Shown here in pieces: positions 1 through 64,000 of a DNA stretch of 64,000 nucleotides. A program made the translations under genes and the position numbers. The notes beneath the pieces were generated by a model, which worked only from the letters and a program-made list of their open reading frames with translations, was not told the DNA's origin and made no database searches. Source of the stretch: Acarospora socialis. Its lineage: Eukaryota; Ascomycota; Lecanoromycetes; Acarosporales; Acarosporaceae. Numbering within the stretch: the first letter of the stretch is position 1; the number at the start of each line of letters is the position of its first letter. Location: positions 310,001-374,000 of the forward strand of contig JAMYGW020000008.1 of assembly GCA_025617375.2 (NCBI GenBank), given 5' to 3'.

Positions 1-1187
1 TTTCATGACATCAATGATTGTTATGATGTTGTTTGATGTACTGTATATTGTAATACTATTAAATAGATGAGTTTTGAGCACATTGATGCAAGACTTAAAC
101 AGATGAAGCACAAGAAATTTAAGATTCTCAACTTTGTCTACATAGCAATCTTCTTTCTTATATTCAGTGACAACATTCAGACAGACATGTAATAATTTAT
201 TATATTGATAAATTCATTGTTTTGAACATGAATGTGAGAGAAATTGATGTTAATCACATGATTATATGTCTCTGAGTAGATAGAATAAAATATTAGATCT
301 TGATTATTAAATAAGAATTGTCAATCTGTCTTGACTAAGACTAAATACATTGAGTGTGATGTCATCATGATTTTTGTGAAGACTCAAATGACTCATTGTA
401 TGTAATTATTCTTTTATGACATTATGCTCAAATCTATCAACAAGTTTTGACATTTCTTTATTATAATCTTTTGCAATAAAATATCTGTACTGATCTGTTC
501 TGATTTTATGATATTTATATTGATAAGAAGATTAGTCTGAAAATTGTTAACAAGATAAATATCTTGCATAATATAAATCATAGTTACTTTTTCATTCAAG
601 ATGTCTGATTAATAAATGCATAGATAAACATTGTTTTAATATTTGTGAGTACAACTGTCAATACTCTGTATTGTTATCTTGTCAAATATTTTCATAACAA
701 TGACATTGAGTAGATATTTTTGAAGAAAAATTCTGTCAAGCAACAACATGATGCATTCTGTATTAAGACAGATAGATTTGTTGAAGTTTTTATTAAGATT
801 GAATTGAAATCTTAATGTCATGTAATGTCAGTTGCAAAAATCACAGTCAGATTCATTGATTATATTGAATGTATTTAATTCAATGATGTTGATGACATAG
901 ATAATTATATTATTTATACTTATCAAGTTAATGAGTATTGATGTTGTCTTAAGCTTGAATTTTGAGCTTAAGCTCTTAAAAATACTCTTCTTGATTTTTT
1001 TATAAGTTGAATGAATGTGCTGATGTAACTTGTTATTGAATTTGAAGATGATCTTGCACATGCAGCAAGCATAGATGCAAATGATATTTGTTTGTGTATG
1101 AAAAATATTAATGTAATAAGTTGATTTATTGAATACATCTGTGATCTTAATTGTGACAGTGATGTCATTGTGAACATAATTAATCAA
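1..1187 (-). mobile_element. LTR-retroelement fossil, gag/protease part, cut by window edge
   Basis: Degraded minus-strand coding traces run off the left edge. About 830-1180 reads as a short Cys/His segment (CMCKIIFKFNNKLHQHI) like the zinc-finger-like piece seen in some fungal retroelement polyproteins. About 640-820 resembles a retropepsin core (ICLNTECIMLLLDRIFL), and 414-599 looks like the rest of the protease. The family is probably Ty3/Gypsy, but no reverse transcriptase is inside the window. The copy is broken many times and is a fossil. It differs from the three plus-strand Gypsy copies to its right. No LTR was recognised on its 5' side. Confidence 0.4.
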
Positions 1188-1944
1188 TTTGTAAAATATA
1201 TCTTTCTTGATATCTGTCTGATAGATATTCTCTTTATAATTATAGTTATATTTACTGATATATTCATAAGTAAGTTTTTGTCAGACTGATCAAACTGAGT
1301 CAATTTGTCATGATATGTTGATTAAGATCAAGTCAGTTGATAAGAATGAGACTGATATGAAGAATGTTGATTATTTTGATTGTATTGATGAGATTAATTA
1401 TTACACTCAGTGTACTCATTTTGAGAGTTAATATTGCTGAAGATGATTTGCAAAAACTGATGATAAGAGATTTGCTGCTGTGATAATGAGATGTTTATGT
1501 TGATATTGTATGAATAAGACAAATATAACTGATATAACTGATACAAACAATTGTAAGCTTGCTAATTCTGATAAGAAGTATAAGAAAATTAAGATGCTTG
1601 AAATTAATTATATAAGTGAAATAAGCAATTATCAAAAGTGTTATCTTGTTGTAAACACTGTTACTGCTGAGTTAATTGCACAGATGATAATCTGATAAAT
1701 TTAATATGACAATTGTACTTATTGTATTATATTTCTTTCATATTTTTCATATCTTCAATAAAGAAAAATATCATCATTAAAATACTAAATCATTGAATGC
1801 TTTCATACAGACTAAAGTCAAGTTTGTTTTATATTTATGTTAGCTAAACTGATACATTGATCATTTCAGCATTCTTGACATGTTATATAACATTGAACAC
1901 AAATTCAAAAGATTCACAGTTATTCTGAATGTTCTGAATTGTAT
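1188..1944. other. AT-rich stretch without recognisable gene
   Basis: Composition is the same CpG-poor, AT-rich type as the flanking fossils. Short open frames here are chance or decayed repeat sequence. It may be the 5' part of the left-edge minus-strand element, but I could not find an LTR end. It stops at the target duplication (AGCAT, 1945-1949) of the next element. Confidence 0.5.
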
Positions 1945-1949
1945 AGCAT

Positions 1950-2310
1950 TGTTATGATCATATTCAGAAGAGAAAAAACTCATGAGTCTGTGATCAAAAG
2001 TTCACTTGAAGTGTGTACAGAAGAAACTGCTAGACAGCAGTCATATAACAGTATAACAGCTCAATGATGAGCAGATGAGCTGAGAACTCAATTTCTTGAT
2101 GTCAAGACATCAAGACATCAAGAATGCTCAACACAGAGGTGTTGAGCATGTTCTATATAGTAAAGTCATTTTTCTTATGAAAACAATTGTGTTCAACTTA
2201 AGTAACCATCTAAGAGTTAAAGACCAGAACCATTTCAGATCAGCTGTTATATCAATAAGCACAAACTCTTAGTTCTACATACCTGAGAAATCTCAGGTTA
2301 GAACATTACA
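1950..2310 (+). repeat. 5' LTR of Gypsy A copy 1
   Basis: Begins TGTTATGATCA and ends GAACATTACA. Near its middle it carries a small tandem array of the unit GACATCAA. It is followed directly by CTTTGAACAC, the presumed primer-binding position. Confidence 0.9.
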
Positions 2311-5300
2311 CTTTGAACACTTTTACAATATAACAAGTACAATGTCTGACACACAGAAGAACATCTCAACATTGTTCTTGAAACAAGTTCAGACAAACTT
2401 ATCTCTATTATTTACTTCAGATAGAATGATGACACAATCAGTGATGCTGACTTAGATGATACAACTATCTGTGAATACATCAAAAATTCAGATACTCAAT
2501 ATCTTTGATGAAGAATGAGAAAAGCTGCAAGTCTTTGTGACTAAACTTGATCTGTATATTGAATTCAATCAATTAAAGTTTCAAACTGATCAAGAAAAGA
2601 CATTGTTTGCAACAATCTATCTAGTGAATGCAGTCTTTGACTGAGTTGACCTCAAGCTACACAAATTTCTAGAGAAGAGTTACAATGAGTGCAACACTGA
2701 CACAAAGTTCATGTTCAATGACTTTGACAAGTTCAAAAAGAAACTTAAGAAAGTCTTCAGAGTAATCAATGAAGAGAGAGCAGCAGAGAAATAAGTTCAT
2801 ATCTTGCAACAGAGTGAATCAGTGACAGTATACATCACTGAGTTTCAGTGATTAGTGACACTTATCAGATGAAACAATGAAGCACTCATCTATCAGTACT
2901 ATTGTGAGTTGAGAGAGTTCATCAAAGATGAGATAGCTCAAGCAAAACAATCAAACAATCTTCAGAAAATGATCAATCTGAGTATTAATATCAATAGTCA
3001 TCAATGAAAACAACAGATGAAACAAAAAAAATATTGAATGTCATTTATGATAGAAGGTCAAGAAGAAAGCTTCTGACTGTGAATGAAGTGATACATTTCA
3101 TCAATAAGACATAGAAGAACAAACTCTATGAATCTCAATACAATCAAAAAGCACCATCAGAAGTCATAAAGAACTAGATGAGTGAAGTCTGAATGTCAGA
3201 CAGAGTGATTCACTAAGTCTCAGATAACACTGCAAAACAAAATATAAATATATTACAACTGCAGAAAACCTAAACATCTTGTCTGAAAATGCAACAGATC
3301 TCAAATAGAAAAAAAAAATGTTGTAGTGACAGTCAAGAAAAATACATGTGTAGTGCATGACACTCTCAGCTGAACAGTCTGTTACAATGACATGTGCAGA
3401 GTACACATGAGTACAAAAAATAAAGTCAGATAGTACTTTCAGAGATTACACAAAGATGTGAAGAACAGATACAACACAATGAGTCAATCAACTTACAAGA
3501 AAGAATTAGCTATTCTTATCAAGAAAGAAGTTCTTGATGCTGAGAAAGAGAGAGATATTCTCAAAGATAACATTGAAGAAACTGATGATCATGAATCTCA
3601 GATTGATGAATCTTGAATATTTTTCAATAGCAATACACTCACAGAAGAAAGTTTGAACAATGCTAAGGCAGAACTCTCAAGAAAATATCAAACAAAGATT
3701 GAAAAGAATCTAAATGTTCAAAGAAAAGTGACATCAGTCAACAAAAAAATGCTGAAGAAGAATCAGAAAGCAGAGATATGTAAAGAATTTGACAATCTAA
3801 TGAAAAACATACAAACAGTCACAAGAGAACCAATATCAGAATCTCTTGTGTGAAAAATGAAGAGTCACAAGATTGAGATATGTCTGTCTGAAGAGTATAT
3901 CATGCAGAATGAAGACAGATGAATCTTCAGTGAAGAGTATATATCATCTGAATTTCTGCAAAGAGTAAAAGTCTTTGAAAGTCAGTTGCAGATGAAGTAC
4001 AATCAGTATAAACTCTGACTACACTCAGAAAGATGCATTGAGCAGTATAGTCTAAAGTATGCAAATCTTATGATCAGAAGAGAACTCAGATGATTTCAAG
4101 AGCTTTGAAGATGAGCTGAACAATCAAGTGAGTCAAACAATAAAGAGCTCTCTCAACAAGACTAGAGAATAAGAAGCTAGTGATGTCTTAAAGACAGAAT
4201 AATGATCATAGAATATGAATCAAGATTATGATCAATGAACATCAGATTAACACATTGGTGAATTCTGAAGCAGATGAAAATATCATGAGTCAACAAATAG
4301 TTGATATGTTAAAATTAGTGACACAGCAAGTGCACTGTTCATTCAACATACAAATGACAAACAGAGTCATCAAAAGAATTGATGAGAAAATCTGTGTGAA
4401 AGTCTCAATTCTTGAAAACTCACAAGAGATAACATTTGACATTATGAAATCAATCAGATATGATGCAGTACTAGAGATACTCTGATTGTGTGAAAGAAAT
4501 TTAAGAATTGACTGAGTTACAAAAAAAATATGTGCAATTAAGAACACATATGAGATCTCTGAACAATCAAAGATGAGCTTATTAGAGTATAAGTCATGAG
4601 ATCATGAAATATTGCTATTGAATGAAAAGCAATCTAAGTGAATGTCATTATACTCAATGAGCAAGAATCAACTCAAAGAAGTTAGAGCTTATCTTAACAA
4701 GAATCTGAAGAGAAAATTCATCAAATCATTAAAGTCATCAGCAGAATACTCAATTCTGTTTGTACTGAAGAAAAATGACAAGAAATAACTATGTGTTGAC
4801 TACAGACAACTCAACAAGATAACTTATTGAGACAGTTATTCTCTATCATTGATAGAAGAGTTGCAGAACTGATTGAAAAAGACTAAGTGATACACAAGCT
4901 TAGATCTTAAGAACATCTACTATCAAGTCAGAATAAAAGAAGATAAAGAATGAAAAACAGCATTCTGAACAAAATACAGACATTATGAGTACATTATTAT
5001 GTCATTTGAACTGAAGAATGTCTCAGTCATCTTTTAAAGATTGATCAATGATACATTAAGAGAATATCTCAATGATTTTGTGATCACATATCTCAATGAT
5101 ATTCTGATATACTCAAAAGATCTTGAGAAGCACTGCAAACATATGTGAAAGATATTAGCAAAGCTAAACAAGAGAGTCTTGTACATGAAAAAGTCAAAAA
5201 GCAGGTTCAAAATTAAGAAAGTTGAGTTTCTAAAATATGTAATTCAATCTGAACAAATCAAGAAGAATTTAAAGAAGACAGAAGTAGTCAGAAACTGATT

Positions 5301-7372
5301 AACATCAAAAAGAATCAAGAAAGTACAGGTCTTTCTAGGGTTGATGAACTATTATTGAAAGTTTGTATCAAACTATGCAAGAATTGTGAAACTACTAATG
5401 TGTTTGACACACAAGAACAAAGAATAACATTGAGATAAAGAGCAGAAAGATGCATTTCACATATTAAAGAGAAGTTTTAGCAAGACAACACATCTGAGAA
5501 TACTCAATTCAGCATGCAAGAAGACACTGAAGACTGATGCTTCAGACTTTGCAGTAAAAACATACTTATATTAGATCAAGAAGAAACAGCAGAAACTCAT
5601 AGTGTATCAATTTAGAAAACTATCAGAACTCAAGAAAAGATATGAGGTTCATGACAAGAAACTTCTTGCAATAGTGAAAGCACTACAAAACTGAAGATCT
5701 TATCTCACAAAGACAAGCAAGTCAGTTCAGATCTACACAGATCACAAGAATTTGAGGAACTTTGCAACAACAAAGCAACTCAACTGACAACAGATTTGTT
5801 GAGCAAAGCAATTGACAGATTACAAATTTCAAATCTATTACAAGAAAAGTAATGAGAATGATAAAACAGACATCTTGAGTAGATGACCTGATCATGAAGA
5901 CATACAAAAGATATATGTCAAAATTCTGAGCAAAGACAACAACAGAATTCTCACAAAGAGCTTGACAGCAATGTACAAGATGAAGCAAGCTCTCTTGACA
6001 GACAAAGAACTCATCAAAATATGTCACTATAACAGAATCAGAGAACATCTAGAAGTTAAATGCATAGAAAATCTAGTGCAAAGAAGATGCAATGTTAGTG
6101 ATTTTAGAAATTGAATCATTAAGATGATCACTGTGTGCAACTCATGCTGAAGAAATAAGATCAACTGAGATAAACAATATGACAAAGTAACACAACTGAA
6201 CACATCAGATGCACCATGAGAGTTAATTATCATGAACTTCATTACAAAACTATCACTGTCAAAGAATTCAGCATGAAAGATGAAATTCAACAGTATATTA
6301 ATCATAGTGAACAGATTGACCAAGTACACAATGTTCATTTCATTCAAGAAAACTGCAACAGCACCAATATTGACATACACAATACTGAGAGAATTGATTA
6401 GCAATCATGAACTATCAAAAGAGTTTATCATCAACAGAGACAAGCTGTTTACAAGTAAGTTTTGAGAAATGCTTACAGCAAAACTCAGAATAAAGCACAA
6501 GATGTCAATAGCATATCACTCACAAACAAACAAGCAAAGTGAACAAATGAATCAGACAGTAAAAACATACTTGAGACACTATGTCAATAAGAGTCAGAAT
6601 GACTGAGTATGACTATTGTCAATGACACAGTTTGTGTACAACAACACAAAGAACAAGATCACAAGAGAAACATCTTTCTATATGAACTATGACTACAACT
6701 CAGAGATATGAAGAGATTTCAAAGAACATGAATCATGAAGTCAAAAAGCAATTCTGAATATTGCACAGATGAAAAAACTGCATCAAGATCTGACAAAACA
6801 GATTGAACAGCAGATGAAACAAACAACAGAGACAAAAGTGTTTGAAGAAGAAGAAAAAGTATATTTAAGAACAAACAACATATGAACAAAGAAAAAGAGC
6901 AAGAAACTAGAGAACAAGAGCATTGAATCATTCAAGATCATATGAAACATCAAAGAGTTAAGCTATGAGCTAGACTTACTCAAGAAAATGAGAATACACT
7001 CAATATTTCATGCATTCATGCTACAACATTGCAATCAATTCATACCACTTCAAATCATCAAAACATCTGTCAAATTCAACAAAGAATACAAAGTCAAAAA
7101 CATTCTAGAGAAGAAAATGATTAGTGAGAAAGTTCACTATCTCATCAAATGAAAAGATTACAATACATCAGAAAATATCTGAAAACCCAGAGAAAATCTC
7201 AAGAACTGCACAAGAACACTTCAACATTTTGAAAAAAGAAGTCAACATTAGTTCAGAAGAATAACAACATCAAGTCAACAAGTTGTGACATTGTTTGAGA
7301 ATCTTCATTCTCAGTCTCATCATTATCACTTATTTTCTTTCAGAGAAAAAGATGAGTTCTGTTGAGAGACTC

Positions 7373-7567
7373 TCACAAAACTGCAATGCATGAATGATCA
7401 CAGCAAGTACACTTATCACATTTCAGTCTTTCATCAGTCATAACAAAGCAATCAAGACCACAAGCAGTACAGAATTCACAAGAAAACATGATAAAACTAT
7501 CACTGAGTTGAATTTTCTTTGCAATTCTTAGACAATTGAAATTTTTAGAAAGCATCATTGCTGACAA
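7373..7567 (-). other. Antisense Cys-rich frame in Gypsy A copy 1
   Basis: An open frame on the strand opposite the element's genes, between the chromodomain and the 3' LTR. It has closely spaced Cys pairs (CEFCTACGLDCF, then CDKCTCCDHSC), like a small zinc cluster. The same frame survives at the same place in both other A copies (17498-17692 and 33467-33652). I recall similar small Cys-rich proteins, with a coiled-coil second half, annotated in fungal genomes beside Gypsy elements; this is from memory. Function unknown. It is a fossil here. Confidence 0.55.
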
Positions 7568-7633
7568 TGAAAATTGTTATATACTCTCACTTAAATAAAC
7601 TCTAGAGAACTAGCACCTGAAGAGAAAGAATGA

Positions 7634-7988
7634 TGTTATGATCATACTTGAAGAAACTCACAGATCTATGATCAAGAGTTTATTCAGAGTGTGTACAGAA
7701 GAAACTGCTAAACAGCAGTCACATAACAGCACAACAGCTCAATGACAAGCAGACAAGCTGAGAGCTCAATTTCTTGACATCAAGACATCAAGACATCAAG
7801 AGTACTCAATGCAGAGATGTCAAGCACATTCTATATAGTAGAGTCATTTTTCTTATGAAAACAATCATGTTCAACTTAAGTAATCATCTAAGAGTTAAAG
7901 ACCAGAATCATTTCAGACCAGTCATTATATCAATAAGCACAAACTCTTAGTTCTACATATCTGAGAAATCTCAGGTTAGAATGTTACA
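7634..7988 (+). repeat. 3' LTR of Gypsy A copy 1
   Basis: Matches 1950-2310 along its length, apparently mostly with transition differences. The flanking AGCAT (7989-7993) repeats the five bases before the 5' LTR. Confidence 0.9.
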
Positions 7989-8123
7989 AGCATTCAGTTT
8001 TGAAAACTTTTATTGCATTAAACTGAGTTCATTTAAAGTGACAAAACAGCATTTCTTCTCAGCACTTCACACTCAGATCTTTATAAATATATTCTTGTTC
8101 TATAGAATTGAGCTGATCAATAT

Positions 8124-8344
8124 TGTTGAGAAGTGTGATGTTCTAGCTGCTTTTATAATCTTAGTTAAAACTAACATCAGAAGTTGCTCATTATCATATA
8201 GTCTGCATGGTAAAGTATGTGAATAGACAATCTTTACAATTCATGTTGATCACAGTCAAAGTCAATGATGTATATTTCACTAAATAAACAGTTAGTCAAC
8301 AGTATAGTACAAGTATTCTTTATATCTTTCAATAAATTTAAACA
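8124..8344 (+). repeat. 5' LTR of Copia C
   Basis: Starts TGTTGAGAAGTGTGATG and ends TTTAAACA. It pairs with 25662-25882, which has the same length and is preceded and followed by the matching AATAT duplication. Confidence 0.87.
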
Positions 8345-11300
8345 GATTATGAACTCAAGTTAACAAGAAGCTTTTCAGAGAAAGTGCATACTGTTTTAAT
8401 ATCTTGACAGTTTAACACAGAAACTCAAAGATTAAACAAAACAAATATTACTGATCATCAATACAGAACTTTAAGATTGAGCAAAATGACACTCTCAGCA
8501 CTTGATATAGAACTCAAAGATTGAGCAAAATGAAATCTATCAATAACTTAATGCAGTGCTCAACAATTGAACAAAATAAATACACACACTTCTTCTTTCT
8601 CTTATTTACATTATCTTTTTCTGTATATCTTATTACTTCACTTTATTCATTTCTTATATTATGTGCTGACTGTCATCAAAAGCTATATTATGAATTTTAA
8701 CAACTCTTTCACAAAGTAGCAACTCATTTCAATGCTCAGTTACAAGAACTGCAATTAATGATTCACTTTCATGAAAAAATGACTGATAGACAAAGATCTA
8801 TAATACATCATTGAGATTTCAGCACTTAACACTTCAACTAATAACTTTTTCTTTTCTTTTAACAATCTTAACTTCAGAAGTCAGAAGTCTGACATAAAAA
8901 TTCTGTATTAATTCATCATTTATATTAGTGCAGATAATCAGAAGTATATTGCACACAAAATTAATGCAAAGAATACTTAAAATATCTTAAAGTTCAAATA
9001 TAGAAAGAAGTTGCAAATCATTGAAAAACAATATTTAATAAAATTTATTGAATACAGAATATCAGCAAATGTATTTATTAATGAAGTATGAATACATCTT
9101 AGTAAATTTGACAAAAAAAATTGTGATCACTCAGTCTAATATAACTGATCTATTCAAATCTGAACAACAATTTCAGATATTTCTTCAAACATTATCTGAG
9201 AACTACACAGTGATCTATGATGCAATCAATATTTAAAACATCTTAAACATCAAGAGAGATCTGCAGAAGCTTCAAGAGAAAAAAATACAATTAAAGATTG
9301 TTGAGACTGTTTTGTAAGTAGATCAACACAAAGAGAAAAACTTGACACATTCATATTAGCATAATGTAAAATATCATTATTGAAGATTGTTAAGCTCTGA
9401 CAATGATCATTTTTCTCAACATAAATCAGTTAAATGTTTTCTCTGTTGCAGCTCTCATTGCATTTAAGACTGTGAATATCTTTCTGCTGTTCACAAGAAT
9501 ATTGAATTAAAAAAGTTATTTATCTCAATTACAGTTAAATCAGTCAGAAAGTCAGATAAATTGTCTGCAAATAATTCACATCATAAAAACAAAATAAGAT
9601 TTAAGCACAAGAACAGAAAACATAGAACTTTCAATGCTGAAACTGAGAAAAACAGTGACTCATTCTTATTTGAGTCTGATGCAGAAAAAAACAATGAAAT
9701 TGTTATTCTGTTTAAGAAAGTTATCAGTAAAATATTTAATTCTGAATGAATTATAAACTCTGAATACTTTATACACATAATTAATCAATATTAACTCTTC
9801 AGTGATCTCTTAATATACATATGATGTTAATGAATCAAAATTGAGAAAGAACACTTATACTTACACTACTGTAAAGTTACAGTCATATAAAACAGATTCA
9901 GAAACTTTGTAAATCTGAGTTTAACACTTTATGTATTTAAACTAAAAGTCAATCTTCTGTTGAGAAAGCAAATGTGTGAAATGAAATTGCAAAAAAGCTT
10001 TGATCAGCATAGTTTTTATATGCAGAATAAATATAACAATGTCATGATAGAAGTGTCTGAGTGAGATGATGTCTATATAATTAAACACATTGTGAAAAAA
10101 CTGAATGAGTTTGTTCTGTTATCTGTTATACATGTATTATTCAATTCAAAAATGACTTTTTCAGTCACAGTATCAGATATGAACTTTCAGATATAGACTG
10201 ATTCATTAAACTCTGTTAACATTTTATCTTCTGTTGACATTTCATTTTTAAGTGAGAAGCTTAAGATCTACAAGCTGTAACATCAATAATTTGTTCATCT
10301 TGATTTCACAAAGCTTCATGATCTTCACAAAGTCACAATTCTTAAAAAGTCAATTCTTATTGCTGAAGACAAGAAGAATATCTGTGAAATTTGTGCTCTC
10401 ATTAAGTTTGTCAATCAGCAAAAACACAATGTGAGTAAAAAAAAGATCAACATTCTTGTTCTGATTTTCATTAATATATGTGATTTTTTATTTTTATCAT
10501 TTACTGAACATTAGTACTTTCTGAAGATTGTGAATAATTACTTTTAAAAGATATAAATAATATTGCTGAAGTGATGCAATAATATTTTACAGAAATTATA
10601 AGAATAATAACTAAAAATTGAGTTTCAAATCAATACAAGAGTGCTTGCTGTACAGAATGACAATGTCACAGAGTTAAAATTAATTCTGAATGACTGATAC
10701 AAACTCTTTAACATTACACTGCAGTACACTGTGTTTTATATGTTTATTCAAAATAATATTGTTAAAAGAATTATCTGTATCACTGAAAATTCAGTGCACA
10801 TTATAATTAAGAAAACAGAACTTTCAATAAAGTTTTAAGTGAAGATAATATAAACAGATGTTTATCTTTGCAATTGAACAGTAAATGATCTTTTAATCAA
10901 TGATAAATAAATAACTTTGAAGAAGATCTTCACTGATATACAGTTATTCATTGATTACATTTGTGTTTGAGATTGCAAATATTATTTCTATATTAATCTC
11001 AAATTGTTGCTGAAGAACAGACAGAACAAGTTTATGAATTTAGAATAAATAAGAATTTTTATGAATTATGTAAATAAAATCACAAAACAGTATCTACTTT
11101 AAGTCTCAGATCTTAAGCAGATTATTAAGATTTATGTTGTGAAGTTTGTTGAGAATGAGAAGAAAAACAGTGTTGATCTCAAACTGCAAAAATAAATGCT
11201 GAACATTCTATCTGAATGAAAGTTAGTTGAGTAATCATGAAAGAATGTAGTTATTATGAATTTCACAGCATTTACAACTCTATCTACTGTCTCTGAACAA

Positions 11301-11436
11301 ATTCACAGATTCAGACTCATGAGTTCAGATAATAAAGAAGAATTTAAGTTAATTATAAATAATTTTAACACATTTTCATCAGATATTCATATGATAGATA
11401 AATCAATCACAATTAACTTAAATAGATCACAGACAA

Positions 11437-11773
11437 TGTTACAATCATGTTAAAATGAGTATGATGTGAACTGACTTGTACACTAAGCAGATATTGACAG
11501 ATTGTTTGTCAAAAATAAGTCATGTGATAACTTAATGACTTAATAAGTTGAACAATCAACTCAATGAGTCAGCTGATTGAGCAGTTAACTCAATACTTTG
11601 AGATGTTAAGTTTGTAGTATATAGATAGAAACATTTTCTCTATAAAAATGATTGTGTTCAACTTAAGTAACAGTTTAAAAATTACACTTGACAATCATAT
11701 CTGAAAATCTTTATATCAATAAATCAAAATTCTTAGTTCTAATACAAGAGAGATCTCTTGTGAGAACATTATA
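11437..11773 (+). repeat. 5' LTR of Gypsy B
   Basis: Starts TGTTACAATCATG, ends in a decayed ATTATA, and is followed by CTTTGAACATTC as in family A. Its partner is at 23449-23785. Confidence 0.87.
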
Positions 11774-11897
11774 CTTTGAACATTCTTACAATAAAAAGAT
11801 GTTCATCTCAGCACAGAAGTAATCTTAGTTCAATGTAAGTTAAGTATTGAGAAGTCAGATCAATTTAATGATGCATGTATTTATATAAATGTATAAG

Positions 11898-12258
11898 TGT
11901 TATAATCATGTTCTGAGAGAAAGAAACTCATAAATCTATACTCAGAAGTTTGTTCAAAGTGTATATAAGAGAAACTGCTAGACAGCAATCACATGACACA
12001 CATAACAGCTCAACAATGAGTAGATGAGCTGAGAACTCAATTTCTCAAAATTAAAACATTAAAACATCAAGAGTGCTCAATGCAGAAGTGTTGAGCTCAC
12101 TCTATATAATAGAATCATTTTTCTTATGAAAACAATCATATTCAACTTAAATAATCATTTAAAAATTAAAGTTCAGAACTGTTTCAGATCAACTTTTATA
12201 TCAATAAACATAAATTTTTAGTTCTTATACAGAAGAAATCTTCTGTGAGAATATTACA
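11898..12258 (+). repeat. 5' LTR of Gypsy A copy 2
   Basis: 361 bp, starting TGTTATAATCATG and ending ATATTACA. Alignable with the LTRs at 1950 and 27906. Confidence 0.9.
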
Positions 12259-15200
12259 CTTTGAACATTCTTACAATATAAAAAATATGATGTTTGACAC
12301 ACAGAAGAACATCTCAATTTTATTTATGAAGTAAATTCAGACAAACTTATCTTTATTATTTACTTCAAATAGAATGACAACACAATCAGCAATGATATCA
12401 GCTCAAGTTATACAGCTATCTTTGAGTACATTTAAGATACAGATACTGAATGTCTTTAGTGAAGAATGAGAAAAGCTGTGAGTCTTTGTGACAAAACTCA
12501 ACTTGTATATTGAATTCAATCAATCAAAGTTTCAAATCAATCAGAAAAAAACATTGTTTGCAATAATTTATCTCATGAATGCAGTCTTTAATTAAGTTAA
12601 CTTCAAGCTGCACAAGTTTCTGAAAAAGAGATATGAAGAATGCAATACAGATATGAAGTCAATGTTTAATGATTATGAACAATTTAAGAAAAAATTGAGA
12701 AAAATCTTCAAGATAATTGATGAAGAAAGAACAGCAAAGAAATAAATTCATATTTTGTGACAGAGAAAATCAATAACAATATACATCATTAAGTTTCAAT
12801 GATTAGCAATATTTATCAGATGAGATAATAAAGCACTTATTTATCAGTATTATTGTGAGTTAAGAAAGTTCATCAAAGACAAAATAGTTTAAACAAAACA
12901 ATCAGACAATCTTTAGAAAATAATTAATCTGAATATTAGTATCAATAATTGTCAATGAAAACAACAGATAAAACAAAAAAAATATTAAATGTCATTTATG
13001 ATAGAAGATCAAGAAGAAAGCTCTTGATTGTGAATGAAGTGATATGTTTCACTGATAAAACATAGAAGAATGAACTTTATGAATCTCAATGCAATTGAGA
13101 AGCACTGTCAGAAATCATGAAAGATTAAATAAATAAAGTCTAAACATCAGTCAGAGTGATTCATTAAGTTTTAGATAACACTGCAAAATGAAACACAAAT
13201 GTATTACAACTGCAGAAAACTCAAATATCTTGTTTGAGAATGCAACAGATCTCAAATGAATAGAAAAAATGTTGCAGTGATAGTTAAGAAAAATACACAT
13301 ATAGTGCATAATATTCTCAGTTAAACAGTCTGTTACAATGACATGTGCAGAGTACACATGAGTACAAAAAACAGAGTCAAATAATACTTTCAGAAATTGC
13401 ACAAGAACACAAAAGACAGATACAACATAACAGATTGATTAATTTACAAAAAGAAACTAACTATTTTTACAAAAGAATATATCAAGAAAAACATTCTTGA
13501 TGTTAAGATCAAAGAGATCAATACTCAAGAAACTCAAATAGAAAAAGACTACAATGATAACATCTGACAAGCACTGAATTTGAATGCAGATCAGAAAGAA
13601 ATCAATAAATAAAAAGTCAATATAAGACTGAAAGAAGTATATCAGCACTCAAAAAATCAATGTAAGACATTGAAAAAAGATAAGTTTCAGTTTGAGAAGC
13701 AAGAACTTAAGCAAGAGATACAAGCTCAAGAATGAGAAGTAAGACATGAGAGTGTAAAAGAAAAGAAGATGTGCAATTAACTAAATGAGTTGATAACAGC
13801 TGTTAAGAATAAATGTTTCAACAACAATGACATAATATTGTCAAAATTTCTTGTTTGAAGAACAAAGAGTTACAAAATCAAAATACACTTACTCAAAAAG
13901 TATATCACACAAAATAAAAACAGATGAATTTTCAGCAGAAAATATATATCATTTGAATTTCTGCAAAGAGTAAAAGTTTGTGAGAGTCAGTTGCAGATGA
14001 AATATGATTAATATGAATTTCAATTACACTTGAAAAGACATATAGAGCAATACAGTCTAAAATATGCAAATCTTATGATCAAAAAAAAACTCAGATGATT
14101 TCAAGAACTTTGAAGATGAGTTGAACAATTAAGTGAATCAAAAAATGAAAAGCTTTCTTGACAGAACTAGAGAACAAGAAGCTAGCAGTGTCTCAAAAAC
14201 AAGACAATGATCATTAAATATAAACAAAGATCATAATCAATAAACATCAGATCAACACATTGATGAATTCTGAAGTAGATAGTAACATTATAAATCAAAA
14301 AATAGTTAATATGTTAGAATTAGAGACACAGTGAGTGCACTGTTCATTCAACATACAAATGATGAATGAAATCATTGAAAGAATTGACAAAAAAATCTGT
14401 GTGAAGATCTCAATTCTTGAAAACTCACAAGAGATAATCTTTGACATTATAAAATCAATTGAATATGATGCAATGCTAAAGATGTCTTAATTGTGCAAAA
14501 AGAATTCAAGAATTGATTGAGTAACAAAAGAAATATGTGCAATCAAAGACACATACAAGATTTTCAAACAGTCAGAGATGAGCTTATCAGAATATAAGTC
14601 ATGAAATTACAAAATATCATTATTGAATGAAAAGCAATTTAAATGAATGTCATTGTACTCAATGAGTAAAGATCAACTCAAGAAAGTCAGAACTTATTTT
14701 GATGAGAATTTCAAGAAAAAATTCATAAAATCATTGAAATCATCAGCAGAATATTTAATTTTGTTTGTATCAAAAAAGAATGACAAGAAACAACTATGTG
14801 TCAATTATAGATAACTCAACAAAATAATCTATTGAGACAGTTATTCTCTATCATTGATAAAAGAGTTGCAAGATCAATTAAATAAGACTAAGTGATTCAT
14901 GAGTTTAGATCTTAAGAATGTCTATTATCAAGTCAGAATGAAAGAAGATGAAAAATAAAAAACAGCATTTTGAACACAATACAGACATTACAAATATATT
15001 GTCATATCATTTAAACTGAAAAATGTCTCAGTCATCTTTCAGAGATTGATCAACAACATATTAAGAGAATATCTCAATGATTTTGTAATCACATATCTCA
15101 ATGACATTCTGATATATTCAGAAGATCTTGAAGAGTATTGCAAGTATATGCAAAAGATATTAACAAAGCTCAATGAGAGAGCTCTGTATGTGAAAAGATC

Positions 15201-17497
15201 AAAAAACAGATTTAAAATTAAAAAAGTTAAGTTTTTAAATTATGTGATTTGATCTAAACAGATCAAGAAGAATTCAAGAAAAATAGAAGTAGTCAAAAAC
15301 TGATTAATATCAAAATGAATCAAGAAAGTACAGATCTTTCTAGAACTAATGAATTATTATTAAAAATTTGTATCAAACTATGCAAAAATTGCAGAATCAC
15401 TGACATATTTGATGCACAAAAACAAAAAATAACATTGAGATGAAAAGCAGAAGAATGTGTTTCACATATTAAAGAAAAGTCTTAGTGAAATGACACATCT
15501 GAGAATATTCAACTCAGTATGCAAGAAGACATTAAAAATCAACACTTTAAATTTTGCAATAAAAGTATGTTTATATCAGATTGAGAATGAACAACAAAAA
15601 CTCATAGTGTATCAATTTAGAAAACTATCAGAACTCAAGAAAAAATATGAAATTCACAACAAAAAACTTCTTACAATAATAAAAACACTACAAGACTGAA
15701 GATCTTATCTTACAAAAACAAGCAAATCAATTTAGATCTACACAGATCATAAGAATTTAAAAAATTTCACAACAACAAAGTAACTTAATCAATGACAGAT
15801 TTGTTGAACAAAACAGTTAGCAGACTATGAATTTCAAATACATTACAGAAAGAATAATGAGAATGATGAAATAAATATCTTAAACAGATAACTCAATCAT
15901 GAAGATGTACAGATGATACATGTTGAAATTTTAAGCAAAGACAATAAGAAAATTCTCACAAAGAACTTAGCAGTAATGCATAAGATGAAGCAAGCTTTCT
16001 TAATAGACAAAAAACTCATTCAGATATATCATCACAGCAGAGTTAAAGAACATTTAAAAGTTAAATGCACTGAGAACTTAGTGCAAAAAAGACACAACAT
16101 TAACAATTTTAGAAATTGAGTCATCAGAATGATTGCTGTGTGCAATTTATGCTGAAGAAATAAGATTAATTAAGATAAACAATATGATAAAGTAACATAA
16201 CTGAACACATCAGATGCATCATGAAAGTCAGTTATTATGAACTTCATTATAAAGTTATCATCATTAAAGAACTCAGCATGAAAAATGAGATTCAATAGTA
16301 TACTAATTATAGTGAATAGATTGATTAAATACACAATGTTTATTTCATTTAAAGAAATCTCAATAGCATCAGTATTAACATATATCATATTACAAGAGTT
16401 GATTAACAATCACAGACTATCAAAGAAATTCATCACAGACAGAGACAAATTGTTTATAAATAAATTTTGAAAAATGCTCACAGCAAAACTTGAAGTGAAG
16501 TATAAGATGTTGATGATATATTATTTACAGACAGATAAACAGAGTGAATGAATGAATTAAACAGTGAAAATATATTTAAAATACTATGTCAACAAGAATC
16601 AGAACAACTGAGTATGACTGTTGTTAACAGTACAGTTTGTGTACAACAATGCAAAGAATGAAATCATGAGAGAAACATCTTACTATATAAATTACAGTTA
16701 CAACTCAGAGATATAACAAGATTTCAGAGAATATGAATCACAGTGTCAAAAAGTAATTCTGAATATTGTTCAAATGAAGAAACTGCATTAAAATCTAATA
16801 AAATGAATTGAACAGCAAACAGAACAAACAACAAAGACAAGATCATTTGAAGAAGAAAAAAAGATATATTTAAAAACAAATAACATAAAAACTAAAGAAA
16901 GAAGCAGAAAGCTAGAGAACAAGAGCATTGAATCATTCAAGATTATATGAAACATCAAAGAAATAAGTTATGAATTAAATTTACTCAAGAAAATAAAAAT
17001 ATATTCAATATTTCATGCATTCATGCTACAGCACTGTGATCAATTCATATTACTTCAAGCTATTGACACATCTGTTGAACTCAACAAAGAATATGAAGTT
17101 GAGAACATTTTAGAAAAGAGAATGATTAGTGAGAAAATTCACTATCTCATAAAATAAAAAGATTACAATATCTCAAAAAGTATCTGAAAACTGAAGAAGA
17201 ATCTCAAGAATTGTGCAAGAACACTTCAATATTTTAAGAAAGAAGATCAATATTAGTTTAGAAGAATGAAGACATTAAGTCAACAAGTTATAATATTGTT
17301 TGAGAATTTTCATTCTCAGTTTCATCATTATCATTATTAAGTTCAGTAACAAGACAGTCAATCTTCTGTGCAGCACAACAATTCATTTGATTCAAAATCT
17401 TTTAAAGATGCATTATCTTGACAGTAAGAACATCAAGAGTCATATTTACATCATTTATTTTCTTTTGAAGAGAAAAACAAGTTTTGTTGAGAGATTT

Positions 17498-17692
17498 TCA
17501 CAAAACTGCAATGCACAGACAATCACAACAAGTATATTTATTACATTTTGATTTTTCATCAGTCATAACAAAGCAATTAAAATCACAGACAGTACAGAAT
17601 TCACAAGAAAATGTGATAAGATTATCACTGAGTTGAATTTTCTTTGCAATTCTTAGACAATTGAAATTTTTAAAAAGCATCATTGCTGACAA
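17498..17692 (-). other. Antisense Cys-rich frame in Gypsy A copy 2
   Basis: Counterpart of 7373-7567, in the same place between the chromodomain trace and the 3' LTR, on the opposite strand. It keeps the N-terminal stretch NFNCLRIAKKIQLSD and the first Cys pair (CEFC). Fossil; function unknown. Confidence 0.5.
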
Positions 17693-17757
17693 CAGATTTT
17701 CTATATACTCTTACTTAAATAGATTTTAGAGAATTAGTGTCTGAAAAGAAAGAATAA

Positions 17758-18117
17758 TGTTATATTATGTTTTGAGAGAAAGAAACTCATAGATTTATAC
17801 TCAGAAGTTTGCTCAGAGCATATACAAGAAAAACTGCTAGACAGCAATCATATAATACACACAACAGCTTAATGATGAGCAGATGAGCTGAGAACTCAAT
17901 TATTCAACATTAAAACATTAAAACATCAAAAGTGCTCAATACAGAGACATCAAACTCACTCTATATAATAGAATCATTTCTTTTATGAAAATGATCATAT
18001 TCAACTTAAATAATCATCTAAGAGTTAAAGTTCAGAACTGTTTCAGATCAACTTTTATATCAATAAGCATAAATTCTTAGTTCTTATACAGAAGAAATCT
18101 TCTGTGAGAACATTATA
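17758..18117 (+). repeat. 3' LTR of Gypsy A copy 2
   Basis: Starts TGTTATATTATG and ends CATTATA. It abuts the resumed interior of Gypsy B at 18118. Confidence 0.88.
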
Positions 18118-21100
18118 ATGAGATATTTAAGATACATATATCTAATGACTTCACTGAAGAAAGAGAGAAGTTTTGAGTGTTTTTAGTCAAGCTCAAACTA
18201 TATATTGAATTTAACATGAAGTGATTTTCAGAAAAACTTAAAAAGACTTTGTTTGCAATGTTTTATCTGAAGAATTCAGTCTTTAATTAAATTAATTTAT
18301 ATCTCAGAGAATTCATGAACTTGTCTGATAAAGAGAAGAAAAAAGACACTGATATGATCTTTATGAACTTTATCTGATATAAGAAAGTGTTATAATGAAT
18401 CTTCAATATCATAAACAAGAAATGAGCAGCAAAATAATGAATTCATATTATAAGACAGAATGAATCAGCAGCAAAGTATTTGATGAAATTTCAGCACATT
18501 GCAGTGTTAATGAAATGAAACAATGATGTTCTTGCATCACAATATTATTGAGATCTCAAGAAGAACATCAAAGATGAAATAGCTTGAGATGTTAAATTCA
18601 ACAATCTACAAGAAATGATTGACTTATTCATTAATATCAACAGTCATCAATGAAAATGACAGATGAAACACACTAAACATTAAGTGCAATTCTGAGAAAG
18701 ATAAGAAAGAAAGTTTGTTTAAAAGTGCTGAAGAGATAATTCAATAAATCTTAACACAATCAAAAAACATCATCACAAGTCAGAAAAAGTCAGACAAGCA
18801 GAGTTTGAATTTTAAACAGAGCAATTCAACAAGTTTTAATCATGATGAGTAAAGATTCACAAATGTTATAACTGTAAAAAGTCTGAACATCTTACAAAAT
18901 AGTGCAAGAAGCTATGCAAAGAACAAAAAGATGTTGTTATCATGAATAAAGCATCAGTAAAGAATACAAACATAATGCATGACATTTTAAGCTGAACAGT
19001 CTGCTATGACAATATATGTTGAATACATATGAACAGCAAAGACAGAGTCAGATAATATTCACAGAAGTTTAAAAAAAGTTAAAGACACAATTATAACACA
19101 ATGAGTTGATCAATACAGACAAAAGAATTAGCTATTTTTATTAAGAAAAAAAATCTTAATGCTGACATTGAAGAAACAAATGATCAAGAAACTCAAATAA
19201 AAAAAATTACAATGATAACATCTGATATATTCTGAATTCAGATGTGAATTCAGAGAATATTGATGATTAAAAAGTTAATATAAAATTCAAGATACAGCAT
19301 AAGTATTCTGCAAATCAAAGTTAAGAAGATCATAGGGAGACACTCAAGCAATAAAGAAAAAAACTTAAAGAAAAAATTTAAGTCAAAAAACTGAATCAAA
19401 GACTTCAGAAAATCAAAAATTAATAAATAAAAGTAAAAAAGAAAGTGTGCAGAGAGCTGAATAAACTATTTGAGAATATAAAAACAGCACTTCACAACAC
19501 ATTAATACTGAAAACACTTATGCAGAAATTATACAGACACAAGATTAAAGTCTGTTTACTGAGAAAACTCATTATAAATGATGAAGAACAATGACTAAAC
19601 AATGAAATCTATTTATTTTCAAACTTTTTGCAAAGAATAAAAGTCATTAAGAATCAATTGCAAAAAGAATACAATCAGTTCTGAATGAATCTGTATCTGA
19701 AATGATGCATTTTTAAGAAAAACAATAATTACATTAACTTAATGATAAAAAAGAAACTCAAGTAATTCAGAATATTATAAAGAGAAGTAAAAGAAACAGT
19801 AAAATCAAAAAACTGCAAGCTCTCTTGACAAGATTAAAGACTAAGAAGTTAGTGATGTCTCAATAAAGAAATAATGATCATAGAATATGAATCATCATGA
19901 ACATTGATGAATATTCAATTTAAACATTGATGAATTTTGAAACTGATGACAATGTTATTCACTGCAGTATAGTCTTGAGATTAGAATTAAGAACAAAATG
20001 AGTGCATTATTTAATTAATCTTTGCATGACAAATGACATCATCAAGTAAATCAAAAATGAAGTCTGTGTCAAGACTATGATTCAAGAAAATCTGCAAAAA
20101 ATAATGTTTGATATTACAGAGTCAATAGAATATGATGTAATGCTAAAAATGTCTTGACTGTGTAATTGTAATTTACAGATCAACTGAGTTACTAAAGAAA
20201 TATGTGCAGTAAAGAACACATATAAAATTTCTGAACAATCAGAAATGAGTTTATCAAAATATCAGTTATGAAATTATGAGATATCACTTCAGAATGAAAA
20301 ACAGTCAAAGTGAATATCACTGTACTCTATGAGTAAAAATTAATTTAAAAAAGTAAAAACTTATCTTGATGAGAATCTGAAGAGAGAATTCATAAAATCA
20401 TTAAAGTCATCAGCAGAATACTCAATTCTGTTTATATTAAAGAAAAATGACAAGAAATGACTGTGTGTCAATTATAAATAACTCAATGAGATAACTCATT
20501 AAAACAGTTATTTTCTATCACTAATAAAAGAGTTGCAAGACTGATTAGACAAGATTAAGTAATTCACAAGCTTAAATCTTAAGAAGATCTATTACTGTGT
20601 AAGAATGAAAGTTGAAGAGAAATGAAAAATAGTATTTCAAATAAGATATAAACATTATGAATATATTATTATGTCATTCAGACTCAAGAATGTCTCTGTT
20701 ATTTTTTAAAAACTGATTAATGATATGATCAGAAAGTATCTCAATGATTTTGTAATCACATATTTTAATGACATTCTGATATATTCAGAAGATCTTGAGA
20801 TGTATTGAGAGTATGTGTGTAAGATATTAGCAAAACTCAATGAGAAAACTTTGTATATGAAAAAATCAAAGAGCAGATTCAAAATTCAAGAAGTTAAGTT
20901 TCTTAAATATGTTATTCAATCTGATCACATCAGAAAAAATTCAGAAAAAACTACAGCAGTTAGAAACTGATCAACATCAATATAAATTAAGAAAGTATAA
21001 GTTTTTCTAAAATTAACAAACTATTATTGAAAATTTGTACTCAATTACTCTAGAATAACTGAGTCTTTTATGTAACTGATACAAAAGAAAAATAATTAAT

Positions 21101-23448
21101 ACTGAGATTAAGAACAGCAAAAAGTGTTTGATGTATTAAAAGAAAATCTCAGCAAAATAACTCATCTGATGATACTTCAGACAGTATATGAAAAAGTACT
21201 GAAAATTGATACTTTAAATTTTACAGTTAATGCATACTTATATCAGATTGAGAACAGATAACAGAAATCTGTGATTTATCAATTTAGAAAGTTATCTGAA
21301 TTCAAGAAAAAATATGAAGTTTATAATAAGAAACTACTTGTAATAGTGAAAGCACTGCAAAACTGAAGATCTTATTTTACAAAAATAAAAAAGTCAATTC
21401 AGATCTTCACTGATCACAAGAATTTAAAAAACTTTGCAACAACAAAGCAGTTAAATTAATGACAGATTTGCTGAGCAAAGTTGTTAGTTAACTTTGAATT
21501 TCAAATTCATTACAAGAAAAATAATGAAAATAATGAAGTAAATACTTTGAGTAGATAATCTGATCATGAAGAAGTGAAATAAGTTTACATTGAAATTTTA
21601 AGTGAAGACAACAACAGAATTTTTACAAAAAATTTAGCAGCAACATACAAAACAAAGTATACTCTCTTAACAGACAATGAACTCATCAGAGAATGTTATG
21701 AAACAAAAATTTATAAATATTTTGAAGTTAAATATACTGAAGATCAGATACAAGAAGATGCAATATTAACAATTTTAGAAATCAGATTTTTCATATGATT
21801 ATTAAGTGCAAATCATGTTGAAAGAATTGATCTAATAAAAATAAGTGATATAATGAAATAACAAGAATTGAATCATTGACAAAACTATGACAATCTGTTA
21901 CTATAAACTTCATAATAAAGTTATTATCATCAAAAGATTCAACATGAGAAAAGAAATTCAACAGTATATTGATTATAGTAAATAAATTGATGAAGTACAC
22001 AATGTTTATTTCATTCAAGAAAACTGCAACAGCATCAGTATTGACACAGATTATACTGCAAAAATTGATTAACAATCATAAAATATTAAGAGAATTTATT
22101 ATCAACAGAGATAAACTATTTACAAACAAGTATTGAAAAATGCTCACAGCAGAACTTAAAATAAAAATTAAAATGTTAACAGCATATCATTTACAGATGA
22201 ATGATCAGAGTAAAAGAATGAATTAAATGATCAAGATGTACTTGCAACACTATATCAACAAAAATCAAAATAACTGAGTACAGCTGTTGCTGACAACACA
22301 GTTTGTATATAATAATGCAAAGAATAAGACTATCAGAAAAATGTCATTCTATGTAAATTATGAATATTATTTCAAAGTAATGCAATTCACAAAAAATCAC
22401 AAATCAAAAAATCAATAAACAATACTAAATGTTACAGAGCTCAGAAAACTACATAAAAATTTAAGAGTGATATTACAGAGAATAGTGAACAAATCAACAA
22501 AACTGACATCATTTCAATTAAAAGAAAAAATATATTTAAAAATGAACAATATCAAGACAAAATGCAAAAGCAAAAAGCTAAATCACAAAAGCATAGAATC
22601 ATTTCTGATCAAGAAAGTAATTAAAGAATTAAGTTATAAGTTAAATTTATTAAAAAAGATGCAAATACACAGAGTATTTCATGCATCAATGCTTCAAAAG
22701 TGTAATCAGTTCATATTACTTCAAATCACTGTCACATTCATAGAATTAAACAAAGAATATGAAGTTGAGAACATTTTAAAAAGAAAAATGATTAGTGAGA
22801 AAACTCACTATCTCATCAAATGAAAAAACTATGATATCTTAGAACTTACATGAGAATTCAGAAAAAATTGTAAGAACTGTGTAAGAATATTTTGATGTTT
22901 TAAGAAGAAAATAAAGAATTAAATTATCAAAATTCATCAGACATCACATTGAATAATTAAGACAGAGTTTCAGCAGAAAAATTCTACATGATCTCATTGT
23001 TGTTGAATAATTCTCAAAGAAAACAAAGAATTTTCTTCTTAATACAATCTTGAGTTTGATACAATATTTTGTGAAGATGATCAAGCTGAACAGTTACATG
23101 AGTCTGCTCAGTAAGAAGTCAAAACTGTTTAAACTTTATTAAAAGAATATCTGACTTAAGTTTTTTACAAACTCTATTAAGAATCTTTTACAAAACATTA
23201 ATGCAAGAACAATTACAACAAATGTATTCAGCACATTTCTTATAAGAATTCATCACAATACAAAAATACTAATTATACATGCAGTAATGACAGAACATCA
23301 CTACAGAATAACTGTAAAGCAGAATTTTTTTAGCAGTGTGAAGTCAGTTATTAGATAAATGACAAGACATGATGATGAATGAAAAGTTTTTTATGTACTT
23401 TCACTTATATAAATTCTAGAGAATTAACATCTAAAAGAGAAAAAATGA

Positions 23449-23785
23449 TGTTATGATTACATCAGAATGAGTATAATATGAACTGACTTGTATATTGAGT
23501 GAGTGTTAACAGATTGTCTGTCAAGAATAAGTTACATAATAACTTAATGATTTAATGAATTAAACAGTCAACTTAATGAATCAGCTGATTGAGCAGTTGA
23601 CTCAACACTTTGAAATATTGAGTTCATAGTATATAGATAAAATTATTTTCTCTATGAAAATGATCATGTTCAACTTAAATAACAATTTAAAAATTTCATT
23701 TAACAATCATGTCTGAGAATCTTTATATTAATAAGTCAAAACTCTTAGTTCTAATACAAGAAAAATCTTTTGTAAGAATGTTACA
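23449..23785 (+). repeat. 3' LTR of Gypsy B
   Basis: Starts TGTTATGATTAC and ends ATGTTACA. The following GACAA matches the five bases before 11437. Confidence 0.87.
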
Positions 23786-25661
23786 GACAAGTGAATAAAG
23801 TGAGATTAAGCAGTTTTCACATATTGAAGTTTCTGTCAGCAAAGCATTGAATATTTTAACTGAGAAAGTTAAGACATTCTTGTGCATTGAGATTTTGAAG
23901 AGAAAACAGAACAGCAACAATGAAAATTTCAATAAATTTATGATCAAGATATTATAAATTATGCTGACACTTACAGCATTCATTACAGATAATGAGAAAG
24001 ACATTAAAAATATCAAATCTAATATTTTCACATCTGTTATCTATGCTGAAGCAGTGAGAGACTCAGTTTGAAGAAAAATGTAAAAAAATGTTATTTATGC
24101 AGAGTTGACAATTCTGACAGTCAATGAAACATAAAAGAAATTATGTCATCAAAGAATGCAAACATAGTGATCAGCAAATAAGTATTTAAATTTAAACTGA
24201 ACACTGATGAATTTCTGAACAAACTTAAAATAAAAGTTATAATGAGAGATTTCTTACAGATGTATAACATTAATTATGAGAACATCTTTGCATTTACAGT
24301 TAAATTCAATACTTTTTGAGTCTTTCTTGTTATTGTTGTTCTTAAAAATTTTGAATATCATCAAATAGATGTCAACAACATCTTTATAAAATTCTTTCTT
24401 AAAGAGATCATCTATATAATAACTTCTTTTAAAGTTCAAGTTGCATTTAACTGTGCACTGTGTATACTGCATAGTCTCTATAATCTGAAGTAAGTTGCAC
24501 AAGATTGACATAAGTAATGCATTACTGATTTGTACAAATTAAACTTTTATTAAAGCAACATCAACTTATGTCTTCTCATTCACAGCATTAAAAGAATCAT
24601 GCTGCTTCTCTATGTAAATAATATAATTATAATCTCAGTAAATCTGACACATGTTTTCTGATTCAAAAAAGTTCTTGTGAAAATGTTCAAAGTCAAAAAC
24701 TTGAGAAAAACACAGAAAATTCTTAACATACAAGTCACATACAATTACAAGAGAAAAACTCTACATCTGAATCAGACTCACTATGTAAACAAGATGTTAA
24801 GAGATCTTCATATGTAATTTGATAAGCACAAAATCATAATGATTTTATTCAATAAATATAATGTTCTTCACTCTGTCAGCTCAGCTGATCAAAGAATAGA
24901 TTAAAAACAGTATTAATATGTAATTAAAAGTTTAATGTATATGATGATTCACATTTAACTGAACATTATCTTTGTTCTAAATTAATTAAGTCAGTATCTT
25001 AGTGATTTCACAGAACATTATAAACATGTGTTTAAGAAACTGCTGTGATATGTGAGATCAATTATTAATTTAAATATTGTATATAAACTCAATGAAAGTC
25101 AAGTCATACTTAAATACTCTGACTTCAACTATATATCAGACAAACAAGATCAGAAATTAATTTTAAAACATATGTACATGCTTGAAGACAAATCAGTGTT
25201 ATGAATAAATTAAAAATAAAAATTTGTTGTCATCTTAATTACAGAGACTGAATACATAATTATATTAATATGTGTAAAAACTAAAGTCTGACTTACACAA
25301 ATGCTGCAAGACATGAATATGAATAAGTATTTTAAAGACAATTTATATCATGTGAACATCAAGAAAAATGAAACTCATTAAACAGTTTTATCTTTTCAGT
25401 TCAAGAAAGATAATCAGATTGTCTTGATTTTGATTAAGAATGTATATGTGCATGAGTGATTAAAGCACATTAACATTGTCTATTATTATATTTGTGATCT
25501 GCACAAGCAAAATTAAATTGATGTGAACTTTGTGCTCAGTCAAGACATAATAACTGATGAACTAATCAAGCTTTTATCTAAATGAATCTTTAAGCACTTT
25601 GTTGAATAACTGAGACTTATTGTTAGTGAAAGTCAATAGATGCAGTGTCACTGAGTGAAAA

Positions 25662-25882
25662 TATTGAGAAATGTGATGTTCTAACTGCTTTCATAATCTT
25701 AGTTAAGATTAACATCAGAAGTTACTCATTATTATATAGTCTACATGACAGAATATGTAAATAGACAATCTTTACAACTTACATTAATCACAGTCAAAGT
25801 CAACAGTGTACATTTCACTAGATAGACAGTTAGTCAACAGTATAGCATGAGTATTCTTTATATCTTTCAATAAATTTAAACA
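25662..25882 (+). repeat. 3' LTR of Copia C
   Basis: Same 221-bp length as the 5' LTR and readily aligned with it. Its first bases are slightly mutated. It lies 17.5 kb from its partner because 12.35 kb of Gypsy DNA was inserted between them. Confidence 0.87.
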
Positions 25883-27456
25883 AATATATTAATTCTAAGT
25901 GATGTTGCAAAGATATTTATTTAAAATTCAGTGAACAATCTTATCAGTCTTGATACAGACAACATTCTTAAAGAAATTAATAAACAAATAAACATTACAG
26001 AAGTAAATCTTTTTATCAGCATCAATAATATTGTCAGAATTATAGTTCTTAGTATTGAGATGTGAGTTGAAGAATTCTACTTCTTTGAATCAAAAATGAT
26101 TATTTTCATCAGTTAAATAACATTTACAGAACATATTCAATATATTTGAGACTGATTCATCAACAAAATTATTAAGATCATCAATGTCATCAAAATCATA
26201 TTGATAATATTGAGAGAATCTTATCAATCTGAGTAAAAATATTCAAAATAATGAGATAGTTCTGCTTCAAAATGATGAGATAGATCTGTGTTAAAATGAT
26301 GAGATGCTGAATTAACAGTCTCAGCACAATCTTTAACACATTCTTCATTTCTAATTTAAGTAATCATATCATAAAGCATTCACATTTGAACTTTAGAAAA
26401 GACAGAATTAACTATGAATGTTTTGTGATTACTGTGTTGACTATTATTCTTGTAATTATTGATCATATTTTAAAATAATAATAAATCATGAAATATCATC
26501 TCAACAGAGATAGATATGTGAGAGTAAGTCTTTAATGATGAAGAATAAGTGACTAACAATGACTGCTTACAAGATGAAATAAATAAAACTGATAAAGATA
26601 TCATGAATTCAGACTTATCTGATTAATTTGACATTAATAAAAATTAATGAAGTCTTCACTCAGTTTTAAACAGATCTGACTAATCTGATTAATTAGACTG
26701 ATTAATATTGACAATGCTGATTTGAAATGAAACTCATGTTAAAAAGACAAAATGATTATATAGTGATGTTGAGTCTTCTTTAAAATGATGAATGATCTTG
26801 ATAAGACTGCTATTTGTAAATAATCAGCTGATAAAATATCTTAAATCTGACTGACTGATATCAGCATAAGTCTGTTGAAACTCAGAGATAAATGTAAACA
26901 GTTAATATTCAGAGAGAGTAAAATATAAAGTGATGATGCTGTGAACTAGATCAACAACATTATTCAGTATGAGCAAAGCATAAATATAATTCATCAATTC
27001 AAACTGTCTAAATTAATATGCAGTTAATACACAACAATCTGATAGTCAAAATAAATCTTAACTGATAGACAAAGCAGCTGAACTCAAGTTTGATGTTAAG
27101 TTTATTAAAAACTTTCATCAAATTAATAACTCATGAACAGAAGCTGTAAGAATGATTAGTTCATAACAGAAAGAATGAGATAGATAAGAATGAATAAGTG
27201 AAATAATATCAACAATAAATACAAGAAGTAAAGCACAATGATATTATCTAATAAGATTATCATTATTAGATAAATATCATGAGATAGATATCTGATAAAC
27301 AGTGAAAATGTCTGTAAAATAGTGAACTCAATATACTGAAGAATCTGATGATAATAGCTAGATAGAAATCTGACTATCAATAATGTCATATGAGAACAAC
27401 TAATTTTGAGAGCTTCAAATCAATGATTAAAGACTCAATAATTTGAAAACAGTTAG
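25883..27456. other. AT-rich stretch, no gene recognised
   Basis: About 1.6 kb with the same CpG-poor composition as the retroelements. The first five bases are the right-hand AATAT duplication of Copia C. I saw no conserved domain on either strand. The one moderate open frame (27156-27389, minus) is hydrophobic low-complexity sequence and not convincing. Probably a decayed older repeat. Confidence 0.45.
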
Positions 27457-27806
27457 TGTTATCAAATTATCAGAATCATTATATGAGTGAATGAAAGATG
27501 TAATTGCTAAGAATTTATCTATGAAAAATTCTGTCTATATATTTATAAAAGTATCTTTCATATTTAGCAATCTAATCTAAGTTCATAACAATAATGAGAT
27601 TGCAAAGTGATCTGATGAGTCACAGTCACAGAATATGTTTTAGTAACTAGTTTATTCATAACAATTTCTTATGAAATCAACTGTGTTCAACTTCAGTTAT
27701 CATTTAAAAGTTAAAACTCAGATTCTATTGTATTATATAAAATGTTATATCAACAAGCACAAATTCTTAGCTTTAAATCTGTGAAATCTCAGGTCAAAAT
27801 ATAACA
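27457..27806 (+). repeat. Probable old solo or fragmentary LTR related to family A
   Basis: The right half (about 27660-27806) aligns with the 3' half of the A LTR: the GTGTTCAACTT motif, a block resembling ATATCAACAAGCACAAATTC, and an end AAATCTCAGGTC...ATAACA. The left end, TGTTATCAAATT at 27457, is a guess from the TG start and a plausible LTR length. No target duplication was found. It is probably an older, divergent relative of the A LTR. Confidence 0.45.
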
Positions 27807-27905
27807 CAATGATAATAAAAAAGATTCAAAAAGTATTGAACTTAACTGTAGAGATAAAGATGTTCTCATAATCAAGATTTTATATTTGTAAAAGATCTCT
27901 CACTA

Positions 27906-28266
27906 TGTTACAATCATGTCTGAAGAAAAAGAAACTTATGAGTCTGAAACTGAAGATTCATCTGAAGTGTATACAGAAGAAACTGCTAGATGATAGTTAT
28001 GTGATGATATGACAGCTCAATGACAAGTGAGTGAGCTGAGAGCTCAATCTCTTAACATTGAGACATCAAAACATCAAGAGTGCTCAATGCAGAGACATTG
28101 AGCTTATTCTATATAGTAGAATTGATTTCTCTATGAAATCAATTGTGTTCAACTTAAATAACAATCTAAAAGTTAAAGATCAGAATCATTTCAGACCAGT
28201 TATTATATCAACAAGCACAAATTCTTAACTCTACATATTCAGAGAATTTCAGGTTAGAATGTTACA
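27906..28266 (+). repeat. 5' LTR of Gypsy A copy 3
   Basis: Starts TGTTACAATCATG, ends ATGTTACA, followed by CTTTGAACATTC. Preceded by CACTA. Confidence 0.9.
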
Positions 28267-31200
28267 CTTTGAACATTCTTACAATATAACAAGTACAATG
28301 TCTGACACACAGAAGAACATCTCAACTTTGTTTTTGAGACAAGTTCAGATGAACTCATCTTTACTATTTACTCTGAGTAGAATGATGACACAATCAGTAA
28401 TGATGTCAGTTCAAGCTATATAATTATCTCTGAGTGCATCAAAGATACAGATATCAGATATCTTTGATGAAGAAAGAGAAAAGCTGTGAGTCTTTGTGAC
28501 TAAGCTCAATCTGTACATTGAATTTAATTAACTGAAGTTTCAAATCAATCAAGAAAAGACACTGTTTGCAACAATCTATCTTATGAATGCAGTCTTCAAC
28601 TGAGTCAATCTCAAGCTGCATGAGTTTCTAGAAAAGAAATACAAAGAATGCAATGCAGACACAGAGTCTATGTTCAATGACTATGCACAGTTTAAGAAAG
28701 AATTAAGAAAAGTCTTCAGAGTAATTGATGAAGAAAGAGCAGCAGAGAAATAAGTTTACATCTTGCAACAGAATGAATCAGCAACAGTATACATCACAGA
28801 GTTTCAGTAATTAGCAGTACTTATCAGATAAAATAATGAAGCACTCATCTATCAGTACTATTGTGAGTTGAGAAAATTCATCAAAAACAAGATAGTCTGA
28901 GCAGAACAATCAGACAATCTTCAGAGAATGATTGATTTGAGTATCAACATTGATAGTTGTCAATGAGAACAACAGATGAAACAAAAAAAATATTGAATGT
29001 CATCTATGATAAAAGATCAAGAAGAAAGCTTCTGACTGTGAATTAAGTGATATATTTCACTGATAAGACATAGAAGAATGAACTCTATGAATCTCAATAC
29101 AATTGAAAAGCATCATCAGAAGTCATAAAAAACTAGATAAACAGAGTCTGAATATCAGACAGAGTGATTCACTAAGTCTTAGATAACACTGCAAAATGAA
29201 ATGCAAATGTGTTACAACTGCAGAAAACTCAAACATCTTGTCTGAGAATGCAACAGATCTTGAATGAAAAGAAAAAACATTGCAGTGACAGTCAAGAAGA
29301 ATACATATATAGTGTATAACATTCTCAACTAAACAACCTGTTACAATGACATGTGCAGAGTACACATGAACACAAAAGATAAAGTTAAATGATACTCTCA
29401 GAGATCACACAAAGATGTGAAGAATGAATATGATGTGATGAGTTGATCAATCTACAAGAAAGAATTAACTACTCTTATCAAGAAAAAAGTTCTTGATGCT
29501 GAGAAAGAAGACAATGTTCTTGAAGATGACATTGAAGAGACTGATGATCATGAATTTCAGATTGATGAATTCTGAATATTTTTCAATAGTGATATACTTG
29601 TGAGAGAAAGTTTGAACAATACTGAGACAGAACTCTCAAGAGAGTATTGAGTAAAGATTAAGAGAGATCTAAGTGTCAAAAAAGAAATGACATCAAATCA
29701 CAATATAATGTGAGAGAGAAAACAAGAGACTCAAAATCAGAAAGCTAAGATATGCAAAGAATTTGACAATCTAATAAGAGACATACAAACAGTCACAAGA
29801 GAACTGACATCAGAATCTCTTGTGTGAAAAATCAAGAGTCACAAGATTGAGATATGCTTATCTGAAGAATATATCATGCAGAATAAAGACAGATGAATCT
29901 TCAGCAGAGAATATATATCATTTGAATTTCTGCAAAGAGTAAGAGTCTTTGAGAGTCAGTTGCAGATAAAGTACAATCAGTATGAATCTCAACTACATTC
30001 AGAAAGACACATTGAGCAGTACAGTCTAAAGTATGTGAATTTCATGATCAGAAAAAAATTCAGATGATTTCAAGAGCTTTGAAGATGAGCTGAGTGATTA
30101 AGTGAGTCAAAAAATAAAGAGCTTTCTCAACAAGACTAAAGAGTAAGAAGCTAGTGATATCTCAAAAACAGAACAATGATCATTAAATATGAATCAAGAT
30201 CACAATCAATGAACATCAGATCAACACATTGATGAATTTTGAAGCAGACAATAATATTATGAATTAAAAAACAGTCAACATGTTGAAATTAGAGACACAG
30301 TGAGTATACTATTCATTCAACATACAAATGACAAATAAAGTCATTGAAAGAATCAACAAGAAAATCTGTGTGAAAGTCTCAATTCTTGAAAACTCACAAG
30401 AAATAATGTTTGATGTTATGAAGTCAATCAGATACAATGTGATACTAGAGATGCTCTGGTTGTGCAAGAGAAATCTGAGAATTGATTGAGTTATGAAAGA
30501 GATATGTGCAATTGAAGACACATATAAGATTCTCAAACAATCAAAGATGAGCTTATCAGAGCATAAGTCATGAAATCACAAAATACTGCTATTGAATGAA
30601 AAGCAATCTAAGTGAATGTCATTGTACTCAATGAGTGAGAATCAACTCAAGAAAGTTAGAACTTATCTTGACAAGAATCTTAAAAGAGAATTCATAAAAT
30701 CATCAAAATCATTGACAGAATATTCAATTCTATTTGTATCAAAAAAGAATGACAAAAAACAACTATGTGTTGATTACAGACAACTCAACAAGATAACTCA
30801 TCAAGATAGTTATTTTCTATCACTGATAAAAGAGTTGCAAGATTGACTAAACAAAACTAAGTGATTCACAAGCTTAGATCTTAAGAACATCTACTATCAA
30901 GTTAGAATGAAAGAAGATGAAGAATGAAAAACAGCATTTTAAACAAGATATGAACATTATGAGTACACTGTCATGTCATTTAAGCTGAAAAATATCTCAG
31001 TCATCTTTCAGAGATTAATCAATGACATATTGAGAAAATATCTCAATGATTTTGTGATCACATATCTCAATGATATTCTGATATACTCAGAAGATCTTAA
31101 AAAGCACTGCAAGCATATGCAGAAGATATTGACAAAGCTTAATGAGAGAGCTTTGTATGTGAAAAAGTCAAAAAACAGATTTGAGATCAAGAAAGTTAAG

Positions 31201-33466
31201 TTTCTAAACTATGTAATTCAATCTGAACAGATCAAGAAGAATTTAAAGAAGACAAAAGCAGTCAGAAACTGAACAACCCTGAAATGAATCAAGAAAGTAC
31301 AAGTCTTTCTAGAATTAATGAACTATTATTGAAAGTTTGTATCAAACTATGCAAAGATTGCAAAATCACTAACACATTTGACACACAAGAACAAAAAATA
31401 ACATTGAGATAAAGAACAGAAGAATGCATTTCACATATTAAAGAAAAGTCTTAGTGAAATGACACATCTGAGAATACTCAATTCAGCATGTGAGAAAACA
31501 CTGAAAACTGATGCTTCAGATTTCACAGTAAAAGCATGTCTGTATCAGATTGAGAATGAGTGACAGAAATTCATAGCATACTGATCTAAAAAGTTATCAG
31601 AATTCAAGAAAAAATATGAGATTCACAATAAGAAACTTCTTATGATAGTAGAAGTGCTACAGAATTGAAGATCTTATCTTGCAAAAACAAACAAGTTAAT
31701 TCAGATCTATACAGATCATAGAAATCTGAGAAACTTTGCAATGACAAAGTAACTCAATCAATGACAGATTTGTTGAGCAGAGCAGTTGACAGACTATGAA
31801 TTTCAGATTCATTACAAGAAAAATAATGAGAATGATGAAGTAAATGTCTTGAGTAGACAACTCAATCATGAAGATGTATAGACAATACATGTCAGAATTC
31901 TAAGCAAAGATGATAACAGAATTCTCATGAAGAACTTAGCAGCAACATACAAGATGAAGCAAGCTTTCTTAACAGACAAAAAACTCATCAGAATATGTCA
32001 CTACAACAGAACTGAAGAACATCTAGAAGTTAAATGCACTGAAGATCTAGTGCAGAGAAGACACAACATTAGCAATCTTAAAAATTGAATCATCAAAATG
32101 ATTGCTGTGTGCAATTCATGCTGAAGAAACAAGATCAATCAAGACAAACAATACAATGAAGTAACACAACTAGACACATCAGATGCATTATGAAAATCAG
32201 TTATCATGAACTTCATTATGAAGCTATCATTATCAAAGAATTCAGCATGAAAAGTGAGATTCAACAGTATATTGACAATAGTGAATAGATTGATCAAGTA
32301 CACAATGTTCATTTCATTCAAAGAAACTGTGACAGCACCAGTATTGACATACATCATACTGCAAGAATTGATTAGCAATCATAAACTATTAAAGAAGTTT
32401 ATCATCAATAGAGACAAGCTGTTTACAAGCAAGTTTTGAAAAATACTCACAGCAGAACTCAGAATAAAACACAAGATATTGATGACATATTATTTACAGA
32501 TGAATAAACAGAGTAAATGAATGAATCAGATGATAGAAATGTACTTGAAACACTATGTCAACAAGAGTCAGAATAACTGAGTATGACTGTTATCAATGAC
32601 ACAGTTTGCATACAACAACACAAGAAATGAAATCACAAGAGAAACATCTTTCTATGTGAACTATGACTATAACTCAGAGATATGACAAGATTTCAAAGAA
32701 CACAGATCACAAAGTCAAAAAGTAATTCTGAATACTACTCAGATGAAGAAACTGCATCAAGATCTGACAAAACAGATTGAACAGCAGACAGAATAAATAA
32801 TAAAGATGAAATCATTTGAAGAAGAAGAAAAGATATATTTAAAAATGAACAACATACAAACTAAGAAGAAAAGCAAGAAGCTAGAAAACAAGAGCATTGA
32901 ATCATTTAAGATCATATGAAACATCAAAGAGTTAAGCTTTGAGCTAGACTTACTCAAGAAGATGAGAATACACTCAGTATTTCACACATTCATGCTACAG
33001 CATTGCAATCAGTTCATATCACTTCAAATCATCAAAACATCTGTCAAATTCAAAGAAAAATATGAAGTCAAGAACATTCTAGAGAAGAGAATGATTAGTG
33101 AGAAAGTTTATTATTTCATAAAATGAAAAGATTACAATACTTCAGAAAACATCTGAGAATTCAGAGAGAATCTCAAGAACTGTGTGAGAACACTTCAACA
33201 TTTTGAGAAAAGAAGTCAATATTAATTCAGAAGAATGACAACATGAAGTCAACAAGTTGCAACATTGTTTGAGAATTTTCATTCTCAGTTTCATCATTAT
33301 CACTATCAAGTTCAGCAGCAAGACAGTCAGTCTTCTGTGCAGCATGATGATTCATCTGATTCAAAGTCTTTTGAAGATGTATCATCTTGACAGCAAGAGC
33401 ATCAAGAGCTGCATTTGCATCACTTATTTCTTTTTGAAGAGAAAGTCAAGTTCTGTTGAGAGACTT

Positions 33467-33652
33467 TCATGAAACTGCAACACACAGATGATCACAGTGA
33501 GTATACTTATTACATTTTGATCTTTCATCAGTCATGACAAAGCAATCAAGACTGCAGACAGTACAGAATTCACAAGAAAATATAGTGAGACTACTGCTGA
33601 GTTGAATTTTCTTTGCAATTCTTAGATGATTGAAATTTTTAGAAAACATCAT
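33467..33652 (-). other. Antisense Cys-rich frame in Gypsy A copy 3
   Basis: Counterpart of 7373-7567 and 17498-17692, with CEFCTVCSLDCF preserved. Downstream on the same strand (to about 33260) the composition is charged and Leu-rich, as expected for a coiled coil. Fossil; function unknown. Confidence 0.5.
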
Positions 33653-33727
33653 TGCTAATGATGAAAGCTGTTATATATCTTTGCTTAAATAAATTCTAGA
33701 GAACTAGCATCTGAAAGAGAAAAATGA

Positions 33728-34088
33728 TGTTATGATCATGTCTGAAGAGAAAGAAACTTATGAGTCTAAAACTGAAGATTCATTCAAAGTGTGTACAGAA
33801 GAAATCACTAGATGACAGTTATGTGATGATGCAACAGCTTGATGGCAAGTGAGTGAGCTGAGAGCTCAACCTCTTGATGTTGAGACATCAAGACATCAAG
33901 AGTGCTCAACACAGAAACATTGAGCTTGTTCTATATAGTAGAATTGATTTTTCTATGAAATCAATCATGTTCAACTTAAATAACAATCTAAGAGTTAAAG
34001 ACCAGAACTGTTTCAGACCAGCTGTTATATCAACAAGCACAAATTCTTAGTTCTACATACTCAGGAAATCTCAGGTTAGAATGTTACA
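33728..34088 (+). repeat. 3' LTR of Gypsy A copy 3
   Basis: Same length as its partner; starts TGTTATGATCATG and ends ATGTTACA. Followed by CACTA. Confidence 0.9.
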
Positions 34089-34093
34089 CACTA

Positions 34094-34769
34094 TAACTTT
34101 CAGTTTGTCTTAAATTTGTTCAAGAATTTATTAGTATTCAGTTCAAGTTTAAACACTCACTTGCTGATCACTATATTCATGTTCTTTGATAACATTATTT
34201 TTTTTTAAGTTCTATTAAGTTGACAAGACCATGAGCTTCATATGGTTCTCAGTCAATTCATATGCATATGCATGATACAATATAAGACATTTTCAGACAT
34301 AAGATGTAATATGTTGCTGAACTTTTCAGAATTGTGTTGAAAGTGTGTAAGTTTTATACAATTTCACCTGTCTTAATTGAATGTAACAAAGTCTGATGAC
34401 TATCAATGCAACAAACTATCTAGATACTCTATGAGTATCTCAAAGTAAAGATTAATGCTATTGATGCACAGTCAGAATTCAGTCTTTCTTGTGAGTGAGA
34501 GTCTTCATAAGATAGTCTAATTTATCAGAATGAACTATTGCATGTACTTATACTACTAGCATTAATTCTTTATCTTGAACCTGAAATCAATCATGATATA
34601 TCAGTCTCAATGCTCATTCTCTGTATTCAGATGCATACTAAATAACTTTGTGAGAAAAAGAATTTGATTATAGTCACTAGTGAAATTGACTTTCAACTTG
34701 AACACTCAGAGAACTTACTTAGTCTCATCAGTCACACTATCTCATTAGCTTATATTACAGAAGAACATG
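34094..34769. other. AT-rich stretch, no gene recognised
   Basis: Decayed, CpG-poor sequence between the last Gypsy copy and a short inverted-repeat element. No domain, RNA gene or terminal repeat could be recognised. It may be the remains of an older transposon. Confidence 0.4.
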
Positions 34770-34771
34770 TA

Positions 34772-35223
34772 CTCATAGTAAGCAAAACTATCAGTTATTT
34801 TGTGATTTCTCATTAAAACACACATTTTTCACATATATTTTAACACACACAATCAAGTTCAAAAATTTCAAAAATTTCAAATATATTAGATAATTACTAG
34901 AGCAAAAAACTTCACATACAAATATTATTCAATAAATTCATCAATTTATCATAATCTGTTGTTGAAGTTGAAAAACAAAGAAATCACTTAAATTTGTATG
35001 AGAAATCACTGTTTTTTTATGTTGTTATACTTTGTCAATATATCCCTCATCACAGAGCATCTTCTGAATACTATTAATTAGATGAAATATAATTCTGTAT
35101 AAAATCTATTATCAGTGTGAATCATATTGTTATTAGATATATTGTGGTTGAAAGTTAGACTTGTGAAAACTGTGTGTTTTGATGAGAAATCATGAAATAA
35201 CTGATTCTTTTGTGCACTATGAG
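34772..35223. mobile_element. Short TIR element, mariner-like MITE, TA-flanked
   Basis: A 452-bp element with inverted ends of about 60 bp. The left end begins CTCATAGTAAGCAAAACTAT, and the right end is its near reverse complement (ends ACTATGAG). The inner 42 bp (34791-34832 against 35163-35204) match at 38 positions. Both ends are flanked by TA (34770-34771, 35224-35225), the target duplication of Tc1/mariner-type transposons. No transposase frame is visible, so it is a non-autonomous copy. It sits exactly at the boundary between the AT-rich block and normal-composition DNA. Confidence 0.72.
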
Positions 35224-35525
35224 TACAGGCTAGCTACTTCCATCCTGGCTGGCTCCAGTCTTGTAGTCTAGCTAAACAATATATGCATTCAATGAGGCAA
35301 TGAAGTTGTTTAAATCCTTCCTCTGTCCCTGCTTTACTTGTGCACAGTTCAGGAGCAGTACGCTAAACCTCAAGTAAATGCAATGGACAAGCTTCACTTA
35401 ACCGCTACAGAAAATTTGACAATTGTGTGTACTGTCGCCCATATAAGTTTTGGACAAGAGCGTCTTGAGACCACCTTTGCTAAATGCTGGTACTGTAAAT
35501 GCGAGCAGCACATTTGGTGATTTGC

Positions 35526-37280
35526 TTAATCAATCACGAACACTCGCTCACTAGGCTCATCTACTTCAGGGTCATCAGATGTCATCATCTCATGCCAACC
35601 TTCTCCATCCATGATGCCGTGAACATAAGATTCTCCGACCAAGCACCAGGTGTCCACTTTCTGTTTTAAAATGATTGGGAACTGCGCCCCCTTCAACAAG
35701 CAGATGCTATCTCCAACTTTTGCGGTATAAGGAGCAAGGCCCATGTAACCCTTATTGGTGAAGAAGAGCAGGCGTTGTATTGTGCTGTCATAAACAACTT
35801 GGTTGGGTGACGCCAATATGCCCAGACTATCTCTGTGATCAGGGAGAGGAACTGCGTTTCCACGCTTGGGAATATGGTCAATAATATTCGCATCTGCACA
35901 AACAATGTGCGCAAGGGCGTCTTGGCGGGTACAGCCTGTAACGTAGGTGGACCATTGAGATAAAGCAGACTGTTGCCAGTGCATAGCAACGTTGTAGTCT
36001 TGATCTGAATTTGCGAACCGCGGGACCGATACCCAACTAATCGCGTCAAACTCGAACCCTGACGTTTCTAGATATCCGTTCCTGCCGTCGATAATCCCAT
36101 CGAAAACTGTGCCACCGGTGGCGTTGTAGAGTCTCGATCTATCTCCGGAGGTGTTCCGAGTCCAACGAAGGAAGGCCTTCGGCATAGCTGTTGCAGTCCA
36201 ATCCGGAACCCAGGATGGAAGATCAAAATCTCCTCTAGTAGCACAGAAACCAAGGATATCTAAAGTGCGTTCTTTGTCGATGAGACTGCAAGCGAGACCG
36301 CGATAGATGCCTTCGGCGTCCGCACTGTAGTCCGGTCTTATAGGTTGAGTGATGTCAGAAGGAAGCAAAGAGTGAATCCCAAATAACTTGTCACGTGGGT
36401 CAGATGAGTTAAAAGCATGAATGTATGGCAGCAACTGGTAGAGATCAATTGAAATCTGATATTCGTATGATTTGCGCAATTCTTGTATTGATATCAATGC
36501 CTGAAGGGCGTCCGTGGATATGTCGTGCAACATCCCAGGCAAGCTATTGACCATGCTCAAGCTCATCAGCGTATGTGCTGATTTTATGAATAGTCCAGAA
36601 CCCTCAGTGCAAGGACCACACCAAATGAGGGAATGAGACTGGTCTTTTGGCGTTGTGACTTCTTGGATGATCCAAACTCTTCGCCAGTAGCTTCTGGAGA
36701 TGAGACTTTTTATGGACTGAAGAGCTCTCTCCCTAAGTGCTTTCCATTCTGCCTCCGGCATATCTTCTGAGGAGAATCTGGATTGCAGGATGTTGTTTTG
36801 GGGTGTACGAGACCAGTCTTCAATATATTCCATTGCCAACTCGTCGTCTTCGCGAGCTTGGCCGAGCCAAGTGATGATGGTTTGCGCATATTCATATATA
36901 TCTTTCATCCTGGTTACTTGCTCGGTCTTCTCGATGACGTTGGATTGGTCAATACAAATGGCATCGATCCAAAGGTAGCCTCCATCCCAATGTAATCGAT
37001 CATTGGCAGACGACGGAGACATTTCGATCCGTTCGATCCGTCGTCTAGCTTCTTGAAAAAATAGGCTGAGATTTGAAGTGATGTAGAACGTCCCTCCATT
37101 AACCAGAATCTGATGCGACCTCTCTTCGCTGCCCCATGTGTACGACACTGCTGTATAGGCAGGACTGCCTACCAGGTTATAAACACTAACACTAAGTGTT
37201 AGGCTGGGACTAGTTTCAAGCTTTACAAGACGAATCATGCCTTGTGACAGAGGATCATAACTAAATTGGCTTAAGGGCAT
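35526..37280 (-). CDS. HET-domain protein (heterokaryon-incompatibility family)
   Basis: Single-exon 584-residue protein. The N-terminal HET domain shows the family signatures: AYTAVSYTWGS (residues 41-51), LWIDAICIDQ (103-112), and a block M-K-D-I-Y-E-Y-A...IITWLG ending near 140. The C-terminal part has the usual HET-protein tail, GLAPYTAKVGDSICLL followed by LVGESYVHGIMDGEGW. HET domains trigger cell death or growth arrest after recognition of non-self; this particular partner or allele system is unknown. There are no N-terminal NACHT/WD40 or other sensor repeats, so it is a stand-alone HET protein. The frame is intact and codon use is normal although it is boxed in by transposons on both sides. 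I chose the first ATG of the long open frame; the residues just before the first signature fit a usual N-terminus. Confidence 0.9.
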   Translation of the reverse strand: MPLSQFSYDPLSQGMIRLVKLETSPSLTLSVSVYNLVGSPAYTAVSYTWGSEERSHQILVNGGTFYITSNLSLFFQEARRRIERIEMSPSSANDRLHWDGGYLWIDAICIDQSNVIEKTEQVTRMKDIYEYAQTIITWLGQAREDDELAMEYIEDWSRTPQNNILQSRFSSEDMPEAEWKALRERALQSIKSLISRSYWRRVWIIQEVTTPKDQSHSLIWCGPCTEGSGLFIKSAHTLMSLSMVNSLPGMLHDISTDALQALISIQELRKSYEYQISIDLYQLLPYIHAFNSSDPRDKLFGIHSLLPSDITQPIRPDYSADAEGIYRGLACSLIDKERTLDILGFCATRGDFDLPSWVPDWTATAMPKAFLRWTRNTSGDRSRLYNATGGTVFDGIIDGRNGYLETSGFEFDAISWVSVPRFANSDQDYNVAMHWQQSALSQWSTYVTGCTRQDALAHIVCADANIIDHIPKRGNAVPLPDHRDSLGILASPNQVVYDSTIQRLLFFTNKGYMGLAPYTAKVGDSICLLKGAQFPIILKQKVDTWCLVGESYVHGIMDGEGWHEMMTSDDPEVDEPSERVFVID

Positions 37281-37773
37281 CTTGTTGAAAGTCTTGAAGA
37301 AGTCTTGTCAAATTCAAAGATGGTACCTGACATCTAGAAAAGAAAGAATAACTTAAGTACAGAGAAAAGTAACTAGCCATAATAGTGCTAGTGCAAGTAG
37401 AGATAATAGAAGCAATGTGACTTAGCAGATATTCTGTAAGTGTTTCAAGACAAAAGCTGATTTTTGTTAGTGATTGTAGAAAGGCCCATAATACAGTTGG
37501 ATTCATAAGTGTATGCATAGTCAAAAAACAACAATGTTGTCAATCATTGTCTTTATAAATAACTTTTTACTCACATATCAATGAAGTCTCATAATTTAGA
37601 ATAAGTTAGTATATATATGAAACTATTAAATTGTTACAGTCGCGCACAACACACAACCTGCACATTCACTTATACATTCACTTAGAACCTGACCTCACGG
37701 TCAGGTGAGCCTTTTGCCTTAGTGGTTGAAAGATTCTTTACATAAATATTCAAATTTGAAGTCTTAATACCTG
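37281..37773. other. HET gene upstream region with a transposon-end relic
   Basis: AT-rich spacer. At 37494 it contains CAGTTGGATTCATAAGTGTA, flanked on the left by TA, which resembles the ends of the inverted-repeat element at 37774-38405. No second end was found, so it is a fragment or solo end. Near 37683 lies a small hairpin, ACCTGAC-CTCACG-GTCAGGT. No gene seen. Confidence 0.4.
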
Positions 37774-38405
37774 CAGTGAGATTCATAAATGTATATATAA
37801 TTCATAAGTTTACATTTAGACTTCATTGTTTTATATATGATAAACACAACAATTCTTTATAAAGAAAAATCTGAAATTTGCAGATATATCAGATTAATAC
37901 TATTAGAAAAGATTCACTAACTTGAATTTCTTAAATCTGTTGTTGTTGTTTAGTAATAAAGCTGATATTTCATAATATTAAAATTATATGAGTTTTACTG
38001 TAAAATATCATCATTTTCAGATATACTTTACTTTTCTCATACTTTTCAACATTCAGAATACTTACAATCAAATTTTAAGTACATGAAATGATAATTAATA
38101 TAAAAATCTGTTGAAATTGAAACATTTTTATTGCTTAATATTAGATGTCTTAATTATCTAGAAGACTAGAATACACAAAGAATAACTTTTATGCATGATG
38201 ACTAAGTGTATCACATGACACAGAAGATTTCAACACTAGACTGAATAGAGTTGAACTTCTAAAGAGTCTTCTAATTTCAACAAAATCTATTGAATCTTAA
38301 TTTTGCAGTAAATTAATCAATTGTTCTGCTGTTCATTTATGCTTGTGATAACATTGAGTTTTGGTGTAAGCTTGATGATTATACATACACTTATGAACCT
38401 CACTG
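37774..38405. mobile_element. Short TIR element (MITE), about 632 bp
   Basis: The left end reads CAGTGAGATTCATAAATGTA. The reverse complement of the right end reads CAGTGAGGTTCATAAGTGTA. The first 28 bp match at 25 positions, all differences being A/G, and weaker similarity continues inward. The right end is followed by TA; the left is preceded by TG, possibly a mutated TA. There is no transposase frame. The interior is AT-rich, like the retroelement block. Confidence 0.6.
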
Positions 38406-38564
38406 TACATGTATATCACAAAACTATATTTCATACAGTTTCAGATCATAAATAAATGTGTTTGCTTAGTTTTGCTTCATCTAAGAAAACATATTCATTT
38501 ATGATTTAGAACTATAGATCACAGAATTAATAATTGTAGATCACTTCTAATTGAAGAATGTTTT

Positions 38565-38840
38565 CAGGCTTTGATGTCTAACTCATGCCTAAATTCAAGC
38601 CTGAATTCACACCCAAAGTAATGTCTAGATCACTTGCTCAAAATACACACATATAATGCACTTTTGTCTAAGCTAAGCTTATGATTACACTCTCTTTCAA
38701 TGTATGAGTACAAGCTTTTTCTGTGTGACTTTACCTATACATTGAGCGTAACTGATCTTGAAATTGGCAGTGTCTTAGGCACAGTCTTAGGTGTGAGTTA
38801 AGGCGATGATTTAGGCATGAAAGTAGGCATCAAAGCCTGG
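38565..38840. mobile_element. Short TIR element (MITE), about 276 bp
   Basis: Ends form an inverted repeat of about 54 bp. The left reads CAGGCTTTGATGTCTAACTC; the right, reverse-complemented, reads CAGGCTTTGATGCCTACTTT. Both continue with CATGCCTAAAT. No clear target duplication and no coding capacity. Its TTTAGGC-type words recur inside the neighbouring hAT-like element. Confidence 0.55.
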
Positions 38841-38918
38841 AACCACTACCTGATTAGTCTTTGTATATAATTTTATATGTGTATTACGGAATCTATGGTG
38901 CTTTATCCTGAATTTAGG

Positions 38919-39294
38919 TAGGGTGGCCGCCGGGCTGAGTTAGCCCAGACCAGCCCGGAGGTCCAGTCCGGGCTTGCTTTGAGAGCCCGGCCCAGCCCGG
39001 ACTAAAAGTCCCGGGTTTTAGTAAGCATGACATAGGTGCATAAGTTACACATAGGCATGCATATAGGCATAGGTAGACCTAAATTTAGGCTATGCAGCTA
39101 TGTAATTTATAAAGATATAAAATACCAAATGTGAAATTTATAATTTGCGACAACTAAAAAAGGTAATTTAGATGTAATATATTGTATTTTTTTGGTAATT
39201 TATCATATCAGTGATCTTAGGCCGAGCTGTCAAGAAAACCCGGCCCTGAGCAGGGCCGGGCCGGGCTGCAAAGTTAGGCCCGGTGGCCACCCTA
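38919..39294. mobile_element. hAT-like MITE with 8-bp target duplication
   Basis: 376-bp GC-rich element with terminal inverted repeats TAGGGTGGCC[G/A]CCGGGC. A perfect 8-bp duplication, AATTTAGG, sits at 38911-38918 and 39295-39302. Eight-base duplications and GGGTGGCC...CCCGGCC-rich ends are typical of hAT-superfamily non-autonomous elements. Inside are runs of CCCGG/GGGCC near both ends that could fold together, and an AT-rich centre. CpG is retained here, unlike in the retroelements, so it is either young or too short to be recognised as a duplication. Confidence 0.82.
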
Positions 39295-39302
39295 AATTTA
39301 GG

Positions 39303-39704
39303 CGACAAGGTCGCAAGTCTAGGTCTTCTGAAGACTCTATGATCTTTGAATTATAGTCATACTTTTCTAGTCAGTCTCCTGGCATAGCACCTTGAAGAAA
39401 CTCTACCTAGTGGATAAAGGGATTTCACAATGTGTTCATCAAATGTTGTACTTTTCATAGCTACATACATAGAATGAGATATTGATAAACAGGTAAAGGA
39501 ATAATGTTGTTGAGTTATTTTTGAGTGTTAGCACTAATGTTACTTAGAAACCAAACTCAAAGCCTTTTTTATTTCTTGTATGCTGGCCTGTGCATCTCTC
39601 AATTCAAGTTTGACTAGGCGTGATCAGAGAGCAGACCCGATGGCTAATGATTGAAATATTGGTCGTAGAATTTCGCTGAGTGGAACAATCCATTGCCATG
39701 GCTG
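39303..39704. other. Spacer downstream of OST3
   Basis: About 400 bp between the hAT-like MITE and the OST3 stop codon. Composition is intermediate. It presumably contains the OST3 3' UTR. No other feature seen. Confidence 0.4.
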
Positions 39705-40877
39705 TTAAAATGGAGGTAGGTAGAACGGATAGCCCCCATTCTTCATCCTGAAGACACTAAGCAGGAAACTGTACATCAGTAAGACCACAGCGCCCCAAGC
39801 AAAGACAGCAACTTGCTGCTTCTTGAAATCATCCACGCGGGGAACCTTCAGCGCGAGGAATATAGTCGCAAATGAAAGCACACCATCTGGATACAACACG
39901 GTAAGTTTCTGGCTGACCGCTGACACAGGCGTCAATAGACATTGGACTTACACATTGCGGCGACGATTTGGGTTTCCAGCCCAAACTGGTTTGAGAAACC
40001 TCCAGCAAAATAGCTAATACCGCCTTTGCCGTCCCCAGAGACATAAGGGACCTTCCTGATGTGATTGAACATGTGCCCGCTGGTAAACAGGAGGATAGTG
40101 ATCAGACTTATCGCCGCCCAGATATTTCTATTTTGAATAATCGGCAAGATATAGGGCGAGGCGACGCTGAAGAAGGTTATAAGGCCGAGGACGACAGTTG
40201 TCATGACAACGATTCGAACATAGTTGATGGGCCGGACAATCGCGGGCTTTGGGCCCTCTGGCAAATGTCGAGTGATCCAAGAGTATATCTGTTCAGCGGA
40301 CTGTGGGCTGTTGAATGAACGTCAGAGATGAAAATCACATATAATTTGCGGCTCACTTACCCGTTGTTGAAGTCGAGTCTTATCGCATTCCCATCAACCC
40401 TCGCGTTAGGCCCAATCGTGGGCGGAAAGAGTAGGAGAACAGGGGCAGTTTGTAGCATGAGCTGTCCAAGTTGACCTGGTCAGCTCGTTGTCCTCAGCTA
40501 TGAAGCAATAGCGCCGAATGTTCTCTGACCTTCTGAAAAGTATTCTTGCCATCAGCAAAGTCCAGAGTGCCGTATAAGACCCGCGACTGCCCGCCTTTGT
40601 CCCCTTTGTTCCAACTCCTTGCTATCAAGTCCCATTCAGGTTGGAATTCCCGGCATAGCTTGCAGCCAAACCTGGCTTCCAGCGCAGTGAGCAGTACTGC
40701 AACTGTGTAGTCGCGGGGAGCAGCTGTTAGATCGTCGTAGACCCTATCGTCGAGCTGTAAAGGACCGGGAAAGGGAGACTTTGAATGATAGCGTTCAAAT
40801 TTGCTGCCAGTCGGACTCTTTGCAGATAATGCGGAAACAGGAATTAGAGACAACGCAAGTGCTCTGAGGAACCACAT
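39705..40877 (-). CDS. OST3: Oligosaccharyltransferase subunit Ost3/Ost6
   Basis: ER membrane subunit of the oligosaccharyltransferase that N-glycosylates nascent proteins. Inferred exons (minus): 40877-40530, 40461-40361, 40307-39952, 39886-39705, joining in frame to 328 residues, close to the family length. A signal peptide (MWFLRALALSLIPVSALSA) opens a lumenal thioredoxin-like domain with a CKLC motif (C72-C75), the redox pair used to hold substrate cysteines. Four hydrophobic segments follow (VVMTTVVLGLITFFSVA, WAAISLITILLFTSG, and two in the last exon), as expected for Ost3/OSTC-type membrane parts. An upstream ATG at 40925 would add 16 residues before the signal sequence, so I prefer 40877. 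Divergent from the coiled-coil gene, with a 247-bp shared promoter. Confidence 0.9.
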
Positions 40878-41124
40878 CTCGAATACTAATGAGTGAAGAG
40901 TCCTGGGTGCTAAGATCCACTCCAAGATGACATCTGAATTCAGAAGTAGTCGCTACATGTACTCGTAATTTAGCCAACTGTTCTGCGGAGGAGTTAATCC
41001 GTCCCGTATGCCTTGACACTAATCTGTACACGGAATAGCGTCCTGGTTTCCATGGAGCTATTGTTTACATGCTTCGCGCACGCCCACGTCCTTCGCAACC
41101 AGCACACACCCTCCCAGTAAAATC
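40878..41124. promoter_or_regulatory. Shared divergent promoter, OST3 / coiled-coil gene
   Basis: A spacer of 247 bp between two oppositely directed start codons must hold both promoters and 5' leaders. No TATA box or known factor site stands out. Confidence 0.45.
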
Positions 41125-42899
41125 ATGGAGTCGCATAACGCCACTGAGCTGTCTGAAGTATAGATGTTCCAACAATTATATTATTGTGGTCATTAACTTA
41201 CGGACTGTACAGTTGAGACGAGCATTGGAAAGAAAATCTCTAGAGCTTACCTACGAGAAAGCCTCTCGAGGCACCGAATTGCTGTTCGAGCAAGAAAACG
41301 CGAGACAGTTGCGCCTCAAACACATCATAATCGAGGATGAGAATGACCGTTTACGCCAAGAACTTTCGGAAAAGGACGATCGAATAAGCGAAATGGAGAG
41401 CGTCACAGAGCACCTCAAAGCGCAGCTGGTGGATATGGGTCAAAATTTACAGCTCGCGCAAGGCGACCTTAGAGCAAAAATGAGGGAGGCTAATAACCTA
41501 CAGGTACTATTAGAGTTGTTCTTCCTGGTATGATGTCTGACCTGAGAGTCAGGCGGAACTTACAGCACTCAATGGCGTATCGATGGACTCGACTAAGCTC
41601 TTGACGGAGAAGTTAGCACTGACCCGTGAGCTCTCAAATCTGAAGCCGGAGCTCGACTCCCTACGATCACAAACCGAAGCATATCAGTTGGTCCTGGCAG
41701 AGAAATTATCCCTACAACGACAACTTGGTACCACTCAGCTCGATTTGGAAACTGAAAGGCGCGCTACGCAGCGCGCTTTAACTACTCAAGAAAGGGGTAT
41801 TGAGAAGGACGCTAGACTAGAAACCGAAATCGAGGAACTGCGTAAGGAATTGGCGCAGGAGAGGCGAGATAGGCAGAGAGTAGAGCGAGATGCGCAGAAG
41901 GAGATGGCATGCTGGGAAGGAAGAAAGGCTGTACTGGAGGGAAAGCTTGACGCGTTTCGGAATAAGCTACGAACTACAAAGGAGCAACTCAAGCAGACCG
42001 AAGTTGAACTACATAAGGCTTCGGCCTCAATAGTGACAGCGGCATCTCGAGCGCCGGTCTCTGGGGATCATGAAAAGGTGGCCAAAAATCAACATAAGCG
42101 ATCAGCGATGCACTTAGATATGGATGCTACCATTGGTACCCCCGGGCTTCCAGCACCAGCTAAACGTGGGAAACGAGCTTCAACACTTCCTGGCGACAAA
42201 TCGACATTTTCAATCACACCATTTCTCAATCGTGCAGCTAGTATAGCTCCAGATACCCCTGGGGACGAGGACGGCTTCGAATATGTGAGTAAGCAGAAGA
42301 AGGGTATACCATCGCAAGCTGAACCGCTGGATGATGCTCGGTATGCTAGACACTCACCATCATGTAACTCGGAGCCGGAGCCGGAGCCGAAGTCGAAGGT
42401 CGACAAGGGGGTTGCGACTGCACAACTTACGGCGAAAGTCCACACTCTCGGGTCCGCCCGGATGGGGAAAATCAATACAAAGGCCCCAACATCCCGAAAG
42501 CGACCCGTGAAGCCTTCCTTGGAGAACGTCGCGGAGGAACAGAACGATGAGAATGAACTACCCATCGAATTGAGAGCAACGGACACCGAAGTAGGCCTTC
42601 TCAAGACGAGTTCGGAATTGGATGTTCCTCCCCTTGGAGAAGACTTGGAGCAGAAGAAAAAGAGAAGGAAGCTGCTTGGCAATGGGCTCGGCAAAACGCT
42701 GTTTGATGATGAGGATGGAAACGACGTTAAAGCCGCATCGAAAGGTCCGTTAGGATTGGCCAAAGGGGTTGGGCTGCTTGGAAAAGGAGGTCTCGCGGGA
42801 CCAAGGGGCAGCACCCGAATTGGACCCGCTGCCGGTGCTGCCGCCTTCGGGTCATTCTCACCTCTGAAGAAAGACAAAAAGGCAACTAGTGGGGGATGA
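41125..42899 (+). CDS. Coiled-coil protein of unknown function
   Basis: Inferred exons 41125-41157, 41213-41503, 41553-42899 join in frame to 556 residues starting MESHNATELSE. All introns are short (55 and 49 bp) with GT/AG ends. Residues about 10-260 are a long, highly charged coiled coil (for example ERKSLELTYEKASRG, LRQELSEKDDRISEME, QERRDRQRVERDAQKE). The second half is low-complexity and basic/acidic. Near the C-terminus are short motifs that look conserved, KKKRRKLLGNGLGKTLFDDED and AAFGSFSPLKKDKKA. The architecture suggests a structural, spindle, kinetochore or chromatin-associated protein, but I do not recognise the family and assign no function. An upstream ATG at 41069 would need the first intron to be read through and gives an unlikely N-terminus. 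Confidence 0.75.
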
Positions 42900-43242
42900 C
42901 TCCGCATGGGATGCGAACCCTGGCAGCAGGAAAGCTTCGGTAATAGAACAGTAATTAATAGTAGGGGTGGGATCGGCAGGTTTTGGGGTATCTGCACACA
43001 TCTCGTCGACTATCAGTGTCTTGGATTCTTCTTATAAGTCTCACGCAATCGTAGCAGATAAGAGAGCCGAGCTGTGTTATGAACTCCTCTGCCTCATACT
43101 TACGGAGGACTGCGTACCTTAGCCTTGCTGGACCATGCTGTGATTACATAATATTGTAATTCGGAATTGCTGTCGGAGCGCTCGCCGAACCTCAACCCTG
43201 ACAGCGCTCCGTAATGGGTAATCGTAATCGAGGTAATGCTTC
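42900..43242. other. Spacer upstream of MRM2 with small hairpin
   Basis: 343 bp between tandem genes. Contains an inverted repeat CGGAGCGCT (43174-43182) / AGCGCTCCG (43203-43211), ending about 30 bp before the MRM2 start. No other feature seen. Confidence 0.4.
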
Positions 43243-44493
43243 ATGATATCTCATCTTTACCATGTCCGTCGTCCAGGCTTTCAACGTCTGAAATTCCCGG
43301 CCGCAGCACCCTGCTGTTGGCTCTGGCTTGCCCGGCCGTCTCGAGACGTTGACTCGGCGCAAACTCGATGGTCCGGCTCATCGTCGAAGATCTGGCAAAG
43401 CCGGCAGGGTCGGGACAGGTTCGCAAGGGAAGCAAAAGTCCAAGGCTTGAAGAGCAGAGCCGCATTCAAACTACTTGAAGTGCGCAGGCCACAGTCAACC
43501 TTCCTAATGTCCCAACTAACAGCTCTCTTATAGATCAATGAAAAGTATCGAATTTTCAAACCGGGTCAAACAGTTGTTGATCTGGTATTTGGGTCCTAAT
43601 TTGCCTTGGAAACCCCGTTCGACTAACCTTCTAAAGGGATATGCCCCTGGATCATGGTCTCAGGTAGCGGTGGATCGAACGTCACCTAACGGCCGAGTCT
43701 TGGGTATCGATATCATCCCCGCCCAACCGCCAAAAGGCGTCTCAACCATCCAGGGCAACTTCCTGTCCGCGGTCGTTCAAGCAGAGGTGAAGGAGTTTCT
43801 CTCACATCCAGGGCGAGGACGTCCACGGCAGCAGAGAGCCTTGTCGGCAGCAGGAACAGGCGACGCTTTGACGCTAGCCGAGCTTGAAGATGCAGAGATG
43901 GGCTACGTTGACTTGAAGCGGAGGGCTGACACAGACGACGCAAGCGCGACCGACCTGGAGGAAGGTAGCGGTCACTCGAGCCGAAAGCAGAAGGAAGGGG
44001 CGGAGGGAAGGATGGTTGATGTGGTTCTTAGTGACATGTCCGCGCCCTGGGAGCAGACTACCGGCTTTTGGAAAAGGAGTCTGAGTGACCCGTACTATAG
44101 GATGATGAATACGAGCGGTATAAGCTTCAAGGACCATGCAGGCAGTATGGTACTAGTCCGATCCACTACCGGAAGATCTGAACTTGGCTTGCTGATGTGA
44201 CAAAGGACTTGTGCATGGCGGCACTCCAGTTCTGCTCCGATACCCTACGGACAGGGGGCCACCTTGTGTGCAAATTTTATCAGGGAGCGGAGGATAAGGC
44301 GCTAGAAGCCCACTTGAAGAGACTCTTTCATAAGGTCCACCGGGAGAAACCGGAATCGTCACGAAGTGTAATGAACACTGTGCTACGGCAAGAAGCACTG
44401 CTAACTGACTTGTAGGAATCTAGAGAAGCATACTTTGTTGCACTGAGGAGGAAAAATGTGGCGGAGCCAGAAAATATTAGCAAAAGCTCATAA
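43243..44493 (+). CDS. MRM2: Mitochondrial 21S rRNA 2'-O-ribose methyltransferase, FtsJ/RrmJ family
   Basis: SAM-dependent methyltransferase predicted to modify the mitochondrial large-subunit rRNA. Inferred exons 43243-43479, 43534-43584, 43637-44149, 44206-44367, 44416-44493, giving 346 residues. The first intron has a GTGCGC donor. An Arg-rich N-terminus without acidic clusters suits a mitochondrial presequence. Family landmarks: QGLKSRAAFKLLE with catalytic K76; SAM motif VVDLGYAPGSWSQVA (the D-G junction lies exactly at an intron); catalytic D229 in VVLSDMSAPW; K290 in HLVCKFYQG; final Glu in ESREAYFVALRRK. This K-D-K-E set is complete. A low-complexity insertion (about residues 155-220) separates motifs and is common in fungal versions. 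Convergent with ATG7. Confidence 0.9.
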
Positions 44494-44779
44494 GACATCA
44501 TGCATGTGTAGTATTTATAGTACTCTCAGACGCTTGCCGACCAAAACCGGGAGTGACATGTACTCCATAGACCCTTGTCTGCCGTGATTTCCTGGTATAT
44601 TGGTGCCAGCGTCCATCGTGGGAATCATACTAATGTAAAGAACCTCCAATTGTGTGCGCCGTCCCAAAGTAGTTTGAAACTCCCCAACGAGATCAATCAA
44701 CCCTCGTTGTAATAGCAGATGTTTCTCGAGTACCATTATCCTCGTACAAAGGTCAGGAGTGATAAGAATACCATAGAGG

Positions 44780-47330
44780 TTAGATCAGCTCCTCTTCTAC
44801 ATCTTCCGTCTCACTATCTTCCTCCCAATCTACCCCAGCCTCTGCCTCCTCAGCTGCGCGCTGTACCTGTCTCGTTCATCAGCTCTCGAAACCATTCAGT
44901 GTGTTGGGTTCGCGAAAGACCGACCTCTGCCAGACCACTGAGTTCCTCCACATAGCCCTTCTCGTTAAGAGCCCGCTTCAAGAATTCCCAAGCGTCTTGC
45001 CTATAGGCGTTAACAACCCTATCCGAGCAAGCACTGCAGCAGTCGTAGCTCCGGCCCCGGATAACCATGGTTTGAAAGCTGGAGAGAAATCCTCGGATTT
45101 GGTGTGGTACGATGCCTAAGGGGTGTTCGCCGCGATCTTGGGCCTGAGATCCGGGGGCTGCTGCAGCAGCGCCAGCAGGGTGTTGAAGAATCGACACTAG
45201 AATTTCAACTAGGAGTGCAGAAGCGATCGCCGCAACACCGGGACGGGTGACGGTGCATTGCTGGTCGAGAGTCCGGTCCGTGAGTGACTGATCCATGTTA
45301 ACGACGAACAAGTACACTCATCGCAGACAAAGAATACTCACGTCTGCAGGTGCTACGACATCATTACAGAAATAGCAGCCGAGTTCCTGATCTCGGGCCT
45401 GGTCCACTCTGACGCCGTGCCGCATAACGACAAAGGTGTCGAAACCAAGGGCGGCATTCATCACGATTTTACCCTCGGCTTTGCCCATCACCGTGGGCAG
45501 CCACCGTGATTCTCTCGTATCCATCAACAAAAATATCACGTCATGGTCATGTACAAGCTTTTGAAGTGTGTTGAAATCAGATTTGGCCTTCTCCTCATCC
45601 ATGATCGGATGTCCTGCCATCGGTACAGAAATGACATGGCCTGTAGACTCCACGCCAGGGTAAATTTCTGCGAGTGCTTCAGCAGCACGGTGTGCCTTCT
45701 TTGCACCACCTTCCAAGCAGTCTTTGAAGTCATACAATGGTTGTCGAACCGGATTTGAGAAAGACACATTTGCGCTATCGACGAAGGTAATCTTCCGGAC
45801 ACCCCAACCCTACAGTTTCCTCATGGTTAACAGAGACCAAAGCTATGAGTTCCTAGACTTACTAGGAGATTACGCGCGACATAGCTGCCCAAAGTCCCCG
45901 CACCCAACAACAGGCATTTCGTGTGCTTTATCTTTTCCAGATCCAACGTAGGAGCAATTCGCCATTTGATCAACTTCAGATTGAGATCGACGGCCTGATC
46001 GGCGAGACTTGATAGAAGTATGTCAGTGAAGCGAGCTATGTCGTCACGGACTACGTAAGAAACGATGACACATACCGTAGGGGGTCCATGTACTCCCCAA
46101 GGTTCGCGACCCTGCTCGTGACTTTTCCGGTCCTATTGCGCTCCCAGCCTGTGACCTTTGGCATAACCCTGGCTGTATGTACTTCCTGGGACGAACCAGC
46201 TGCGTTAGGTTCGTCATCAGCAACGCACAAGTCTAGGATGATGCTTCTGGCCTCGTCTCGGCGCGATGGAACATCTCGATAGCAGAGAATGCGGACAGAA
46301 TTGAGGCCCCAACGCTGTCGTATGAGCACCAGAAGATTCCTCAGCATCCACCCAGGATGGTCCAGGTAGGTTGATGGGTCTGCAAAGCATACGAATCGAT
46401 CTTCCGGCTCGACGGCATTGAAGAAACCTTCTTCATAACTTGCCAAGGATGAGACTGCCCAGACATAGCCAAGATCTTGTCCAGGGGTCCCAGGAGTGAC
46501 GGGTTCGAGTCGAGCATCAACGCCTTCCTCATCACCATGGACGTCAAATCCAAGCTGGCTTGCTTTCCCATCTTTGTTGTGTCTTATTCTCTTTGCAAGG
46601 AAAAAGCCATGCTGCCTAGCATCAGCACCATAACGCCAGGTTTGCACACAGTCTACCAGAGCTGCCGTCTCGTAACCCGTGAGTCGCGTATCTGTTTCGT
46701 CCACTTTGCCACCGGAGCCTTCTGCGATGAGTGCTTCTTCGGAGGTTGATGCTACTTTCCATGAGGGATTTGAGTGCAGAGCAGGAAATCCGAACAAGTA
46801 TGTGAATTTGTAACGTTTGAGGTCGGCGAAGCACAGGACTGAGAAGCTAGCCAGGAGGGACGGACACGAATATATAGTGCCGTCATTTATGGCGTCCCAT
46901 ATCTACGTAGGATGTAAGCTCTAGTGATGAATAATACCATCCAGCGCTCACAGTTCGACCAGCACGGTTGAGCGCAGCGGTTTTATCAAGGTTCCTGTAT
47001 TCTTCTATAGTGTTGACGTTTCTGATCATGCCCTCGGCGCGATAGTAGCCTAAACCAACCCTATCGGTCTTTGATCAGCCACAAGACTGGCCGGGTCTGG
47101 GAAGCCAGGCGCACAAACTCATCACTGGTCAAAGCATTACCATGCACCTGAAGGCGACACGATGCACCCGGAGCGTCAGTCGCGCGAATCTCGTATAATC
47201 CCAGAACTTTCCGGGCCGAGTCGTCAAGCTTGTCATGGTTGATCTTATGGGAAGCAAGGGAGGTATAGAAAGGTAGCTCGATGTCGGAGGAGAAGCTTGC
47301 GAATTTGAGCATCATTGAGCGAGCGGTCAA
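44780..47330 (-). CDS. ATG7: Autophagy E1-like activating enzyme Atg7
   Basis: E1-type enzyme that adenylates Atg8 and Atg12 and passes them to Atg3 and Atg10; cytosolic homodimer. Inferred exons (minus): 47330-47119, 47060-46952, 46902-46076, 46007-45863, 45809-45342, 45287-44925, 44866-44780; 736 residues in frame. The N-terminal Atg7 domain starts [16 protein letters not shown] and includes [16 protein letters not shown]. The nucleotide-binding loop is [16 protein letters not shown] (about residues 415-430). The catalytic cysteine is in [10 protein letters not shown] (about C598). The acidic C-terminal tail ends EDVEEELI. Introns 1 and 6 use unusual donors (GTTTGT and GTCGGT), but only these joins restore the family sequence ([13 protein letters not shown] and GLAE-VQRAAEE). 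The start could instead be an internal ATG at 47312. Divergent from DCD1. Confidence 0.93.
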
Positions 47331-47783
47331 GAAGGAAAGAAGAGCCTTATGGATAAAGTGAGTGAAGTTGGATCATGTTGCACTGTGTAACAGTTTTGGG
47401 GAATACCGGCGCGACAGAGTTAATATTGACATCCGGTGACAGTCGATGGAGCAGGCCTGACTCCTACAAATGTATCTACCTTCATCTCGTGAAGGATCTC
47501 GTATCTTACAAATAAAATTACCGGTAGATAACAGGCGGGGCTCTGCAGCCTCAATCAAAGCATGTGCGTCACTAGCGTAATCATCTGTCACCCTTGTCTC
47601 GTAGGTACCTTATGTTACCTTAAGGTATCTTAGGTACTCGTAGTTACTTTGTACCTACTCGGATGCGTACCTGAATCGATAAGGTCAGGTACAGTACCTT
47701 AGTAAGATTACATCGTACCTACAAGACCTGTCAAGCTATACTCACAAGGCTGGAAACATACATGTACATTTGAATCAACCACC
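47331..47783. promoter_or_regulatory. Divergent ATG7/DCD1 promoter with GGTAC-rich repeats
   Basis: The 453-bp spacer holds both promoters. About 47605-47720 is dense in degenerate GGTACCTTA / TAGGTACC words on both strands, a short-word repeat also found near 57460, 62745 and 63015. Such TACCTAAGGTA-type repeats are common in intergenic DNA of some filamentous ascomycetes. It is unknown whether they are regulatory here. Confidence 0.45.
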
Positions 47784-49139
47784 ATGCTCTTAGGACTCTG
47801 TGGAGGTCAGATCCTCGTGGACCAAACCGCAACAGCTTGTTAACAGTGGAAAGGTATCTGTGCTGGAAAGCACTCTGTCGCCGACTACTTAGTTGCCAAG
47901 CATGGTTTCGAGACACTCCATCTTGCACGAACAGCCTCAACCCCTCTAGTAGAGAAGTCAGCCACCCAAGCCCGGGTCACGAAGCATGATCACACCAATG
48001 GCGGTCAAGGCGCTGAGGATACAACCTTTCTTACAGTCGATGCGTTGCTAGACTTCGTTACAACACGCTGGTCCCAGCGCTGGGTCACTACGGACATCTG
48101 GGATGAAAGCGTCTTGGATAGCCTGCAACGCAGACCCTTCTTCATCCTCGTCGGTGTAGATGCCCCGGTCAGTATCAGGTGGAAGCGTTTCGCAAGGAGG
48201 TCTGTTTCTCTAGACCATTGACCCAAACTTGGAGGGTCTAAATCGCGAGTCGCTACAGGTGCGAGCTTTGCCATCAGATTCCTCCTACTCTCGAAGAGTT
48301 TGTGGTTCGAAACGACGATCACCTGTACAACCTGAAACATGGCTTTGCTCGGCTGATTGATCGCGCCCAAGTCCGGCTCGTAAACTCAACATCATCTCTG
48401 GGGCAACTGCGGGACGCTCTCTTGGAGTTGGACTTGACAAACGAGCAACGCCTGCGACCCAGCTGGGACCAATACTTCATGCAATTGGCGTCATTGGCTG
48501 CTCAACGAAGTAACTGCATGAAAAGACGTGTGGGGTGTGTTCTAGTCCGCGAAAAGCGAGTGATCAGTACCGGCTACAATGGGACGCCCAGGAACCTCAG
48601 GAACTGCAACGAAGGTGGATGTACGTCAAATCCAACCGCTGGGCCCACTCAGGTGACTGACGCTAGAGTAGGCCCTCGATGCAACGACGGCCACGGCGCC
48701 GGTGTAGGACTCTCAACTTGCTTGTGCATACATGCAGAGGAAAATGCACTTTTGGAAGCTGGAAGGGAGAGAATAAGAGAAGGCTCAACCCTGTATTGTG
48801 ACACGTAAGTGGCTTAGTGGAAGAGACATGCTATGAGCTAATTGAAAGCTGTAGGTGCCCATGCCTGACATGTAGTATCAAGATCACTCAAGTAGGGATT
48901 TCAGAGGTTGTATATTCTCAGGGTTACAGTATGGATACAGAGGTGCGCAATGTATTCTGCTGTACCGCCGTTACACTTTCCATTGACCATAAAAGATCGC
49001 AGCGATCTTTCAGGAAGCCGGTGTAAAGCTACGACAGTTCTCTCCGGTAATCTTGGATCTGCCTTTCTTCGTCGATTGCAACGTTCTAATGCTTACCCAG
49101 CCTCGAAATGGATTATTTTACTTGGCACAAGCGATATAA
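47784..49139 (+). CDS. DCD1: dCMP deaminase
   Basis: Zinc enzyme converting dCMP to dUMP, feeding thymidylate synthase. Inferred exons 47784-47805, 47854-48199, 48259-48804, 48855-48942, 48996-49046, 49101-49139; 363 residues in frame. The N-terminal half is the kinase-like P-loop extension typical of fungal Dcd1 (MLLGLCGGICAGKHSVADYL). The catalytic half has VGCVLV, the zinc/catalytic HAE motif (H281, E283, in IHAEENALLEAG) and PCLTC with zinc Cys 308 and 311. The C-terminus reads LRQFSPPRNGLFYL across the last intron. The Cys-rich GYNGTPRNLRNCNEGGC loop is also a family mark. Six exons with short introns; one donor is GTGCGC. Tandem with HIS7 but 1 kb apart. Confidence 0.92.
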
Positions 49140-50177
49140 TCCAGCAGGCGAAAACGGCCAGCAACCACTTTACCGGGATTTCACCCGAGAGACAGTCGTC
49201 CCCAGTGAGTATTGTGAGATTCAATTTCTTGCGTATTCCAGATAGACAGTCGGGCTGTCACCGCCACCACTAATCCGCGGCTATGTCTCCGATTCAACTT
49301 GTGCGGTCTATAGAATGGTCGAAGCAAACTTCATTCTGCCAAGAACTCTCTGCCTGTCTTGATACTCTGAACCCCTCACTGCTTTCTTCTCGAAGTTTCG
49401 GATGGAGAGGTGACGCGAGGCTTTCTATGACATAGCTGAAACGGCTCCGGACTAGCAGCCCGGTATATGCACTGCGTCTCCTGAGCAGAAATGACCGTTG
49501 ATGCTGTTACATCAACTCGACAGGGCAGACAGAGTCACACGAACGGTGTCAACAGCATGAAAAATATATATAGCTGGCAGCCGACTCCATAAATGAGAAG
49601 TAAAGTCAGGGATGGACAGTAGTCTCGTTCGAATGTCGACAAGAATGACAAACTGGTCTGACCAAGAGGTGGTTTTGTTGATGTTACTGGGAAGGTTTGA
49701 GAGTCGGCGCAATCGATAAGATATGGCCGAACCCTACCCAGATCATCTCATGTTGAAATTCAGTTATTCAGGGGCAGTAGTATTTAGTTGCCTGCTAGAT
49801 CAGTCACAACTCTGCTATCCATACAATCTAAACACTCAACCATCATTGGAACCGGTTCTGTTGAGACGTTTTCTGGGTGACTATACTCGAAGTGCAAGTA
49901 CTGCTTCAGAAAACTTCAAATGCGAATACTAGGTAGTCAGATTATAACCCCGTCCCAGATGTGAAGGCTCAAGCTCCACACCGATATAGAACAGCAATCT
50001 TCTTACCTTGATACCTGCACAAAAATAGACTAAGTACGGCAACCCCAACTGTAATCGAAGCACACGTTACGTTCGTCGCCAGAGGTGTATGACTCACTTA
50101 AGTATCTTCAGTACCTTTCGGGAGACCTGTGGAGGTGGTGCAACACCCTCAGATTTGGCCCCTTGACCGTGCCCGAT
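49140..50177. other. DCD1-HIS7 spacer
   Basis: About 1.04 kb without a convincing gene. Open frames are short and carry no known domain. It holds the DCD1 terminator region and the HIS7 promoter, including the TGACTCA site listed separately. No tRNA-like cloverleaf recognised. Confidence 0.5.
50090..50096. promoter_or_regulatory. Gcn4/CpcA-type site TGACTCA upstream of HIS7
   Basis: A perfect TGACTCA lies about 82 bp before the HIS7 ATG. This is the known binding sequence of Gcn4 (CPC1/CpcA in filamentous fungi), the activator of amino-acid biosynthesis genes under starvation. A single heptamer can occur by chance, but its place before a histidine gene makes it credible. Confidence 0.6.
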
Positions 50178-51982
50178 ATGCCTACGGTTCATATCCTTGA
50201 CTACGTTGCTGGCAATGTACGGTCCCTGGTGAACGCAATTGAAAAGGTGGGATATACCGTCCAGTGGATCAGAGACCCCGAGGAAGTTCAACATGCTGAG
50301 GTACGTGTACAAGCCAAGCACTCTTCGAATGGTTATGACAGCGAGTGCATGCGGCTTTTCTGGGCTTCAGTTGACCGGCCGAACACTAGAAACTGATCCT
50401 GCCTGGTGTAGGCCATTTCGGTCACTGTCTGTCACAATTTTCCAGAAGTGGCTACCTCGATCCCATCCGCAAACATATTCACTCAGGCAAACCTTTCATG
50501 GGCATCTGCGTGGGTTTGCAAGCCCTGTTTGAGGGTTCTGAAGAGGATCCCAACGTGCCTGGACTCGCCTTGGCCCCTGGCGGTCTGACGCGATTCAACT
50601 CTCGGAGCAAAAGCGTACCGCATATTGGATGGAACTCGGCAAACACAGCGGGCAAGGGTACAACGCGGTACGAGAGTCTGTACGGTTTGAGGGACGCCAG
50701 TAAATATTACTACGTCCACTCTTATGCTGTGCCCTATCGCGAGGGACTACTGGAACGGGATGGATGGGCCGTAGCAACGGCTCGGTATGGGGAAGAGGAA
50801 TTCGTGGGTGCGATCGGCAAGGGAAATGTGTTCGCTACCCAGTTCCACCCCGAGAAGAGTGGAGTTGCAGGATTAAGAGTCCTAGAAGCCTTCCTGAACG
50901 GGAACAGGATTGAGAGTCTAGAGCATGTTACCGGTTGTGGCGATAGCCGGATGGGTCTGACGAGAAGGATCATTGCTTGTCTGGATGTGAGAACCAATGA
51001 TGAAGGAGACCTGGTGGTTACGAAGGGGGATCAGTACGACGTAAGAGAGAAAGGTGGTGTTGATGCCGGCGGCCAGGTTAGGAACCTTGGGAAACCCGTT
51101 GATATGGCACGGAAATACTATGAGCAAGGCTCAGACGAGATCACGTTCCTTAATATCACATCTTTTCGGAATTGCCCAATCGCAGATACTCCGATGCTTG
51201 AAATCTTGCGGCGAACATCAGAAACAGTCTTCGTTCCGTTGACAATCGGCGGAGGCATCCGGGACACTATAGACACCGACGGCAGGAAGATCTCTGCGCT
51301 TGAGGTTGCGACAATGTACTTCAAATCAGGTGCGGACAAGGTAAGTATTGGTTCTGACGCCGTATTCGCTGCGGAGGAATTTGTAGCAGCTGGCAGTAAG
51401 CTGTCTGGGAAGACGGCGATTGAGACCATTTCCCTAGCCTATGGCAATCAGGCGGTCGTGGTGAGCGTGGACCCGAAAAGGGTGTACGTTAGGTCCCCTG
51501 ACGAGACCTCTCACCATACCATCCCGACACGACGGCCGGGCCCATCAGGGGAGGGTTTCTGTTGGTACCAGTGTACGGTTAAAGGTGGCCGGGAGTGCCG
51601 TGACTTTGACGTCTGGCAGTTAGTTACCGCGGTGGAGGCGATGGGCGCGGGCGAAATCCTTCTCAATTGTATAGATAAGGATGGGAGCAACAGCGGCTTT
51701 GACCTTGAGTTAATCACCGACGTGAAGAATGCCATATCGATCCCTGTCATAGCCTCTAGTGGCGCTGGTAATCCGGCACATTTTCAAGAGGTCTTTCAGT
51801 GTACCGCAACAGATGCAGCACTGGGAGCGGGCATGGTACGTAATCTGCCTCCACATGAATCAATTAATTCAGAATTAATGATGTTACAGTTCCATCGTGG
51901 CGAATACACTGTCAAAGATGTGAAGGACTTCTTGTCACAGAAAGGCTTCCTAATCCGCCCATACGAGGACTCCTTTGATTGA
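50178..51982 (+). CDS. HIS7: Imidazole glycerol phosphate synthase, HisH-HisF fusion
   Basis: Bifunctional enzyme of histidine synthesis. The glutaminase half supplies ammonia through the barrel of the cyclase half, giving IGP and AICAR. Exons 50178-50300, 50390-51835 and 51890-51982 give 553 residues, like yeast His7. The N-terminal amidotransferase opens [17 protein letters not shown]; its catalytic triad is visible as C81 (FMGICVGLQ), H194 and E196 (FHPEKSG). The HisF barrel has [12 protein letters not shown] (D240), [22 protein letters not shown] and [13 protein letters not shown]. The last intron (54 bp) is in frame without a stop, so the unspliced frame stays open; splicing is preferred because it joins AALGAGM to FHRGEYTV, the family sequence. 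A Gcn4-type site lies just upstream. Confidence 0.94.
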
Positions 51983-53012
51983 AATAAGATGTTCATATGA
52001 ATTCGATGTCAAAAGATGTTCTGTAGAGAGAAACTCATATGATGGGCAAGGCTGGGCATATAGATATAGACTAGACGGAGACGAAGCTCATGCGCTTCTA
52101 AAGAAGTTTAGAGTACTCATAAAAACAATTCGAAGTCATAACAGAAGAATCGTAAATTTGACATGATTAGTCATTGTCACGTGTGTTTCATTCGTATCTG
52201 CGTAACCTCTTTCTTCTTCTTTGACTTAGCACCATCTATCTCTATTCACTTCCAACACAGACGGCACCACCAACTCCCACTTAATAAAGGTTCAACGACT
52301 CAGGACAAATCACGCATCTTCCACTCGATATCTCTCACCACCGTTCTCGTCGCCGGATCTTGTTACCTTCCATTCGCGCAACTGCCTCACGCCGTATCGC
52401 GGCCCCGTTCTAACACACTACGGCAGCAAGCGGCTTCGAGAGATGGGGTTAGGTCATTAGGAAACGTGGAGCCATTCCAGTACTATTGTATTTTATACAG
52501 CAGAGCATTCGGAGGCAGATGCTTGGCTTTGGACTGGTTCTGTAGCTATTGTTCGGGTTTGGAGAGTTTTCGAGGTTACCAACCTCCTGGTTTTGAAAGG
52601 AAACCGTCTACTGTCTGCTTGTATCAGCGTTCAGTCCTGTATTCAAACCTGGGTCATCAACTTTTGCTTAATTCTGAAGAGTCTTTCCCAATACGCTTGG
52701 CATCACCAACACCGCAGAGCGATAAGGCTCTAAGAGGAGTGCTGTACTCTGCTACCTCTTACTCATACCTATACTGTCTATTGACCTTTAAAAAATATCA
52801 ACAATACCGGTCTCCTTACCTACTCTGACCGTCCGCACAAACGGCAAACGTTTAAAGAGTGGTGTTCGCCTCACCAGTACGAGCCCATCAACAAGCCGTT
52901 GTCTGCCGGTTACGTTACTGTGCTAGTCGCTACCGTTCTTCTACTTGTACAACTATACCTGAGCAACGTGCTTCGTCAATATCACAAGCTCTCTTGATTG
53001 TAGGCGATCATC
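51983..53012. other. HIS7-MPE1 spacer / MPE1 leader
   Basis: About 1.03 kb. A 221-codon open frame (52163-52828) lies here, but its translation has no domain and a biased Ser/Tyr/Leu composition. I treat it as chance or leader sequence. TTGATTGTAG just before the MPE1 ATG could be the end of a 5' UTR intron. Confidence 0.4.
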
Positions 53013-55202
53013 ATGTCGTCCTCGGTCTTCTTCAAATTCAAGTCCCAGAAGGAACCATCCCGAGTAACATTCGATGGAACTGGCATATCTGTATTTGATC
53101 TGAAGCGGGAGATAATCAGCATCAATCGCCTTGGGGATGGTACGGACTTTGAGTTGGCTATATACAACGAAGACACAAATGAAGGTGAGCACTCCACGTA
53201 ATGCCTTAGTGGCTTCCATTCATTGGCACCACATCTATTGCGGTCGATACTTACAATGTAGTAGAGTATGATGATGATACAACAATTATTCCACGTTCGA
53301 CCTCGATCGTCGCCAAAAGACTCCCCCCACTGAAGGCCGGTCGGGGAGGTGCAGCACGATATGTGTCCGGAAAAATGCCTGTCAATGCACGCAACTCAGC
53401 TCGTACCGAAGTACCGATCTCCAAGCCTGCAACACAGGGGAAAGGTACAAGCAGCAGCACAGGACTCTCTGATATGAACGGTGCCCAGACTGAGGAGGAA
53501 AAGATCGCAGCCATGTTCAAGGCTGGTGCTGATCAGTGGGCACAACAGCAGCAGGAAATGGCGAAGTAAGTCAACAGGTGTCCGAGGCTCCCCTCTGGGT
53601 TGTTCTCGTATGAGAGCATGATGTGACACTCATCTATTTGAAGTGTATGTTTGCGTGTTCGACGATGCTAATATGCAGCTACAATAGTGCCACCCCCATC
53701 CATCGAGGTGGACCGTTAAAGGGCAAACCTGTCAACGTGCCCGACCATCAACCACCGCCTGGATATATTTGCTACCGTTGCGGTGAGAAGGGTTAGTTGT
53801 CCGCCCCTGAGTATGGAGATTGTGACTAATGGGTTGCCTAGGCCACTGGATTCAGATGTGCCCTACGAACAATGACCCGAACTTCGATGGACGTCCACGG
53901 GTCAAGCGGACGACAGGTATTCCGCGCTCGTTTTTGAAAACCGTCGAGAAGCCTGCAGCACTCTCCAACGATGGCACGCTTGATGACACAAAGCAGCCCT
54001 CAGGGGTAATGGTCAACGCCGAAGGCGAGTTTGTGATTGCAGAGCCTGATAGGGCATCATGGGAACAGTACCAGGTCAAGGCCAAGGTCTCAGCTGCGGC
54101 ACTGCAAGCAGCCGCTACGGGAAGCGAGGAGCTCCGCGAGAAGGGACTAGAGTGCTCCATCGATAAGCGCATGTTTGTTGAGCCTACCCGAACGCCATGT
54201 TGTGGCATGACCTATTGCAATGATTGTATCATCAATGCTTTGATAGAGAATGATCTCGTCTGCCCAGGCTGCTCGACAGAGGGAGTGCTGATCGACAACC
54301 TGATTCCTGATGATGAAACTGCAGCGAAGATCAAAGCCTTTCAGGCGGAGAAGACCAGCACTGAAACAAGCAAGAATAAACCGGAAAGTCCTCTTGGAAG
54401 GGAACCAGTAAAATCAACCAGCACCAGTGGGGACACCAAGTCGGCCTCACCGTCTAGTCAGAAAGGTGCTTTGACGGCCACATCCACTGGCAACACCAAG
54501 AAACGACGTGCCGAAGAAGAGCTCTCCAATCAACGTACCGCTCCTGCTCCTGGCTTGATGCGTAATCAGAATCAGATGGGCCAGCAACAGCCCCAGCACG
54601 CAACAAACAGTTTCAACCCTTTGCAAATAAACCCTTTACAAACTCTTACATCAGCCACACCCTTTCCACATCAGGTACCTCTCACGAACGGCAATCTCAT
54701 GCCCTCTGCAGGCATGAACCCAATGATCTATCCAGCCAGCAATGGATACATGGGCATAGGAGGCAATATGGCGCCTATGGGGCCATTGATGGGAACGAAT
54801 GCGGGACTGATGAACGGTATGGTAATGCCGTCGAACGGTTACATTGGAAACAGTGGGAGCGTTTGGAACAATGCGAATGCTGCCGGTTTCACTCAGCCAC
54901 TGAACGGCATGTACGGACCTAATTACAGCAACGGCATGATGCCCAACGGTGGCTACGGCACGGGTGCCATGCAGTTTCCGATGGGCAACATGAGCTTGGG
55001 TGTGACGAGCATGATTGCTCAGCCTCAACAGGTTCTATCCACCGGCAAAGGTCACGGAACATTCTTAAACCAGCAGCGGACCATCTTCAGCGAACCTTTC
55101 CCGAACGAAGAGAACGATGCATATTTCCGAAAGCCGGTAAACCCGCATAGACATCAGGCACGGCAAAGACGAGTGCGCCCAAGTGACTATCGAGAGTTAT
55201 AA
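53013..55202 (+). CDS. MPE1: mRNA cleavage/polyadenylation factor subunit Mpe1 (DWNN, zinc knuckle, RING)
   Basis: Subunit of the nuclear cleavage and polyadenylation factor; relative of human RBBP6. Exons 53013-53184, 53262-53565, 53679-53791 and 53842-55202 join in frame to 649 residues. The ubiquitin-like DWNN domain starts MSSSVFFKFKSQKEPSRVTF and covers about residues 1-78. A CCHC zinc knuckle, CYRCGEKGHWIQMC, lies at about 190-203, split by the last intron. A RING/U-box-like domain begins near 300 (LECSIDKRMFVEPTRTPCC, then YCNDC and CPGC). The C-terminal half is low-complexity, rich in Met, Asn, Gly and Gln, and ends with a basic stretch (RHQARQRRVRPSDYREL). Domain order matches the family exactly. 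Single gene in its own unit, with about 1 kb upstream. Confidence 0.93.
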
Positions 55203-56051
55203 GATAAAGTGGATGCCGAGCCCGTGGACTTGTGGTTCCTTCGTGCCGGAAGACTAATCGCCATGGAGAAGTCAGGCAGCAGTTTTTCCAACAGCTTTTA
55301 TAATTTGAATGGGCGAATGGATGGGTAACACTAGTTTTTGAGCCTATATCACATACTGTTTGGTCTCACAGGCATCAATCCATATAGTATGTGTGTTGAA
55401 TATCTGATAGGTGGCGCACAAGGAGGCATGGGACTGGCGTTCTGCATCTGGGCCAATCTGGGACGTTTAGGTCTACTATATCTTCTTCCTGCCACGATTG
55501 GCGATTTCCTTTCCGGTCGGACGAATTAGGCTGGGGTTTTCATTTCGTACTCATGTGTCATCCATCATGGTGGAGGGAGTAAAGTCCTCATATGCAGCCC
55601 TAACCTGTACTGAAATTCTACGGATCTACATCAAATCGTTGCCATAGTCATCAAGCAATAGTATCCTTCCCTGTACCTCATCTAGAGCTATCCCATCATC
55701 TGGCCCACCAAATATGATTGACACCATATGAGTACAACGATGACTACCATCTACCTAGTGCAGTATGAGGGCTGCAGAGATTTGCAATGTGGAGGGTGTT
55801 ACAAGTGCTTACTAATCAAGTTGGCTTGACATTGCCTACCTATTGTCGCCATCTGGATTCTTGCCTTTTTCCCCTCATCATACTACAACGTCAAACAGAT
55901 CAAAAGGCACAATCAGTCTCAAGTACCGTATCGGCAGCTCGGTATCAGAAGCCACGTCTTGTTGAATCAAGAGCTCAACGCTTACGCCGAGGCACTTACT
56001 CGCCCGTCTTCAAGCGTCTTATAACCATTCCAACTGTGGCAGTCATCAACA
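55203..56051. other. MPE1-antizyme spacer
   Basis: About 850 bp holding the MPE1 3' UTR and the antizyme promoter and leader. Short open frames (for example 55338-55529) have no recognisable features. Confidence 0.45.
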
Positions 56052-57015
56052 ATGGCGAAACCTACCGAAAATAATCAAGGTAAGAAAATTAGTAATCGTC
56101 ACGTCTACAACAACCCGCCCACGCCTTCCGTCCTGGCCAGCTGCTACACAGTCAGTGCCAGCAACATGGCGCTGCAAGGATTTCACTATTCCTCTACGGG
56201 TGCCGGCGGTACGTATGGTCCAAATCCTCCTCACTGCCGCCACCGGTGTCGACGTTACTCCTCGAAGGGTAATCTTGATACTAGTGAGGACGCTGACAAG
56301 CATGGCTTTTTAGGGGCACAGTGGTATCCCTGAGGTCCCCTCAGGGATCCCTTCCCCGCCACAAAGTCCCCCCCTCCACGCCACCACGGCCCACGCCGAG
56401 GTCTTCGACAGCAAGTTGAAGAATGTCGGACTGCGTGGAAGGGGGGCTGCGTACACCGTGACGGAAGAGTGTGAGAGACTCTTCTGCGAGACACTGAAGG
56501 CCGTGTTCCTTGGTGAGAGGAACGCGGTCGGGCAGGACTCGCTTGTGACGGGTGCACATATAATCAATGTTTCGGGTCAGTACTATTCGGCGACGCATGG
56601 CCTGGTCAGTGGTTGGGTAGAAGTCTGGGACTATGTGGGGGATACAAGCTTCAGGGGCTTCGTTGCGGGCGAAGGCGAGGACAAGAATCTCTTCGTCTTC
56701 TTCGACGATGGACTCATCGGCAAGGACTTGAAACATGGGTGAGTCCGACAACATCTTCGCAGGCTGTAATGGAGCTCTCGTATGGCTGACTCCCACATTA
56801 GACTCATCGCTCTCATGGAACTTGCGAGCGATCCCAACTTTGACTGTGCCGGAGTGGTTGCCTGCCTTGATCGGTCAAGCGACGCAGGAGAAAGGAAGAG
56901 ATTGATGAGGGACTTGGGATGGGTTGGCTTCAGCCTCATCACGCTGGCGCATTGGGCTGAAGGGCATGAGGAGGTTACTAGCGAGAAGTGGGTGTTTTTA
57001 GGATTGGAGGTTTAG
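56052..57015 (+). CDS. oaz: Ornithine decarboxylase antizyme, expressed by programmed +1 frameshift
   Basis: Antizyme binds ornithine decarboxylase, sends it to the proteasome and limits polyamine uptake; polyamines promote the frameshift needed to make it. ORF1 starts MAKPTENNQ and ends TGG TAT CCC TGA (stop 56331-56333). ORF2 is in the +1 frame from 56332 and, after an intron (56739-56801), ends at 57015. ORF2 carries the antizyme core: LFVFFDDGLIGKDLKHGLIAL, DRSSDAGERKRLMRDLGWVGF and a C-terminal HEEVTSEKWVFLGLEV. ORF1 probably has an intron at 56209-56313 (GTACGT donor, TTTTAG acceptor; 105 nt, in frame), giving about 264 residues in all. A further intron with the GTAAGA donor at 56080 is possible but not needed. 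The frameshift is expected biology in this family, not a defect. Confidence 0.88.
56326..56348 (+). promoter_or_regulatory. Antizyme +1 frameshift site inside a perfect hairpin
   Basis: The shift site CCC-TGA is at 56328-56333. It lies in the left arm of a perfect inverted repeat: ATCCCTGAGG (56326-56335), loop TCC, CCTCAGGGAT (56339-56348). The family is known to use a sense codon followed by UGA, with flanking stimulators. A stem holding the shift codons themselves is unusual, because the ribosome must melt it on arrival. The pairing may instead act before or after decoding, or simply reflect coding constraint (IPEVPSGIP). Confidence 0.75.
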
Positions 57016-57705
57016 AGATCGAAGTCCTGCCGCAATCCTGCGTCGGTTCGTTGTTCAGGGGTGCTTGCTTACTATACTCTCTCTCTCCCCGTGCTATCAC
57101 TTGCCCAATGTCATGTAATTGATGCCCGCAAGTCTACGCTCTAAGAGCTACAACAGTGCATACCTTAGTGATATCATTAATTCACCTCTTTGCTCAAACA
57201 CGGATCTGGTCCTCCTCGCTCATTTGTCTGTTTGCCTTTGCACTTTGCAGTAGCGCCGGCTCGGTAAAGGCGGGAGGGGGAGGACTCAGTCATGGTCACT
57301 AGTCCATGCGGGGAACCAATCATAGGTAGGGTATCTGTACTTGTAACTTAACTTACAGTACACATTATTGAGGTCACGGGCACACCCCTCCGGCATCCGG
57401 CGGAAACCAAAAAAGATGACTAACCTACGCATGACTCCGATATTCTCTACCTACAGAGTACCTTAGGTACCTACTATCTGCTATGTGGGTACTCCAGCAT
57501 TCATCCCGATCAGCTTTTGGCTGGCAAAGTACACATCCACTTAAGTACTGAGAGAAGGCACGCTCTCGTGTTGGAACGATCATGAGTATACACTAGACTG
57601 GCTAAATCGGGCGGGACGGTTTCGCTCATTTGGTGAGCCCTAAGTCCGAGCTGCCCCGTCAGCTAACGACCACCTCAACGACGCCCGAATCAATCGAATA
57701 TCAGC
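57016..57705. other. Antizyme-Yippee spacer
   Basis: About 690 bp with a CT-rich tract (CTCTCTCTCCC near 57078) and GGTACCT-type repeat words near 57460-57475. It presumably contains the promoter of the Yippee-like gene. No gene seen. Confidence 0.45.
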
Positions 57706-58521
57706 ATGTCATTCCTCCACAGCCGCCATTCTCCACCATCCATATTCCCCACTTACCTCCTCCCTTCCCTTCCCTTCCGTCGCCGCAAGTCCAGCACCGA
57801 CTCGACCGACTCCACCATCAGCAACTCCTCCGTCACCGCCCCGGACGCCGTGGCCGTCGAAGGCCTTCCGACCTCTGATAAGTACCTCTCCGGCCATGTC
57901 TCCCATCTCCGCTGCGCCCGCTGCGCCGCCGACCTCTGCATGACCTCGCAGATCATCAGCAAGGGCTTCACCGGCCGGCACGGGCGCGCCTATCTCGTCT
58001 CGGCCTCGCCCACGGCGTCCGGCATCTCGACCACGGCGACGACCTCGACGCCCGGCATGTCGCTGCCGAACACGTATGCCGACCGACCCATGCCGCGGCA
58101 GCTGGTGACCGGCGCCCACACGGTCAGCGACATCAGCTGCTCGTCGTGCGGCAATGGCTTGGGTTGGAAGTATGTCGCCGCCGAAGAGGAGACACAGAGG
58201 TACAAGGTCGGGAAGTTTATCCTCGAGACCAGGCGGATCTCGTCGTCGTCGTGTTGGGAGAACGGACTCGATGATGATGATGGTGGTGGCGATGCTGACG
58301 GGAGGAGCGAGTCCGGTCTGCCGCCCGTGGCGTTACCGAGGGCATTGGGCAAGGTCAAAGAAGACACGGTCGAGTTCGACAGCCAGGATGAGGATGAATG
58401 CGAGGATTTATTCGCGGGCGTCTGGAGTCCCGCGTTGGCGATGAAGAGGAGGAGAGGTCGGCGGTTCGGTAGGGGACAGAGAGCTGCGGATGGTACGGGC
58501 AAAGTCGATGGTACCACATGA
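57706..58521 (+). CDS. Yippee-domain zinc-binding protein
   Basis: Single-exon, 271 residues. The Yippee fold is recognised by LRCARCAADL (C70, C73), ISKGFTGRHGRAYLV (84-98), RQLVTGAHTVSDISCSSC (C145, C148) and GNGLGWKYV...YKVGKFILE. The two Cys pairs bind one zinc ion. In yeast the family member Moh1 is linked to the GID/CTLH ubiquitin ligase, but a role here is inference. A low-complexity Ser/Thr/Pro insertion (about 99-128) interrupts the domain. The tail is acidic, then Arg/Gly-rich, with no known motif. Only the core is conserved, so paralogue identity is open. Convergent with the membrane-protein gene to the right. Confidence 0.85.
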   Translation: MSFLHSRHSPPSIFPTYLLPSLPFRRRKSSTDSTDSTISNSSVTAPDAVAVEGLPTSDKYLSGHVSHLRCARCAADLCMTSQIISKGFTGRHGRAYLVSASPTASGISTTATTSTPGMSLPNTYADRPMPRQLVTGAHTVSDISCSSCGNGLGWKYVAAEEETQRYKVGKFILETRRISSSSCWENGLDDDDGGGDADGRSESGLPPVALPRALGKVKEDTVEFDSQDEDECEDLFAGVWSPALAMKRRRGRRFGRGQRAADGTGKVDGTT

Positions 58522-59621
58522 TCGGAACGAGAAATGATGGAGAACGTTGGATACGGCTGGCGGTACCAAGTTGACCAGGACACGATTTATGACCGAGAAG
58601 TTGCCATGGAGTCACGAGGTGTTTTACGATTTTGGCGCTCTTGGCTGCACACAAAGGGGCGGGCGGGGGAACGTAATGCATATAACGGAAGATCATGGCA
58701 GGTGAAGAAGTTGAGATCTATATACCCCCATCTATACACCGTGTCTTAGCATCTCTCTATCTTAAATCTTCTCCACATCTTTCAATCCGAAGACCTTGCT
58801 AGCAACTCTTTCTCTTGACCTAGATTTTGATCCCATCGTACCATTGAAATCTACCGTGGAGCTAAGAAAATCACCTGAAGAGGATAAAGAACGCCAGAGG
58901 GCACGGAGGGGAACCCCTCCACGAGCACCTACCGATGCCGTCATGTTCCATCTCCTGGAGTCATCATGCCACATCACCAAACATTCTCCACGTTCCAATT
59001 TTCCGGGCCATGCCTGTCGGATATTTCGCTCTGAAATCGAAAGCCGTGCGACGACATGTTTATGCCCGCCGCATGCAGCGCTACACATCAGGTAGAAAGA
59101 GGCCAAAACCCAATACGTCCGCTTCTCATGAATAATGTGTCTGCCATATTCTACATCATGCTTTTGCGTCAAGGTAATGCGCTTGGTTGCAGCTGGCTGT
59201 TGGTCCAGTGCCTTTGTGTGGTCCTCTGTAGAGTATCTTTGCGTCAGTCGTTGTATGGATGTTGAAAAGACCTCAGGAAGGGGTTCCCATTCGTGCACTA
59301 CTTCCCATTAGTGACTTATATGGGGGTTGAAGACGGCTTCTGGCATTTTCGGGTTGGGGCAACACTACGGAGTATGTGACTTTATAGATATTATGTACTT
59401 GATTGCTCATCCTGCAATAATACTAAACTAACATGACAGTTTCGTGAAAGGAGTTTAGCACAGACGACGCCGCTTCGTCTGGTGATAAGAACACGAAATG
59501 AGCGCTGATGCCAACGAAGAATGATGATCAAAGCAAATCACCTCCGTACACCCTGTACATCTTGACGCCGGTGGTACCTTACGTGAGGCCCATGCAAGAA
59601 TCTGATTTGAACTTATAACGC
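58522..59621. other. Convergent spacer
   Basis: About 1.1 kb between two converging genes, expected to hold both 3' UTRs. A 178-codon minus frame (58762-59298) overlaps it but shows no domain or typical gene structure. I see nothing I can support as a gene. Confidence 0.45.
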
Positions 59622-61973
59622 CTAGTACGCTATACCACGGTAACCCATGTCCGGCACGGTTGGTTGTCTACCCATAGGCGGCGGGCTCACGCCGTGACTC
59701 TCATGACTCGTGCTTCGGTTGTGATGATGTCCGATACTCGCTGCTGAGCTGACCAAATTCTCAGTACTTTCTCTCGGGCCGAACCGACGTGGTGGTGGCG
59801 TCTGGTCTCTGTAAGACGGTAGTCTGTCATAGCTTGGGCGATTGCTCATTGTATTTATGGGATAGCCGGATACAAGGGGCGCTTTGGCATGGGAGTCCTT
59901 GTATGCCGGGGGTTCCATGAGGAGTGAGTTCCGAGCATCAAGCGGCGTTAAGTTGTCAAGATCGCGATTCAACTTCTCTGTAGGGAAAGTCAATATCATA
60001 ACAAATGCTGGATTTGCTTCAATCACGATGGAACTTACCCGCTGCCTTCCTCCTCTTCCGATGTGGGTTTTCTTTGCAGCAAAAGATGATTGAGTTCACG
60101 GCGATGAGAATCGCCAACGATGCGGTAAGAACCGACTGAACTGCGATCAAGACCACGCCTGTGACAGTCTTTGTAGACTGTGCGATGCCCAACTGCTCTA
60201 CGAAGACCAGAATGCATACCACAGAGAGTACTCGCACGACCTGGATGAAGACGTTAATCCAGTTTCCCGCTCTGGTCGCATACGGTCGGTTCCAGAGTAA
60301 GAGAGCTAGCATCAGAGACTCAATTATCAGCTGCCCGACAGTCTGTGCAAGACCATGACCGTCTCCAGCAGCCAACACGCAGCCTTTCGCGAACATGTAG
60401 ACGATCGTTGGCATGAAGAGCCACCAGTAGCCCTTCTTGTAGCTGTCGTAAAAGATGCTGTATTTTAACCATGTCTCCTTGTCCTCGAACAGGCCTGAGG
60501 CATCACCTTCTAACCTTTTGTACTTATGCGCGAGTTGCCAGATGCGGACGGTGAAGAACCCGAGGACAGCGGTAAAGATCCCAAATGTAACACCAGCGAG
60601 CACCTTCGCGGCCCAAGAGTCGCCATGTGTAAACTGGTAAACGCAGTACAGTGTCCATATGCCGTATAATAGAAGAATCAAGTTGGTTATAATTCTGGCC
60701 AAGAGAGCCCAGTATCGCTTTCGGAAGCTCGTTAGCTTCTTGGGAAAGGAGCCAAAGAGAGCCCAAGTCTCGAGGATAACTTTGAATAATAGGATTCCTA
60801 CGGCTATAGCGGCGACAACGATAGCAAAGATGAGTAGGACGGTCATGAAGGTGTTCGCTTGAGGAATAGTAAGCTGCTCAACGTAGCCCTGAATACCGTG
60901 AACAAAGTGTGTGACCTTGTCATCGGTAGAAACGCCAGTGCTGTTGCCGCTCGGGTTTCCGGACTGCGTCCCGTTGACGTTGGTTATGATGTCACGAGAC
61001 TCGAGAATGGCACCGGTGAAGAAGAAGTCGACGTCCCGCTTGACCAAGCTGCTGTTGGCGGATGATCCGTCTGTGTAGACGAGAGTTGCGTTCCGGAGGT
61101 AGGCAACACTATCTTCTGTAAGATTGCCTCCGGTCACTTTCCGGAAACTGTCGATGGTCGTCTGCATCTCATCCCATGGGATCAAACCACCGCTGAAAGC
61201 GAAATTCTTCGCAAAGCTCCGGTACACAGGTGGATAGTTGACACTAAGCATACCATTCATCGCCATCGACTGAAACCATCCGATGACGTCGGTGAAGCTG
61301 GGACTCGGTGCGCCCGCACCAGTGGCACCTACACTCCCAAGCGCGGATACCCCTGTCAAGAGTAAAGCAGCTCCTGCCACACCTGCCGCAACGTACGAAA
61401 CAGCCGGAACTTCGACCGTCCTGCCATTATTGATGGTAGATTGGATACATGCAAGGTCTTGATTTCCGTCGGCAGTTTTCAATTGCAGCTTGGCTGCGCC
61501 GTCTAGATCCGGCACCGAGAAAGCGATGGATGGTATCATCGATGCGTAATTGGGAGGTATATCCTGTGATCCTTTGGCGGCAAAGTTGCCGGCAGGAACT
61601 AAGTATGTGAGTACACTGTCAAGTATCATGCCCGTATGAGGAATTGATACCTACCGGGACATAGCTGCTGAACCTTCGTGTCTTCTGCGCAAGGGTCGAA
61701 GTCTTTCTGATATACCTGCTTCCCATATGCAGTGACGGTCAAGGAAGCCGTCACATTCTGCTGCTTGCTGCTGCTGCCAGACACGTCGAACGTAACCGTA
61801 TTGACGGAGCGATCATACTGCACGTCGAGTTTGTCGACAGTGATCGTGGAACGAGCGAGACATGTCGTGAAGCCAGAGGTCTTGAGGATGTCGCCGCCAA
61901 GGACCGTAGCTGGCAGAGCGCTGAAGAATAGGAGGCCAATTATTCGCTTGGCGTCGCACTGGGAAGACCACAT
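59622..61973 (-). CDS. Flc/TRP-like membrane protein (ML-like plus TRP domain)
   Basis: Fungal family of the flavin-carrier (Flc1-3) and Pkd2-like proteins, ER or plasma-membrane proteins implicated in FAD transport, calcium and cell-wall integrity. Inferred exons (minus): 61973-61655, 61598-60039, 59977-59622; 744 residues. A signal peptide (about 1-26, IIGLLFFSALPATVLG) is followed by an ML-like lumenal domain (about 27-150, with Cys and NVTASLTV). A hydrophobic segment (YVAAGVAGAALLLTGVSAL) and a lumenal loop follow. Then comes a block of about seven membrane segments, for example MTVLLIFAIVVAAIAVGILL and ITNLILLLYGIWTLYCVY. The cytosolic tail is Pro/Ser-rich (SYDRLPSYRDQTPPPRR) and ends MGYRGIAY. 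The exact paralogue cannot be told from this sequence alone. Confidence 0.88.
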
Positions 61974-63769
61974 CCTGAGGACACTTGTATGAACAAACTC
62001 AGTGGCCGGAGAACTTATGAAAATGTGAGAGAAATAGTCGACGCGCGGGGAGAAGGTCTCCTTAAGACCGTTGACTGGAAAAAATATGGTGGTGATTAGT
62101 GTTGTGAGGCCGTATTATTCAGATCGCTTCGCTGTGGCTTCGAGATGCAGCTACTGTAGCTGGAATATGCAGATTCTATTTCGGGACACGCAAAAGGCCG
62201 ATAGATTTCGCCAGAGTCTCAGCAACAATATAATCGACAAGAAGTTGACTTTGTACCGTCGAGGTAAATGGCTTGGGATCAACCCAAATTTCAATCGAAG
62301 TCAAGGAGGTCGTGACTGACAAGAGCAAGGAGAGTAGGAGCTGAACGTTCGGGATGGTCCCACGCGGATGAGGGAACGATCACTACCGAAGGCTGAAGAG
62401 CAAGGACGAGAGCGACGCAGCGAGTGACAGCGATAAGGCAACGAAAGCCGCTTACAAGTGCGGAGAAGTAGGTAGGGACTTGGTAGGGAACGAGGGATGG
62501 TGTAGGTCGAGGTCGTCGTCGTAATAATTACAAGTTTGTTGCTGGAACGAGAAGGGGACGGGAGAAAAGGGTTTTGGTAGCGTTTCATGGTTCGGTGTAG
62601 CGTCCAATGACACGCGACCATGGCAGTTCTAGTCAATTCAGCTCGCTACCTTAAGTTACTGAATTTCTTATTCCTTGAAGTTTGGGAATTATATTAGTCA
62701 TCAGCCTTCGATGGACTCTACCTGACCTATACGATTCCTACTAGGTACTGCCTTAGGTACTGCCTTAGGTATTAATACTGTATATTTTTAACTGGAGGTA
62801 GACAGATCCAGTTCAGAAGCGTTCGCTTATATTTGTATCTCAAGCCTGCCGAAGTCAAACCTTGTCTACCATACTGTCTCCACCTCTTACCTTATGGCAG
62901 CTGTTGATTGTAACTTTCAGCAACCAAAATCCGGACCAGACGCCACATGATCTGGGCAGCTGAAACGGCATTAAGCTGCGGCAAGACACTACCCGCCATC
63001 ATACCTGATGCCCTAGGTACTAGCTATCGTACGACTTAAGGTTAATCTTTTGAATCGTACAGTAGTAGCTTGCGGCGGCGTTGCCCCCGATGTCTAGGGC
63101 AAGAGACTGGAACGTCGAAGACTCGCTTCACTGCACTGGTTCAAAACCTAAGGGCGAGTGCCAGACTTCCGGTATTGGGACGCTCGTCTGCGACGCTCGC
63201 CTCACCGGCGCTGGGTTGCCCTGCGTTTGGAAACTTGCCGCCCAGTCTTGATAGCCGGATCTCATCCGCCATTTTGGAAAGGAGATTTGCGGGACCTGGA
63301 GGGTTGAGTATCCGACATGAGAGTCAGCGAGTCTGCCCTTACTAGATCCTCTTTTGAAAACCCACTCTAGGCAGGCTTGAAGAGTTGATGAACATAAGAG
63401 CTGGTTTCGTCTGCCGGCAGAGCACCTGAGTTAGAGCTCATCCGATTATTGGTTCGGTAACAGGCCTCGACCGATGTTCTTGGCTTGCACTGCAAACGTA
63501 AGAGGTCTGTGGCTAAGCATGACCACGGGTAGCCCACGATGGCTTTGCTGGCCTGCCTCGTTGGAAGGTTTGTTGACTCTTCGCGGTCTTCAAGGAGACT
63601 GTCCTACGGTACGGGCAAGCATCTACTCGGTGGTCGTGTCGATAATCCTGGTGCGCGGATACGAAAGCTGCTCCCAGGTGAATCGTCGACGCATGGATGG
63701 GCAGGACCTCGGAGACTACAACATGCGGCAGTCGGTGATATTGTCTCGTCTCTGACGAGCTTGACGATT
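61974..63769. other. Spacer between Flc-like gene and DPB2
   Basis: About 1.8 kb. The left part is the promoter of the minus-strand Flc-like gene; the right end is the DPB2 3' flank. Repeat words TAGGTACTGCCTTAGGTACT occur at about 62742-62770, and another near 63010. Open frames such as 62301-62636 (minus) and 63070-63345 (plus) lack recognisable domains. No gene supported. Confidence 0.45.
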
Positions 63770-64000
63770 TCAATAATGAGCCTCTTTGATCTTCCCTTCC
63801 CTGGTCCGGGCATCATACTCCATCCATCGTGCCATCCCTCTTCTGCCCTCCACGACCAGCTTCCCAGGGTTCATGACATGGCAGCCTTCATAAGTCACGG
63901 CAAAGGGCGGAGCTTCTGGATCCACCAGTATCAACGCTGTCGGTACTGGATAAAGCTGCAGTGCACCGACATAGTCCCAGAGCACTGGACGCGTCGATAA
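63770..64000 (-). CDS. DPB2: DNA polymerase epsilon subunit B, C-terminal end (partial)
   Basis: Only the last exon part is in the window; the open frame runs to the right edge. The 76 codons read RPVLWDYVGALQLYP, then ALILVDPEAPPFAVTYEGCHV, MNPG, and ARWMEYDARTREGKIKEAHY before the stop. This matches my memory of the C-terminus of the B subunit of replicative polymerases (inactive calcineurin-like phosphoesterase fold), and the epsilon-type ending in particular. Dpb2 is essential for replication-fork assembly with CMG. The name rests on this short stretch only; a delta or alpha B subunit is less likely. Confidence 0.68.
   Translation of the reverse strand, partial: LSTRPVLWDYVGALQLYPVPTALILVDPEAPPFAVTYEGCHVMNPGKLVVEGRRGMARWMEYDARTREGKIKEAHY

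What the first reader, a model, noticed from the sequence alone, without database searches (positions are those of the whole stretch)
56321..56350. Antizyme shift codons lie inside a perfect 10-bp hairpin
Seen: CCC-TGA, where +1 slippage must occur, is part of ATCCCTGAGG, which is exactly complementary to CCTCAGGGAT three bases later. Known: antizyme genes shift at a sense codon before UGA, with stimulators usually 3' of the site. Inference: a stem that includes the shift site could slow initiating or trailing ribosomes, or switch with polyamines, which bind RNA stems. It could also simply reflect the repeated IPEVP/SGIP coding.
Basis: partly seen in the sequence, partly recalled or inferred. 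Interest (0 to 1): 0.7.

Follow-up and report, generated by a model that had tools for sequence, protein, structure and literature searches.

The report
Antizyme frameshift site buried in hairpin
In this fungus, the messenger RNA for a polyamine regulator is predicted to fold the spot where the ribosome must change reading frame into one very stable hairpin, more stable than its protein sequence requires, which suggests an unusual control element that still needs testing in related fungi.

Summary
In detail: ATCCCTGAGG/CCTCAGGGAT (56326-56335/56339-56348, loop TCC) encloses CCC-UGA of a real antizyme gene (PF02100, E 3.8e-43). With the protein fixed, the 10-bp core alone is only mildly unusual (0.7-1.7% of recodings). 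In the mRNA predicted after removal of a 105-nt intron (56209-56313), 2+2+7 more pairs extend the core, and the lowest helix (GGCG|GGG with CCCCGCC) is split across the exon junction: 21 Watson-Crick pairs, -37.9 kcal/mol in 52 nt. Only 3, 4 and 2 of 10,000 synonymous recodings in three nulls are as stable, and 0 of 1,615 background ORF windows. A second predicted stem starts 31 nt past the UGA. The stem must be mostly unzipped before CCC reaches the P site, so it cannot be a classical 3' stimulator. Best reading: a selected mRNA element that slows or spaces ribosomes just before the shift codon. My searches found no fungal relative, so covariation is untested and function is inferred.

The parts
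56052..56208 (+). antizyme ORF1, exon 1 (first ATG; a second in-frame Met is codon 39)
   Evidence: open frame; start codon inferred
56209..56313 (+). predicted intron, 105 nt, GTACGT...CTGAC (56293-56297)...TTTTTAG; multiple of three with no in-frame stop, so retention would also stay open
   Evidence: splice signals read; splicing inferred, no RNA data
56314..56330 (+). ORF1, exon 2 start to shift codon (completes Gly, then A-Q-W-Y-P; UGG two codons before the shift codon)
56328..56333 (+). CCC_UGA shift site
   Evidence: the +1 frame leads to the PF02100 domain
   Evidence: pair probabilities 0.95-1.00 in the whole spliced CDS
56320..56352 (+). middle of the extended hairpin: 56320-56321 with 56351-56352 and 56323-56324 with 56349-56350
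   Evidence: probabilities 0.93-0.97
56205..56360 (+). base helix of the extended hairpin, complete only after splicing: 56205-56208 plus 56314-56316 with 56354-56360 (GGCG|GGG with CCCCGCC)
   Evidence: 7 bp, probabilities 0.99-1.00 spliced; 4 bp GGGG/CCCC (56313-56316 with 56354-56357) unspliced
56365..56448 (+). second predicted stem 3' of the shift site (helix 2), 15-bp outer stem enclosing two small hairpins, -43.4 kcal/mol alone
   Evidence: in the whole-CDS fold its seven inner pairs have probability 0.90-1.00, its outer eight only 0.65-0.78
56332..56738 (+). ORF2 (+1 frame), first part
56739..56801 (+). predicted second intron, 63 nt, GTGAGT...CTGAC...TTAG
   Evidence: read; the joined frame carries the full PF02100 domain
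56802..57015 (+). ORF2, last exon, stop TAG 57013-57015

Best explanation
This is an ornithine decarboxylase antizyme gene whose +1 shift cassette (from codon -6 to the tenth ORF2 codon) is folded into one 21-bp hairpin of the spliced mRNA. Shown by computation: the gene family, the open +1 frame, the pairing, and the excess stability over synonymous recodings. Inferred: the first intron is spliced out; selection has kept the pairing; and the stem slows the ribosome as it unzips it, while codons about -11 to -3 are in the P site, so that the ribosome reaches CCC_UGA late and spaced from its neighbours. With the stop codon in the A site, tRNA-Pro (IGG) can then slip from CCC to CCU keeping three base pairs. 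Polyamines may tune the barrier or the shift; that step is a guess. Helix 2, 31 nt past the UGA, may hold the next ribosome or act as a distant 3' stimulator.
For: Antizyme: PF02100 E 3.8e-43 over residues 93-206 of 206 of ORF2; one match in the genome; an ornithine/arginine decarboxylase family gene is present. Structure: 21 Watson-Crick pairs, -37.9 kcal/mol in 52 nt, pair probabilities 0.93-1.00 in the whole spliced CDS. Selection signal, UGG UAU CCC held: z -4.42, -4.35 and -4.48, with 3, 4 and 2 of 10,000 recodings as stable; 0 of 1,615 windows from background ORFs reach that z or that energy; ORF2 alone recoded 0 of 4,000, ORF1 alone 101 of 4,000, uniform codons 2 of 4,000. 13 of 15 degenerate third positions from -16 to +30 are paired. 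Later ORF2 shows no excess (z +0.27 and -0.32). A tRNA-Pro(AGG)-like gene exists; that its A34 becomes inosine is recalled.
Against: One sequence only; no covariation. Borders of the 52-nt region were chosen after seeing the fold. The amino acids (Gly-Gly before, Pro-rich after) already bias the arms to G and C. The first intron is inferred, without RNA data; unspliced, the stem is weaker (-28.5 in 52 nt). With CCC in the P site the front edge is taken to be about +16, so the 5' arm, the loop and half of the core's 3' arm are inside the ribosome: the stem cannot be the usual 3' barrier at the moment of slippage. [quoted passage not shown] The stimulatory peptide of agaricomycete antizyme works without stalling detectable by toe-printing. 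Stable stems can also reduce translation.
Confidence: 0.5

Rival explanations
1. Coincidence of coding: Gly-Gly-Ala-Gln-Trp-Tyr-Pro before and Glu-Val-Pro-Ser-Gly-Ile-Pro-Ser-Pro-Pro after the stop give G-rich and C-rich arms, and chance synonymous choices did the rest.
For: Recodings of the same protein average about -18.5 kcal/mol in the 52-nt region; for the core alone 0.7-1.7% of recodings suffice, and 51 of 2,007 background ORF windows have as low a 40-nt z.
Against: For the full spliced stem 3, 4 and 2 of 10,000 recodings in three nulls, and 0 of 1,615 background windows; 13 of 15 degenerate third positions are paired.
Confidence: 0.25
2. The stem acts on splicing: it starts at the 3' splice site of the 105-nt in-frame intron and masks or presents that site, so that splicing rather than translation is regulated.
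For: In the pre-mRNA fold G56313 of the acceptor AG pairs with C56357 (probability 0.98), and the core pairs have probability 0.95-1.00. The intron length is a multiple of three and the frame through it is open.
Against: The lowest helix is complete only after splicing (7 bp against 4 bp), which favours a role in the mature mRNA; no RNA data on retention were available.
Confidence: 0.08
3. The stem lowers rather than raises frameshifting or overall output: a brake that keeps antizyme low until polyamines or ribosome traffic overcome it, comparable in outcome to the inhibitory elements of budding yeast antizyme.
For: -37.9 kcal/mol is a heavy barrier; the review reports that in S. cerevisiae regulation is by controlled reduction of frameshifting.
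Against: The yeast brakes are nascent peptides and its shift site is anomalously shift-prone; nothing here shows the direction of the effect.
Confidence: 0.12
4. Mutational or DNA-level origin: a template-switch event perfected a quasi-palindrome (ATCCCT occurs at 56326 and again at 56347), or the palindrome is a protein-binding site in DNA.
For: Perfect 23-nt inverted repeat with a 3-nt centre; direct repeat of ATCCCT read.
Against: The pairing continues through further helices, the last completed across an exon junction, so it exists in full only in spliced RNA.
Confidence: 0.05

Closest known systems
Antizyme +1 frameshift cassettes (ODC antizyme, PF02100)
   Same: Two ORFs, ORF2 in +1, sense codon plus UGA, UGG two codons upstream, Gly at -8, -6 and -5.
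   Different: CCC_UGA instead of the usual UCC_UGA (the review says only two CCC_UGA antizymes were known at an extensive survey); Ala at -7, where Gly or Pro is frequent; shift site inside a stem.
Mammalian antizyme 1 3' pseudoknot and invertebrate antizyme pseudoknots
   Same: mRNA structure next to the shift site; [quoted passage not shown]
   Different: The review places the AZ1 pseudoknot 3 nt 3' of the shift site; here both arms flank and include the site.
Basidiomycete antizyme 3' double stem-loop
   Same: Structure outside the mRNA channel at the time of the shift; comparable to helix 2.
   Different: Starts 19 nt downstream of the frameshift site against 31 nt past the UGA here; homology not tested.
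HIV-1 anchoring helix
   Same: [quoted passage not shown] the base helix here has that topology.
   Different: -1 frameshifting in a retrovirus; no homology expected. Details beyond the review passage not checked.
T4 gene 60 take-off stem-loop
   Same: Take-off codon with its flanking sequence forms a functional stem-loop (review).
   Different: 50-nt bypassing in a phage gene; no homology.

Membership tests
ODC antizyme | C-terminal ODC_AZ domain | tested here: met
   PF02100 E 3.8e-43, profile 2-114 of 114
ODC antizyme | Short ORF1 ending in a stop, longer ORF2 in +1 | tested here: met
   58 sense codons then UGA; 206-aa ORF2 in +1 once the predicted introns are removed
ODC antizyme | UGG two codons 5' of the shift codon | tested here: met
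   TGG TAT CCC TGA; rule from the review
[quoted passage not shown]
   Ala at -7, flanked by Gly at -8 and -6, in the spliced reading (rule)
ODC antizyme | UCC_UGA shift site (majority form, not defining) | tested here: not met
   CCC_UGA, a rare but known form
ODC antizyme | Frameshifting occurs and rises with polyamines | not testable with these tools
   needs translation assays
ODC antizyme | Binds ornithine decarboxylase | not testable with these tools
   a PF02784 gene is present, E 2.6e-78
[quoted passage not shown]
   the arms include or flank the shift site
Structure-conserved recoding element | Compensatory changes in relatives | not tested
   no fungal antizyme found in my searches

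The most novel reading that the evidence does not exclude
A splice-completed, shift-site-burying hairpin is a new class of antizyme frameshift control: the exon junction supplies half of its base helix, the ribosome must unzip the whole shift cassette before it can slip, and the base helix can re-form around a ribosome parked on CCC_UGA as a clamp that polyamines could tighten. In the fold model with -12 to +15 blocked, GGCGGG/CCCGCC has mean probability 0.43; the minimum-energy structure of that run pairs the 5' strand upstream instead, and three-dimensional geometry is ignored.
Probability: 0.2. Interest if true: 0.82.

Novelty: new variant of a known kind. Interest (0 to 1): 0.6.

Why it matters
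[quoted passage not shown] A +1 site held inside a 21-bp stem would suggest that a recoding signal can work by being unzipped in advance, would give a direct test of whether slowing a few codons early matters for +1 slippage, and could add an RNA route for polyamine sensing. Three pairs that join two synonymous third positions make the test simple once relatives are aligned.

Tried and rejected
Relatives: protein search of viral contigs found no pattern match; in genome contigs 29 stretches matched a pattern and none encoded a relative; exact DNA patterns found none (viral, genome). Rfam on 55800-57200: one chance match to mir-3154, 19.2 bits against a gathering score of 64. PDB by sequence: three adenosine kinases at E 0.2 or worse. 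Literature: the listings (several capped at 25 rows of more papers; one search found none) showed no title or abstract about a fungal antizyme shift site inside a stem. The main survey of antizyme shift sites (Ivanov and Atkins 2007, recalled) is not held and I did not read it, so absence from print is not claimed. Rejected: the stem as a classical 3' barrier, because it is mostly open by the time CCC reaches the P site. Weak: helix 2 holding a leading ribosome so that the next one sits on the shift codon, by spacing arithmetic only. tRNA-Pro side line: a first recalled pattern found nothing; ARAGORN as run by the tool found no gene in six loci, nor with introns allowed in eight; Rfam gave no tRNA match on L144 and L149. 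The background ORFs are mechanical single-exon frames on both strands, not annotated genes.

Full report
The gene. ORF1 runs from ATG 56052; CCC 56328-56330 is followed by UGA 56331-56333; the +1 frame from GAG 56332 encodes, after a predicted 63-nt intron (56739-56801) is removed, 206 residues ending at TAG 57013-57015. Residues 93-206 match PF02100, ODC antizyme, E 3.8e-43. The family has one match in the 31.1-Mb genome in which the window lies, which also has a PF02784 ornithine/arginine decarboxylase gene. UGG lies two codons before the shift codon, as the review says is strongly conserved (PMC5009743, passage seen). The shift codon is CCC; the same review says CCC_UGA antizymes are a tiny minority, two known at an extensive survey, and that CCC_UGA reduced frameshifting in a mammalian cassette (section 33 part 1).

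A first intron. The finding does not mention that exon 2 probably starts at 56314. GTACGT at 56209, CTGAC at 56293-56297 and TTTTTAG ending at 56313 look like fungal intron signals (the rules are recalled). The intron is 105 nt and the frame through it is open, so the unspliced reading is possible too. Spliced, ORF1 ends G-A-G-G-A-Q-W-Y-P, with Gly at -8, -6 and -5 and Ala at -7. The review's table shows P-A-G-G-A for S. pombe; it calls Gly or Pro frequent at -7 with a Gly or Pro neighbour, which is only partly met here. This leans towards splicing but is not RNA evidence.

The stem. The core is 10 bp, loop TCC, -16.2 kcal/mol. In the spliced mRNA it continues: GG 56323-56324 with CC 56349-56350; AG 56320-56321 with CT 56351-56352; and GGCG (56205-56208, exon 1) plus GGG (56314-56316, exon 2) with CCCCGCC (56354-56360). 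That makes 21 Watson-Crick pairs (checked), -37.9 kcal/mol in 52 nt, with pair probabilities of 0.93 to 1.00 in the fold of the whole spliced CDS. Unspliced, the lowest helix has 4 pairs and the 52-nt energy is -28.5. Dinucleotide shuffles of unspliced 100-nt and 207-nt stretches gave z -2.86 (3 of 200 as stable) and -3.35 (0 of 200).

Is it more than coding? Perfect hairpins of at least 10 bp with loops of 3-8 number 5 in the window and 5 in 200 kb of background, and only this one has 50% GC or more in its stem. Holding the protein and CCC fixed, 0.7-1.7% of 20,000 recodings in each of four settings give a Watson-Crick stem of 10 bp or more over the shift site. The 40-nt core region has z -2.21 (9 of 400 own-codon permutations as stable) or -2.63 (2 of 400 with genome usage); 51 of 2,007 background windows do as well in z and 4 of 2,007 in energy. 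For the 52-nt spliced stem, with UGG UAU CCC held, 3 of 10,000 (own codons permuted), 4 of 10,000 (own usage) and 2 of 10,000 (genome usage) recodings are as stable, z -4.42, -4.35 and -4.48; 0 of 1,615 windows of 52 nt from background ORFs (GC at least 48%, mechanical single-exon frames) reach that z or that energy (lowest z -3.74, lowest energy -27.0); of 43,998 windows in 39 pieces of DNA with at least 45% GC, one reached -30 or below, at -33.9. Recoding ORF2 only: 0 of 4,000; ORF1 only: 101 of 4,000; uniform codons: 2 of 4,000. Of 15 degenerate third positions between -16 and +30, 13 are paired. The borders of the 52-nt region were set after seeing the fold, which makes these figures somewhat generous. 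Coding still contributes: recodings average about -18.5 kcal/mol.

Downstream. A second stem, 56365-56448 (-43.4 kcal/mol alone), starts 31 nt after the UGA. Its region has z -3.12 (1 of 400 own-codon permutations) or -4.56 (0 of 400, genome usage); 2 of 413 background windows reach z -3.12 and none that energy. In the whole-CDS fold its inner seven pairs are firm (0.90-1.00) but its outer eight are not (0.65-0.78). A later part of ORF2 shows no excess (z +0.27 and -0.32). The excess structure is thus near the shift site, among the stretches tested. In basidiomycetes a conserved 3' structure starts 19 nt downstream of the frameshift site and has weaker stimulatory and polyamine-sensitising effects (PMC4505036, introduction part 1 and an abstract passage).

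How it could work. Taking the ribosome's front edge as 16 nt 3' of the first P-site base (recalled), the edge meets the base of the extended stem at about codon -11 (by arithmetic), the core at codon -6 and the loop at about codon -3. With CCC in the P site the edge is at +16, so most of the stem is already open. A direct 3' barrier is therefore unlikely on geometry; what remains is slowing or spacing of ribosomes just before the shift codon, an effect on trailing ribosomes when the stem re-forms, or a clamp by the base helix. With -12 to +15 blocked, the model gives that helix mean probability 0.43, though the minimum-energy fold pairs its 5' strand upstream, and three-dimensional geometry is ignored. 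[quoted passage not shown] At the site itself, tRNA-Pro with anticodon IGG can pair with CCC and, after a +1 slip, with CCU (recalled decoding rules); a tRNA-Pro(AGG)-like gene is present.

What is known. [quoted passage not shown] Antizyme sequences from ascomycetes such as Botryotinia and Emericella are known, without experiments as of 2012 (PMC3432380, passages). I saw no title or abstract on a fungal antizyme shift site inside a stem in the listings, but the 2007 survey of antizymes is not held, so this may be in print. Also read: PMC2375905 parts 1-2 of 4; section 17 of the review.

Limits. My searches found no fungal relative, so the decisive co-variation test is open. The species is unknown to me.

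Noticed in passing
L144:1426-1622 (G000:C1, near 2269891): A tRNA-Pro(AGG)-like gene split by three inserts: 55 nt GTGAGT...CTAAC...CAG in the D arm, 18 nt in the anticodon loop, and 53 nt GTAAGG...TTACAG in the T arm. The joined pieces are called tRNA-Pro(agg) by ARAGORN; unjoined, neither ARAGORN nor Rfam finds a tRNA. The outer two inserts look like mRNA-type introns in a tRNA gene; paper listings showed no title reporting this.
   Followed up: partly
L149:1481-1636 (G000:C7, near 425750): A tRNA-Pro(CGG)-like gene with an anticodon-loop insert (35 nt by my borders) and a 51-nt GTACGT...TTAAC...GGTAG insert in the T loop; ARAGORN calls the joined pieces only tRNA-?(Arg|Pro)(cg), so the borders are uncertain. 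A genome search for the T-loop junction pattern gave 5 hits (reversed control 4), of which by eye only this one is tRNA-like; a D-arm junction pattern gave no exact hit besides L144's place.
   Followed up: partly
window and 20 background loci L123-L142: ARAGORN found no tRNA gene in 264 kb, introns of up to 400 nt allowed. The Rfam tRNA search of the genome listed 59 matches, 41 of them on contigs C15, C16, C33 and C38, with 63 of 1,275 candidates scored.
   Followed up: no
whole window: Strong base-composition contrast: window GC 37.5%, 51-66% in 100-nt windows over 56100-57049; of 20 background stretches 6 lie at 26-28%, 10 at 48-53% and 4 between, as in genomes with repeat-induced point mutation (recalled).
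   Followed up: no
56326-56352: ATCCCT is repeated 21 nt apart (56326, 56347), and AGGGATCCCT at 56343-56352 is itself a perfect 10-nt palindrome (read).
   Followed up: no
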